DNA of 64,000 nucleotides, taken from positions 28,909,501-28,973,500 of the forward strand of contig NC_068560.1 in the NCBI RefSeq assembly GCF_022201045.2, read 5' to 3'. The notes under the pieces are model-generated. The model was given only the letters and a program-made list of their open reading frames with translations, had not been told where the DNA came from and made no database searches. Positions 1 through 64,000 of the stretch are shown here, piece by piece. The stretch is from Citrus sinensis (taxonomy: Eukaryota; Streptophyta; Magnoliopsida; Sapindales; Rutaceae). Numbering within the stretch: the first letter of the stretch is position 1; each line of letters opens with the position of its first letter. Both the position numbers and the translations under genes were made by a program.

Positions 1-290
1 CTAATTAACAAATTAAATTATTTCGTCTACTTTAGGCAGAGGGGGCCTAGAATCAACCTCAAACAATACATTAGAAATAAATACAACTATTGTGTAATAA
101 TATATATAAAAAAAAATCAGATGCCAAAATTGCCAATGCCACGGACAATCGGACTTAATTGAACTAGAATTAAGAAGTTGGTGATGAGCACGTCCTTGCG
201 CAAAAATGCTCCGAAACCCCATTTTTTCCATGCATTGCAATTGCATACTTTCATGCATGAAAATAATAATGCTGATACAATTTACAGGAC

Positions 291-885
291 CCATTTGAGA
301 TTATTTTGGTAGGTTTAAAAGTAATTTTAAAAATTTAAAAATTAATTTTAATGTTTGGTAAAAAAAATTCAAAATCACTTTTGCCAAAATCAACTCCTCC
401 TACAGCTGATTTTAGAGAAGAAGTATCTTTTAAATTCTGATTTTGAAAATCAATTTTATCGTTTAATATAATTCTATAAATGTCTTTAAAATTATTACTT
501 AAACTCAAAATTATCCTTATTTAAATTGAAAATAAAATTAATATTTTAAAAAAATTATTATAGTTCATCAATATAAATTTATTAATATCAATTTGTTGGT
601 CAAATTATTATATAATTCATTTCACTATATTATAAAGTTAATTATCAATTATTTTAAGATAAAAAATAAAATCAATATATCATTATATATTTTAGTCATT
701 TATTTTTTCTCAACAGTTTAACAGTAAGATTTACCAAACGTCGATAACTACTTTTAAAACTTATAGTACTTCTGAAAACAAAAATTACTAAATACTTAAC
801 TGCTTTTCTTCACATTTAATTATTTTTATAGTACAGCTAACAACAATTATTTTAAAAATTACAGCATTCTCAAACTGGCCCATAA
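291..885. repeat. Possible degenerate hAT-like MITE
   Basis: The left end reads CCCATTTGAGATTATT and the inverted right end reads GCCAGTTTGAGAATGCT. These are imperfect terminal inverted repeats around about 590 bp of very AT-rich, non-coding sequence. I could not find a matching 8-bp target duplication, so the boundaries and the superfamily are uncertain. Confidence 0.35.
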
Positions 886-1030
886 TATATTTCGTGTTTC
901 ATTTTCTAGGATGCATGAGTAGAAGAACTTCGAGGTAGCGAGTTTTTGCACATGTGAAATAACTTTTGATACAAAATTATCAAGCCTTTAAAATTCTATT
1001 TGAAATTAAAAAAAAAAAAGCAGTAGTAAA

Positions 1031-1288
1031 AGTCAATAATCTTGTTTTTTTTTTTGTCTGAATCACGAGATGGTCCTGAGTGGGTTCCAACTGTAGGAGA
1101 CACCTTTAACCCCGTACCACAACTCAGATTAATATTCGTTCGCACTGGATCGGCCCGTAAGGGGTAAAGTACTGACCAAAGTAGTGACTTCATATGAGAG
1201 CGAGATTTGAACCTCTGACCTCTCTTAAGAAATGAGAGTACCGAACCATTCACACCAACTAACTTTGGTTAGTCAATAATCTTGTTTT
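1031..1288 (-). mobile_element. tRNA-derived SINE with 18-bp target duplication
   Basis: The body (about 1049-1270) lies between two identical 18-bp direct repeats, AGTCAATAATCTTGTTTT, at 1031-1048 and 1271-1288. Read on the minus strand, the 5' part contains an A-box-like TTGGTGTGAATGG and a good B box, GGTTCAAATCTCGC, spaced as in a tRNA-type internal pol III promoter. The 3' end is a poly(A) run, seen as poly(T) on the plus strand just inside the left repeat. Internal promoter, A tail and long target duplication together define a short interspersed element. No protein is encoded. Confidence 0.82.
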
Positions 1289-1967
1289 AACGTCTATTCT
1301 AAATTAATTTTAGAGATTTAAAAAAAAAAGGAGAAAAAAAACTTGTATAGGGACGAAATAATTGTCATATATTAATATTAAATAGAGGCCTAGCTAGACA
1401 ATATGCAGTTCACGCATACATCACAAAATTTGTTGCGTCTCAAGCGGTTGCCTCAACTCGTTTTCCCCATAGACCTTGCTTGATATTTAGGATTAACAAC
1501 CCACTTTCGAGTAACTCAGAATGATTGAATTTGCTACCAAAGGCTCACTATCCAAAGTAATAACCCAAATAATAAGATAATTGGTTTGATTTAAAACGAC
1601 ATTGTTTAGTGCTGCGTATATACATGTACATTTATATTCTCTCAGACAACACTCCTTGTAATAGTGGTAATAAAACAGGACATGCTGCATAATTAAAAAA
1701 TTTGTCACTTTGTTTTGACTCCTTGACTAGATTATTAATTTAACAAAATTGTGGAGCTCGAACGTGTATGGAGTTGAAATGATAACCAGACAATTTTTTT
1801 TTGGCCAAAAAATAAAAGCTTAATATTTCTCAAAATGTAACCATTACATTAGAATCAGCATGAAAGAAACCAGAAATTAGTTGTCGAAAGTGAAAATGAA
1901 AGGAACCAAATGAATGCCAAAAAAATTGGCAACAAAGAAAATTGGGTCCTCGACTCCTCAAGATTTT
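1289..1967. other. Gene-free flank and 3' UTR of the BiP gene
   Basis: AT-rich sequence with no coding signal. The part next to 1968 is expected to be the 3' UTR of the minus-strand BiP gene. Nothing else is recognised here. Confidence 0.5.
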
Positions 1968-4759
1968 CTACAACTCGTCATTTGGTTCTTCGTCTTCTGA
2001 ATCGGCTGATGAACTTCCCCCATTCTTCTCATACACCTGTTTGATCACAGGGTTGCATACAGCTTCCACCTCCTTCATCTTCTCGTCAAAATCATCCTTC
2101 TCTGCGTTCTGATTATCATCCAACCATTCGAGGGCTTCCTTCAGTGTGCTCTCAATCCTCTCCTTATCATCAGAATCAATCTTGTCCGCGAGCTTGTCAT
2201 TGATGGTGCTCCTCATGTTGTAGATGTAAGTTTCTAACTTGTTCCTGGAATCAACCCTCTCCCTCACCTTCTTATCCTCCTCCGCGAATTCCTCGGCCTC
2301 CTTCACCATCCTGTCAATCTCTTCTTGACTGAGACGCCCCTTATCATTGGTTATAGTGATGGATTGTTTATTCTTCGCTCCCTTGTCTTCAGCTGTCACA
2401 TGCAGGATACCATTGGCATCAACCTCAAATGTGACCTCAATTTGAGGCACTCCCCTGCAACAACATTTAGAACATGCATAAAGATCCAGAATCTCCCAAC
2501 ATATCAAATGCGTATAGAGATAGAATATTGAAATGTAATTTACCTTGGAGCAGGTGGAATGCCAGATAGATCGAATCTCCCAAGCTCGCGACAATCCTTT
2601 GTCAAGCTTCTTTCACCTTCATACACCTGAATTTTTCAAGAATGTGTTAGTCCAAAAGTAGAATGAATTAGAATGAATGTGCAGCTATGTAATCACTTGT
2701 TATACCTTGATAGTCACTGTGCTTTGCTGGTCCTGGTAAGTGGTAAAAACCTGAGATTTCTTAGTAGGGATAACAGTGTTCCGGGGAATTAGTTTAGTCA
2801 TAACACCACCCACAGTTTCAATACCAAGACTCAAGGGAGCTACATCGAGCAAAAGAATGCCTGTAACGAACAAAAAGCACAACTCCGTTAGTATACAAAA
2901 GTCATTTTGTATACTTAGTTATTTTCATCAACTCATAATGATACAAAAAAATGTGAACTGGATGATTTACCTTTGGTTTCATCACCCCCTTCGCCGCTAA
3001 GAATTCCACCTTGAACTGCTGCACCATGTGCAACAGCTTCATCTGGATTAATGCCCTTGCTGGGCTCCTTCCCATCAAATAAATCCTTCAACAATTGCTG
3101 AATCTTAGGAATTCGAGTGCTTCCTCCAACAAGTACAATCTCGCGAATATCAGTTTTCTTCAATCCGGCATCTTCCAATGCCTTCTTCACTGGCCCCATA
3201 GTCTTCTTAAACAAATCCATGTTCAACTCTTCAAATCTCGCTCTTGTCAGTGGCTCAGAGAAATCAACGCCATCAAAGAGTGACTCAATCTCAACTCTAA
3301 CTTGGTGCTGGCTACTCAAAGCTCTCTTAGCCCTCTCACATTCCCTTCGAAGCTTCCCAATAGCCTTGTTGTCTTTGCTAATATCTTTGTTGTACTTCTT
3401 CTTAATCAACTTAATGAAATAGTCCATGACTCTGTGATCAAAGTCCTCTCCTCCCAAGTGAGTGTCTCCACTGGTGGCAAGAACCTCAAACACACCATTA
3501 TCAATAGTCAATATACTAACATCAAATGTACCACCACCAAGATCATAAACCAAAATGTTCATCTCCCCCCCTTTCTTGTCGAGACCATAGGCAATAGCAG
3601 CTGCTGTAGGCTCATTGATAATCCGAGCCACATTGAGCCCAGCTATGATGCCTGCGTCCTTAGTTGCCTGCCTTTGTGCATCATTGAAATAAGCTACAAC
3701 CAAGTAACACAATAATAATCATTAGACTATACAAATGCACAAACAGTAGGTCAATGTAAGATCATTCATATAGAAATGCTATTGATACCTGGTACTGTAA
3801 CAACAGCATCTTTAATTTTCTTCCCTAAGTATGCCTCAGCTGTCTCCTTCATCTTTTGCAGGATCATAGCACTGATCTCCTCAGGGCTAAAGACCTTAGT
3901 CTCTCCTTTCACTTTCACTTGAATATAAGGCTTACCACCTTTGTTCACAATCTTATAAGGCAAGAACTTTATGTCTCTTTGCACCTCAGGATCATCAAAC
4001 CTGCAACGTCAAAACCAAAACAAACCATGCTCACGTCATTTATACCTGCAAAAATACAAAACTGAAAACTAGCGAGTTTAAAGGTGCTTTTCCATAAGGC
4101 ACTTCTGAGTAAGAGACATTTCTAGAATAGAACTTTAACAGCTTTAAATCTACTACAGCAGTTGTAAACATTCTTTCACACAGTAACATGGAAACACAGA
4201 ATCAAATTCGAATATTAAATTGACTTTTGAAAGCAACAAAAGCGCTACCGGACATATCCCGACTGTCATATAATTAAAACAGAGAAAACAGAGAGCATTA
4301 CTTACTTTCGTCCAATGAGGCGCTTAACGTCAAAGACGGTACGCTCTGCGTTGAGAGCCGCTTGATTTTTGGCGGCTTCTCCAATCAGACGTTCAGTATC
4401 AGTGAATGCAACCCATGATGGGGTGATTCTGTTCCCTTGATCGTTCGCTATAATCTCTACTCGACCGTTTCTATATACACCCACGCAAGAATACGTAGTC
4501 CCCAGATCAATACCTATCACCGTCCCTAGCTTCGTTGCATCGTCCGCTGCCGCTAAAGCTAACGAGAACTCTACAAACAAGGAAAAAAAAAGCTTAAACA
4601 AAATTCAGCCAAAAGAAAACAGAGCAAACAGCAGAGTATAAACAAACCAGAATAGGATACTAAAGGTCTTTATAGCTAAATAAAAGAACATAGAAAGAAC
4701 CCCATCTTACCGAAAGCAAAGAGGAGCAAAATAGCTAATGCTTTGTTCTCGATCTTCAT
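1968..4759 (-). CDS. BIP: Luminal-binding protein BiP (ER Hsp70)
   Basis: ER-lumen Hsp70 chaperone that binds nascent and misfolded proteins with ATP. Seven exons (minus strand): 4759-4711, 4570-4306, 4000-3789, 3693-2971, 2860-2706, 2626-2544 and 2454-1968; total 1974 nt, 657 aa. The start [16 protein letters not shown] begins a signal peptide of about 24 residues. The nucleotide-binding domain shows [29 protein letters not shown] and [17 protein letters not shown]. The substrate-binding domain begins near [14 protein letters not shown], followed by the helical lid. The protein ends NDEL-stop, an ER-retrieval signal variant of the usual plant HDEL. An ER-stress element and TATA box lie upstream, so induction by the unfolded protein response is likely. 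I recall BIP3 next to RBOHB in Arabidopsis, and an RBOH lies one gene away here, so this may be the BIP3-type copy; that is inference. Confidence 0.96.
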
Positions 4760-4866
4760 TATTTTTGCGCTTTCTCTTTTTTTATTTTTTCGTTGTCGTT
4801 GCTGTTTTATCAAGTGCTTTCTCTGTTTTCAAGTGGAGCGAAAGGGCTTTGAAGGGGCGGGTTCAT

Positions 4867-4873
4867 ATTTATA
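4867..4873 (-). promoter_or_regulatory. TATA box of the BiP gene
   Basis: On the minus strand the sequence reads CACTATAAATATGAAC. It lies about 110 bp upstream of the BiP ATG and about 113 bp downstream of the ER-stress element, a normal plant core-promoter spacing. Confidence 0.7.
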
Positions 4874-4985
4874 GTGTTCGTGTGTTTGTTCTCTGCTAGA
4901 GTGTTCGGTCCAATAATGACGAAACACATCATTACACAGTTGCTTTTCCTACCAAATCCTTTGAAGAAGGTTACACGTCTGGTAG

Positions 4986-5004
4986 CCAATTGTGCGTCGC
5001 CACG
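4986..5004 (+). promoter_or_regulatory. ER stress response element (ERSE), CCAAT-N9-CCACG
   Basis: CCAAT at 4986-4990, nine bases, then CCACG at 5000-5004: an exact match to the ERSE consensus, written on the plus strand, about 230 bp upstream of the BiP start. ERSE is bound by NF-Y at CCAAT and by ER-stress bZIP factors (bZIP28/bZIP60 type in plants) at CCACG, and works in either orientation. A GACGTG core read on the minus strand lies about 10 bp away on the TATA-proximal side (near 4974). Confidence 0.8.
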
Positions 5005-5159
5005 TTGGATGGACATTCCCGCGAGGTCGCGATAGTTCTTGAAACGTTGGGAGGGAAACAGTTCAGGGGTCTTTTGGGTATTGTGAAAAAATGGTTGGGG
5101 CCCTTTCGGGAAGAAGAACATTTGTCGTTAAATCGACTCTGATTTGGATACACGAGGCG

Positions 5160-5687
5160 CTGATATGGAGCTCTGGAACTCTGGGCTTCATATTATAGTC
5201 CCCTGAGAAGTTGCTACGCGCTCAATCAAATCCATGCGACACGTACATATTGTTATGTGAAGATAATAGAAGTTAATATTACAACAAAGCTTTTATTAGA
5301 CATGTAGCACCAATTGTAAGAGAGTAAATTTTTATTGTACTATTCAAAATAAATTTAAAAAAAATTCAGCATCACTTACAGGTTATGTAATTTGCAACAA
5401 TGAAAAACAAAGAACGTTGATTTTTTTTTTTTTTTGGGGGTTCAAATTTAGATATTTGGTCTCACCTAATAGTAGTTGCACCACTGTATGGTAACAGATG
5501 ATATTGCTTCTTTTCTTGCAAAAACATTGGCGGTCACTTATGATTAATACAAATCCATTGTGCCACATTATGAATCTAACACAAAACACGACAAAAGCTA
5601 AACTCTACACAAAATTTTCTCACGATAGTTTAAAGTTACACTCTGTTTGGCAAATATAAGCACACGCAGAAGCATTTGCAATCTAAT
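5160..5687. other. BiP upstream region and formin 3' flank
   Basis: The right part is the likely 3' UTR of the minus-strand formin gene. The left part is the distal BiP promoter. No coding signal is seen. Confidence 0.5.
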
Positions 5688-8600
5688 CTATCTGAATGGA
5701 GCCAGAGGATTTGGACTGCTGGCCACTTTCAAGTTCCTGAGTTCTTTACAAACATGATCTAACATCCCCAGAAAGTCTCTTACAATCACAAAAATCCTCA
5801 GGGGGTTGGCTTCTTCTTTGCTCACATATCCGTGGAAGTACTCAGTGATTTCTCTAACATGTAAGAAGACCCTACTTTCATCTTCTTGAAGCTCCTTTAT
5901 GTTCCTCTCTGCATATTTCACGAAAGCATTCATTGAGTGCACGAAGTTCCCACTTTTCTCGTCAATGCATAAGTCTAAAAGATGTTGCAGCTTTGCCATT
6001 CCATCTTTTAAGTTAGAGACTGAGCTGGCGAGAACATCCAAGTCAATGGTGGCTGTTTTCTTGACATTGTAAAGTTCTGTGCTTAAACCTGAAACAAGGT
6101 CTAGGCCCATTCTTCTGTAATCTTCCTCCCTTTCTTCGATAGTTTTGGCTTTGTTTCTCTGATTGATCTTCCCCATTATGCTATCTGCAACTCTTATTCC
6201 TTCTGACCTGATGATTTCTTGGACAACAAAGTGAAGCAAGGTTGTTTTCCCATCAGTTCCTTTCACATCAGCAAGCTTAAGGAGGGCATCGAGCTTAAAT
6301 GCTTTCGCGCCTCCTCTTATTGTTCCAACATTCATCCTGTTGCCTGTTTTGAGCACAGCCTCAAGTAACTTCAGGAACAGCCTGCTTGATCTCAGTTCCT
6401 TGCAAGCCTCCTGAAAGGAAGTGAGTGGAAATGAGAGAGAGTTGATGATATGATTATGAATAATGGCTAGTTTTGTTTCTAGTTTTGAGTGTTACCTCTA
6501 GCATTGAAAAGGAGTTTCTCAGATGAACCACCTCATCTTCAAAAGTTTCGCGGTAAAGCATGACTTCAGCTCGTTGAAAGGCAAACGGGATGCCAAGCAT
6601 TGCTTTGACAAACTTCTCCGCAGATCCTAGTTCATTGATGTTTCCTTTGTAGCTTGAGAGCTTAGTTTCTTCTTCCTTTGTTGGAACCATTTTCACTAGT
6701 GCTTCTAGTTGCTGTAAAGACAATCCCTCCCCTGGTTCTCGCCATATACAGAAGGTTAAAACTAAATGCTTTATGGATTTTTCTCATTATCAAAAATTTA
6801 AAGAGCAATACCTCGCATTAATGCATCGCACACTTGCTCATCGGTTACATTCAAGGCTTTTGAGAGAATGGTTATGTTCTGTAGTCTCTTGGGCTCAAGG
6901 ACATGCTTGCTTGGAGAAGGCGTTTTGCTCTTTGTTTCATCATTCTTCATTGAATTTTGTAAATTGTATCCAAAAAGTGACTCAATCATTTCTTCATCCA
7001 ACCTGTTCCATGTAAATTAACTCAATAAACCGTGAAAAGGCAAAGAGGAAAAAATTAATCCATCTGAAAATATGAAGTAACTTACTCAAATGAGCTTGAT
7101 TTGAGCTTGTCCCACACCATAGAACGGTCAGGTGCTGCTCTTACTTTGTCCCAATGAAGTGGCTTTAATTTCGGCAGAGGAGCTCCATCTTTCCCCACTG
7201 GTGTGTCATGAGGAAGTAGAGATGGCGGCGGAGGTGGCCCTTTCATAGAGCATTTGTTTTGTTTGTAAGGTGGAGGTGGGCACGGCGGTGGAGGAATACC
7301 GGGAAATGCTGGTGAGGGTTTTAAAGTTTCTTGAGGGGAAAGCAAGACACTCTGGGTAGTTTGGTGTAGTTCTGAAGAGGAATCTGAATTCCTAGGAGAT
7401 GACAAACTTTGCATTGTGGAAGAACATGATGCTTTAGATATAAGTTTAGCCGGGCAAGAAGAGGACTTCGAATGAGAATAACTCACAGTTGGAGGAAGAG
7501 GAGGTGGAGTAGGAGGGGGAGGTGGTGGGGGTGAAGGCGAGGCCTCGAAATTCTTTTGACAATCTGGAGAGTGCGCAACTTTAACATTTTCCTCTCTGTC
7601 ATTGCTGAGAGTATGATGAATTTCATTTTGTAAATTTGGGGAAGAAGGCATAGGAGATTGAGGTATCTTTGCCAAATTTGGGGAGAAAATCTCTTGTGTG
7701 TCACTAACACTAGCAGCTGAAGCATTGGAAAGCCGAATATTTGATGAATTTGAATCGTTGAAAGAATGAAAGGATTCATCATCAGATGAATGACACTCAA
7801 TAGGAATAATTTTATCACCAGATGAGGAATTACCACCATCAGATTGATACTTAATTGAATCTGCAGCATCTTCATGGACAGAAGTGATTTCCCTAGTGGA
7901 GGAACTGCTAGCATTATCTGATTCTGATTTTATCACTTCTTGTTTTTTTGAGGATGTGGTTACATTTTCATTAATTGGTTTGAGACAAGAAGTTTGTTGC
8001 TCTAAGTCCCCTCCTAATGAATTTAGATAGAAGAGATCAAGGCTAGGATTTAAGTTTACCTTGCTTGTTGATCTCTGAGAACTCGCATACTTGGATTTAC
8101 CTTTGATTCTTCCTTTCTTACCGAACACCGACATGGTTCTTATAGACTTCTTGTGGTATTTTCTGCTACAACAGACCCAGATGACCCCGAGAACACAAAC
8201 TACAAACACAGCTCCTGTGGACACAAGAACCGGTAATAGAACTCTTCTAACTCTTTCTTTATCCGTACTTTCCTTCTGAATCTTGTGATGTGGTTTTGGA
8301 TTTGACTGCTGGGAAGGATGATGAGCATGTGCTCGAATTGGCTGCAGTGTAGCAGGAGCTGGAGTCTCAGCTTCAAAGCTTGGTGCTGGAGAAGGTGCTG
8401 GTGAAAAATATTCTGAATCATGACCATGTAATGGCCTTTTGGATGCTTTGAAACTCCTCAGTCCAAGCAATGTTCTGAACTTCTCCACTATCAAAGCTTC
8501 CTTCTGTTCATTCTCATCTTCTCCTGAAACTTTCTGAACTTTGGAGTAATAATAATCTGCCGATGCTGCATCCAATGAGGCCTCAGCATCAATAATCAAA

Positions 8601-8701
8601 ATGTGAGACCTGTGCAATGACAGGAGAAGGAATAAGACCATCATGATGGTAATGATGAAGATCTTGTGCACAATCTTAGAAAAAGCTCCCATGTTCTTCA
8701 A
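5688..8701 (-). CDS. FH11: Type I formin-like protein (FH2 domain)
   Basis: Nucleates and processively caps actin filaments at a membrane. Four exons (minus strand): 8701-7086, 7002-6812, 6731-6496 and 6410-5688; total 2766 nt, 921 aa. An N-terminal signal peptide (residues 1 to about 40, ending near IDAEA) is followed by an extracellular part with SPAP motifs near 100-110, one transmembrane helix (about 155-177) and a basic KYHKK stop-transfer. After a Ser-rich region come FH1 proline runs ([15 protein letters not shown]) and the FH2 domain from about 504 ([58 protein letters not shown]). Signal peptide plus TM plus FH2 defines plant group I formins. The FH11 name rests on neighbourhood (formin, RAD9, RALF and REF genes are adjacent at Arabidopsis At3g05470-05500 as I recall) and is less certain than the family. 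A second in-frame Met lies three codons downstream. Confidence 0.93.
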
Positions 8702-8759
8702 TCAGCAGAAATCATGAGATGAAAGCACCAATCAAAATTTCTGCTTATAAATCTACTTT

Positions 8760-11700
8760 ATTTCTTTCATTTTTCCCTGAAAAAAAAATATCATTTATCT
8801 TGGGTGGTGCAGGTAATGTGTTGAGCAGACTATCTACTGTTGCAGAGTCTTTAATGCTACTCCAAGGAACCCCTGAGCCTGGCAGTTGAAATTGGCCCTT
8901 ATTTTACTTCTCGATTCCTGTACTTTTATTTCTTCTTTCCTCTTTTAATTCCCCTGCAAAACAGAGTACATGTCACCAATGCAATCACAATGACTCGTGT
9001 ATATATTTTTTTAATGTCATGTCCATTTACTTCTTGTTAATTTACTTTTATTGATCACTAGAAAGCTGATCATATATATCTCTCATTATCATCAGCCCTT
9101 CATCACTCATGCAAATCTATCATTTGACAACTTTTAGAGTCCAAGATTTTATGAGACATGAACTTTACAGTTGAATAATTAAAGCTTTTTTAGTGGCTCC
9201 GAGTGTCATAACAAACCAAAGTTTTCAAATGGGTCCCCATTTGTTGGCATTCTCTCCAACCTCAAGGCCTCTTCTCTCCTCCAACCTCCCCCATTACCAC
9301 TAACAAAAAATTAAAAAACAAAAATGGTCCATCACTTTCTCATGTGACCATGTTGTGAATCTTTGGATATTGAATTATGGGAGGCTTAAAACAAACTGCA
9401 TATGCTAGTCTATTTCTTACACTTTCATTAATGAGGATCCATATATTGTTGTTGTTTTTTTCTGCTGTTTTTAGGTTTCGCTACATAGTATCCACCGTTT
9501 GGTGGGTTTTGCAGCTGATCTTAAGGCCTTTTTATGGCATATGTTAGCCTTTTTATGAGTAAACTGTACTGTCCTACTCATCACCTAATCACAAACAGCT
9601 AGTAACTAATTGTATACAAATGGGCAATTGACTTAGCTTAGCCGTCACTTGGACCAACTTGCTATCTAGCTGACACTTTACTGTACCAGAGGCCCTGCCA
9701 GGACCACAAAATGTCAGCGAGAACTTGAAAAATTTAATTGTTGATAGGTTTCAGTATATGTGGTGATCAATTGCATGGTTAGATTTAAGACTGAGTAAAG
9801 AGTATTAGCACAATGAGTAACAACTCAAGTGTTGTTAAATCTAGCAATCTTCTTCTAATGCTCATGTTAAAGTCACTTTACAAAATGGAGGACTAATGAC
9901 ATCTAATATAACCTAATGCATCCTTATCTTATATACATATATATAGACACACGCGCGCGCGTATACATATACATAGAACCGAAGATGGGGAACAAATGGA
10001 TAGATTCTGAAAACTAAGGTAATTAAGCAAAACTAGATTGAAGAACAATGGGGTAAATGCAAAAAATAAAATCATTGTGTTATGAATCTTTAAACTCATA
10101 CAACAGTGCTAGTGATCGCCCAGAAGCAGACGACACGTAAACAGGTGTCAAGAATCTTGAAAGGAGAAAAGTTTGAAGGCAAAATGACAGTATTGTGTGG
10201 GTAACAAAATTAATACACAAGTTACAGACAAAAGAGAATCCTATGCGTGCAGAAATTTATGTCTGTCTTCTGAAGGGTGGTCGATGGCAAATTCATTGCA
10301 AGTGTATATCAATTTGGACACAAGACATCAAGCCAAAATAAGAACGATTAGTCATTTTCTTGTCTCGCATTATTATTGTTGCTAGGCTTTTGTTTATGAC
10401 CCATTGAGCTACAAGGGTTGAAGGCGAGAGAATATTTCTTTTGATCGCGTCACATGGACCCAATTCACAAACAGACACGTTTAAATTTGTGTGAATCTAA
10501 TTCACGATTATCATGCTCGAACGTGTACAAGACTTTAGGTCAAGTTACTCTGACCTAAAGTCTTTAAAGGTGATGGTCCGAACCATAATATTTAAGCTCA
10601 TTTGACAAACACTCTATATTATAAATTTCTTAGTTTGTGATTTTTCATAACCCTATTAAGTATTACTTTCAATGCTGTAATCATTTTCAGTTTGAACTTT
10701 TTATTTTAGGATGAATTATGCTATGTACTATAAAAAAAATATTTTCAATTTGTTTAAATAAATATATCATACGTATCTGTTTAGGGGCTTAGGGCTGCAA
10801 TACAACCGTCTGTCGTGTGTGCCTAGAGTTTCTCTCACTTTTTTATATATTACAAGCAATCTTCATATTTTCCTACAAATTAATCCTAATATAAACAGTT
10901 AACAAATCTATTTATGTTTTATGCCACAAAATTTGAGATCAGTAATTTTTAAAAAATATTGTAGTCGTGAAACAAAAAATTGAAAAGTTTTAATGAGAAA
11001 TAAGGATAATTGTACCATATACATGAGTTGCGTATATGTTAGCATGACTCTGAATTAACTTCAACAATTCACTAATGTTGGACCAAAAATAGAATGGGCC
11101 CAACTAGATCCCAAATAAATAGAGTTCCTATAAAACCCATGAAGGGATGAATTGCCCACCTAAGATAAATTTTCCATGTTCTTAGGATAAATCTTTTAAG
11201 ATAAATCATGCCTCTTAGATTTTCAAAGTTCCAATACTCATAGGTTCTCAAAATCTTCGGACAAACCCCCCCAAGACCCCAAGTTTTCTAGAATCTCAAG
11301 ATCTAAGGACAAAACACATAGAATAAATCTCATAATTTATAAGGTTCCTATGATCCTGGTATCTTAAGAAAAATAACTTAAGATTAAATCACTCCATTCT
11401 TTGATCCATAGACAAACTTACATATCCATGTGTTAATCAATATGGGCATGTCCATGTGACAATTAGTATGGGCATAAGAAGACAAGTTTCACTAGATGTC
11501 ACAAGAATAATGAACCTGTCATCAAAGTAGTTACTACTCAAGTAAAATTAATTTTGTCAATAACTATGCCCTCTAATCTCACTTAAAGGTAAGAAAAATG
11601 AACTCAAAAGGAGAAGTATTGATTTCCTCTTCTAGATTTTCTCTTTTTCTAAATTTATATTTTCAAAAATATAATGACTGACTTGACCATTTGATCTTTT

Positions 11701-13053
11701 TTTGAGCCAGAAAAGTTGACCCTTTGATCATTTTCTTATATTTGTGGAGCATCATTAGATAAAGATATCATTATCTCCTAAGAAAATAGACTCTTAGAAG
11801 AAAATTCAGAAACCCATTATGATCAGAAAAGAGAAATTCATCATTGTTAGATTTAGAAAAAAGGAAGCCCAGCTCTAAAGGGACCATCCTTAGTCGTAAT
11901 TACCACCTAGTAAGTTGGCATAAAATTTATACCAATAATTAAAAAACATAGTAAATTTATGTTACTCTAATCTCTAATTAATCTTTGAAGAAATTGGCTA
12001 GAAATTGTGAAAAGTTAGTCACCTTTGACTTGATAATGCTTCTCTTTTTATGTCAATTTTTCTACAACAACGCGTATACATATATCCATATGGAGTTCGC
12101 GTCACATATCATTTGTTTATATTTTCATTCAAACATGGAAAAATAAAAACCAGCGAAATTAAACACAATTGCTTCCAGCTGTTTTTTTCACTAGTTTTGA
12201 CACTTTCTGCAGTTGTGTTTACTCACACAATTAGGAAACAAAAGCCTACAAACTTGACTGGTTTTTGGGTAAATCAAGTGGCTCTTCAAAAACCTCGGTA
12301 ATTAATTTAATCCAAGTGGACTTTTTTTTAAAAAAATCAAATTTATTCTATATTTGTTGGCATCACAATCTTTTGCACGCCTGTCCTCTGTTGCATTTAA
12401 TAGACCTATCCATGAAAATGGACACTGCAAAATTGCAAGTTGCTTGGAAATTTTGTAGTGAGCTGTCACGTCATAATCTTTTGCATGTGAAAGTCCTCTT
12501 CAAAAAAAAATCATCATTTTATTTTTAGAAGAGGGAAAATAAGGGGTTTAATTTGCAAGTTTTAATATCTAAAGTTGTAAATTTTATAGGAACTAGTTTA
12601 CCACAAAATTAAAGAATTTAGTCAATATATAAAGTAAATCTCTAAATATTAAAAAAGAATAATTACTAATTAATTATAAAGTTGACAAGGAGGTGCTCTT
12701 AATTATAAACAAATTACGTGTATATAGCATCAGCATTACATTGCATGCATGGACATATACTATAAGAAGAAACGGGTTAATGAGGTTGGAACCGACGTGC
12801 CAAAAGAGAATTGTAGTCAATACGAGCATATATACATGAATAAGCATGTGTTTGCACGGATGGACGGTTGAGCACGTAATAATATTGAGATTTAGCAATA
12901 AAATTGGAATTAATTTGTCTCCAAATAAGGTGCGATATGATGCAATCATGTAGCTTTTCCAAATAAAACTGTAATATTGACTGTATAGACGTGAGTATTT
13001 AAAATTGAAAATCTCATTGATAACGCTGATTAGAAAGGATGAATTCATAATAG
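8760..13053. other. Long gene-free region between formin and MITE
   Basis: About 4.3 kb of AT-rich sequence. The part next to 8701 should hold the formin promoter and 5' UTR. It contains a short AC/GC/TA microsatellite near 9946-9973 and a perfect 14-bp hairpin at 10529-10564. No conserved protein was recognised in any frame. Confidence 0.5.
10529..10564. repeat. Perfect 14-bp inverted repeat (hairpin)
   Basis: AAGACTTTAGGTCA at 10529-10542 and its exact reverse complement TGACCTAAAGTCTT at 10551-10564 are separated by 8 bases. No flanking target duplication or U-run identifies it as a transposon or terminator. Confidence 0.7.
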
Positions 13054-13516
13054 TTGTTAAAAGGGTTAATTTTGTCCTGCCCCCAACTGTTTCAACATTT
13101 TTCGCCACGCACCCATATGTTTTGAAAATACTCACTCCACACCAAATTCCGTTAATTTGACCGTTATGTTTAACAGAGCTATTTGAAATTTAAGTAAATA
13201 TCCGACATACCCCTTATCTTGAATTAGAGAAAAATAAAATGAAATAAAATGTTAATTTAATAATTAATGTTTACATTAAAAAATTTTATTTAAAGGTAAT
13301 TAATAATAATTTCATTAATTAAATTATCAAATAAATTTAATTTATCATCATCAAATAATATTTAGGATATGAATTTCTAAATTTGCCCTTTGACCGTTAG
13401 AATAAACGGTCAAATTAACAGAATTGGGTGTGGAGTGAGTATTTTCAAAACATATGGGTGCGTGGCGAAAAATATTGAAACAGTTGGGTGCAAGACAAAA
13501 TTAACCCTTGTTAAAA
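13054..13516. mobile_element. 445-bp Mutator-type MITE, copy 1
   Basis: The element (13063-13507, 445 bp) is flanked by a perfect 9-bp target duplication, TTGTTAAAA, at 13054-13062 and 13508-13516. The ends start GGGTTAATTTTGTC and match each other as inverted repeats for roughly 105-110 bp (through the GACCGTT motif) with few mismatches. The centre is AT-rich and non-coding. A 9-bp target duplication with long inverted ends is characteristic of Mutator-like elements, so this is a non-autonomous MULE. A second copy of the same length is at 50821-51265. Short apparent reading frames across the ends are by-products of the inverted repeats. Confidence 0.9.
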
Positions 13517-15083
13517 ATAAAAAAGTTTCAATGTTCTAATACGTAATTGTGAGTAATAGTTAATGGTTATGAAAAAAGATTAATCAATTAAAACCGAATT
13601 AGGATGTTGAACTTATGTTTGACTTTAAAAAAAATAATTGGCCGGCTGGGTCCAAATTTTGTGGTTCGTTGTCGGGTTATATCATGCATGATGAGAATAA
13701 GGTCATATTCATCAGCGTTTCGTGTATTACAGAGATTCAAAGACTAAACCATCATTTGTCCCTCAACTTTCTTAGTGGAATTCTCACAGACGCATATAAG
13801 CCAAAACCCTCTGAAAATAACGTCACAGAAATTCAGAAAAATAAAAGATTCACGTTCAGAATAGTTTTTGACTAACAATAAATGGATTTTAGAAGTGCAC
13901 CAATCAAGTTAGGAAATTAAAGGCCAGCCGAGGGGCTCTCCATATCTAGGGAGATTGAAATTATGATGGAGTATGATTAGTAATTATTAATTACTTTTAG
14001 CAACATTCTTATATTGTTATCTAACAATCTTACAATCACCAATCATCAATACGTATGATGTGTATGGAAGAAAAAAAAACGAATGGGTTATTTTCGCAAA
14101 ACGTTCGTTGTAGAATGTTTTTTTTTTTTTCTCCTTGACGTGTGCTTGAGACATCTGAAAGGTCTCTTTAAAATGTAATTGATAGCTGTGATGAAGTTGA
14201 GGGAGAAGTCAATTGTGTTCCGCAAATAGTCCAAAAAAAAATTGATTAAATACTAAATATTAAAACGTTTTATCTTGAGGATTACAGATTTCCAGTGGGG
14301 TGATGCCAGATGTCGTCGAGAGACGCCATCATCAATTAACAAATTCATCAACTACTTCACAAGATAAATTTCATTATATACAATTGAATTAAATCTATTG
14401 ATGATGCAGGTAGGCAGGGACAGATATTTAAAGAAAAAAAAAGATAAGGGTTTTAATCGGAATTTAATTAATTTCTTCGTTAATTTTATGTTGTGACCCC
14501 TATCAATTTATAGATTTTGTATTACAGCGTCATTAAGTTGTATTTTCTTCATTTTGCGCTCCATTGAACCAAAATCCTGTTCTAATGGCGTGAAATACGA
14601 ACTTAATTGTTGTTTTTATTCTCTTTTGATTTAGTTCCTAAGACTATAATATTGATAAAGTATTTTACTCTTACATCAAATTGACAAATTGTTGTTAGTA
14701 TTCTATGTCACATAAAATTTTCAAAAATTTGAAAACTACGGTAGGGTTGTTTTCTTAAATCAAATATAAAATTCTATCCGTAGATAATTATTAATTTATC
14801 AAATACAATTTGCATGCTAGATCAGTAACATAAGTAATTTAATTATTTTAAAATTCAATAGTAACTATCCGCTTAAGATTTTCATAATTTTCTCGTTTGA
14901 CAAGCAACATTGGGTTGTTGAAATTTAATGGTGATTCATTGACAAGATGGAATTGGAAACATTGAAAAGTATATGCACAAACAGGCCTAACCACTTTCCA
15001 CGACTAAGCACTTGAAACAGCCGAAACCCCGCCCCTCGGTTTCTTATCCTTTTTGACTTGTCCCTCCTCACCCAATCCCTCCG
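13517..15083. other. Gene-free region upstream of RBOH
   Basis: AT-rich sequence with no recognised coding region. The right part is the RBOH promoter: a C-rich and T-rich stretch (about 15020-15080) precedes the TATA box. Confidence 0.5.
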
Positions 15084-15093
15084 TATATATAAA
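15084..15093 (+). promoter_or_regulatory. TATA box of the RBOH gene
   Basis: TATATATAAA, followed by a pyrimidine-rich stretch with plausible initiation sites near 15115-15130. A leader intron is likely at 15215-15418 (CAAG before GTTTGT, TTTACAG before the next exon), placing the ATG at 15433 early in exon 2 of the transcript. Confidence 0.65.
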
Positions 15094-15432
15094 CTCTTTC
15101 AAATCCTCCTTTCAACACCAACTAAAACTTCCTTGCACAATTAAGCCTCTCACATTTTGCTTTCCTCAGGAAAAAAAGAAAAAAAAAAAAATCTTCCCAC
15201 TTTTTTGTCACAAGGTTTGTTAATATTCGTCAGCATTTTTGATCACATTTCCAAGTACTTAATTTTAGTTTGTTCAGTACATAAGAGTTCTTTTTAATTC
15301 TAGTTTGTTAATAGTGCTAGTTAGTTAAACTGGTAAAACCTGTCAGGATTTTATAAGTAATTTGAAGTTTAAATCGTGCTCATATGTATATATATTAAGC
15401 TTTGTTTTTTCTTTACAGGATCGACGTCATAA

Positions 15433-18400
15433 ATGGATATTCAAGACTACAAAGACGACTCATTATCCGAAACCGGAAGCACAACAAGCTCAAGAGTAGG
15501 CTACAGCGGGCCGTTGAGCGGTCCGTTGGTGACAACAACGAACAAAAAGAACAGCAGCAGAAAGAGTGCCAGGTTCAAGGACCAAGATGAGTGCTACGTA
15601 GAAATCACACTGGACGTGCGAGATGATTCAGTTTCTGTCCAGAACATCAGGGGAGGTGATTCGGAGACGGCGTTTTTGGCCAGCAGATTGGAGAGGAAGC
15701 CTTCTTCTTCTTCTGCACTTTCGGCCCGGTTGAGGCAAGTTTCGCAGGAGCTAAAGCGAATGGCTTCTTCAAAGCGATTTGATAAAGTTGATCGCACCAA
15801 GTCGGGAGCCGCTCGTGCTTTGAAAGGGCTAAAGTTTATCACCAAGAATGTGGGGACTGAAGGTTGGGGCGAAGTTGAAAAGCGCTTTGATGAATTGGCT
15901 GTTGATGGGATGCTGCCTAAATCCAGCTTTGGTCAATGCATAGGTAAACATTTAACTAACTGATTATGTTGTTTTGATAATGTTTGACAAGCACTTTTAG
16001 ATGGTCAAACAGCACTTTTTTAAATCGGGCTCGGTGTTGATGTGATCAGGGATGAACGAATCAAAGGATTTTGCGAGTGAATTATTTGACGCATTGGCTC
16101 GTAGGAGAGGCTTAACATCTTCTTCAATTACCAAGTCTGAGTTGAGAGGATTTTGGGAACAGATTACAGACCAAAGCTTTGATGCTAGGCTTGAAACCTT
16201 CTTTGACATGTAAGCACTTTTGGCCTTAATTAGTAATCGTGTTACATTTCATTTGACGAACTTTAGTTATTTTAAAATATTTAATGAACGGTATTAAAAC
16301 TCATCACAAAATTATGACGGATTATGTATCTAAACTATCACGCTTTTAGAAATAATTGCTGATGCAAACAAAAGTAAAAACTTTAAATAGCTAAAATGAG
16401 AATCTTCACACGTATTCTAACGTTTGAAAAAAAAAAAAAAGACTTTTGAAACGAGTAAGGTATGAGAACAGTTCATGGGCTTCCCAAAAGCAATTGGGGG
16501 CTTTTGTGAAATGTCATTCAGCAAAATTGCTTAGAAAAACCAACTTAATAAGCATTTCAATCATATTCATACCCACTTCCATGCAACATTAATCTTTGAT
16601 CAATCATAGAAACAATCAACCCCGGAAGTATTGGTACCTTCCAATGTGCAGTTTGCATGTTCTGACACTGGTTTCAAGATCAGGCATTCATAAAACAAAA
16701 AAAATTATTATAATAGTTAGGGAACTTCGCTTCTTGTGATGCTTCAGGTTTTAGCTTTTTTTTTTTTTATAAAAAAAAATATTTTAATAGTTTTTTAATC
16801 CAGAGTTGACAAACCTGTCGTTGACTTTCAAATGAATTTCTATTCCACACGTCTAGGATCAGTCACTTAATTCCAACTTGTTCAAAGAAATTCAATGTGG
16901 TACTTGAAAAAAAAAATGAAAGGATACTCATGATTGTCGTGGTGAAATGATTAATGAAATTCTTTTGAATGGGCACGTAAATTTATTTTTGGATAATTAT
17001 AATTAAATGAAATATATTTGAGCTACTATAATTAAAGAATATAATATCTAAAAAAAAGGTATATATGATTATTTTTAAAAATAAGAGATAGCTACTGTTA
17101 TTTTTTTATTAAAAAAAGAACTGTGGGAGAAATAGTTCTGTAATTTGAGAAATTATACCTTTTTTTTTTAATAAATAAATTGTAATAAATGCAGGGTGGA
17201 CAAGAATTTAGATGGGAGGATCACTGAAGAAGAGGTGAAAGAGGTAATTTTCTTTTAACAGAAAAATAAAAGGTCTCTGTTAAAAATTAATTTGAAGCAA
17301 ATTATGTACATCATTATTCATTTATCTTTTGATATAATTTTGCAGATTATTGCTCTAAGTGCATCTGCAAATAAGCTGTCAAAAATCCAAGAACGTGTGG
17401 AAGAATATGCAGCTCTAATCATGGAAGAGCTCGACCCCCACAATCTCGGTTACATTGAGGTCACTTCATTTAATCCCACTTCAAAATTTTAAAGAAAGAA
17501 ACACAGTAATCATCTATTAATCTGAGAGTAGTAACGCAATAGACGATGTTGTTCACACTGTATTAATCGAGGATTCAGCACTATTATTATATTTAATAAT
17601 CTAAACCTAACATTTCTTTTCAATGCAGCTGTACAATCTGGAAATGTTATTGCTCCAAGCTCCAAGCCAATCGGCAAACCTGCTAACCGATAGTCGCGTT
17701 TTGAGCCAGATGCTCAGTCAAAGATTGGTGCCAACCAAAGACAGAAACCCGATCAAGAAATGCTGCAGAGGCCTGAGCTACTTTGTCCAGGACAATTGGA
17801 AGAGAATTTGGGTGATGCTACTCTGGCTTTCAATCTGTGCAGGTCTTTTCACCTGGAAATTCATTCAGTATAAACATCGTGCGGTGTTTCATGTCATGGG
17901 GTATTGTGTTACCACAGCTAAGGGTGCAGCTGAGACACTTAAGTTCAACATGGCTCTAATTCTTCTCCCAGTGTGCAGAAATACCATTACTTGGCTTAGA
18001 AGCAGAACGAAGTTGGGACAAGTTGTTCCCTTCGATGACAATATCAATTTTCACAAGGTATCAAAATGAGTAATGACCCACTGGAAAGTACTTCTAAAGA
18101 AAAAATTAAAATATGTTTTCTGTTTCAGAAATTCACAAAAACATGTAAAATTTGTATAGGTTATTGCTGTGGGGATAGCCATTGGAGTTGGGCTACATGC
18201 TGGAGCACATTTAACCTGTGATTTTCCTAGGCTGCTGCATGCAACGGATGAGGAGTATGAGCCAATGAAGCCATTCTTTGGCGATGACCGGCCGGATGAC
18301 TACTGGTGGTTTGTCAAAGGGACCGAGGGCTGGACCGGAGTGGTGATGGTGGTGCTGATGGCAATATCCTACACGTTAGCTCAGCCTTGGTTCCGCCGCA

Positions 18401-20381
18401 ACAGATTAAACCTCCCTAAAATCCTTAAAAAACTCACAGGATTCAATGCCTTCTGGTATTCACATCACCTGTTTGTTATTGTCTATGTGCTATTCATCAT
18501 CCATGGCTACTTTCTCTACCTTTCCAAGAAATGGTATAAGAGAACGGTAAGCTACTCTAAAACCTGTAATCAATCACATTCGCACCAGTTCTACCTAATT
18601 TTCCATCTTGGTATTAACTTTTATCGTGTTTGCACATTTTGGCACAGACATGGATGTATTTGGCAGTTCCAGTGTTATTATATGCTTGTGAACGCCTTAT
18701 TCGAGCATTCAGGTCTGGCTATAAATCAGTGAGGATTCTTAAGGTAAATAAAACAGCGGTCCTGTAGTTTAAGAATCACATGATCCATTACCTTGCAAAA
18801 AGGGCAACTCTAAACGATGTCATATCTGTGATTCAGGTTGCAGTGTATCCCGGAAACGTGCTAGCTCTGCAAATGTCAAAGCCTCAAGGATTCAAGTACA
18901 CTAGTGGGCAGTACATATTTGTAAATTGTGCAGCAGTTTCTCAATTTCAATGGTAATTCCAGGATTGAATTATGAATACACTAATTATAGTATTTTGAAA
19001 ACAATGATGCAATTTGCAGTAGCGAAATTAGCTAACTACGCATGTCTCTGCTGCATTCAGGCACCCTTTCTCCATTACTTCAGCTCCTGGAGACGATTAT
19101 CTGAGCATTCATATCCGTACCTTGGGAGACTGGACATCTCAACTCAAAGCCATATTCGCCAAGGTAGTCCCTCATAAACAAATTCAAGACCAAATTGCCA
19201 GTACTAATTAGTTCAACTGGCAAGACATTTTGAGACAATTCGAATCTCGCCTACACCAAGATCAATCACTTAATTCAAATTTCTTGCTTGTAGTTAAAAC
19301 ATTGTTGTCTTGTTGCAGGTATGTCAACCTCCATCAGTCGATCAAAGTGGCCTATTAAGGGCAGATATCGGACAAGCCGATAACAGGCCTAGGTACTTTA
19401 CAATTCTGTTTTTATTATGCTTCTGTTATTAATATCCAGGATTGTGCTAAAAAGTACTGAGTAATTTGCAAATTAACAGGATTCCAAAACTCTTGATTGA
19501 TGGTCCCTATGGAGCTCCAGCACAGGACTACAAAGATTACGATGTTCTCCTCCTCGTAGGCCTCGGAATTGGAGCCACCCCATTAATCAGCATAATTAAG
19601 GATGTGCTCAATAACATTAAGCAACAGAAGGAAATAGAAGAAGGAATCATAGAAGATGGCGGCGCAACGAAAAATAGTAAGAAAAAGCCTTTTGCAACCA
19701 AGCGAGCTTATTTCTACTGGGTCACCCGCGAGCAGGGATCGTTCGAGTGGTTCAGGGGCGTAATGAACGAGGTTGCGGAGTACGATCAAGACGGCGTGAT
19801 TGAGCTCCATAATTACTGCACCAGTGTTTATGAAGAAGGAGATGCAAGATCGGCTCTAATCACCATGCTTCAGTCCATCCATCATGCTAAAAATGGTCTT
19901 GATATTGTTTCTGGCACCAGGGTGAAGACCCATTTTGCTAGACCAAATTGGAGAACTGTGTTTAAGCATGTCGCTGTTAAACACACTGACGAAAGAGTTG
20001 GTGAGTCCTAATCCTTGATCTTGATTTAATATTCCTAATATGCATTAAACATGGGATTATAAAAATATAACTAAATTACTGGTCCTTGGGAAAAATATTC
20101 TATTAGCAATACAGAGTTGAAATTTGCATTTCAAAATAGGAGAGGAATTATAGTGGAGAATTGATGCCCTTTTTGATTATCAGAGTGGAAGTCGGATTAA
20201 AATGATTAAAGTGATTTTCCTTTTTTGAAATCTAATTAAGCTAATCATCATGATCTTGCTTTTTGCTACAGGGGTGTTTTACTGTGGTGCTCCAGGATTG
20301 ACTGGAGAATTACGGCGGCTCTCTCAAGACTTCTCTCGGAAAACTACAACCAAATTTGATTTTCACAAAGAAAACTTTTGA
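15433..20381 (+). CDS. RBOHB: Respiratory burst oxidase homolog (plant NADPH oxidase)
   Basis: Plasma-membrane enzyme moving electrons from NADPH via FAD and two haems to O2, making superoxide for defence and growth signalling. Twelve coding exons: 15433-15943, 16050-16209, 17195-17243, 17346-17459, 17629-18057, 18160-18546, 18648-18743, 18837-18952, 19061-19163, 19319-19392, 19480-20000, 20272-20381; 2670 nt, 889 aa. The N terminus has [12 protein letters not shown] and [18 protein letters not shown]-hand [12 protein letters not shown] lies near residue 226 and a second EF-like segment ([12 protein letters not shown]) near 270. The ferric-reductase TM region holds the haem histidines ([24 protein letters not shown]). 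FAD motif [12 protein letters not shown] is near 622; NADPH motifs are [22 protein letters not shown] and FYCGAPG. It ends FDFHKENF. The intron-4 donor (GAG|GTCACT) is weak but required by the conserved [11 protein letters not shown] join. The B label rests on the N-terminal motifs and the nearby BiP. Confidence 0.95.
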
Positions 20382-22550
20382 ACTTGTCTTTACTTCATGC
20401 GCTCTTCTTTTCTTTTATTTTCCTTATTTTTTTATATTATTCTTTTGTAAATGTAAGATAATCTAGTGGGTACGAGATAGATGTAATGCCTGGTTTGATC
20501 GCTTCTGCAGTTCTGTGGATTCCACTTGCAGTAAAAAGTAATGTTATTTATTTTTATTTTAAAGTTAATCAGCAATTATATTGAAGTGAGATTGGAATAG
20601 ATTAGAGGATCGATTTCCATTTTTTTCTTTTGTATATGATCGCTTTCTCTCTGTCTGTGTGCGTGTGCATGAAGATATTTATCTAGAAAATTCATGAAGA
20701 AGAAGGATAATTATAGAAGATGTAAAATTTCAGCTACATAAGACAAATCGAAGCAACGAAATGCAAGAAGTCAGTAGTAGTCAGGTCTCTATAAGTGATT
20801 CCAAATTTCAAGTTGCCAGTTCAAGCTTTCCCAGAAAATTTGAGGGGAATAAGAATGGGAAAATGGAATAAATATCCCCAGCAATATTAACAGTTTCAGA
20901 GAATCAGCTACCTTTATGGGTTCAGCTATATTACAGCATCTCCAACATAAAGCAGTCCCAAAAACCGCTGATGCACATTGTTAAAATTATTTTAAATTTA
21001 ACTACAAGCATTCAATAAATCTAAAGTCTGCTCTATATTGAAACATCTCTAACGTAGCAGCTATCTTATTAATATCCATCTAACCCTCTATTAAGAAGTG
21101 CTTATAAAAATAAAAATAAAAAAAATAAAAAAACAATCTACCCCTTAATTGAGAAGGAGACTTAAGTTGTTGGAGCATTTGTTTATAAAGGTTTTAGCAT
21201 ACAGATATTTATACCACTAGTTTTGCCATTAATAAAAGGATAACTTTATTCTCTCTGTTTCCTTGCAAAGAAAGTTCCTACCACAGCTCATCAAAAAAAA
21301 AAAAAAAAAAAAAAAACCCACTTTGGCAAAGCAATAATGTTTGGCCAAGGTTAACCAAAAAAAAAAAAAAAAAAAAATCTAATAATCCTTCATTCAGATA
21401 TTCAATCACAAAATAACTGCATTTGATGATTTTATTAGAATGAGTTTTGAATAACTTCATTCAGATATTCAACCAAATTTAATTATTTTATTAATAAATT
21501 TAGTTCAATAACTACGAGACATTGTATGGATTAATCATATTATAACACACCATTCCCGAGTCAAGTCCACACTCAAAAATTGATGCAACCTGCTCCCGGT
21601 TGAAGCTTGAACAAACTTCACATTGGTGTGGATTTGGTCGTTCGCCTAACTTCTCACGGGCACATTGAAAATCATTTCAATTTTATTTTTTATTTTTTTC
21701 ACGTTTTTTTTTGGGGTAAACAGGGGTTCTAAACTATTTTTTTTCACATTAATCACATGTAATCTATAAATTTCTGTATTATTGGTATTTTTTTAATCAC
21801 ATTGATATATTATTATTACTGATATTATATCAGATTAAAACTGATAATATTCAAGAGACACTCACATTTTGTAAAAGAAAAAACTGTTAAACCCTCATAA
21901 TTATTTTATAAAGGTTCAAACACATTGTACTTTATTGGGCGAAAGGCCAGTTAGTTGACTAATTATTGGTATTAAGTGTAAGGTATTAAACTATTAAACT
22001 ATTTTCGAAACAAACTGTACTTCATATCTCAAACTATGTTTAATTTGAAAGTCATTTTAATCGAAACAAAGGAGTTGGTTTCGTATTATGTTCTTTAGAT
22101 TACTTGATCCATGATCTTCAATTACTTATTAAGTCATCAAGTTGTCCAGTAGTAGACTGGTATTCCCAACAGTGTTGATGGTACCATTCAAGCCCCCATA
22201 ATAACTCTTTATATTTACACAAAAATATAAAATACAAGTAGATTTCCGTATATTTTACAAGGCCAGCGAAGTATTGTTGTTGGTTAGTTTATACTTATTA
22301 AGCTCTGTTAACTAATTCTTAAAAAAAAAACCTCTTAATTTAATTTAATAGATGCATTTTGACTTGTAAAACCAAAAAAAGAAAAGAAAAAAAAAAGGTG
22401 TAACCGTATTAACAATATTTGATAGGAAAATCTTTTATACTAATAAACTGTGCTGTCTATTGGTATAATTAGAACCAAATACATGTAATCTTAGCTAGCA
22501 AAAAGGAATTAAGCGAAAAAGGCATCAAATGCTACAATCATGGGTGTCCC
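20382..22550. other. RBOH 3' flank and gene-free region
   Basis: Holds the RBOH 3' UTR, two long poly(A) tracts (about 21291-21316 and 21357-21377) and no coding signal. A possible short MITE is listed separately (20936-21178). Confidence 0.5.
20936..21178. repeat. Possible small MITE with CATCTCCAACA-like ends
   Basis: The left end reads CAGCATCTCCAACA and the inverted right end reads CAAATGCTCCAACA (about 10 of 14 matching). The interior of about 215 bp is AT-rich and non-coding. A TTA at the left edge might be one half of a 3-bp target duplication, but the right side is not a clean match. Confidence 0.3.
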
Positions 22551-22886
22551 TTATAAATTATAATAACAGGAAAGTAGACTTAAAAATTTTATATTTAAAA
22601 AACAATTTCAATTCATAAAAGCAGGTACTATGCCCACCCCACCAAGCATCAAGCACCAAACCCAAGGACCTACTTGATTTTTCCTCTCTCTCTCCCTCCC
22701 ACTTTAAGCCTTCAGTTTCATTGCTTCTTCTTAAGCATTTGAACACTTTCCTTCTCCCTTTTCCTCTCAGTTAGAATCCTTCGGTTTTGAGTTCTCAAGC
22801 TTTTTATCAACCACCCCTTTGGCCTTTTGCGTATTCTCTCTTTCAGGAACCCACCAAACTTCTTATTTTTCTTTTTCTTTGTAGTA

Positions 22887-23772
22887 ATGGCAACGGCACC
22901 ATCCGAGTGTAAAGCTGAAACTAAACCTGAATCTAAACCAGAAGCTAATAAGGAGAAAGAAGCTGGAGAAAATCAAGAACAACTTAAGTGTAAGGTAACA
23001 ATTGAACCAAATCATACTTTGCATGGTTCACGGTGTAACTTGATGGTGTCATTTTTGTGTGTGTGTGTGTGTTTCTTCTGTTTTTTCACTTGTTTCCTCT
23101 TTTTTCAGACATGGGTGCTGAGAGTCTCCATCCACTGTGAAGGATGCAAAAGGAAAGTACACAAGATCCTAACAAACATTGATGGTATGTGTTAATACTC
23201 ACTGAACCCACCGGATTTCTTTGAGAAATTTTCTTTTTTAGAGGAATTTCTTTAATTTTTAGTCATATTGTTGCTAGAATATTCAATTTTTAAATTAAGT
23301 TTTTACTACTGATCTTTTCTTTTCTTTTCTTTTTGTCTTTGTGTTGTATACCTAGTTCTATACTCTATCGTTAGTTCTGTACTCTTTCAGCTCAAAACTC
23401 AAAGCTTCAATTTTTCTCAACTGGGTTTTGTTCATTTTTGGTAATTTTCCCTCCATTTTTTCTTCTCAAGCTTCTTGACTCGGCATCTAATAGTTCATAA
23501 TTTTCTCATGCATCCAGATTCTGATTTCATTTCCCTCAAAATGTCAGCTTTTTTAAATTCTTGACCAGTTTGCTAATTTGGTTCTAATATTTATTTCGCA
23601 GGTGTTTATACCACAAAAATTGATTTGAGGCAACACAAAGTGGTAGTAAAAGGAGATGTAGCTGCTGAAACTTTGATCGGGAAACTGGAAAAGAATGGGA
23701 AGCATGCTGAGTTATGGCCTGAATCAAAAGCAGAGCAAAAAGAGAAAAAGCAAAGCAAAGGTAAGAACAAAG

Positions 23773-23804
<32 letters not shown>

Positions 23805-24575
23805 CAAGGTGACCAAGAAAGCAGTGATGAAGGCAACAAGAACCCAGCAGAAAAAGAAACAGTGAAAGAACCTTCCAAAAGCAAAGAAAATGGAAATGGC
23901 GGCGCTGGCACTAGCAAGAATGTTGAAAACAATGGTGCTGTTCATCATGTTATCAAAGTTAATGAGGTTGTTGGGCAAGTAGCCAAGGAGTCAAAGCCTG
24001 ATCAGGTGAAGCAAACTGTGACCTTCGCGGCCGGTGGCCAGTCGCCGGTTGGTGACAAGAAAGCTGGTGATAGTGAGAGTGAGGGTGGTGTTGAGAAAAG
24101 TGGTGGCGGTGGCGGGAGTGGAGGGAAAAAGAAGAAAAAGAAGGGGCATAAAGGGAATAACGGCAATAGTAATGTTGTTATTGGTGGGGGTGAACCTTTT
24201 GGTGGTGTTGGTGGTGATGCACCAGCAGGTACTGGATCACCCATGTATGGGCCTCATGGGCCTACCCATGCCCCATTTCCGTTCCCAGCAAGTTATAGCC
24301 CTCCACGTCAGCATGGGTATCCATATGCTCAGTATGCCCCACCACCGCATTATTATACACCCCCAGTGTATGCTACGAGTTACAACACAGCACACCCCAG
24401 GCCTGGCTACACCACATCGTATTATACTGCACCGACACCGAATTCTTACGCGTATATGCATGCGGGTACCGGGAGTGAAATTCCACCGTCCGATGTTGAT
24501 TCCTACTCTTCACAGCCCTCCGATTCGTTCGAGATATTTAGCGACGAAAACCCAAATGCATGTGCAATCATGTGA
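22887..24575 (+). CDS. Heavy-metal-associated isoprenylated plant protein (HIPP)
   Basis: A metallochaperone-like protein of the plant HIPP family, anchored by a C-terminal prenyl group. Exons 22887-22994, 23109-23184 and 23602-24575; 1158 nt, 385 aa. A charged Glu/Lys-rich start (1-36) leads into one HMA fold (about 37-103) with the metal motif HCEGC followed by KRKVHKIL and later HAELWP. Then come a Lys/Gln-rich linker with ten consecutive glutamines (CAG4-CAA6, about 23779-23808), a Gly/Lys region (KKKKKKGHKG) and a Pro/Tyr/Gly-rich tail. It ends CAIM, a CaaX farnesylation box. Large single-HMA proteins with Gly/Pro-rich tails match the HIPP32-37 type. A TTATAAATTA at 22551 and a CT-rich leader near 22680 are candidate promoter parts. 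I recall a HIPP beside RPS21 in Arabidopsis (At5g27690/At5g27700); the next intact gene here is RPS21. Confidence 0.93.
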
Positions 24576-27452
24576 CGACGACGATGATCATCATAAATGC
24601 TAGTGCAAGGTGATGCATTGGAAATTTGGACATTTTAAGGAAACTGAACTTATACTACTTGTATAAGTGAATGGGGGATGATTTTGTAAATGTAACGAGT
24701 AATGTAGATAAGGAAAAGGAAGATTGTAGCTTAAGTTAGGGTAAAAATAAGTGAGGCTTTAGGGGCCTTGGAGACTTGGAACTTCACTTTAGTGGGTGAC
24801 TGGGTGTGGTGTTTTAGCTTTTTATAGTACTCTTTTTACTCTTTTAAGGTAATTTGTTTTAAAAATGGTTGTAGTGTTGGCCTTGTAATGCTTAGTTGTT
24901 TAGTAGGCCATTCTCTTACTTTCTCAAGTTGAAAATAGATTTGAAATTTTGGCATCTTTTGGTTGGTGATTAATGACATCGAGATGTTTATAGGCCATTA
25001 AGCATGGATGCTTTAGTGGGTCCTGAAGATTTTTGTTGTTTAAGATGCATGTGGCAAAAACATAGTGGCTTAAAAATTTGCAGGGAAATTGATCAGTGTG
25101 ACCCTTTAGAGTATGTAGACTCAATTGGACATGTGTCGTTGTCATTTAAGCTTAATAAGATCTTGTCTTAGTTGTAATGCTTAATTTGCTTGTTGGCCCT
25201 TCCATCTAATCTTTCTGATGTGTAAAGGGTTTTTTAATTAGAGGCATGTTTAAAGTTTAAACTACTTTAAAGGCTTTAGATTGTGAACTGGAAAGATAAA
25301 TTTGCAAAGTGTGAGGGTGCTGGTTTGTGAATCACTTTTAAAAAATAAATGTATATGTATAAAATAAATTGTGTAAAATATTTTTTTTTCACTTTTTTCG
25401 CGGAATTGAGTCAAAGCAGCAATTAACACCTTGAAATCTTTGCTGGCTTTTGTGAACGGTGAAGTGAGGGCAGGGTTTTGGCCTCTGGCAGGTTTTTCTT
25501 TTTGAAAAGAAGCCTCTTTAATTCTTTCATTAAAACCGTCTTTGAAGTGTGTGATGACAGTCTTCTTTATCTTCGTTTTGTATATATATATATTAAATCT
25601 CTTCACTTTCTTTCTTTTTCAGTTTATTTATTTTTAAATGCAGAGTTTATGGCTAGCCTCAGGCTTCTGATTTCTGAGCCCCTCACACTGGCATACTGAA
25701 AGCAAGCTTGTACGGTGGCATTAATAATGCATGTAGCATGACCTTTTCCTTCTTTTGGAGCTCTTTCTCAATTTTATCCACCGGGATCAAGAAAGAATTC
25801 CCTAAAGAAAAAAAAAAAAAAAAAGTAAATTGATGATAAGGGTCAGAAACAGAATTAATTACTTCTTGCTTGTTTTACATTTTCGTCCAAAAGTGGTTTC
25901 TCCCTAAACCCACTTTGGATAATTTGACTTACATCCCTTCAGTAATATGTAAACGAATCAATCAATAATGTTATTAGTCTGACATTCAAAACCGATATCA
26001 AAGTGTTATAAATTTTGATGTTCTTTTTCTGTGTAATATAATTTATCACTTATGCAGATATCTGCATTTTATAAAAATAATAAATTTATTTGTAATAAAA
26101 TAAAAAATATCATTTTATAACGAAACGTAAGAATTGATAATATTGCTCTGATTATCATTCTGTAAGTGCAGATGTCCAGGACTCAAAATTTTCAATCTCC
26201 GATTTTAGTACTAGAAAATTCATATATTTGTGATTTTGTATAGGGTGCATGTATGTATGTGTACAAGTCAAACAGCAGAAACTAGAAGTTGATGGGTACT
26301 GAGATTAATTGTGACGCCATTTCTTTTTTTAAATGGAGTATCATTCTTGTTTCTTAAATATTTACAGGAGAATATATGGACTTCGCTTTTGATACAACTT
26401 CGATAAGAAGTTGAGCAATTAAGTGACCAGAAGCCACCAAAGAGTCCCTCTAATTATACTTTCCAATATGTAAAAAGCTCTATCTTTGGGCTTTTATTCT
26501 CTTGACCACTACTGTAGGAGGTCATTTTGACATTCCCAGCAGCTTGATTGCAAAGGGAACCTTATTGTTTTATTCTGATTCTTCAATGAGGAGTCCCATT
26601 TTTACCCAATTAGCCAAATTATAAAACAAGAAGAAGAATGATCTAGAAAGAAAAATTATGTGCGTAAGACGAGTTGTGAAAATGTTGAAAATAAATCCGC
26701 GAGAGAATCTTTATCCAAAAACAAAAGTCATGTTCAGTACAATAAATATCACCGATTTTTTATCTATTTCAATTCGCATACTCTTTTGTCGATCATCTTC
26801 GAAGCAGTTTCCATTTTATCAGGAACCTGATTCCTTTCATATCCAAACCATTCATCTTCTTTCTTAATCCTCTAAATTCTATAAAAATATTTTGCGGATA
26901 TGTAATGGTATCATGTGTTTGATTTGAATGAAACCTCTATTGTTCCATAAAAATGATAAGAGGAAAAAAAAAGAAAATGAAAGTGAGGCCGTGAGGGGAG
27001 TATTTACATTGTTAAATAATAGACTCAGAATAAAACGTCTCTTTAGTGCCTACAATTACAGGATTATGATTGTAATCATAAAAATAAGACCATAGACCCC
27101 ATAAAAACTTAAAGACAAATCGCATTGAGCCACATGCCCGATTGAAAAGAAAGTTGGGTAGTTGATATGAAACCCTAGCTACCCACTAGCTACTAAAAAA
27201 GGAGAGCCTTGGCAGCCACTTACCCTCAAATCCTTGATTATGTTCCGAACTTGTTTTTAAATCTCAAAGCTCATTGGAAACACCATAAAAGTTGAACCCA
27301 GTTCATTTTTTTATATTTTTTTCTTTTAAGCTTTACTTGAAAGAGACAAAGGCATTAGGAGATGTGCCAATTGCCAAATTCAAATGTAATGGTGACAAAT
27401 AAATTATAATGTATGCTACTTTTGTTGCCATAACTAGTAAACCGTTTTGATT
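24576..27452. other. HIPP 3' flank and gene-free region
   Basis: HIPP 3' UTR followed by AT-rich sequence. Small open frames near 25480-25700 and 26660-26870 have no recognisable family and no convincing splice or promoter context. Confidence 0.45.
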
Positions 27453-27852
27453 ATGTTAGAAGTTTATTTTTTTTTTTTGAATACTGTTTATATAGGACTG
27501 TAGGTATTACAATTAATATTTACACACAGATTCTATAATTGGGACCTTCATCGTGACATGTACCAATTAATATTTACACACAGATTCTACAATTGGGACC
27601 TTCATCGTGTCATGTACTCCTCTGAAGCGCTGTCCAAATTCTTCAAACCCTCTCAAATATTCGAGGGCTGTCCACTCTACTCACATTTCGTGAGGAATAG
27701 ACTGGCTCCACTCAATTATGTGATAATTGAGGAAGGATTGTAAATAAGCCCCATAAATATTTTTATGGAGGCTCAAACCCTTGCACTCATTATTCTAAGT
27801 GCAAGGACACTCCCACTGGACCGAAGGCCAATTGGTATGTTAGAAGTTTATT
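27453..27852 (-). mobile_element. tRNA-derived SINE with 16-bp target duplication
   Basis: Identical 16-bp direct repeats, ATGTTAGAAGTTTATT, lie at 27453-27468 and 27837-27852. On the minus strand the body begins at 27836 with an A-box-like CGGTCCAGTGGGAG, then a good B box, GGGTTTGAGCCTC. A poly(A) tract sits at the far end (poly(T) at about 27469-27478). Within the body, 54 bp near 27511-27564 are directly repeated at 27565-27618 with a few changes. The internal promoter differs from the SINE at 1031-1288, so they look like two families. Confidence 0.8.
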
Positions 27853-28741
27853 AATGGAAGCATTAAAGACTTGTTTGACTGCCTAGAAAACGGAGGAAAA
27901 GATTCCGGGATCTGGGTATTCTTTTAGTTTTATCAATTCACCTTCTCACAAATCATATCATATAAATATTATTGTTCGTTAGACCAATAGATATTCAAAT
28001 TCAGTTACATTTTGTAATTGATTAATTAAATTTGATCATGTTTAGTAAATAAAAATCTGCCTTCAATGTGCTTAAGCTATTTTTTGAATTAACTATCTTC
28101 TCACGCAATTGGACAAATCAAAGCCGATTTTTCCATTAAAGCATGACAATTTACAAGCTGTTTGAGATTGCTTCTAAAAAGTTAAAATCAAGCAGCATCC
28201 TTTTATATTCGTGAAGAGTCCTTGTCGTGGCATATTGAATACACATCAAATTATTAATTATGTCTAAAGTCATTATACATTTTCTTTCTACCATAATAAG
28301 TATTTATATTCCAAACATAAACTTAAATATTTGAAACGAAGAAATCATTTAATTAGCAAGCAAGGAAGCTTAATTATTGGTTTATAACAAAGGTAATGTA
28401 GTTAAAAGTTTCTTTGAATATGCATTCGTGTTAGAACGTAATGTCAATAGATACTGAAAGAAATGCCTTGTTATATTTTGGTTTAGGCATCACACTATTT
28501 ATACACTTGTAGAAATTTGATTAAAAATAGAATAAAAAGTAGAGTGTTGAAAGACTCGTACGCACGTTATAGCTCTTTTACCTTGTAATAATTTTCGAGA
28601 AATTTTGCAAAAACAAGGACTCTTGTTTCTCATCTAATGTAAAGATAGCAAACTAAATCGGATTGATTTTCATCTTAGACTTTATGCGGATTGCTTATCA
28701 TCTTTGGCTATATGTGGTTTGATACCTTAGAATTCTAGTTC
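27853..28741. other. Gene-free AT-rich region
   Basis: No coding or repeat structure recognised between the SINE and the Harbinger-type MITE. Confidence 0.4.
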
Positions 28742-29145
28742 TAAGAGCATCTCCAAAAGGCTCTTCAAATAAGATTCTCCTTCTTATTTAAAGAGTCATA
28801 TTAATATTAAACACTCCAAAAGACACGTTAATTTAGATTCTTTAAATAAGATTTGTTTATCATTCTTCAATATTGCCGAGTGAGTTTGTCCCTCTTCTAT
28901 TAATATTTTTTTATTATTTATTGAAAAGATAAGATTGCAATAATTATTATTTATGTTTCTTTTAAAAAATATAATAACAATTCAATTTGATAGTGAGAAA
29001 GATTTGATTAAAATAATATTAATTTATTCTTATTTGGTGAGTCTTTTGGAGGGAATTATATTTTTCTATACACTTATTTGCCACATCAGTAAGCAAATTA
29101 AAATTTGAAGAGTAAAATTTAAAAACCCTTTTGAAGATGCTCTAA
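28742..29145. mobile_element. PIF/Harbinger-type (Tourist-like) MITE
   Basis: The element (28745-29142, 398 bp) is bounded by TAA on both sides (28742-28744 and 29143-29145), the 3-bp target size of PIF/Harbinger elements. The inverted ends read GAGCATCTCCAAAAGG (left) and GAGCATCTTCAAAAGG (right, reversed), and the similarity continues in degenerate form for about 30 bp. The interior is AT-rich and non-coding. Confidence 0.75.
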
Positions 29146-29839
29146 TACCGTAGTCTGATGACTTTTTTAGTTAAAATGTTTTTAGTCCCTCATATCATAT
29201 TGATGAGATAAATCATAAATAAAACGAGCGTATCATGCCACAAATATATTTAACTTCGAAATTAATCAATCATAATAGGAAGAGATAAATAATTTGAAGC
29301 AGTTGTCAAGCATTTATTGGACTGCCTCACATAAATTTTTCTTCAAGTTGATGTAAGATTATGACTTCTACTAGCCTTATCAAAGTTTAATTATTTTTTT
29401 TAGGCCCTATCTCTCATCGGATTCGTACAAAGATGATCAATCAGAGAAAGCTGCTTGAAGAACCACTGGGCCAAGTTCCTAACTCACATAATAGATAACT
29501 ACTATTGAAATGCACAAACAATCGTTAAGGTGCTTGATGAATACTTTAATATTTATATGTAAATTCTCATATATAAATGTTCACACATTTTAAAATACGA
29601 ATATTAGCTAGCGCACAATAACTAATTATATTTTATAATACTATATGATAATAATTAATATTTACAAGCTGTTAAAAAAGTTATTAATATCCCATTATAA
29701 AATGCAGTTCAGCACTGAGCCTGCGGAAATAATTGTACAATACACAACAAAAAATAATGGGCCACCTCCAAATTAGAAGTGCTTTTGACAATTAGCTTCT
29801 TGATATGCATAAGCTACTGCTTGACTGATCAGTTTAAGT

Positions 29840-30988
29840 ACCCTAGAGCTTGCTGGCCGACGTCTCCACTGCCCGAACCGCCGTTATGCAGAGACGACGT
29901 GGACAACCTGCAATTCGCTCAAAACTTGGAGCATTTAGAAGCAGAGCTCTTTCTGGGGGGAGGATTAGGTTATGGCCTCGACAAGGTTGCTCCATACTTA
30001 AGTCTTTGGTGGCCCTCCTCCAATTGGGGCTAGAAGCTAATCTTGATAATCTTACTAGAGCCATCATCACCGAATTTGGATACCAAGAAGTTGGACATCT
30101 CAGGTAAAGTGTGATTACTAAAATAATTATTATAATCCAACTATATGGCAATGCTTAGGTGCGGACGCGCCCTTTTACAATGCCATAAGGTGTGTGCATC
30201 TTCGCGAAATTTCTTGCCTTCCGCACCTATTATGACTCGGTACTATGTATGTTACAAGCGCTAATGTCAATTTTACTACCTTTTAGCGTGTTCTATGTGA
30301 TCTAGGGCACTGAAGACTAGTGTTGGAGGGATTCAAAGGCCATTGATGGATCTGAGTGCAAAATCCTTCGCAAAATTAATTGATGAAGCATTTGGTTTCC
30401 CCCCTGGATCCTCCATTCTACCCTTACCGCGACAGCCTAAGTTATATGGTGGGTTCATATACGGTGCCGTACGTGGGACTCAATGGCTACACTGGTTCTA
30501 ATCCTTTCCTTTGCGTCTACCTAGCAAAACGGGTGGGCACATATCTCACACCTAAGAAAATCTAGTTCATCGAAAGGCTAACAAATGTGACATTATAACA
30601 TTACTTTTGGTGCAGCTTGCGGCAGGGCTCTTATCACCTGAATCTGGCCAAGACAGAATAGTAAGAGGATATCTCTTCGGGAGAGCTGATCAAATTGTGA
30701 AGCCATACAATTACACAGTTGCACGTTTCACAACACGGATTTCAAATCTAAGAAACCGGCTAGGAATGTGCGGGATTAAAGATGAAGGGCTTTTTGTCCC
30801 TCCGCAGCTTGGAGCTGAATCGCAGATTGGTAGCAATGTCTTGTCCCTGGGCTTTTAACTCCTTTTCCTATCCAAGATCTCCGGAGGAGATCCTCAGGAT
30901 CTCTTATGGAACCGGCAATGAGCACGTCCCCAGCGGATTCTTTCCCCAGGGTGGCAAATGGAAGAATTGCAAGAAGATTTCTAAATAA
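29840..30988 (+). pseudogene. Decayed desiccation-related (PCC13-62-like, ferritin-like) gene
   Basis: Three exon-like blocks (about 29840-30103, 30306-30532, 30616-30988) with plausible splice sites match the plant PCC13-62-type family: LQFAQNLEHLEAELF, TRAIITEFGYQEVGHLR, GGIQRPLMDLSAKSF, VPYVGLNGYTGSNP, TTRISNLRNRLGMCGIKDEG and YGTGNEHVPSGFFP. The reading frame must shift at about 30004, again at about 30031, in the C6 run at 30399-30404, and at about 30850-30857; each shift fits one extra base. There is no in-frame ATG upstream of the first block, so the signal peptide start is lost or lies in an unseen exon. Members are secreted, ferritin-like-fold proteins of poorly known function. If the indels are sequencing errors, the gene would be intact apart from its start. 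Confidence 0.85.
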
Positions 30989-32606
30989 GAAAATTTAATG
31001 CTTCAGCTTCTGTAGAAAAGAAGTTTGATATTGTAGGTTAAATTGGCGATCCTTGTGGTATTGTATTTTGGAACTATTTTTCATCTCGATCTTAACCAAA
31101 TCTAAAATAAAGATTGATGACAATTAAGTATATCCTACAGCAGTATGATAATTATATGGATGTAAGCAAATTAGTTGTATATAATAATAAACATCTATAA
31201 ATGTGTTTTTTATCTTGAGCTCCAACCTTGTGAATTGCACAAACTTCAACTTCAAGTCATAATGCAGCTTAAACTTATGGCTAACTGAGGATGAAGCAGA
31301 AATAGAACAACAGAAAACGACAGATGACACCAGCAGCATATCACAAATCGAAATATCACCCAGGGATCGAGATTGCTATATAGAGATCTAGAGACAGGCT
31401 AAGAGTAGTTTCATGTGAGCAATACAACCTTTCCTTATGAAGCCATTAGGAATTATTCAGCTCTAATGGTCTGCTACAAAAAGAAGTCATACTGTAAGAC
31501 AACTGGATCAACAAGACTACTTTAAGATTTTTCAAAGCTCTAACAATGGCAAAATGAGAATCTGGAACAAGCATGCCGTGCCTTTATGATCGACAAAAGG
31601 GGTGTACATACTGCAATCAAGCTATACCATTAGCAATGCAAATGGCAGAAAGAAATCAAAATTTCAAATGTCTTATTGTATTGCAATTGTGAAAATTTCT
31701 TATCTGGATCTTACCAGATCAAATAAAATTGGTACCAAATTTTTAGGTGGCATTTGTATCGCAGCAATTATGTTGATGCAATGCAAACAGCATGCACCAA
31801 TAAGCATGTGGTATTTCCATCATTGATAATTACATCAGTGTAAACCCATTTGAGTTGTCTAAAAAATCTACATCACCTAAGATAAATAGTGGATATTTTA
31901 TCTCTCACCTCACATCTACTTTAATCTGCAAATTTTTATGAATTGCACAAACTTCGACAAGGATCAAATCATGACGTAACTTCAAGCTATGACAAATAGT
32001 GGTAAAGGAGAAATTGGATGACAGAAAATGCAAGATGAAATTGGCATACCACAACATCACCAAGGGGGTGAGATATTTGTTTAGAGATCTAGAGACAAGC
32101 TAAAAGTAATTTCAAAACACAAAGAGACTTTTCCAGAAGTATTCACCTCTGACAATCATCTGCCATATCTCTAGACAACTAGAGTTACTGCATATGATTT
32201 TTAAAGCCAACTAAGAGATTTCTCAGCTTTGCCAATGGCAATATGAGAATTAATATTTAGTCTTCTATGCTAGTGAACACTACTTGCAATTGGTAAAGGC
32301 ATTATATGTCTCTCTGAATCCCAAAACTAACATGCATAGGTCAAAAGAATATATCATTCAACAACTCAAATGGCAGAAAGAAATCAAAATTTTTGAGGTC
32401 ATCCATAGCTGTAAAGCAAATCATGACCATATATTAAGTTCGACAGATAAACAAACTAAGTGCTAATCATGGTCCAAAAGCAGAAGTAAATTTCAACATG
32501 GTCCACATAAGTAAAACTAGAACAAACGAATCGTTGCAATCACATTCCAACCCTTACAGAAGAAGACAACTGCTAGAGAAGACACATAACTTGCTTTAAT
32601 GGAAAA
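30989..32606. other. Region between pseudogene and RPS21
   Basis: Mostly non-coding. The last few hundred bases may hold the RPS21 3' UTR. Two stretches near 31225-31500 and 31925-32200 resemble each other (TTGTGAATTGCACAAACTTC / TTATGAATTGCACAAACTTC, later AGATCTAGAGACA followed by AAGTAATTTCA-like sequence), indicating an old, diverged duplication. No protein recognised. Confidence 0.45.
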
Positions 32607-33452
32607 TTATTGTTGTCGGACCTCAACTTTCTTCTTTTGCCAAAGCCTGTCAATGGCGCTGTCACCGTCACCCTGGAAAAGTTTGAACCACCAAATCAAC
32701 AATAAAGTTCAACAATGTTAAAAAGCACACAATGACGTGTTAATCAAGAGAATCAGATTCCAATCACCATAATATTTCACCCAATGCACAAAGCCTACTA
32801 TAAAGCACTAATAACCATTAATCCCGCGACCCAAATTTACGAGTAGCAAATTAGTTCAAACGGTACAAAATGCACAATAGCAAAATCTCTTTTGCCAGAA
32901 AATCCTTTTCTATATTCCATATCTCATGTCTTAAAACACAGGTCAAGGGTCACAGAATAATAAAGACAGCTGCAGTTTTACTCATTCTACAGAAAGTATT
33001 GGCAGCTTGCCACAACAATTAACACTGAAGAACTTACAATAAAAATTTCTGTTGTCAACTACAAGGGGAAGGGACATAACACACATCATTCATTTTTTGA
33101 TCATATCGAGATCACAAGCGACAATCCAATAACAAATAAAAAAGAAAACACAGACATTAAAGAAAAGGGCATCGAACCTGAGCACGGACGAAGCCGCAGA
33201 GAGCGAAAGTGGAGAATTGGCCAGTGTAAATGCCATCAGCATCAACGTGCCCGATGTTGATCTGGACAGCGGCGTGATCCTTGGAGGTGATGAGCCTGTT
33301 TGTGGCGGAACTGCAACGCCGAAATAAATTTTGAATATCACTTTTCAAATTTCACAAAGCTTGTTAGATGTAAATAAACAACATCGTTGTCAGAGTAATT
33401 ACCACTTCCTGGGGATATAGAGATCCATGTTTTGACCCTCCTCGTTCTGCAT
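32607..33452 (-). CDS. RPS21: 40S ribosomal protein eS21
   Basis: Small-subunit ribosomal protein. Coding exons (minus strand) 33452-33403, 33310-33178 and 32672-32607; total 249 nt, 82 aa, the usual length for plant eS21. The protein starts [20 protein letters not shown] and contains [20 protein letters not shown], then [20 protein letters not shown] and a basic C terminus ending [10 protein letters not shown] likely leader intron at 33629-33530 (CTCG before GTACTC; ACAG before GTATTT) separates a pyrimidine-rich first exon, typical of ribosomal protein genes. The start codon is the first ATG of the spliced leader and is fixed by the family's MQNEEG start. Confidence 0.96.
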
Positions 33453-33659
33453 CTTGGCTGAGTTTTTTTCTTTCTTCTTTTTTTCCTTCTTCTTCCTTTT
33501 GACGGCCGGAAATACTAGTATCCAAATACCTGTTTCATAAAAAATCGTTAGCAGAAACAGTAAAGAGTTAGCGGCAACAGCAAGGATAATCTTCTAGAGC
33601 AGCTTTATAGACAGAGAAAGAGAGAGTACCGAGCGAGAGGAGAGACGGCGACTGCTGGG

Positions 33660-36635
33660 CGCTGTCTTTGGAGAGTTATAAATACTGTATCTAAAACCCT
33701 AATTGTGATTGATGGACGAAAATGTCCTCAAAATATTTCTTAATGACGAATGTGACCCAGACTCTTGCCCTCTCTTTTATGTACTTTGTTTCGCCTCCAA
33801 AAACCCTTATAAAAACCCCCCACTTTATTAAAAATATAAGATTTTAAGTTGAACTTATTTTTTATTAACAAGTATTTAGTGTTTAGTTAGTTTTAATAGT
33901 GATTTGCGATTAGAGTAATATTGATTTGTGATTGAAACTCTATTTAAGAACAGCTCCAATTTTTCTATTTCCTTTAAAAAAAGAGGAGAAGTAGAAGACT
34001 TTCTGATTTTTTGCGGGCCTTGAAGACATCTTTCAAACAATATTTTGATTTTAATTATTATTCTCAATGGGGTTTATAAGAAATTTCCAGGGGTGTTAAA
34101 AGGTCCATTCTTTTAGTTGGCCATTGGGCTTTTCTGTCCAATGATAAAAAGTTGGGCCCTCAACGTGGAGATGTGTTCAAGCCTCACAAGTGCAATGTGT
34201 CCTAACTATAATAGATTTCTCTTCGATAATTTATTTTGAATTATTAGTGGGTAAATTTTACAGTGCACTACAAATATATGTATTTAGAACTCTTAAATTA
34301 TAATGTATCTATAAATGTAACAATAACATTTAAAAAATTTATATTCTTATTTCAATCATGTTTTGATTTTGTTAATATGAAGTCCCATATATTGAGTGAG
34401 CAGTCTTCAAGCTACTTTTCTTGACTTGTTATCTCTTGTTAGATTCAAGAAATGCTCTCTCTCTCTCATTCCATAAGAATATGTCATAAGTCTTGAATTT
34501 TTCTAACTACACATAGTATATGCGTTTTGTTTCAAGCTGTTTAATGGATGAATACAATTGCAGTGGTAATAAACATAAATTGTGTGCTTAATGTTGAGTT
34601 ATGCGAAAGTTATGAAATAAGTTATAACTTTTATATACTTTTGTAATGAGTTAGGTTATAGTTGAATACAACTGAATATTTGAATCTAATTATATGTTTA
34701 TTTCTCTATTTAAATCGCTGAAAATAAATATTAAGTTATTTTTTTAACTTAAGAAATCTGAACACTAATATTTTTACATTTATACCCTTACAAATTATAA
34801 CAACTCAAAAAATATAAATAACATAGTACATTATCATCACATAAATGAGACAATAGAGTATGATAATATGAATAATATTCAATTGAATACAACTCTTTAA
34901 TATGGTAAATTAGTATATGTTAGTCAATTTTATTATTATAATTTTTTTAATGAGGGGTTGGGCGGGACCCCTACCTATAATATAAATCATAAAAACAAGA
35001 AATACATAGAGAGAAACATAAACCATTGCCTCCGAAAGCAAATGCAAGTACAAAGCATAGGAAGAAAAGTATAAAGTCTCCAAAAAGAACAACAAAAATC
35101 AACAATCGTACAACCTTACACGAGGAATTTCTCGTATATCTAAATGAAAAATACTAGTTAAGCTTGTAGAAAGATCCTGAGAACCCAAGAAATGTCGATT
35201 AACCCGATGAATGCAGGCTCAATTGACCAAAAAATCAGCCACAAAAGTAGTCTCATGAAGTAGATGCCTAATAAAAAACAAATAACCCTTAAATAATATC
35301 TATTTGCTGAGTAGATGCTGTAAATAATTGCAAATGTTATTATATATATTTATTATTAGAAAAATATCGCACAAATTTTTATTTTGAAGCATAATTTTGA
35401 GTGAGACTTACTTGGTGTAAGTGGAAGGTCAATAGCAATTAAGATACTCTTCCACAATAATTTAAAAATGGTATACTTATATGCTCAAAATGATGCTCAA
35501 TTAAGTAAGAAATTATTATTCAAAGTACATCCATGGAGTTAGAAAAATGAAAGGACAATGCATTTGTCCAACGTGAAAAAGAAATTTAAGTACAGAAGAT
35601 TTGTATATAATTGCTCATGTGTAAATGGATAAAAATATAAACATAAAGGCTTTCTTTTACGCATTCCACATATATAAATGTTGCCCAAATCATGATAAGT
35701 CTGCCTTAGCCATGTTTTTTCAGTAATTCAGCTTTGGTAGGAATGACAATGGGGTAGGGTAGGGGTGCGAAGACCTAGTGACCTACCATATTCCCTATCT
35801 CATTAAAAATTTCACCTTCATTCCTCAATAACTTTTGTAGGGTGGGGATAAAGAATCTCCATGTGGGAAAATCATTCTCCTATCCGCACCTCATTCCCCA
35901 TTTACTTATTTTATAGTAGGTATAGATAAATGATTTCAGTAAATTAAAAAATAGAGGCTTGAATAAAATTATTATCATATTATAAAATATTTAAATTATT
36001 TAAAAAATTCTCATTTCCCATTTACTTATTTTATAGTAGGAACGGATAAATGATTTTAGTAAATTAAAAAATAGAGGCTTGAATAAAATTATTATCATAT
36101 TATAAAATATTTAAATTATTTAAAAAAAACTCCAAAAGGTTGGTTTCAATATCAAGAAATAATATCAAAACAAAAAAAAATGTTTAAAGAGACCAGCACA
36201 TTGGGAAAAAAAAGAAAACATAACAATATTTTAAGGTTGAATAAGAATTATAATGTAGTGTTTTCTTTTAGTTATAATATATTTATATTAGGTAAAAATA
36301 AAAAGAAAAATTATTAAATAAAATTGTAATTGATAAAACAAAAATTGTTGAACAAAAATTAAAAAATATAATATATAATGAGGATTGGGGTAAGTGTGGG
36401 GTACAAAATAAAACCTCACTCTATAAAGAATTTAGAGATTATTTTTCTCTCTTTCTCACCTCGTTCTCTAAAAATTATTCAAAATTTGCCCCATTTAGAG
36501 TGGAACCTTATGAGACCTAAATTTAGGAAGATTCTTGTTATCCCTAAACTTTGCTATTCAGTTTTATTTTGATGATTATTGTACTTATAGAGTTACAGTA
36601 TTGTTTGTTTCTAACATTTACAAGTATATAATCAT
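33660..36635. other. RPS21 upstream region and gene-free flank of the MULE
   Basis: The RPS21 promoter lies at the left (around 33660-33800). The rest is AT-rich and non-coding. About 34920-35300 has the uneven, stop-rich look of an old retroelement fragment, but I could not assign it. A 120-bp tandem duplication is at 35891-36130. Confidence 0.4.
35891..36130. repeat. 120-bp direct tandem duplication
   Basis: Two adjacent copies (35891-36010 and 36011-36130) share almost all bases, including CATTTACTTATTTTATAGT and TAAAAAATAGAGGCTTGAA. The few differences indicate a fairly recent duplication. No coding content. Confidence 0.8.
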
Positions 36636-36644
36636 TCACTTTGA

Positions 36645-36762
36645 GGGAAATTTACAAAACAAGCCAAAAAAAGAAGGCATTTTTCAACTTTAACCCCTCA
36701 AATTTTTTTCTTTCAACATTAGCCAAATCACCACATTTTGGACGAAATTACCCTCCTCATTC
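36645..36762 (+). repeat. Left terminal inverted repeat of the MULE
   Basis: Pairs with the right end at 41555-41672. Shared blocks include GGGAAATTTACAAAA, GGCATTTTTCAACTTTAACC and CCTCAAA. The match fades after ATTACCCTC. Confidence 0.85.
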
Positions 36763-36944
36763 TCACGTTTCCCTCAAGCAAATTCCTTCCCCTCTCACCA
36801 AAATCTCATCACCGGAAGTTCTATAGATTGTCGGCGGCAGCGTACATCGGCAGCGGAGGAAGTTGTTGGCACTTGAAAGAAGCTAAATCACGTTGAAAAT
36901 CTTCGGAGATCTCCAAAATCAAAGAAAAAAATTGAAAACCCTAG

Positions 36945-37692
36945 GTGAGTTGTTATTGCCGTTTTTCTTGTTGTTGTTGTTGCTGTTGTTGTTTGGGATG
37001 TTGTTGTTGTTTGGGTTGTTGTTGTTGTTTGGGATGTTGTTGTTGTTGGTGGTGTTTTAATGGCGGTGGTGGGTGAGATGCATGTGGGAAAGGGAAGAGA
37101 AGAGAAAGGGGGGAAGCCAACTCGCGCTGCGTCGCACGCGAGATGCGCGCGGCGTGCGCACCTCGCGCGCGCGAGATGGGCGTGCAGCGCGCATCTCGCG
37201 TGCGACATGCCCATCTCGCGCGCGCGAGGTGCGAACGCCGCGCGCGACATGCGCATGTCGCACGCAAGATGGGCGCGACACGCGCGCGACATGCGCATGT
37301 CGCACGCGAGATGCGCGCGGCACGCCAATCTCGCGCGCGCGAGGTGCGCACGCCGCGCGCGAGGTGCGCACGCCGCGCGCGAGATGCGCACGCCGCGCGC
37401 ATCTCGTGTGCGACAGGCGCTGCGTCGCACGCGAGATGCACACGTTGCACCCATCTCGCGCGAGCGCGTTTCGCTAGGCTCGCGCGAGGGAAGCCAAGCG
37501 CGCGCAAGTTGCGTGCAGGCAAGCAGCTTGCGCGCTTGGCTTCCCTCGCGCGAGCCTGTCGCACCAAGAGGCAGCATCTCTTGGTGCGACAGTTGGTGCC
37601 CGTCGCACCAAGAGGCAGTGCGCAGTGCTGCCTTAATTTTTTTTTCTTTTGTTCATAATTTTTTAATGTGTGATACTTTTAACTTGTACCAG
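36945..37692 (+). other. Inferred leader intron of the DUF1985 gene
   Basis: CCCTAG followed by GTGAGT at 36945 is a strong donor, and TTGTACCAG ending at 37692 is a good acceptor five bases before the ATG. The CpG-rich array at 37110-37625 lies wholly inside it. This is inferred from splice signals only. Confidence 0.5.
37110..37625. repeat. CpG-dense palindromic array (MULE left subterminal)
   Basis: About 500 bp with extreme CpG content inside AT-rich DNA. It is built from variants of the palindrome GCGACATGCGCATGTCGC (exact at 37244-37261 and 37286-37303) and of units such as CGCGCGAGATGCGC. It also contains GTGCGACAGGCGC (37408-37420), which differs by one base from the repeated GTGAGACAGGCGC of the other end. 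It closes with a 30-bp stem (arms 37477-37508 and 37527-37556, two-base bulge) and directly after it a perfect 14-bp stem (37557-37570 and 37578-37591). All six frames stay open for long stretches because TA-containing stops are rare; the Arg/Ala/His-rich frames are not believable genes. Confidence 0.85.
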
Positions 37693-37696
37693 ATAA

Positions 37697-38368
37697 ATGG
37701 GCAAATCAAAATTAGCATTGCATAACCCACCCGGACTGATTAAAGAACCGGGAATGATGAAGATACCTTATGTTGATCACTTCCCTGGGCGTATCACGAG
37801 TATGTGCAAATTAGATGTCGTTGTTAATGCCATCCGGGAAAAATTAACAAGGCAACAGTTGAAGCTATTCAAAGACGATATATTTGGGCATTTCTTATAG
37901 TGCCGGAGCTATCCGTTCAGTGGCGTGATTGTGCACAATATATTGCTTCGGCAAGTGTCACATGGCGATGGAAATGACAAAGATGAGTTATGGTTTCAAG
38001 TTGGCGACCATTTGATACGGCTATCGATTGAAGAGTGGTGCCTAGTAACGGGACTTTGCAATGGCGAAAAAGTATTCCTGACGAAGCATAAAACAAATCA
38101 TAGGTTACTTAATAAGTACTTTGGAGGCAGGATTCGCGATATAAATCTTGGCCAGTTCGAGGAAATATTTATGAACTTACGCTTCAAGACTATGAATGAC
38201 ACCGATGCGCTAAAAATTGCCATGTTTTACTTTGCTGATAGAGTGCTACACGGAAGAAAGGATCATTGTCAAATCAATTTCAATTTACTTAATGAGGTAG
38301 ATGACATAAATCATTTTCGAAGTATTCCGTGGGGTCGTTTGTCATGGGAAACAATATATAAAAGCTGA
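37697..38368 (+). pseudogene. DUF1985-domain gene of the MULE, interrupted and truncated
   Basis: The frame starts MGKSKLALHNPPGLIKEPG and continues with a DUF1985-type domain: LFKDDIFGHFL, then after an in-frame TAG (37898-37900) CRSYPFSG, LWFQVGDHLIRLSIEEWCL, VTGLCNGEKVFL, LLNKYFGGRIRDINL, DALKIAMFYFADRVLHG and IPWGRLSWETIYKS. Frame is kept across the stop. In plants DUF1985 is common at the N terminus of transposon-borne proteins with a C-terminal Ulp1-like cysteine protease. Here the sequence ends about 30 residues after the domain core, exactly where the transposase begins on the other strand, so any protease part is gone. Confidence 0.8.
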
Positions 38369-40664
38369 TCGAGTTGGAATACTCTACAGGAGCAAGTTCT
38401 TTCATGAATGTCAACTATCCCTTCCTTCATACCACCACCCAAAACATGAAATCGATGCTGAGACACTGGCCGAACGGTCATTCTTTCGGCCAAAATTCTC
38501 CTTTCGCATACTATCTCATCTGCCCACGTCGTTAGACGAGTGCTCATCGATTCAGCGACAATTTTCCTATCATAAAACCAATGCTGTAATGTTTTTCTAA
38601 AGTGATCAACAAGATGAGTAATAGGAAATTTTCGCGGTTCCCTCATTAAAGAATTCACGCTTTCTGCAATGTTGGTGGTAAGTATGTTGTATCTCCTACC
38701 TTCAAATTCGGACCTTGCCCAATTACACGTGCCCACATTATTCTCTAAGTAATCAGCCGCGGCCGAGTGGAGCATCCACAACCCTTCAAGTTGTCTTTTA
38801 AATTCTTCGTGTCCATATGCCTTTGCTGCATTAATAAAAGCTGGCTCGAATTGATCCCAAATAGCTTTGGACATCCTGAATTTAGACTTAATGTTGCCTT
38901 TGACATGGTAAAAACAAACTCCATGACTAGCAGTGTGAAATGCTTTTAAAACGGCTCGCTTGATGGCAGTGCATCGATCAGAGATAAATACTAACTCTGG
39001 CCTATCGCCAATCACTCCGTGTAACTTCGTCATAAACCATTCCCAAGCATCATTGTTTTCTGAATCCATGACCCCAATAGCTAACGGATACAGTTGATTA
39101 TTACCATCCAAACATGTTGCTACAAACATGTTGCTACAAACATGCTTCCACGATATAGCCCCTTCAAATGAGTGCCATCTACAGCGATCACAGGCCTTAT
39201 GTACTGTGTGAAGCCCTTAATGGAAGATCCAAGCGCAACAAAGTAGTATAAGAAATTATCATCTCCATCCCGCTGGAGGTGTGTCACTGTGCCCTCATTC
39301 GCTTTGGTCAAAACGTGAGAGTATTTGGGAAGTAAGTTGTATGACTCTGCAGGGTTCCCTCGTACTATTTCAAGACCGACTTCTTTAGCCCGATATGCTT
39401 GCTGATATGTTAACTGGACCCCATATTCTTGCTGCATGTCTGTTCTAATGTCATTCGGCGTGTATATCCGTTTATCCTGAATAAATTTATCCGCAATAAG
39501 ATGGCCAACAACCCGACTCCTAACTTGGCGGAGGCCACTAGGCAAAACCTCATTAGAGCACGTATGAACATTGTCAACTCTTCTCACTACCCAAGGAACA
39601 TTATGCTCATCCGAACCTCTTGTTGCGCGAAGACGCCAATTACATGATTCCGAAGAACAATGAGCCTCAAAGCGTGTCGTTGTGGACCGTGCAATCTTGA
39701 AATCAAACTTTTCCCGCAAGGCCACTTTGCGCAATTCCAGTATTAACTCATTCTTCTCAACGAACAACTTTCCCACACCAATGTCGGCAGAATTACAGCT
39801 TCTAACTAAGTCTGGAGCAACCAAGTTTGAAGGCAAAACTGGAGCAAGACTCACCAGGGGATCAACTGTTGTCCTCCTCCTCGAACGGGCCATCGGAGGA
39901 ATAGGTCGATTCTCTCTATTGTTAACAGGAATATCATACTGATGCTCATCCTCATTATTGATAGGAATATCGGAATGACCAGTGTCCATATCATCAACTT
40001 CAGTATTGGAGTTCATGCCTTGCACATTATCAGCTTCTGTGTTGTTGGTGTTATAACCAGGATCATCATAACTGCGGAACTCATTATTTTGAAATGGAGA
40101 GTAATGTTGCCCTAACGATGTCCCTAATGGTAACACATTATCTTCAACATCCGCTATCGTAATGCCATTATCATCAATAGTGTCATTGTTTTCGTTGACT
40201 GGTGAGTAATGTTGTTGGAACGACATTTGTTGTGGTAACACCTCTTCCTCAATATCAGGGACAGACTCGTTTGCTCTAAACGAACTTTTACTTTCCACAA
40301 GTGGCTCAGGATTTTCGGCCGAAACTCGAGGATGTGTGGTGACAAATATAGGGATGCATCCATAATTGACCACATCAGAGGCCATGTGCAGCACAACATT
40401 AACTATTTCATCATTAAATATATCCATAGGTAGTGAACATGCACGATACATTGTGTTACTAGATCTCAAAGTTTTCTTCATCGACAAACTATATTCAATA
40501 GGATTTATCTGTAAAACTTCATACACCCTTGCCATAAATTGCTCAAACGTACAATCTTTCCGAACTAAAAATGCTGTATTCTTCGTATTCACGTACTCCG
40601 TACGGCCATCTGCTAATGTCTCCCACCAACCGTCATAACATAATTGAAGTACAACGGAATCCAT
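38366..40664 (-). pseudogene. MuDR-type MULE transposase, frameshifted and truncated
   Basis: Read on the minus strand from MDSVVLQLCYDGWWETL (40664), it has an N-terminal region, a MuDR DNA-binding segment (VGKLFVEKNELILELRKVAL ... WRLRATRGSD), the catalytic MULE domain beginning IAVDGTHLKGLYRGSMF (first Asp) with LVFISDRCTAIKRAV (second Asp) and GVCFYHVKGNIKSKF, then TNIAESVNSLMRE, and the start of a SWIM zinc finger, CSCRVFQLDQL. A 14-bp direct duplication (39113-39126 and 39127-39140) breaks the frame at FVATCL. The SWIM finger is cut before its second metal pair at about 38366, where the DUF1985 gene from the other side also stops. An acceptor at 40671-40670 suggests a leader intron running from 41370 that contains the right array. 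Confidence 0.88.
39113..39140. repeat. 14-bp tandem duplication causing the transposase frameshift
   Basis: CATGTTGCTACAAA occurs twice head to tail. The net +14 changes the frame of the transposase within the FVATCL codons; a single copy would keep one continuous frame across this point. Confidence 0.9.
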
Positions 40665-40867
40665 TAAACCTAAAAAAAAAAACAAAAGAGATAAGATTTC
40701 ACGCTACAAAACCTAGTAAAAATGAATATGCAGTACATTTATGTGGATGATATGAAGTATACAATTTTTGATTTACTTCGTCTCATCGTAAGCTTCGAAA
40801 TGATATATTATACGCCTAAAACGGACACATGTAGCCCAAGTTATTACTTTCGGAAAATAACTTAAAT

Positions 40868-41165
40868 TTAGTGAGACAGGCATTGGGACAGGTGCCTGTC
40901 TCACATAAAACCAGCAAATTTATGTGAGACAGGCGCCTGTCCCACTTGCCTGTCTCACATAAAACCAGTGGTAACAAGTGAGACAGGCGCATGTCCCACT
41001 TGCCTGTCTCACATAAAACCAGTGGTAACAAGTGAGACAGGCGCCTGTCTCACACGCCTATCCCACTTGCCTGTCGCACATATTTTGGTGAGACAGGCAA
41101 GTGAGACAGGTGCCTGTCTCACATAAAACCAGTAGATTTATGTGAGACAGGTGCCTGTCTCACTT
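40868..41165. repeat. Palindromic tandem array (MULE right subterminal)
   Basis: A repeat with a period of about 54 bp, built on GTGAGACAGGCGC and its inverse GCCTGTCTCAC, linked by ATAAAACCAGTGGTAAC. GTGAGACAGGCGC occurs exactly at 40924-40936, 40978-40990 and 41032-41044. A 22-bp perfect palindrome centred on GGCGCC is at 41032-41053. It lies between the transposase start and the right inverted repeat, inside the inferred transposase leader intron. Confidence 0.88.
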
Positions 41166-41554
41166 GTTCTGGGCTTCTGTTTTACTCGATTTTTCAGGGG
41201 TTTCAATGATTGATTTTCATTTCTCAACTCAAACTAACTACTTTAACAAGTCACATTGTTTTGTTAATGAAAAATAACAACATTTGCAATAAAAACTCAC
41301 ATCAATTTCGAACTCAAATGATAAAATCAATAGATTAAAAGTTTAGGTTATGGTAAGAGTATAAACTAACCTTAAGAAGCTTTCCAATTGATAATTATAT
41401 CTTCAATTATGTAATACTTGTTTGATGAAATTTGCTAATTTATTGAGAGTAATGGAGTTTGTTGAGTGATGAAATTTGTTAAGTTGAAAAGGGAAAAGTG
41501 GTGGAAGTGCTGGAATTGATAAGGGAAAGTGGCATGCCTTTGTAAATTTGATGA

Positions 41555-41672
41555 AAATGATGAGGGTAATGTAGTCCAAAAATAGGGTGTTTGGCTAGTT
41601 ATGATAGAAAAAAGTTTGAGGGGTTAAAGTTGAAAAATGCCTAATTTTTTTGGCTATTTTTGTAAATTTCCC
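41555..41672 (-). repeat. Right terminal inverted repeat of the MULE
   Basis: Reversed, it reads GGGAAATTTACAAAAATAG and matches the left end with scattered substitutions. Confidence 0.85.
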
Positions 41673-41681
41673 TCACTTTGA

Positions 41682-42123
41682 TTGTTCTATTTCATCTCTT
41701 TTAACAAATTCTCATTAAAGACAAAAGGATCTAATAATGAAATTCTTTAGCTGGACAAGAATTTATAAATTATTTATCATTAAACTTATCTTCAAGACAA
41801 CAACTCGTTTAATAATAATTGAAACATAAAATATTAATTTTTATAAATATCATTAAACGTAATTCTCATGTCAAATAATAGCCATAGTTGTAATTTTCCT
41901 TTAAAAAAAAAAAATGTGTATATTTTTTCTCCTTGAAGCCATGAAAATATCTGGACCTTTCAAAGAAGAGAATGACCTTTTGATAGTGGGTCCCCTGCTC
42001 GTCATCGACGGCTAGTAATAAACCTATTGCGACAAAATCATCTTCCCTTCCCGCCAACACCAATTATGTTTCACTGAAAAGAACGAGCGCGAGAGCGTGG
42101 GGACTGAGGGGCCAAACGGAACG
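41682..42123. other. RAD9 upstream region
   Basis: About 440 bp between the MULE target duplication and the RAD9 start. AT-rich on the left, mixed composition from about 41990. No clear TATA box; housekeeping-type initiation is possible. The MULE insertion therefore lies in the RAD9 promoter region. Confidence 0.4.
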
Positions 42124-45100
42124 ATGGAGTTCGCTGTGAGCGGGAATGCTCTCAAGACCTTTGCCAGGTGCCTCGCGTGCCTCTCACGTATAGGCAACGA
42201 GCTTGTCATTCAAGGTTCTTCTCATCAGGTAACCGCTCTCTCAGTCAGTTAATTCCCTTATTGCAATTTTTCTAATTTCACGATAACACTCAATAACCTG
42301 ATTTAATTTGCTTTTTCATTCTAAATTTTTCTGGATTTTAAGCACATTGTATATAAATCTTGTTTAATTTAGTCAGTGATTATGCTTAGATATTGTAATT
42401 GTATATATCTACTGATAATACTTAGGGTTTTGTGTTCATATTATGGTTTTGGATAGCATAAACCGGTTATTTGGAATAATTCAAAATATTAGTGGAGATA
42501 AAGTGAAAATTCTGTGAATGAAGCTATCATGACTAGGCTCTGTTTGATTGCTGGGAAATTGAAGTAAAACAACAGAATTTGAAGTTATGTTGTTTGTAAT
42601 TTTGCTTATTCTGCTCTCTGAAGAACTTAATCTTACTTAATTAAGATGAAATTTTGTATTGTATCTGAATTAAGTTGATTTTATTGTTTTTTTTTTCCTT
42701 GTGTTTTGCAGCTTGCTTTCCACACTCTCAATTCTTCGCGGTCTGCTTATCAGTCTATTACATTTATGCCCAATTTCTTTGACGTCTATACAGTGTCTGG
42801 AGCGCAAGTCCAATGTAGTGTGCTGTTAAAGGTGTGTGATATTGTATTTTGATTTTATGTAGAATCATTTGGATTTTTCAATATTTAGCATCTGTCTTGA
42901 TTTAGCCATTTAGGCTGTTTGTGCGGTTCTTAGGACACCTACTGCAAGCATTGATAATCTGACTGTGCAATTGCCTAATTCTGATGCACCAAAAGTTCAA
43001 TGGACTCTGAAATGCTATAATGGTAAGGTGTTTTTACATCATGTTTATTTCTTATCTTATTTATTGTTTCCTACTTGACATACTACTGTGTTGATTCTTC
43101 TGAGAAGTCGGAGATGTAGACCTATATATTGGAAGAATAAAGTACAGGGATGGGTAATTTCTGTGTAGGGTGATTGTTTATGCTGTATCTGCTGAAATAT
43201 GGTTAACAACTGAGTGCAGAAAGTCTGATTTGTACCATGGTAGTATTAAATTTCTGGTTGCATAATGACTTTAAATCACTCCATGGTGCTTAACATAGTA
43301 GATTTACAGTGGAGTAAAATCATATAAGAACTCGTCCATGGCAGGGAAAGCTATCAGTGACAATGTTGATATCATACATAAACCGTGATATTATGTTCTT
43401 GAGATTTTGGATTGTAGCTTGTTGAACTAGAGATAGATTTGAGGCTGCAAGCATACCTCTATTGATCATGGTATGACTATTTGCCAAAACCGCCTCTTAC
43501 ATCATTCATGATCGGCATATAACACTGCAAAGGCAGTGACACCTTTAACCCAGTTTAATTTTTCTAATGGTAATTGATGCAGCACAATCAGATTCAAAGA
43601 TAATATTGATTTGAAATTTGAGCGCACTACTCTAATCCTCTAGTTCTGTGATGAATTACTCTGTCACATTTCATAAGGAGGCAATGCACAATGCAGATGT
43701 TCTTTTTCAATAATCGTCCTATGCTTTATAATATTGAGTTTCTCTTTAACAAATTTTTAATCTATCTTGTCTAGGTATGAAGAAAGCCTATTGGATTACT
43801 TGTAATGTTGAACCTGACATACAGCATCTATCCCTTGATAGAAGAAGATTCCCAAGTAACTTTGTAGTGAGGCCTCGCGATCTCAACAGATTGCTTTCTA
43901 ATTTTCAATCATCCCTACAGGAGATTACTGTCATTGCAACAGAGCCCACTTCCTTGCCTTCTGATGCTGCAAGTGAAATTGGAGGAAAAGCTGTTGAACT
44001 GAGAAGTTACATAGATCCAACCAAAGGTAAGGATTTGTTGATATTCCTGACATTATACCAACAGGAGATTTTATCGTCCATTTTTCATCTGCAGATAATG
44101 ACTCTACTCTGCACACTCAACTGTGGATAGATCCAACAGAGGAGTTTGTGCAGTATACTCACTCTGGAGATCCTGTAGATGTGACATTTGGTGTGAAGGA
44201 ATTGAAGGTACGGTAACTCATACACTGGGACAATATTGTTCTGATACTTAATTGTGTACCTCATACAATCAATTTACAAATCTTAAACCATCTAGTGAGC
44301 TTCGTTACCATTTCGATACAATATTAATCCAGCTAATTACTCTTACTATGGCTGATGCAACTTACTTAGTGGAGAATCTGGATGCGCATTCAGTTCTTTC
44401 TCACTTGTTGTTTTGGTTTGGGGTAAATTTCAGGCTTTTCTTTCTTTTTGTGAGGGATGTGAAGTTGACATACACCTATTCTTTGACAAAGCCGGCGAGT
44501 AAGATGGTTTCACTCCTATAAAATTTATTAGTTTTCTATGGTTTTAGTTCTTTTTCTCCTTCCAAAGATATGGATTTAATATATGTAGACTGACCATGAA
44601 AAATTATTACTTCTATTCACCAATGCAATAATCAAGTATCATAAACTGTCTTGCTTACTATTATGCCCTTTATATGCAAGAATTGCACTTTCTAAAATGT
44701 GAATTCAATTTGCAAAATCATATTTGGTGAAACAGGCCAATATTAATGGCACCAAAGTTCGGACTAGATGATGGTTCAGGTTCGAATTTCGATGCTACAC
44801 TTGTACTTGCAACCATGCTGGTATCACAGCTTCAATTAGCCAATTCCTCAGAACATCAGCAAGCGGCTGCCTCAATACCTGGTCAGAATGGTAACCGGAC
44901 AGAGTCCCAAGCACAAAAGGAGAGACGCAGAATGAATGTCTCTGAGCACCCATCTGATCATACCAGAGTTTGGTCTGAACTTTCAGGTAGTTATACAACT
45001 GTTTTCTAATGGTGACAGTGTGTTGTGAAACCAATATTTTATATGTTTCAATTTTATGCAGGAAGTGCAGTAAGGAGTGGTAGTGGTGCAGAAGAAAGGC

Positions 45101-46128
45101 AGGCTAATGGGCAAAGAAATATGAATGGTAGTGCTCAAAGGGTAATCCAAAAGACTAGCACAATGCACATATCGAAAAATACATCTGCTAGAGAAAATGG
45201 TTCTGAAGCTCCAACTTCGTATCCAAAATGTGATTTTAGCTCTCCTCTCTCTCTCTCTCTCTCCAAGTTTTTTTTTTGTTGTGTGTGTCTCGATGCATGT
45301 CTTTGTACGTACATACATATGTTAGTGTCTCTTTCCGAGATTGTGTCTGTGTGCAGGCCCCAAGGTCACGTGCCTTTCTTTAGTTTATGGAAATCCAAGC
45401 TCTAGAGCCAAGTCCAAGCCCTGGCTTACAGCACCAAGCCCCGAGGTTCTCAATTAAAAGTTGTACGGCCTTAGTTTGAACTTAATATTAGAGCATTGAC
45501 TATGGAGAAAAGGATTGAGTGTCAGTCTTGAATTTTTTATTACTATTTTTTTTTTAATTGGAAGTTGGTCGTTTCAGAACAACAGCTGGTCTTTACAAGG
45601 CAGGGTGGGAAGTAAAGTATTAGGAACTCTACTTTGAGGGATGTAACACTGGCAAGTCCTGGCTATGTATGTTTTTCATTCCATCGTGCAACGATTCATT
45701 TTACTTATATTGATATCATTTTCCTTTCCTTCACGAAAATTGAGTACACCATAGTTGCCATAGGAATCTAAACTTTTGCTACAATGGTCAGAATGACTTA
45801 TGAATTCCGATTTTGTTGACCACGTTTATTTAAATTCCTTGACTGTTTTATTAGCCGCCATCCTATGGAACATATTCATCCGGAACAAGCTCAAGGTTAG
45901 TTACTGGACCAGTTATTTATGTTTATTGTTAGAAAAGTTTGTCACTCCTGCAGCAACCTAATACTTTGAAATATTATGCTCTCAGTTAGGTCTCAAATTG
46001 ATGGCCAAGGTTTTTCACAGCGTCATCCCAGTAATTGGGTAGATGCAAATGAGGGGGATGATGATGATGAGGGGGATGATCGTGAATTGTATGTGCAGTC
46101 AACTCCGCCATATTGCGGAGAACAGTAG
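42124..46128 (+). CDS. RAD9: RAD9, subunit of the 9-1-1 checkpoint clamp
   Basis: Forms the RAD9-RAD1-HUS1 ring loaded at DNA damage in the nucleus. Exons 42124-42228, 42712-42831, 42914-43022, 43775-44026, 44095-44207, 44434-44498, 44736-44986, 45062-45229, a probable 8-base exon 45357-45364, 45855-45895 and 45990-46128; 1371 nt, 456 aa. PCNA-like first domain: MEFAVSGNALKTFARCLACL, FMPNFFDVYTV, CSVLLKAVCAVLRT and VQWTLKCYNGMKKAYWI. Second domain: NFVVRPRDLNRLLSNFQ, VELRSYIDPTKDNDSTLHTQ, DVTFGVKELKAFLSFCEGC and EPILMAPKFG. The tail is Ser/Gln-rich and disordered, then HPSNWVDANEG, an acidic run and YVQSTPPY near the end. The join around 45141-45855 is the least certain: the alternative is a donor after AGG at 45141, skipping the micro-exon. 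Confidence 0.93.
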
Positions 46129-49100
46129 CAATGGTGAATCTCTTTGTCTTATTTCTCTTTTAATGAGATGTTATTAGTTTCTTGTTATAAATTTCAGTCG
46201 CTCTACTTATATTTTATTATTCCTGTACCGAGCATAGTTCTTATTCCTGTACCGAGCATCAATCTCCAGTCAGAAATTAACTTGAAACGATTTTATAACT
46301 AGGTGGGCCTACATTAATATGATTGTGTGCCGCAGTCTGAGTGATAGGAATAGGTTCATCAGTCTGAGTGATATAACAGGTTCATACTACATCAAAATCG
46401 GGAAACTTCTAAAGAGTAATATTACGAGTAACTCACATGTTGGCAGTACTAATTCATTTGTTTCTTTAGGAGTTATGGTAGGCTAAAGTGTCAACTGCAG
46501 TGAGATACCAACCAGAACACTTGGTCGGCTTCTCTAAGCATGAGCAACTATTAGCTGTTACTGTCTATAAGACAAATTTTACATGATATATTGTTTAAAA
46601 TATATAATTGTCATTCTGTGCGAGACATGGACCACAACCATATAACCTACTTTCTTTATTCACGCATAAGAGGATTGTTTTATGTGGACAAAAATTATAT
46701 GAAATAGAGATGCTCATGGCTTCCTAGGGCAAAGCTGTTTTACAGAATTTGAGATGTTGCTTTTTCATTCGCCTCATCTAGCACTACCTATCCACCAAAC
46801 ATATTTATTGAACCCAACATAACAAATAATATGTTGTCTTCAATCAATGCAATCAATTTACTACTTTAGCTTTTTGCAAGATGTAAGAAATTAGACATGA
46901 CATGTTTTAAAGGATAGTGTGGGTGGGAGAATCCAGTTTCCCTAGGTCGGGTCACCAGTTTGGTGGATGGTTCAAACTTACATGGTGTGAGATCCATGAT
47001 AGTTATATCGACTTATATTCAAATAACTGGGTGCTGTTGTTTTTTATGAATGCAGTAAATAGTTATTTTGATGGAAGTGCAATATGATATTTTCAAGAGT
47101 CTTTGATTGCTCTTTTATTGGTTGCTGGTAAATGATCGACTTCAAAATGCATCTGAATGCATCATCTTTTGACTAAAAACTTCTTCCCCGCTTTAGCTAG
47201 CTACTCTAATAAGATCTTCAGATCTTTGTTGTCTACACTAAACAGAACTATGTTACTGATATCCAAAGTCCCATACTCTCATCTCTCTTGTATAGTGTTG
47301 TGCTGGTAAATCACCAATCACAATGATTTTCGTGGGATGTAATATTATATTAGTATCATTCCTTTTTAACTGATGTACAAATATGATGATGCACTGTCTG
47401 AAATTTGTTCTTATAATGTTTTTTTTTTTTAAACAGTTCTTATAATGTTGTTGACAGTATTCTACATTTCTACTAGTATGACTAGATAAAGGAAAACATG
47501 GCCTAGTAAAAACTTGCTCTAGCCAACCGACTGGGGTTTGGGGTCATATTTCGTGGTGACTGGACATATTGGATTTATTGATTCTAGAATCTTTAAAATC
47601 TAGCATGGGCCCCATCAGTTCATGGTGTTGGTGTTCTTATCATTCACATCATCAATAGCATGATCCAGGAACAATGCTTACATGCCAGGATGTCATATTT
47701 CTTGTTAGTTTTTTGATTTCAGAGTTGAGGCAGAGCACTTACGAGAGATTTGTGTGATTATTGTTGCAGCAATAAACAAATGGGGGCTCAATCAAGTATA
47801 TCACAGTGGCATATCTGCAAGGTCAAAAGGGTTAGAGAAAGTCCAGAACTGTTAATGAGTTTGCTTTGTTTGTTGATTTAGAAATTTGCAGGTATTTTTA
47901 TATATCTTCTTCTCTCAGTTGAGAAAGAATGTCTTCCCTTTAGCTATAAATATCATTGCGTCGTTTTTGTTGTTTAATCATTGGAGGGTTGTAAATTTAA
48001 AAATAGGAAAAGCTTTTTAATTTGTAAATATTAAAAAGAAAAAAAAGTATTAGAAGATTTCTTAGAAAATATCGTCAGGAGACAGCTGGCTTGAGGAAGT
48101 TTTGTTTCGGGGCACGCATCACCGTCTAGTGATCTGTGTCGGGCCCCCACATTCATAACGGCTACTACGTGCTTGTAACGTGGGCACGTATACGGTATAT
48201 CTCTCCCATGGGCTAACTCCGTCTAAAATTACTTCTGTTTCTATTTTTTTCCCCGGTTAATAGTTTTCAAAGACCATGAAATTTTCATTCTTTAAAAAGA
48301 TGTACAAGTTTTCCGTTTTTCTCCTAGCTAAAACTTCTGAAGTCTGAATAAAGTCATATTACAATAAAATTTGTCTAGTATATTTGGCAGTCGGCACCCA
48401 AATGAAATATTACAAGTAAATTATTTGGATAATTTGGATCTCAGGAACTGCGCAGCAAGGGCATTAATGTAGTAGAATCAATATTGGTTGCCCTGGAGGG
48501 GTAGAAACAAAAGGCTCAAACGCACAAGTTGACCTTATGTTGTAAAAAGCACAAACGGCCGCATTAACTAACGGCGACGGAAACGGTCGTAATAAAATTG
48601 CGAGTAGGGCGGCCACCAGATGTTAAAGGACAAAACGTGTTTCGGTTAAGATATTCTTTGGACGGGGGTTGTGGGAAGGGGAGCTAACCCTAGATAGATG
48701 CCGCCTTTCTTCTTTCTTCTTTTTATTATTTTTTTTTCTTTTTAACTCTCTATTCTCTCTCTTCATACCAACTATGTAACAACTAATTGTGCCGAACGTG
48801 GTTATATGATTGTGCCCGTTGGTTTCCAGTTATTTACGAAATTGCCTGCCTTTGTTGATTTTTGTATGTTACTTCCACAAGAGCACTTGGCAATCATGCA
48901 ACAAATGACTCAACTAACGCAAGAATTATTTTGAAGTAAGAAAATTATCTTTTTGCATTAAACAAATTCCTACGAAAATTCCATACGTTTTAGTGTGAAG
49001 ATAATAAGCTACTTCTAAATAATATTTTTTAATTGTGTAAGGTTTAATTCATTGAGAGTTGATAATTTGTCAACATCTTCACATATTTTTGTTGATAAAA

Positions 49101-49292
49101 GTATTAAGTCATGTGAAAATGACATTTCATTTTAAAATCAACGTTGTTTTTTTTCCTTTTTTTTTTTTTTAATAATCAACAAAGTCAAACAACTTAGACG
49201 TTACAAAAGTGGTGTACATGACATGACTCTATCCAATGGCATCTATGTAATTTAGACAGAACCCCATGTCATATCTCCACATGAAACCCCCC
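46129..49292. other. RAD9 3' flank and gene-free region upstream of RALF
   Basis: Contains the RAD9 3' UTR (possibly spliced; there are good acceptors near 47769). A 19-bp sequence, TTATTCCTGTACCGAGCAT, is repeated in tandem near 46217-46259. No further coding region is recognised in about 3.2 kb. The RALF promoter is at the right end. Confidence 0.45.
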
Positions 49293-49300
49293 TATAATAA
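49293..49300 (+). promoter_or_regulatory. Probable TATA box of the RALF gene
   Basis: TATAATAA, about 210 bp upstream of the RALF ATG, followed by a purine- and AC-rich leader. Confidence 0.5.
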
Positions 49301-49505
49301 GCCCCAACTAGGCCTCAGTTGTATGTAATAAGCTGAACAAGGCTGAATAATAAATAACAACGCACAGATTCCATTCTACAATACCATTACCAACAAGAGA
49401 AAGAAAGGAACCACACAAGAAACTGAAGAAAGCCAGCAATTAAGCCAATCATTCATTCATTCAAGAAAGAAACCCAAGTGAAAGAGAAACTGAGTTTTCA
49501 CCAAA

Positions 49506-49844
49506 ATGGCAAAGTTATTCAGTTCTTGTGCAGCTCTCCTTGTGATTAGTGCCATGATCTTCATGTTGAACTCATTATCCGCCGTTGATGCAAGTGGGGA
49601 CCTCCAGCACCACCTGGGGTGGATGCCCAGCGGATCCTTGGGGATAGAGGAGGAGGAGTTTGAGCTGGACTCGGAGATCAACAGGCGCATCTTAGCAACC
49701 AACAAATACATCAGCTACGGTGCACTTCAGAGGAACACTGTGCCCTGCTCTCGACGGGGCGCCTCCTACTACAACTGCCAGAATGGCGGCCAGGCTAACC
49801 CCTATAACCGTGGCTGTAGTGCCATTACAAGGTGCAGGGGTTAA
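49506..49844 (+). CDS. RALFL22: Rapid alkalinization factor (RALF) peptide precursor
   Basis: Secreted peptide hormone of the plant cell wall that signals through FERONIA-type receptor kinases and raises apoplastic pH. Intronless, 112 aa. Signal peptide about 1-29 (hydrophobic core CAALLVISAMIFML). Propeptide with an acidic EEEEFELDSE stretch, then the subtilase (S1P) site RRIL at about 61-64. The mature peptide of about 48 residues starts near ATNKYISYGAL and carries the YISY receptor motif, four cysteines (VPCSRRGASYYNCQ; GCSAITRC) and the RGASYYNC and NPYNRGC signatures. The full classical RALF layout is intact. The 22 label comes from sequence type and its place between RAD9 and a REF-family gene, as I recall for Arabidopsis At3g05490. 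Confidence 0.96.
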   Translation: MAKLFSSCAALLVISAMIFMLNSLSAVDASGDLQHHLGWMPSGSLGIEEEEFELDSEINRRILATNKYISYGALQRNTVPCSRRGASYYNCQNGGQANPYNRGCSAITRCRG

Positions 49845-50811
49845 TTTTTTTCATATTATTTTCGGAAATGGGTCTTATTGTTATCCATGAAGAAGAAAAA
49901 TTGGTGATGGGTATTTGTTGTTTTATGGAAATATATATTTTTTTGTTATAATGTTGTTATTATATTTTTGATGTCTCCTCTAAATGATAACTCTAATTAT
50001 ATTTTTTCTCATGAGTTTGCTTCTTTTTTTTTTTTTCTTCATTATGGTACATTATACGGTGTTATATGGGAAATTTGTGAACTTATTATTATTATTATTG
50101 TTATTATTATTATTAGCAGTATTAGTATTATCATAATCATAATTTCAAGGAGATCGTGATATTTGACTCCCTCAATTCATTTCACCAATTTCTATCCTGA
50201 AAATAATTTTTAAAATTATCCTTATTGAAAATCAAATCATATTTATTTGTATTTTTTTTTCTATTTCTTCCTCATCTGCACTCTTTCTCAAATATTCAAG
50301 ATTAAGGTTTATGAGCTTACATGGCTCATTAAGCTGCCGCCGAAGAGGGTTCTTGTTGCGTATAATACTTGGACTGGTAATGGTAATGACAAGGTATCTG
50401 GCCATGCCGTGCCGTGCCTGTTGGGGCTGCACGGCCGGTCGGCCATATCCAGTTAAATATAAGAAAATAATGCATTTTCTTATATGATTTTTGTGTACAT
50501 TATTAATTCTCTGTGTAATACCAAAATATTTTACATGTAGCTTAATTTTTGAGTTCACTAATTTTAAAAAAAAAAAACAATTTTTTTTTTACACTCTTCT
50601 TTGTTGTCTCAGCAAGTTTCTTTTTTGATACCTTAGGCGTAGTGGGTTTAGGTTTATACCATCCCTCTTAATTCAAAATTGACAAGCTAGCTTTCTTGGG
50701 TTTTCTTTAATTGGTGAATGAAAATATGAGAGAAAGGAAAGAATCTGATGAACAATTGAAAGGCAAAAAGATAATAAGGAATGTAGGCAAAGTGACGGTT
50801 CTGAGTTGTCA
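49845..50811. other. RALF 3' flank
   Basis: RALF 3' UTR, an imperfect ATT/TTA microsatellite around 50083-50116, and AT-rich sequence up to the second MITE. No gene recognised. Confidence 0.45.
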
Positions 50812-51274
50812 TAAACTTAAGGGTTAATTTTGTACTGCCCCCAACTGTTTCAACATTTTTCGTCATGCATCCATATGTTTCGACAATACTCACTCCACAC
50901 CCAATTCCGTTAATTTGACCGTTATGTTTAACGGAGCTATTTGAAATTTAAGTAAATATCCGAAATACCCCTTATCTTGAATTAAAGAAAAATAAAATGA
51001 GATAAAATGTTAATTTAATAATTAATGTTTACATAAAAAAATTTTATTTAAAGGTAATTAATAATAATTTCATTAATTAAATTATCAAATAAATTTAATT
51101 TATCATCATCAAATAATATTTAGGATATGAATTTCTAAATTTGCCCTTTGATTGTTAGAATAAACGGTCAAAATAACGGATTAGGGTGTGGAGTGAGTAT
51201 TGTTGAAATATTTGAGGACGCGGTGAAAAATGTTGAAACATTTGGGGGCAGGACAAAATTAACCCTAAACTTAA
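50812..51274. mobile_element. 445-bp Mutator-type MITE, copy 2
   Basis: The element (50821-51265, 445 bp) is flanked by a perfect 9-bp target duplication, TAAACTTAA, at 50812-50820 and 51266-51274. It begins GGGTTAATTTTGTACTG and ends in the inverse. It is nearly identical in length and sequence to the copy at 13063-13507, including the central AT-rich part, but its inverted ends have more mismatches to each other. Confidence 0.9.
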
Positions 51275-52143
51275 AAGAGCATCAAAATAAATTCCTGCAA
51301 ATAAAAAAGTATTATTTAAAAATTATTGTGTCCCCCCCACCCCACGAAAAAAAGTAAAGAATTGAGAGCACAATTTAATTTATCCTTTTGAGGAGAAAAG
51401 GTGGAGGGAATTCATTCAAATTTATTATAATTGTATGCATGAAACACAATCAAGGCGTACTTTAGGGGTGAAGCCGAGAAAATGTTTATTAGTTTTTTTT
51501 TTCTGATAATCATTAGTTTTTTAATTCTTCTAAAATGAAAAATAAGCAAGGTATACAACTATACATGCATGTTGCAATTGTAGTGATCTATTCATCTTCA
51601 TCTTTATAAGCAACCTATACAATTATCATCCTCGATTCTTTAAAAAAAAATGTAAAAAAATAATGGGCAACTTCCAACATAGGTTTAAATTTCGATATAA
51701 AAAATAAAATGCTCATTTCATTTATGTTTTAGGGTAAAAAAAAATCGAGTTTTTTTTTTTTACTTATTTATATAGCTACATTTGTTTTTTGGACACCATT
51801 GTCTATTTACATAATAGAAAAATGTTGGGAAATTTTTATTTTCCTCTTTTATTTTATCATTTAAAAATAGCAAAACACGCTTGCTTGTAGTTTAGGATGA
51901 AGAAATAATTACAATAGCAAATGCTGATATTAAAAAAATGCCTTGATCTCAAGTTGAGCATCATGGCATGTGTATGTTGACACATGAATAGAATCTTGAA
52001 ATCACAATCAAACAGCTGCCATTTGCTTTTTCTTGCCACTTGAAATTTTTCCATTTTTTAAATCCTTCGCATGAAGGGTATGTAGTTGAAGAATTATACA
52101 ACCAAAACAATCCCATTAACATTACAAAACAACTTTGTGAGAA

Positions 52144-52174
<31 letters not shown>

Positions 52175-53680
52175 TAGACAGACACACACACCAAATTGTA
52201 TAATTTAATTTCTTTAGAAGGTATGTTGCTAATGATGGGCACATCACAACCTTATTCAAAAAAAAAAAAGGTTGAAAAATGGGCCCCTTTCGGATTTATC
52301 CAAAGGGCCCTCCTCAAAATTAATGTTTTTGCTTTGTTTTATAATTTTTATTTTTTTATTTTTTTATATTAAAAAGTAAGGTTGTCTAACAGTGATCTAA
52401 AATTAACTACATTTTCCCTAATACTTACAACACTTTTGTAACATTTATTTAAAATTTAAATCGAAATGTAAAATTTATAATATATAAAGTTGTTTTTTAA
52501 AACCTCACTTAGAAGCTTAAAATTTGTGTCAAGTGGTTTTTTCAATTTAGTATAAAAGTTAATTCAATGACTTGTTATTCAACTCCTCATTTCGTCTCAC
52601 GTATTTTGATAATTTATCTAAATTTTGCATCTAGTTTCCCTTTTTCCCTCACCATGCAACAACACTCTCGGCTCCCTTACTCTCTCTTCTCCTAAATCCA
52701 CAGCCGGCCGTGGCTCTCTCATATATCCCATCTTCATAGCCGCTGATGTCTCATGGTGGCTGGGTGGGATTCTGGGTCTTGATGAAATTTCTGAGGGTCG
52801 TTTGGTGTCACCAAGATTTAGTACCCTTGCTGAGCTTCTGAGCAGTGAATGCCAGTTTCTAATCTGATTTTTGTGCTATTTTAGTCTTGATAGTCACTTA
52901 GCTTTTTAACCTAAGATTGTAGCCTAATTTTCTCCCAATTCATATGAGTATAATATAAAGCTAAATTTATTTTTTTTTAATTATCCCCACAAAAAGTTTA
53001 ATCAATTAAACTAAATAGCACTTACCAGAGTATGCAAGTTGTATAGTCATAATTAGTCATATATTTCATTTCTATGGACAAAAATGCTAGTCCCAACAAC
53101 AATATATTACAAGGACCGTAAAGCTTAAAACGGCCCAATTGAACCAAAATTGCCGGCCCAGCCATTTTACATTAACGTTGCAGCTAGAGTTTGTTGAATC
53201 CACTCCGGGCATACTCATTTTCTATTTTGTATATACGGCGTGATTCAAGTGATACGATTTAAATATATGACATGCATTTCATCTTGATATCAAATGCCTC
53301 AAATTGAAGATTTTCGATACTTTTTAGCCTACCAAGAAACATTTTTTTATTTTAATATTGCAAAAAATTATTTCACAATTTCTATTAAAAAAAATGTGTA
53401 AATTTAACTTTTTTTCCTCATATTTTGAAATCTTTCTCTTTTTTTTTTGTTTGATAAAATTGTATAAACACGTAAAGTATCAACATTATTTATTTGTTCT
53501 ACATTTTAGTTTGGGCATTAGCCGATTCAATTAGTAAAATTTTTAAAGAAATTATAATAGTTATGGAATTTAAAGATTTTCCTTTTCCTTCCTAAACCCG
53601 AAATGTTGCTCAACATAAATTGCACCCACCGATTCAAGTGTAAGCTCGATTTGAAACAGAGAACTTTAGTATCATATTAA
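51275..53680. other. Gene-free AT-rich region
   Basis: Contains an (AT)n-(AC)n microsatellite at about 52152-52192 and a short inverted repeat, GGGCCCCTTT / AAAGGGCCC, at about 52281-52310. An open frame at 52625-52867 has no family resemblance and is not called. Confidence 0.4.
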
Positions 53681-54029
53681 GTGCCTGTTTGGTATGACTT
53701 ATTTAAGAGCCATAAGTGCTTATTTAATCGTATAAGTACTTTTTAAAAATTTTTATGGTGTTTGGTTATTTTTTTAGTAGAGTTTTTTTAGCTTAAATAA
53801 GCTAATTTACCTCTACTAGTAAAAGCCCAAAATTTGAGCTTTTGGGAGTAGAGGTTATAGAGCTTTTCTAAAAATAGATAATATAAAAAATATCACATAG
53901 TTTAATGGTTCAAAAGTGCTTTTTTTATTAATAACCAAACACCCAATGACTTTTTGTGCAAAAACTCTATTAGTATAAGCTCTACTGCTATAAGCTCTAT
54001 TTAATAAGCTGTACCAAACGGAGCCTAAG
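53677..54029. repeat. Possible hAT-type MITE
   Basis: The left end (TTAAGTGCCTGTTTGGTA) and the inverted right end (TTAGGCTCCGTTTGGTA) match over most of about 28 bp, and the inner flanks are also complementary (GACTTATTTAAG / CTTATTAAATAG). The CCGTTTGGTA motif is common at the ends of plant hAT MITEs. A clean 8-bp target duplication was not seen. Confidence 0.45.
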
Positions 54030-54387
54030 AGACCAAGCAGTTGGCTTAATCAAAAAAGAACTAAATTAAATTTATAAAATGTATATTGTTGAATCCTCTT
54101 GATATAAAAGTTAGACTAAGAAAATTTATGCCGTAATAAACACAACGCTTTTGGGAGGGGGGTCTAATTAAAATTAATGGTTACACACTCGTAAATAATA
54201 TATGATACGAGCACATTCTAGAACACACGGTCGTGTATCCAATCTCAGGCTAAGCAACTTAACAACTAAGCAAGGAGCAGTCAACGACTCAGCGTTGATG
54301 CCCCGTAACTGTAAGCCAATCAATATTTTTCTGACACGCGGTGCTCCCGACCACCCCTACGTTCACACCGAAACTTACGCTGATTCC

Positions 54388-54395
54388 TATAAATA
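54388..54395 (+). promoter_or_regulatory. TATA box of the REF/SRPP-like gene
   Basis: TATAAATA, about 120 bp upstream of the ATG at 54509, at a normal distance for a short leader. Confidence 0.7.
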
Positions 54396-54508
54396 TAGTT
54401 TCGTCAAATTCGTCAAAACCCATTAAAATCCTTCATCGATTTCCTCGAACAAGTTAAAAGGCTTCTTTTACGACGTCGTTTCACAGTCATTCGTCAATCA
54501 TCATCACC

Positions 54509-56345
54509 ATGGCCGAAGAGAAGAACGTGCCGTCCCAACAAAACATGGTGAGCGAACAATCATCTGTTTGATTTTCAATTTCCATGATGATTTCTTTTTG
54601 TGCGGTTAAAAATATTTGCCTCGTCTAAAATTTTCCCACTTTCCAAACCGAATATAGAAGCCTTCATTTCCCTCATGCGTGAACAAAGATGACAATTTTA
54701 TTGTTAAAACCAGAGAAATATGACATCTCATATAGAAAGGGTCATTTTTTTTTTTTTATAAATTCTTTTGGTAATTTCAGAGTAGCCAAACGGAGAATTA
54801 AAAGCGTTGCTTAGCGTTACATAATAAAAGATGCTGATAAAATTATTGTGAGAACTAAGAATTACATATAAATTTTGATTTTTATTACGTGGCATAAATT
54901 TTTTCCTGGAAGCCTATCGAAGAAATCATAAACCTTTGTGGGAATTTTGCTTTTTATTTTCTCTATAATAATGAATTTGAAGCTGACTTTGATTGTATGT
55001 AACCGACATTTTGCTAGGATATTGAGGAGGAGCAGAGGCTGAAATATTTGGAGTTTGTGCAAGTTGCCACAATCCATGTGTTGCTGTGCTTCCATAATCT
55101 ATATGGTTATGCTAAAGCCAAGTCCGGACCATTGAAACCTGGTGTGGAGTCCGTTGAGGGGACAGTCAAGAATGTGGTTGGACCTGTTTATGATAAGTAT
55201 CATGGTCTCCCGATTGAGCTCCTTAAGTTTATTGATCGCAAGGTAAGTCCTCTTTGTGTTGAATTTGGTTGATTTTCTTATTTAATTGCTTGTTTCATGG
55301 ACTTGTTTTATATGCACGTCTGTACGACGTCGGAGTTTGAGGTCACAGTGCCTTATAAACAGGGTTTGATTAATGTTTAATTGTAATAGTAATTTATTTG
55401 GCATACAAGTATAGATCTCGATCTCTTAGGTTCAGTAAATTTTACTTAGTTATTCTAATGAGAAACTGGGTAATGAAGATTCTGGCTAATGCTGTGCTAG
55501 CTCTAGCGTGCGTGTACTTCTAAAGTTGATCAAGATTAGTTTATGGCTGGCCCTCTTTTACAATGGCCACAGAGTGAGAAATGGGCAGAGTTTCTGCATT
55601 TGAAAGTTGCAAAAGACTTGGTTGTTATTTCTCCCTTTGTTACTCCATTTTGAAGGGCTGCTATCATAATGCTGACAGATGACTCTCATCTGAATAACTC
55701 ATTAGGACTGGTTGAATGGACCAACATATGCATTTGATTTTTGGTCTTGTTTGTCTTTTATTCAATGACGATGGCTCTTCAGCTGGGCTTATGTTGTGTC
55801 GTGGAAATGTCCTCAACAAAGGAGATTTTGAAAATTTGTTCTGTTGATTGCAGGTGGATGAGTCTGTGACCAAGCTGGACTGCCGTGTGCCTCCAGTCCT
55901 CAAGCAAGTCCCTGCCCAAGCTCTCTCCGCGGCTCAAATGGCTCCAGTAGTGGCACGATCCGTGGCTTCTGAAGTGAAGACTGCCGGTGTAGCCGGCACC
56001 GCCTCAGGAATGGCAAAATCCGTTTACACCAAGTACGAGCCCGCAGCCAAGGAACTTTACTCCAAGTACGAACCAAAAGCGGAGCAATATGCTGTGTCAG
56101 CTTGGCGCAAGCTCAATCAGATGCCACTATTCCCTCAAGTAGCTCAAGTTGTTGTGCCAACTGCTGCCTATTGTTCTGAAAAATACAACCAAACAGTGGT
56201 GAGCGCTGCAGAGAAGGGGTACAAGGTCTCCTCATATTTGCCTTTGGTCCCTACTGAGAGGATTGCTAAGGTGTTCAGCAACGGGGTTGTTGAATCGCAG
56301 CCTCTGGCTTCTGCTGGACATGAAGCTGATGTTGCTGTGTATTGA
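54509..56345 (+). CDS. LDAP3: REF/SRPP-like lipid-droplet-associated protein
   Basis: Member of the rubber elongation factor / small rubber particle protein family; in non-rubber plants these coat cytosolic lipid droplets and affect growth and drought tolerance. Exons 54509-54547, 55018-55242 and 55854-56345; 756 nt, 251 aa. A short hydrophilic start ([13 protein letters not shown]) leads into the REF domain: [58 protein letters not shown] and [19 protein letters not shown]. Tandem YxKYEPxAK-like motifs follow ([20 protein letters not shown]), then [17 protein letters not shown] and [16 protein letters not shown]. No signal peptide or TM. It closely resembles Arabidopsis At3g05500 (LDAP3/SRP3) as I remember it, and lies beside the RALF gene as there. 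Confidence 0.93.
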
Positions 56346-56885
56346 TAGCTGTGTTTTCTGTTTTCTGGCCTCGTGATTTTTCTTGCAAGCTGTGGAGTGA
56401 AAATGTTTTCCTTTCTGGATATGTGTATTGGGTTGAAAATGGAGTGGATTACGATTATTTAATTTTTAAAGACATTGCTTAATTCTGTGGCGTCAGCATA
56501 ATACTTTCTGTTTTTGACTTTTCTTCTGTGTTTAGATTTTTAGTTCATTGCTCTTAATAGTGTTAAAAGTTGGTCACTTCCCTAAAGAAACTCTAATGAA
56601 GGAAATGAACTTTGGAATTAAAGTAGAAATTATATGAAATATTAAATTTTAATTAAAATAAAAAAAAAACATCGTAAAGCAAAAATTGGGCCAGCTAGAC
56701 CCATTAAGAGTGGCTGGCCCGACCCAACGTCCCAACCCAACATAACACAATCACCAGAACTTGTGTTGTGCTCCTCTCGCTTCTCCAGTTTCTTCTTCAC
56801 TTCAAAATCAAAGTTCAAAACTACAAAAGCACAATCAAAACAGAACTCACCCATTTAATTAGAAATAAACAAAAAATAAAAAGCT
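56346..56885. other. Intergenic region before CLPR4
   Basis: REF-gene 3' UTR and a short promoter region for CLPR4. GGGCCAGCTAGACCCATT and GGCTGGCCCGACCC near 56690-56725 are GGCC/GGCCCA-type (TCP/site-II-like) motifs often found in promoters of plastid and ribosomal genes. That is inference. Confidence 0.4.
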
Positions 56886-59800
56886 ATGTCGACGAGTTTC
56901 CTGCAAGCGCCCATGGCGGCTTTAGTCCCGTCAACTTCAGTTCATTCTCTTAGAAGCAAAAGCACCCGAAGTTTGAAGACCTTTTGCTCAGCTAAAATTC
57001 CCAATCCCATGCCAGCACACATTAATCCTAACGACCCCTTTCTTTCTAAGCTCGCCGCTGCCGCGGCAGCCTCCCCGGAAGCGTTTGTTAATCGTCCTTC
57101 CAATTCCGGTACGCTGCCGTATTTGGATATCTACGATTCTCCCACTCTTATGGCCTCCCCTGCCCAAGTAAGGTCCCTTTTACATTGGTTGATTTTCTCT
57201 GTTTTATATTTTTTATTATGGACGAGTTGTTAGTAGCTAACTTAGCTTAGCTGCAAAAATTGTATTGCTTTTAGCCTGTTGTTTGCTTAACTAGTTGATT
57301 TATCTGGGTTTTGTTTGATATGATGGGGAACTTATTGGAGAAGATGAATAAATAAACATTAGGTTTATGCAAATGTGATATTAATATGGGCATATTACTG
57401 GTGTTTTGAAATTGAAGTTTTCTTTTCAGTGTTTATGGAAGGTGGCGTTATTTAATAATTGATGATTAAGTGGTTTTTATTTGCCTGATTTAGTGTTATA
57501 TTTGTGAATGTGATAGGTGGAAAGATCGGCTTCATACAATGAACATAGGCCAGATACACCGCCTCCGGATTTGCCTTCGCTGCTTCTTCATGGGAGGATT
57601 GTATACATTGGCATGCCGGTAAGTGGTTTGATATTGGGATTATGTGAATAAGCCCTCATTGTTAATGAATCTCAGTCTATCATCTTAATCTGCAAAGTAT
57701 TGTTTCCTAAATTTTGATGAAAATTGTGTCTTGTATTCCTGTTGTATCTCCCATACCTTGTTGATGTGAATTCCTTGAGTAGTTTTTAGTTTCACTGTCT
57801 TTCTTGTACAATGTGTTTTAGGTAACACTTGGACTCAGTTGAGTCCGGCAGATGAAAATGATAAAAGAGATGATTTGGTAGTAAGGTTCTTGTTCATGAA
57901 CTATATAGCTTCTTCTAAGTGCCTCCTTTACCTTTCATATAAATTTAACTTCCATTTGCTGCAAACCTTGAAATTATTCTAGAAAAATAACTTCAATTTC
58001 CCCTTGCCTGATAGGATATTAAAACGTAACAACCTCTACGTCTGTTATAGTGAACTGTTTTTTCTTTTTTTCTTTTTTTAATAACTGTGTAGTGTGCAAC
58101 CATGAATATATGCTTGTGAAAGAATTGCTTGGTTGGTCCTTTTTTTCACTGACAATCATGGTGTAAATTTTTCTATCATTTGGTGTTAACTTATAAAGTT
58201 TATAAGTTTCATATTTTCTGTCGTATTTCAGTAGATTAAACTATTTAACCATTTATATTCTCTCAGTTGGTGCCTGCTGTCACAGAGCTTGTTGTGGCAG
58301 AACTGATGTACTTGCAGTGGATGGATCCCAAGGCACCTATATATCTTTATATTAATTCCACGGGTACAACTCGTGATGATGGTGAATCGGTGAGCTTTGC
58401 ATCTGAATCCCAAGAAACTTATATCTTTTTGTTTTACCATTGAAATATTGATATGTTGAAAAGAAGTATATTGTTTCATAGCTCCTGGAAATTTAATAGC
58501 ATACCACTGCCTCATTGCCTTTCTTTGGCAAGAATAAACTGGGCGAGTTTGTAGATTTCCTTCTGTCATTATTCATTATTGGTATGCTAGTTTGTATATA
58601 AGGTCTGATTCTAAGTAATAATTGTGTCAAATTTTACTGCAACTGTAAAAGATTTAGCCCATACATATACTAAAATAGTAATAAATATTGTGACAGTTTA
58701 CAAATTTTGATAGTTGAGTTGAGGATTGGATGTCTGAATGCTCATAAATTTTTTTTTTTTTTGGGTATATTTGTGAAAAGCCAACAGTTATGTACAACTT
58801 AGAGTTAGATACAACTTAGAGCTAGATTTATATTGCAGCTTTTATCTATTTATTTTTTCCTTGTCAACAAGTATCAATTAGTTTCTACCTTGCAGGTTGG
58901 GATGGAGAGTGAAGGCTTTGCCATTTATGATACATTGATGCAAATGAAGTGTGAGGCATGTTTCATATTTTTTGAACTTGTTTTGATTTCTCTTTCATCC
59001 GCTATTTTGGTGGTGGTAAGGATGATTGGTTGGCCACGTTGGTTGCATGATGTAATACAATGTAATATTGTGATGGTGAGGTTTATTGGCAATTAATGTA
59101 AGATGATTATCATCGTGAAGCTCCAATGGCAACAACCTCTTTTAGTCTCATTATTGTTTTAAGGTTTTTCCTTTTAACAGAAGGTGGATAAGTAATGAGA
59201 TGTTTTCTGAATGATCCATAGTTCCACTGAAGGTCACTGATATAGAATGAACCTTTATGCTTTATTTTTTACTTCTGTTCTTGCTTTTGCAGGTACATAC
59301 AGTTGCTGTTGGAGCTGCTATAGGCATGGCTTGTCTACTACTTGCTGCTGGAACTAAAGGAAAACGATTTATGATGCCTCATGCCAAAAGTATGTCGAGG
59401 ATTTCTTTTATGCTTTTGATACTCTCTCCTTTTCTTTGTCTGGTTTCAAGTGCTAACAAGGTTATTTGTTTCAGTCATGATTCAGCAACCTCGTCTTCCA
59501 TCATCTGGGTTGCTGCCCGCTAGTGATGTTCTTATTCGTGCAAAAGAGGTTAGTTTTACTTGTTATATTGTCTTTTGGCTTATAAATGAAACTGAGTGAC
59601 AGTCAAAAGTTGAACTTTTAGTGTGTTCTCCTTTCTATTTTATTGTTTAGCGCATTCTAATGTTGCACCTCCTCTTGGTTATATATTGGTGGAGTTGGTT
59701 CTTCTCTTGAGTTGGAAGGGCTTAAATGAAAAGGCCTTACATATTTAGATTACATTTATGAAATTTTTATGGTGCTCTAATGGTTTTGCAGGCAATGGTA

Positions 59801-60192
59801 AACAGAGACACACTTGTAAAACTTCTGGCCAAGCACACTGGAAATGTATGGCTTATTACCTCACTCTTTTGTGAATAAATACAACTTAGAGAAAATTAGA
59901 GATCTGATCATATGATTATGACTTCTTATCAGTCAGAGGAGTTTGTGACTAAAACAATTAGAAGACCATATCATATGGACTCTAGAAGAGCCAAGGAATT
60001 TGGAGTCATCGACAAGGTATATTTAAGGTTTATTTACACGTTGGTTTTGGTGATGAATCACATCGTGTCGTGCTAATGGTGGTATGCCATATCCAGGTTC
60101 TCTGGCGTGGTCAGGAAACTATTATGGCGGAAGTTGCTCCTCCAGAGGAATGGGATAAGAGTGCTGGGATTAAAGTTGTAGATAAATTTTGA
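56886..60192 (+). CDS. CLPR4: CLPR4, non-catalytic subunit of plastid Clp protease
   Basis: Structural subunit of the chloroplast ClpPR core. Nine exons: 56886-57167, 57517-57618, 58267-58389, 58896-58955, 59293-59389, 59475-59548, 59792-59845, 59933-60016 and 60097-60192; 972 nt, 323 aa. A Ser-rich plastid transit peptide (about 1-60) precedes the ClpP fold: LLLHGRIVYIGMPLVPAVTE, LYINSTGTTRDDGES, GMESEGFAIYDTLMQMKCE, VGAAIGMACLLLAAGTKGKR, MIQQPRLPSSGLLPASDVLI and RRAKEFGVIDKVLWRGQE. The catalytic Ser is replaced (GAAIGMA instead of GxAxSMG) and the catalytic His is Gln (MIQQP instead of MIHQP), the defining ClpR features; the STGTTRDDGES insertion replaces INSPGG. Exon 4 ends GAG before GCATGT, so intron 4 is GC-AG. 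Confidence 0.95.
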
Positions 60193-62262
60193 TTTTAATC
60201 TCTTCACTGGATACTTATCGCAGGAAGTGAGTTCTCTTCTTTTTGCGTATGCATAATTACTATGGCATGCAAGTCGAACCACAGCTGTAATGAAACTTCC
60301 ATGTCTCATGCTTTTAAAATATGAAAGAGATGATCCAATAAAACCTGCAGCAACATTCTATTGTATCTGTTTTCTTTTGAAAGTCCTTTAAAAACTGAAT
60401 TGCAATCGTGTGCAATGACATTTATGTTATCAGAATAGTGATGCTTCGTCTCGTGTAGGAAGTTCTGATATCTGAAGGCATCTCGGAGAAGCTACCATGA
60501 TTTATTGAAGCTTAGTTTATCTTCAAACGATTACATCTTATGGAGATTCATAGACTGCCCGTATAAGATGGCAGCCCAATGTAAGCAAGTCTAAGAGGGA
60601 CGTTATAGATAGTGATGCTTGCATATCGTCTGGAGTTGTAGCCTTCTTATCATGATTGATAATTATATGTATGCAACAAAAGCAGGTTCTCTAGAATTGG
60701 AAGTCAATTCAATGATGTCTGTTTAATTTTAGTCTGTATAATTCTTTATTTCATGTTGGAGTTTATAATAATTTATGTTTTAACTTTTCCCCTCGTATAA
60801 CTTCCAACGGCTTTTCTTCTTTTAAACTTCAACCAATTATAATATACCCGACTCTCAAACGTGCCTTGACGATGGGTGATGAATGTGCTTGATTGATGGT
60901 AGCATAAATTCTAATCTATTTTGGTGTCTTCTGAATTTTGATTGATGGTTGTAAGAACTCACAAATGTGGATTTTTTACTCTATATTTCATATTTGGGAA
61001 TTGCTAAATCACCCCAACTAAGTCTCTAAACCAGCGCATTCTTCATTATTGAGTTCTATAAATCAATTAGACTCCTATATATACATATTTTTTCTAGGAA
61101 TAGATGAATAGTTTATAGTACTTTCTCCTCTGCTTATACAATTTGACTAGCAGCTTGAAAGTAGCTCAGAAGTCAGAACAAATATCTCATCCTTTTTAAC
61201 ACGTTTAGTTGGAGGAGATGATTTCTGCAATCCACATTGGAGAAGCATATAGGTATATATGACGCACATGCGTCATAGTTTTGATCGTATTTATTGACGA
61301 TGACATAGGTATTCTTTCCAATCAATGAATTTAACTGCTCTTGACTGTTATTATTCTAATTTGATTGATGAAGACGATGATGTTGTGAAAGAATCAATGT
61401 CAAATAATCCTTCTGCAAGTGATAGTATCAAATTTACTGCCAACATACTAGAAATTTTTGGTATTTTTGATGGTGTCAATGATCGAGTATTTGTGCAGCC
61501 CAGCGAGTGAAATTATAACAATTGGCAGTACAAAGCATTTATGGAAGATTAATGATCAATCTTATTATAGTCTTTTGCATGGTACATACAAATAATAACA
61601 TTTACAACATTTACAATAATGCATTCACTTGAATTCATTTGCATTGATGCACTGATTTTTCAATTTTTATGATTTTTAGCTCTCAATTTTTATGCGAAAC
61701 CTGATTTACTTTGACTTAGTAATAACATGTCGTATTATTATACGAACCTTTTATTATCTTCTCTATAGTTGATACTCTTGTGATTGCTCTGGCTTTAGCC
61801 AAGATGGCGGGTTACTAGTTTGATACAGATAATATAAGATTTGATAATGCAAGGTCGAGTGAGCATGTACACATTTTATTGCTTAATTATATGTGGACAT
61901 CTATAACATATACTATGGGAAAATAAAAATGTGATTTTTATTGATATTTCTTACGGACAATAAAAATATGAAAATCCTCCAGCCGCCGGGCCGGGCTATA
62001 AGCCCGTATCCAATTGCCATCCCTTCTGGCTGTGACATTCTCTTTTAGTGCCGTTGGGTGAGATTCTGTGACGCAAAATCTTCGCAGTAAATGGTAATAG
62101 GATCTCTCCTTAACAACGTATTGCTAACGGAAAAACTATATCCTAAATTGATAAAATAGAAAAGGTCAGGGATCGGATTGTATTATTTCTATTTTTATTA
62201 TTTTTTTAATTTAAACTTTGAATAGTCCGAACCCGAATTTGTCAACAGAAGAGAGAAAAGGA
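60193..62262. other. CLPR4 3' flank and gene-free region
   Basis: CLPR4 3' UTR, then AT-rich sequence. An acidic open frame of 61 codons at 61325-61510 (starts MNLTALDCYYSNLIDEDDD) has no recognised family and no splice or promoter support. Promoter of the last gene at the right end. Confidence 0.4.
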
Positions 62263-64000
62263 ATGGGTCTTCAGTCTCTCTCAGTCCGGTTCACAATCTT
62301 TCTCTCCCTCTCCGTGACAGCCTCCACGTCAGCTTCGTCTTCGCTCTTTTCTTCTCTCAAATCATCACCACCACCACTACCGTCCATTCCTAAAGCTACA
62401 CCGTCTGATCTGCTCTCTCTATTGGGTCCCACCTCCTCCCGCACCTCCTCCATAAACCCTCTCGTTGCAAAAGAACTCAAGTCCTGCTTCAAGTTTCTTG
62501 TTCCCTTCACTCCAATCAAACGGCCCGAGATTGAAATTTGTGATGCTTTTTCTTACAGACGCAGTTTGAAAGATAAAAAATTTAATAGTGACAAGAGTAA
62601 AATAAGGGAAGATAATGAGCTCATTTGGTGGCCGCCCGAGCCCGTTCTTGAGGTGGCTCGCCTCGCTGTTGATTCTGGGGGAGACCCTGATGCCATTTAT
62701 CGAGCTCTTGATCCTACAATGTTTCCTGTGAGTTATTGTTTCTTGTTTCTTTTATTTATAGACGCAAACGTAGTTATTATTTTATTAAGTTAATTGGGTT
62801 GCTCTTAAAGATTATTTTTAGTCATTTTATTTCAAAATTGCTATATGAGAGACTGAAAGATTGTTCACTTTACTAATGTTATAGGTGCCTGATGTTGAAG
62901 GGTCCAAAGAAAATAAGTGTGAGCTAACCAGAACACCGTACGGAAGGCGCTTCATAAGTGAGGTTAGAATCAAATTTGAAGAAAACTTTCTTCCTTTATT
63001 GATGATGTGGCAGTTAATTTTCTTGGTTTCTTGTCAAGTAAATTAGCAATTTTGTTGTTGGATTGCAGGACTTGAATTCATATCTTAGGTATTTATTTGA
63101 TTTAATTGTCACCCGGGGTCCAAGTGTTGGGTTGGATGTGTCATTGAATCGCTATGATTTATTTCATGGTCATCTATTTCTTGCCGTGGAAACCGGACGG
63201 CTTGGTATATTGTGAGTTGGCATAATCTTTATCATTGAATCTTTCTCATGTTGTTAAATTCCATGAACGATTGCATTTGAGATGGAGTTGGAAGCACGAT
63301 TATTTTAATCCACTTGATTAATAGCATGAGTTATTAGCTTCCAATCAACAAAGAAATTCTATGATTTTTAGTATTTGTTTGTCATGTTTTGGTTAATTGT
63401 TATTGACAAAAATATCTGTTGTTAATTGGCTTGTGTCATAATTTGAAAAAGTAGATTGCATCTTCTCACTAGTAGTACTAACTTGGCAGGTTTCATGCAA
63501 GAGAATACCCAGCTTACGATAAAGAAAAGTTTCCATATAACCTCGGTTATTGCCACAAAGGTAAAGTATACTGGGTAGTATCTCAAGTTTATGCCATATG
63601 GGTTTCGTTCAGATCTACTACTTTTTTGGTATTGGAACATTTGAGTAGTTTCGGTTATTTATGAATCTTTGACTCTATCTCTAGCTGGAATTAACCTAAA
63701 ATAATGAAAAAATAAAACTAGAAAACTAAAATTTGTGATCTGATCACGCCACTGCCATAGTGTGAATAATTTGACAGCCTAGTTCTTTTCTTTTCGCCTG
63801 AGCATGAAAGCAAATTTTATTTAGATATATGGAGTTTCCAGCAATTTTATCATATGATTTACTTGCTATTTTCCGTTTTCCTTAGGATCCAATGTGACAT
63901 ATGATGATTCAATGAATCTGCGAAATATTCTATGGCTTGCTCCATTGCCAAGCAATTCCACCAAAGATTGGCTAGCACCAGGTACGTCCTTCAACTGGCA
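62263..64000 (+). CDS. Conserved plant protein of unknown function, N-terminal part
   Basis: The gene continues beyond the window. Exons seen: 62263-62727, 62885-62962, 63069-63211, 63490-63560 and 63886-63981, with frame kept at every join and a GTACGT donor at 63982. The start MGLQSLSVRFTIFLSLSVTA is a signal-peptide-like hydrophobic segment followed by a Ser/Pro-rich stretch. Conserved-looking blocks are LIWWPPEPVLEVARLAVDSG, DPDAIYRALDPTMFPVPDVE, CELTRTPYGRRFISE, YLRYLFDLIVTRGPSVG, NRYDLFHGHLFLAVETGRLG, ILFHAREYPAYDKEKFPYNL, GYCHKGSNVTYDDSMNLRN and WLAPLPSNSTKDWLAPG. NVT and NST are possible glycosylation sites, fitting a secretory-pathway protein. I recognise the style of a single-copy plant protein but no named domain. 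Confidence 0.85.

Follow-up and report, generated by a model that had tools for sequence, protein, structure and literature searches.

The transposon copy and its genes

The window, i.e., the whole 64-kb stretch of Citrus sinensis DNA analysed here, contains a Mutator-like transposon (MULE) that belongs to an ~8.1-kb family and has suffered an internal deletion (Table 1). It has the 9-bp target-site duplications (TSDs) and the terminal inverted repeats (TIRs) typical of MULEs, and the inverted repeat pair, at 36633-36765 and 41552-41684, matches at 83% over 133 nt, TSD included. Among the sister copies (30 left and 30 right loci) there are 26 exact flank matches, one of which reflects chance poly-T flanks, leaving 25 TSD pairs, plus two with one mismatch.

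Table 1. Positions of the features of the MULE copy within the window
Feature	Position	Strand	Remarks
Whole MULE copy	36645..41672	.	5028 bp; internal deletion relative to 8.1-kb sister L069
Left 9-bp TSD TCACTTTGA	36636..36644	.	from sequence; pair matched
Right 9-bp TSD TCACTTTGA	41673..41681	.	from sequence; pair matched
Left TIR	36645..36765	+	repeat pair 36633-36765 / 41552-41684
Right TIR	41552..41672	-	same inverted repeat pair as left TIR
Predicted leader intron, DUF1985 gene	36945..37692	+	AG/GTGAGT ... TACCAG/; ATG at 37697
Left array	37110..37630	+	CpG-dense, CpG o/e 1.55; 9 GTGNGAC half-sites
First palindrome core GACATGCGCATGTC	37246..37259	.	
Second palindrome core GACATGCGCATGTC	37288..37301	.	
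12-mer TGTGCGACAGGC common to both arrays	37407..37418	+	right-array copy 41069-41080, minus
Truncated DUF1985 gene	37697..38368	+	in-frame stop 37898-37900; ULP1 exons lost by internal deletion
Junction of ~3.1-kb internal deletion relative to L069	38362..38365	.	4-bp overlap between both matches
mudrA-type transposase remnant	38362..40664	-	DBD_Tnp_Mut, MULE domain; C-terminus deleted; frame broken at 14-bp tandem repeat
14-bp tandem repeat, 2.6 copies	39109..39144	.	inside transposase coding region, at frame change
Predicted leader intron, transposase gene	40670..41370	-	AAG/GTTAGT ... TTTTAG/GTTTAATGG
Right array	40870..41166	-	54-bp tandem unit; 16 GTGNGAC half-sites; six palindrome cores
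Perfect 22-bp palindrome GTGAGACAGGCGCCTGTCTCAC	41032..41053	.	further 22-mer sites start at 40924, 40978, 41101, 41142

The transposase remnant retains PF10551, PF00872, and PF03108, the domains expected of a MULE, and the truncated second gene still carries PF09331. The full-length sister L069 combines a mudrA transposase, whose open 886-aa frame has the same three domains together with SWIM, with a convergent DUF1985-ULP1 gene. The DUF1985 domain of the latter is clear (PF09331, E 5.8e-20), and the sole match of its exon among PDB sequences at E up to 1 is VANC21 (9lnj/9lnk, E 4.9e-5), which makes the protein that the element encodes a relative of VANC21. Peptidase_C48 (ULP1) was found on two further exons (E 2.2e-10 and 9.3e-6), as in KAONASHI and the ULP1-MULEs, and these exons are deleted in the window copy. 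The transposase had no match in the PDB at E up to 1, and none of its six pattern matches in viral contigs was confirmed. An AlphaFold model of a 155-aa DUF1985 piece, made with no alignment, reached a pLDDT of 43 and was given no weight.

A convergent DUF1985 match was present within 16.5 kb of 22 of the 26 family-A transposases and of 21 of the 25 sister-family ones, at a distance of at most 3.3 kb in 42 of these 43 pairs. No stop interrupts 13 of the 26 family-A transposase matches, one of them spanning residues 1-770 only. Both genes would begin with a leader intron, as the original prediction had it: GT..AG signals fit the two proposed introns exactly, and the sisters keep them, with the right donor present in 30 and the right acceptor in 27 of 30 copies, and the left donor in 28 and the left acceptor in 20 (within the 1.8 kb covered).

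A half-site common to both arrays

Dense arrays of a short motif lie in these predicted introns, the right one upstream of the transposase, as in VANC targets, and the half-site GTGNGACAGG is common to both. Within the window, 25 of 33 GTGNGAC sites fall inside the 5 kb of the element, and the form GTGNGACA[GT]G occurs 5 times in the left array and 16 times in the right, against 0.015 and 0.022 expected from dinucleotide shuffles. The palindromic core GACANGCGCNTGTC starts at 40928, 40982, and 41036 in the right array, where a variant with a TG centre starts at 40887, 41105, and 41146, and the left array has it twice in the form listed in Table 1; neither form occurs outside the two arrays in the whole 64 kb. 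These counts of two and six cores compare with ~0.001 expected (2000 dinucleotide shuffles each), so the palindrome proposed to have multiplied near both ends is indeed there, as are all the sequences quoted for it and their common core.

The shared 12-mer TGTGCGACAGGC on its own amounts to roughly a 1-in-300 event, because shuffles occasionally share 12-mers: the longest word common to both arrays in 300 left-array shuffles was 11, and in a separate set at least one shuffle shared some 12-mers, up to four. The left array has no excess of palindromes of at least 10 bp, of whatever kind (8, with 5.7 on average in shuffles), and neither TIR of the window copy contains the half-site.

Among the 30 sister copies the strict palindrome occurs in all right arrays (1-8 each) and in 23 left arrays (0-4 each), whereas GTGCGAC is present in all 30 left arrays, with 302 occurrences against 10.8 in shuffles. 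The conserved unit is therefore a half-site of ~10 bp, and the palindrome, predicted as the unit shared by the two ends, holds for the right arrays and fails in seven left ones. The fourth base of the half-site is C in 302 of 307 left-array cases, and A, G, or C in 383, 98, and 29 of 510 right-array cases. Convergent pairs are most commonly 8 bp apart in the right arrays and 9, then 11 bp in the left, and same-strand repeats occur too.

The motif extends further than had been claimed. The 22-mer GTGNGACAKGYRCMTGTCNCAC has 532 sites in the host genome, against none for its reversed control, and GACANGYGCNTGTC has 501 forward and 489 reverse sites against 5 and 6; all 18 clusters of 22-mer sites among the matches listed lie in related MULEs. 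Of 25 sister-family elements, at least 8 carry arrays at both ends, and 11 of 12 sister-family regions upstream of the transposase contain the motif, four with just 2-3 half-sites; in one sister element the 22-mer also occurs both at the DUF1985 end (L099) and at the transposase end (L101). The word is thus kept between families whose transposases are 75-79% identical: no 7-mer other than four overlapping words of GTGCGACAGG is present in all ten array representatives, while the best-shared 7-mer of 300 shuffled sets reached 4-6 of ten in 299 sets and 8 of ten in one. No spacer word is common to all ten. Single loose-core matches in L001, L002, L003, and L076 were taken for chance and rejected as arrays, and the pattern GTGNGACAGGYRCCTGTCNCAC had no match in viral contigs.

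The expectation that the core is kept while its flanks vary was accordingly borne out between families and not among young copies, where the 22-mer diverges by 1.9%, the spacer by 1.5%, the flank by 1.3%, and other half-sites by 0.56%. These figures come from 24 of the 30 right arrays (L052, L059, L064, L065, L067, and L068 were dropped for deletions or divergence), and, as the 22-mer was not less variable than the spacers, conservation within the family was rejected as support.

The arrays gain and lose tandem units between copies, as VANC targets do. Right arrays differ largely in 54-bp steps, the GC-rich left array measures 235-1330 bp in 30 copies, and array length differs several-fold between copies, such as L010 and L020, whose target duplications are perfect. 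The CpG o/e of the left arrays is 1.32-1.64 in every one of the 30 copies, compared with 0.57 for sequence outside the element. Right arrays are CpG-poor: the window copy has 0.27, and the mean for a 400-bp region of 30 copies is 0.49.

Candidate readers of the arrays

We give roughly even chances to the reading that the arrays are cis targets of a VANC-type anti-silencing system, element-borne and sequence-specific, and not end sites of the transposase. The DUF1985-ULP1 protein would bind the GTGNGACAGG half-sites, often as inverted pairs with a commonest gap of 8-9 bp (9 or 11 in the left arrays), and the dense arrays in both leader introns would bring it beside both promoters, where it may remove or block silent chromatin and so maintain expression of the transposase and of itself. 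Short and foldback relatives may retain arrays because they benefit in trans. Tandem duplication is proposed to make and renew the arrays, which would explain the rapid turnover of copy number and spacers around a constant word.

The same arrays could instead be subterminal sites on which the element's own transposase sits as a dimer and helps to join the ends, as subterminal repeats help to bring ends together in other transposons (Ac/Ds, En/Spm). The arrays are subterminal, and both family A and the sister elements counted above carry them at each end; a DNA-binding domain (PF03108) is part of the transposase, and arrays persist with perfect TSDs in elements of only 0.9-1.9 kb (L004, L070, L071, L077, and L084). 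In the sister element L087 the transposase frame is open and an array is present, with no nearby DUF1985 match among the 150 of 332 candidates scored, which also weighs against a VANC-type reader. Half-sites occur in both halves of L070, L071, L074, and L075; however, they are confined to one half in L004 (16/0), L077 (20/0), and L084 (3/0), all with perfect 9-bp duplications, which means that an element can move without having arrays at each end, and sites at both ends of mobile copies are not the rule that transposase binding would demand. Together with the seven left arrays mentioned above, these three are relatives that lack the core at one end. Moreover, family-A arrays start ~0.4-0.5 kb inside the element ends, within introns and with several-fold variation in length, and L089, whose transposase frame is open but for one stop, has no half-site upstream. 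The motif-free TIRs and the three one-sided elements are why a VANC-type target is preferred, and why the transposase, rejected as the only reading, is kept as a rival that we hold to be unlikely. It was one candidate under the earlier proposal of a transposase or other dimeric factor, and we think that the DUF1985-ULP1 protein, given its kinship with VANC21, is the better one. Association cannot tell which of them binds, because the transposase and the DUF1985 gene travel together.

Decidedly unlikely, in our judgement, is a reading with no protein at all, in which foldback DNA grew by slippage and unequal exchange and the intron RNA forms long hairpins that supply small-RNA production or serve as RNA structure. 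Predicted folding is very strong (-202.8 kcal/mol, z -20.7, for the right array; -409.1 kcal/mol, z -19.2, for the left), and both the variability of the 22-mer among young copies and the near-expectation number of left-array palindromes would suit it. On the other side, the sequence of the half-site, and not mere pairing, is kept across families (the four 7-mers in ten of ten), and in 26 of 152 right-array 22-mers the fourth bases are A and C, which cannot pair in the transcript. A host transcription factor site captured as leader-intron enhancer arrays driving both genes is very unlikely: the predicted introns do place the arrays shortly after both presumed transcription starts, and a slowly evolving host binder would require such conservation across families, but the window's GTGNGAC sites concentrate in the element, and no set of host promoters bearing the palindrome turned up, because the listed 22-mer clusters are all in related MULEs.

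Several observations also sit badly with the VANC-type reading. Many half-sites form inverted pairs, whereas VANC21 motifs have one orientation; the word is kept across families, whereas VANC targets are said to diverge rapidly; the window element has real TIRs, whereas VANDALs are described as lacking them or having degenerate ones, although some relatives have TIRs; and among young copies the 22-mer varies at least as much as the sequence around it. The high CpG o/e of the left arrays was counted in favour, as unmethylated DNA would show it, an argument limited to one array because the right arrays are CpG-poor; recent tandem growth could also explain the excess.

Relation to known anti-silencing systems

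The layout itself is known from VANDAL21, and the original prediction that it had never been described was wrong, because arrays in introns and upstream regions have been published for that element. According to the available part of PMC5735166, VANC21 binds a short motif in dense tandem-repeat arrays in the VANC21 and VANB21 introns and upstream of VANA21, these target repeats show extensive gain and loss, and VANC proteins carry DUF1985. As in the Arabidopsis VANDAL21/VANC21 system (PMC5735166, PMC10398659, as far as consulted; chain 9lnj), the element here is a MULE whose second gene is related to VANC21, with arrays in accessory-gene introns (here predicted) and upstream of the transposase, and with repeat gain and loss between copies. 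What seems to differ, with the accessible text of those papers as the basis, is the motif (GTGNGACAGG here, YAGTATTAY for VANC21), the many inverted pairs forming 22-23-bp palindromes in place of a single orientation (a trait not known to define all VANCs), the ULP1 protease exons and real TIRs, and a motif that is common to several families.

The transposase with a Peptidase_C48/DUF1985 gene also recalls KAONASHI (KIU) of Arabidopsis and the ULP1-MULEs of melon, rice, and grapevine; in the portion available of the review that treats them (PMC13317346), no palindromic arrays are described, KIU is called non-TIR, and ULP1-bearing VANC elements are said to hypomethylate their kin via motifs as well. 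CitMule is likewise a MULE from Citrus and is a different element, of FAR1 type, with no long TIRs and no such arrays described in the part seen (PMC4334395). No literature joining DUF1985, MULE, and transposon was found; among Citrus publications on MULE, VANDAL, Mutator, VANC, DUF1985, or Ulp1, none was recognised, by title and opening of the abstract, as dealing with this family, and the half-site 10-mers gave none on plant transposons among the matches listed, which by title appear to be chance.

An open question about transposons is how they evade silencing without unlocking the entire genome, and the VANC systems described for Arabidopsis, so far as those excerpts go, have fast-changing motifs. 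This raises the further question of whether a ULP1-bearing VANC relative acts as a dimer on the palindrome and frees several MULE families together. That the 22-bp inverted GTGNGACAGG pair, with its 532 strict sites, is read by the DUF1985-ULP1 proteins of a whole MULE guild is possible though doubtful; if it were true, autonomous, short one-sided, and foldback elements would hold one anti-silencing licence in common, a SUMO-protease-like activity and dimer binding on inverted half-sites would have been added to VANC, and the high CpG density of the left arrays would record a long-standing shelter from methylation. Direct tests are possible: some copies have open frames, the motif is precise and almost free of background, and a relative of the candidate binder has a solved structure.

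In eudicots, VANC proteins have reportedly gained and lost DUF1985, DUF287, and Ulp1, and their target motifs are said to be defined by sequence, density, and helical spacing (work of Sasaki et al. from 2022). A 10.5-bp helical phase, to which no weight is given here, tandem units not being independent, was not reached by the window's two arrays, L074, or L086 in a jitter test in which 11 of 15 arrays had p<0.01.

The element, its arrays and its predicted leader introns

The window copy is a Mutator-like element (MULE) that is bounded on both sides by the 9-bp duplication TCACTTTGA, has a TIR pair with 83% identity across 133 nt, and holds two convergent gene remnants. The original prediction was that a palindrome had been multiplied in both of its arrays, and that each array probably lies in the leader intron of the nearest gene. 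The first claim is confirmed and extended; cores and half-sites (GTGNGAC-type words of ~10 bp, paired in inverted orientation in the core) are far above dinucleotide shuffles in each array. Regarding the second, the predicted intron coordinates fit GT..AG signals exactly and these splice signals are conserved.

Features of the window element, in window positions
Feature	Position	Strand	Remark
Mutator-like element, 5,028 bp	36645-41672		starts GGGAAATTTACA
Left predicted leader intron	36945-37692		
Left array	37110-37630		
DUF1985 gene remnant	from 37697	+	in-frame stop
mudrA-type transposase remnant	from 40664	-	frame disrupted at 14-bp tandem repeat
Right array	40870-41166		
Right predicted leader intron	41370-40670		

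On the right, the donor is kept in 30 of 30 copies and the acceptor in 27 of 30; on the left, the figures are 28 of 30 for the donor and, within the 1.8 kb examined, 20 of 30 for the acceptor. Predicted intron length tracks array size, the splice signals staying constant. Imperfect GTT-rich 18/36-bp repeats (36949-37056) open the predicted leader intron on the left, ahead of the array, and a G/T-rich stretch was seen by eye at the matching position of the sister locus L099.

Sister copies were sought in 299.7 Mb on 11 contigs, with a left-end query of 301 bp (40 scored matches out of 436 candidates) and a right-end query of 293 bp (40 of 573 candidates scored, giving 42 matches). When the flanks of 30 left loci were compared with those of 30 right loci, there were 26 exact matches over 9 bp; discounting one poly-T coincidence leaves 25 pairs, and two more pairs differ at a single base. 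L069 is a full-length sister of 8.1 kb, whose transposase is an open frame of 886 aa with DBD_Tnp_Mut, MULE, Transposase_mut and SWIM domains, and whose DUF1985 gene includes Peptidase_C48 (ULP1) exons. Relative to L069, ~3.1 kb is missing from the window copy at 38362-38365, and with it the exons for ULP1 and for the C-terminus of the transposase. At another locus, L064 (G000 C7:7880314-7883607, G000 being the host genome), the right array end abuts DUF1985-gene sequence, as judged by eye, in an internally rearranged element.

A 120-bp tandem duplication (95% matches; 35890-36127) lies ~0.5 kb left of the window MULE. Past its other end, an ATG at 42124, located by eye ~440 bp away, is taken as the start of a gene with a Rad9 domain (PF04139, E 5.3e-15) on its exon at 43750-44130, and the MULE is possibly a promoter insertion of this gene.

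Distribution of the motif

In the 64-kb window, 25 of the 33 GTGNGAC half-sites fall inside the MULE, all 25 within its two arrays. The left array has no surplus of palindromes of at least 10 bp as such (8 vs a shuffle mean of 5.7). The 12-mer common to both arrays is weaker evidence than the core and half-site counts: the longest shared word was 11 bases in one set of 300 shuffles, and at least one shuffle in a separate set of 300 also shared 12-mers.

Genome-wide, the loose core was found 501/489 times (reversed control 5/6), the 22-mer palindrome GTGNGACAKGYRCMTGTCNCAC at 532 sites (control 0), and the left-type palindrome GTGCGACATGCGCATGTCGCAC, allowing up to one mismatch, at 22 (control 0). 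Among the matches listed, 50 sites of the 22-mer fall into 18 clusters, which cover contig C1 and the first 5.7 Mb of C2. All 18 were inspected: two are known loci of family A (the family of the window copy and its close sisters), and the remaining 16 lie inside elements that are related in their ends, their bodies or both; perfect 9-bp duplications frame five of these (L004, L070, L071, L077 and L084). Some of the elements have 30-32-bp units (L004, L072, L073, L077, L086, and also L084, whose half-sites number three), and others are foldback-like (L070, whose 739-nt arms are 99% alike; L071, which is similar; and L074, which L075, from a further loose-core cluster, resembles). L070 and L071 (G000 C2:2139501-2141900 and C2:3537901-3540400) have perfect target duplications and carry the motif in both halves; these relatives are possibly small-RNA sources.

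The CpG o/e of the left arrays is 1.32-1.64 in 30 of 30 copies, compared with 0.27 in the window right array, a mean of 0.49 in the right regions and 0.57 outside the MULE. In addition, left arrays hold 302 copies of GTGCGAC and 8 of its two deaminated forms. This would fit unmethylated left arrays and also recent tandem growth. The commonest gap between convergent half-sites is 8 bp in right arrays, and 9, then 11, in left arrays.

Conservation among copies and across families

The expectation that the core is kept while its flanks vary failed among young family-A copies and held across families. In 24 of the 30 young right arrays, the 22-mer varied by 1.9%, above spacer (1.5%) and flank (1.3%), and the other half-sites by 0.56%. 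Across families, all ten array representatives contain the 7-mers TGCGACA, GTGCGAC, GCGACAG and CGACAGG; the most widely shared 7-mer reached four to six families in 299 of 300 shuffled sets and eight in one. When arrays were chosen blind to the motif (left arrays via GC content, others via repeat density, a rule that in L074 and L075 selected foldback arms lacking half-sites), these four and GACAGGT were the only five 7-mers in 6 of 6 sets.

Moreover, GTGNGACA half-sites lie upstream of the transposase in 11 of 12 copies of the sister family (protein identity 75-79%), four having only two or three; L089 has none there. In the sister element L087 (G000 C6:19788901-19790900), an array with an 83-bp step has GTGCGACAGGTTCCCGTCGCAC interspersed with GTGCGACTGCCTTTCTGTCGCAC, the start of the half-site being kept and the palindrome centre altered.

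In the sister element at C5:831807, the end with the DUF1985 gene (L099) has a TIR-like start and a CCTAG|GTTAGT donor seen by eye. Its CpG-rich array contains the 22-mer GTGCGACAGGCGCCTGTCGCAC, also carried by L101 on the transposase side of the same element. As a query, this array matched both sides of at least 5 of 25 sister elements and at least one side of at least 14, which are lower bounds because scoring covered 40 of 215 candidates and the tally the first 62 of 102 rows. With L101 and the half-sites in L090 and L094 added, at least 8 of 25 have motif arrays on both sides.

A candidate reader of the arrays

The most likely mechanism, to which we give about an even chance, is that the arrays are VANC-type targets read by the DUF1985-ULP1 protein of the element. 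Against the PDB, the L069 DUF1985 exon has a sole match, VANC21 (9lnj; E 4.9e-5), the Arabidopsis VANDAL21 anti-silencing protein. According to PMC5735166, the short motif that VANC21 binds is arrayed in the VANC21 and VANB21 introns and upstream of VANA21, the same layout as in the citrus MULE, and ULP1-bearing VANC elements act likewise according to a review (PMC13317346). This kind of system is already known; as far as literature searches show, what is new is the palindromic motif, the fact that several families share it, and its occurrence together with a ULP1 MULE that has TIRs.

With 150 of 332 DUF1985 candidates scored and seven tandem hits excluded, 22 of 26 family-A transposases and 21 of 25 from the sister family have a DUF1985 match in convergent orientation no more than 16.5 kb away, the distance being at most 3.3 kb for 42 of the 43. 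Co-occurrence therefore cannot tell the DUF1985 protein from the transposase as binder. Within the same scored candidates, L087 has an array and no nearby DUF1985 match, which counts against the DUF1985 protein, and L089, with neither, is also set against it. Binding by the transposase itself is rather unlikely: the TIRs of the window copy hold no GTGNGAC half-sites, and in L004, L077 and L084, which have perfect duplications, half-sites are confined to one half. Action as RNA hairpins rather than protein targets, considered because both arrays are predicted to be very stable as RNA (z -20.7 and -19.2), is improbable.

A gene fragment is arrayed in tandem at G000 C4:19391872-19401900, where seven equally scoring DUF1985 matches lie exactly 1607 bp apart; the array is perhaps a satellite derived from a MULE accessory gene.
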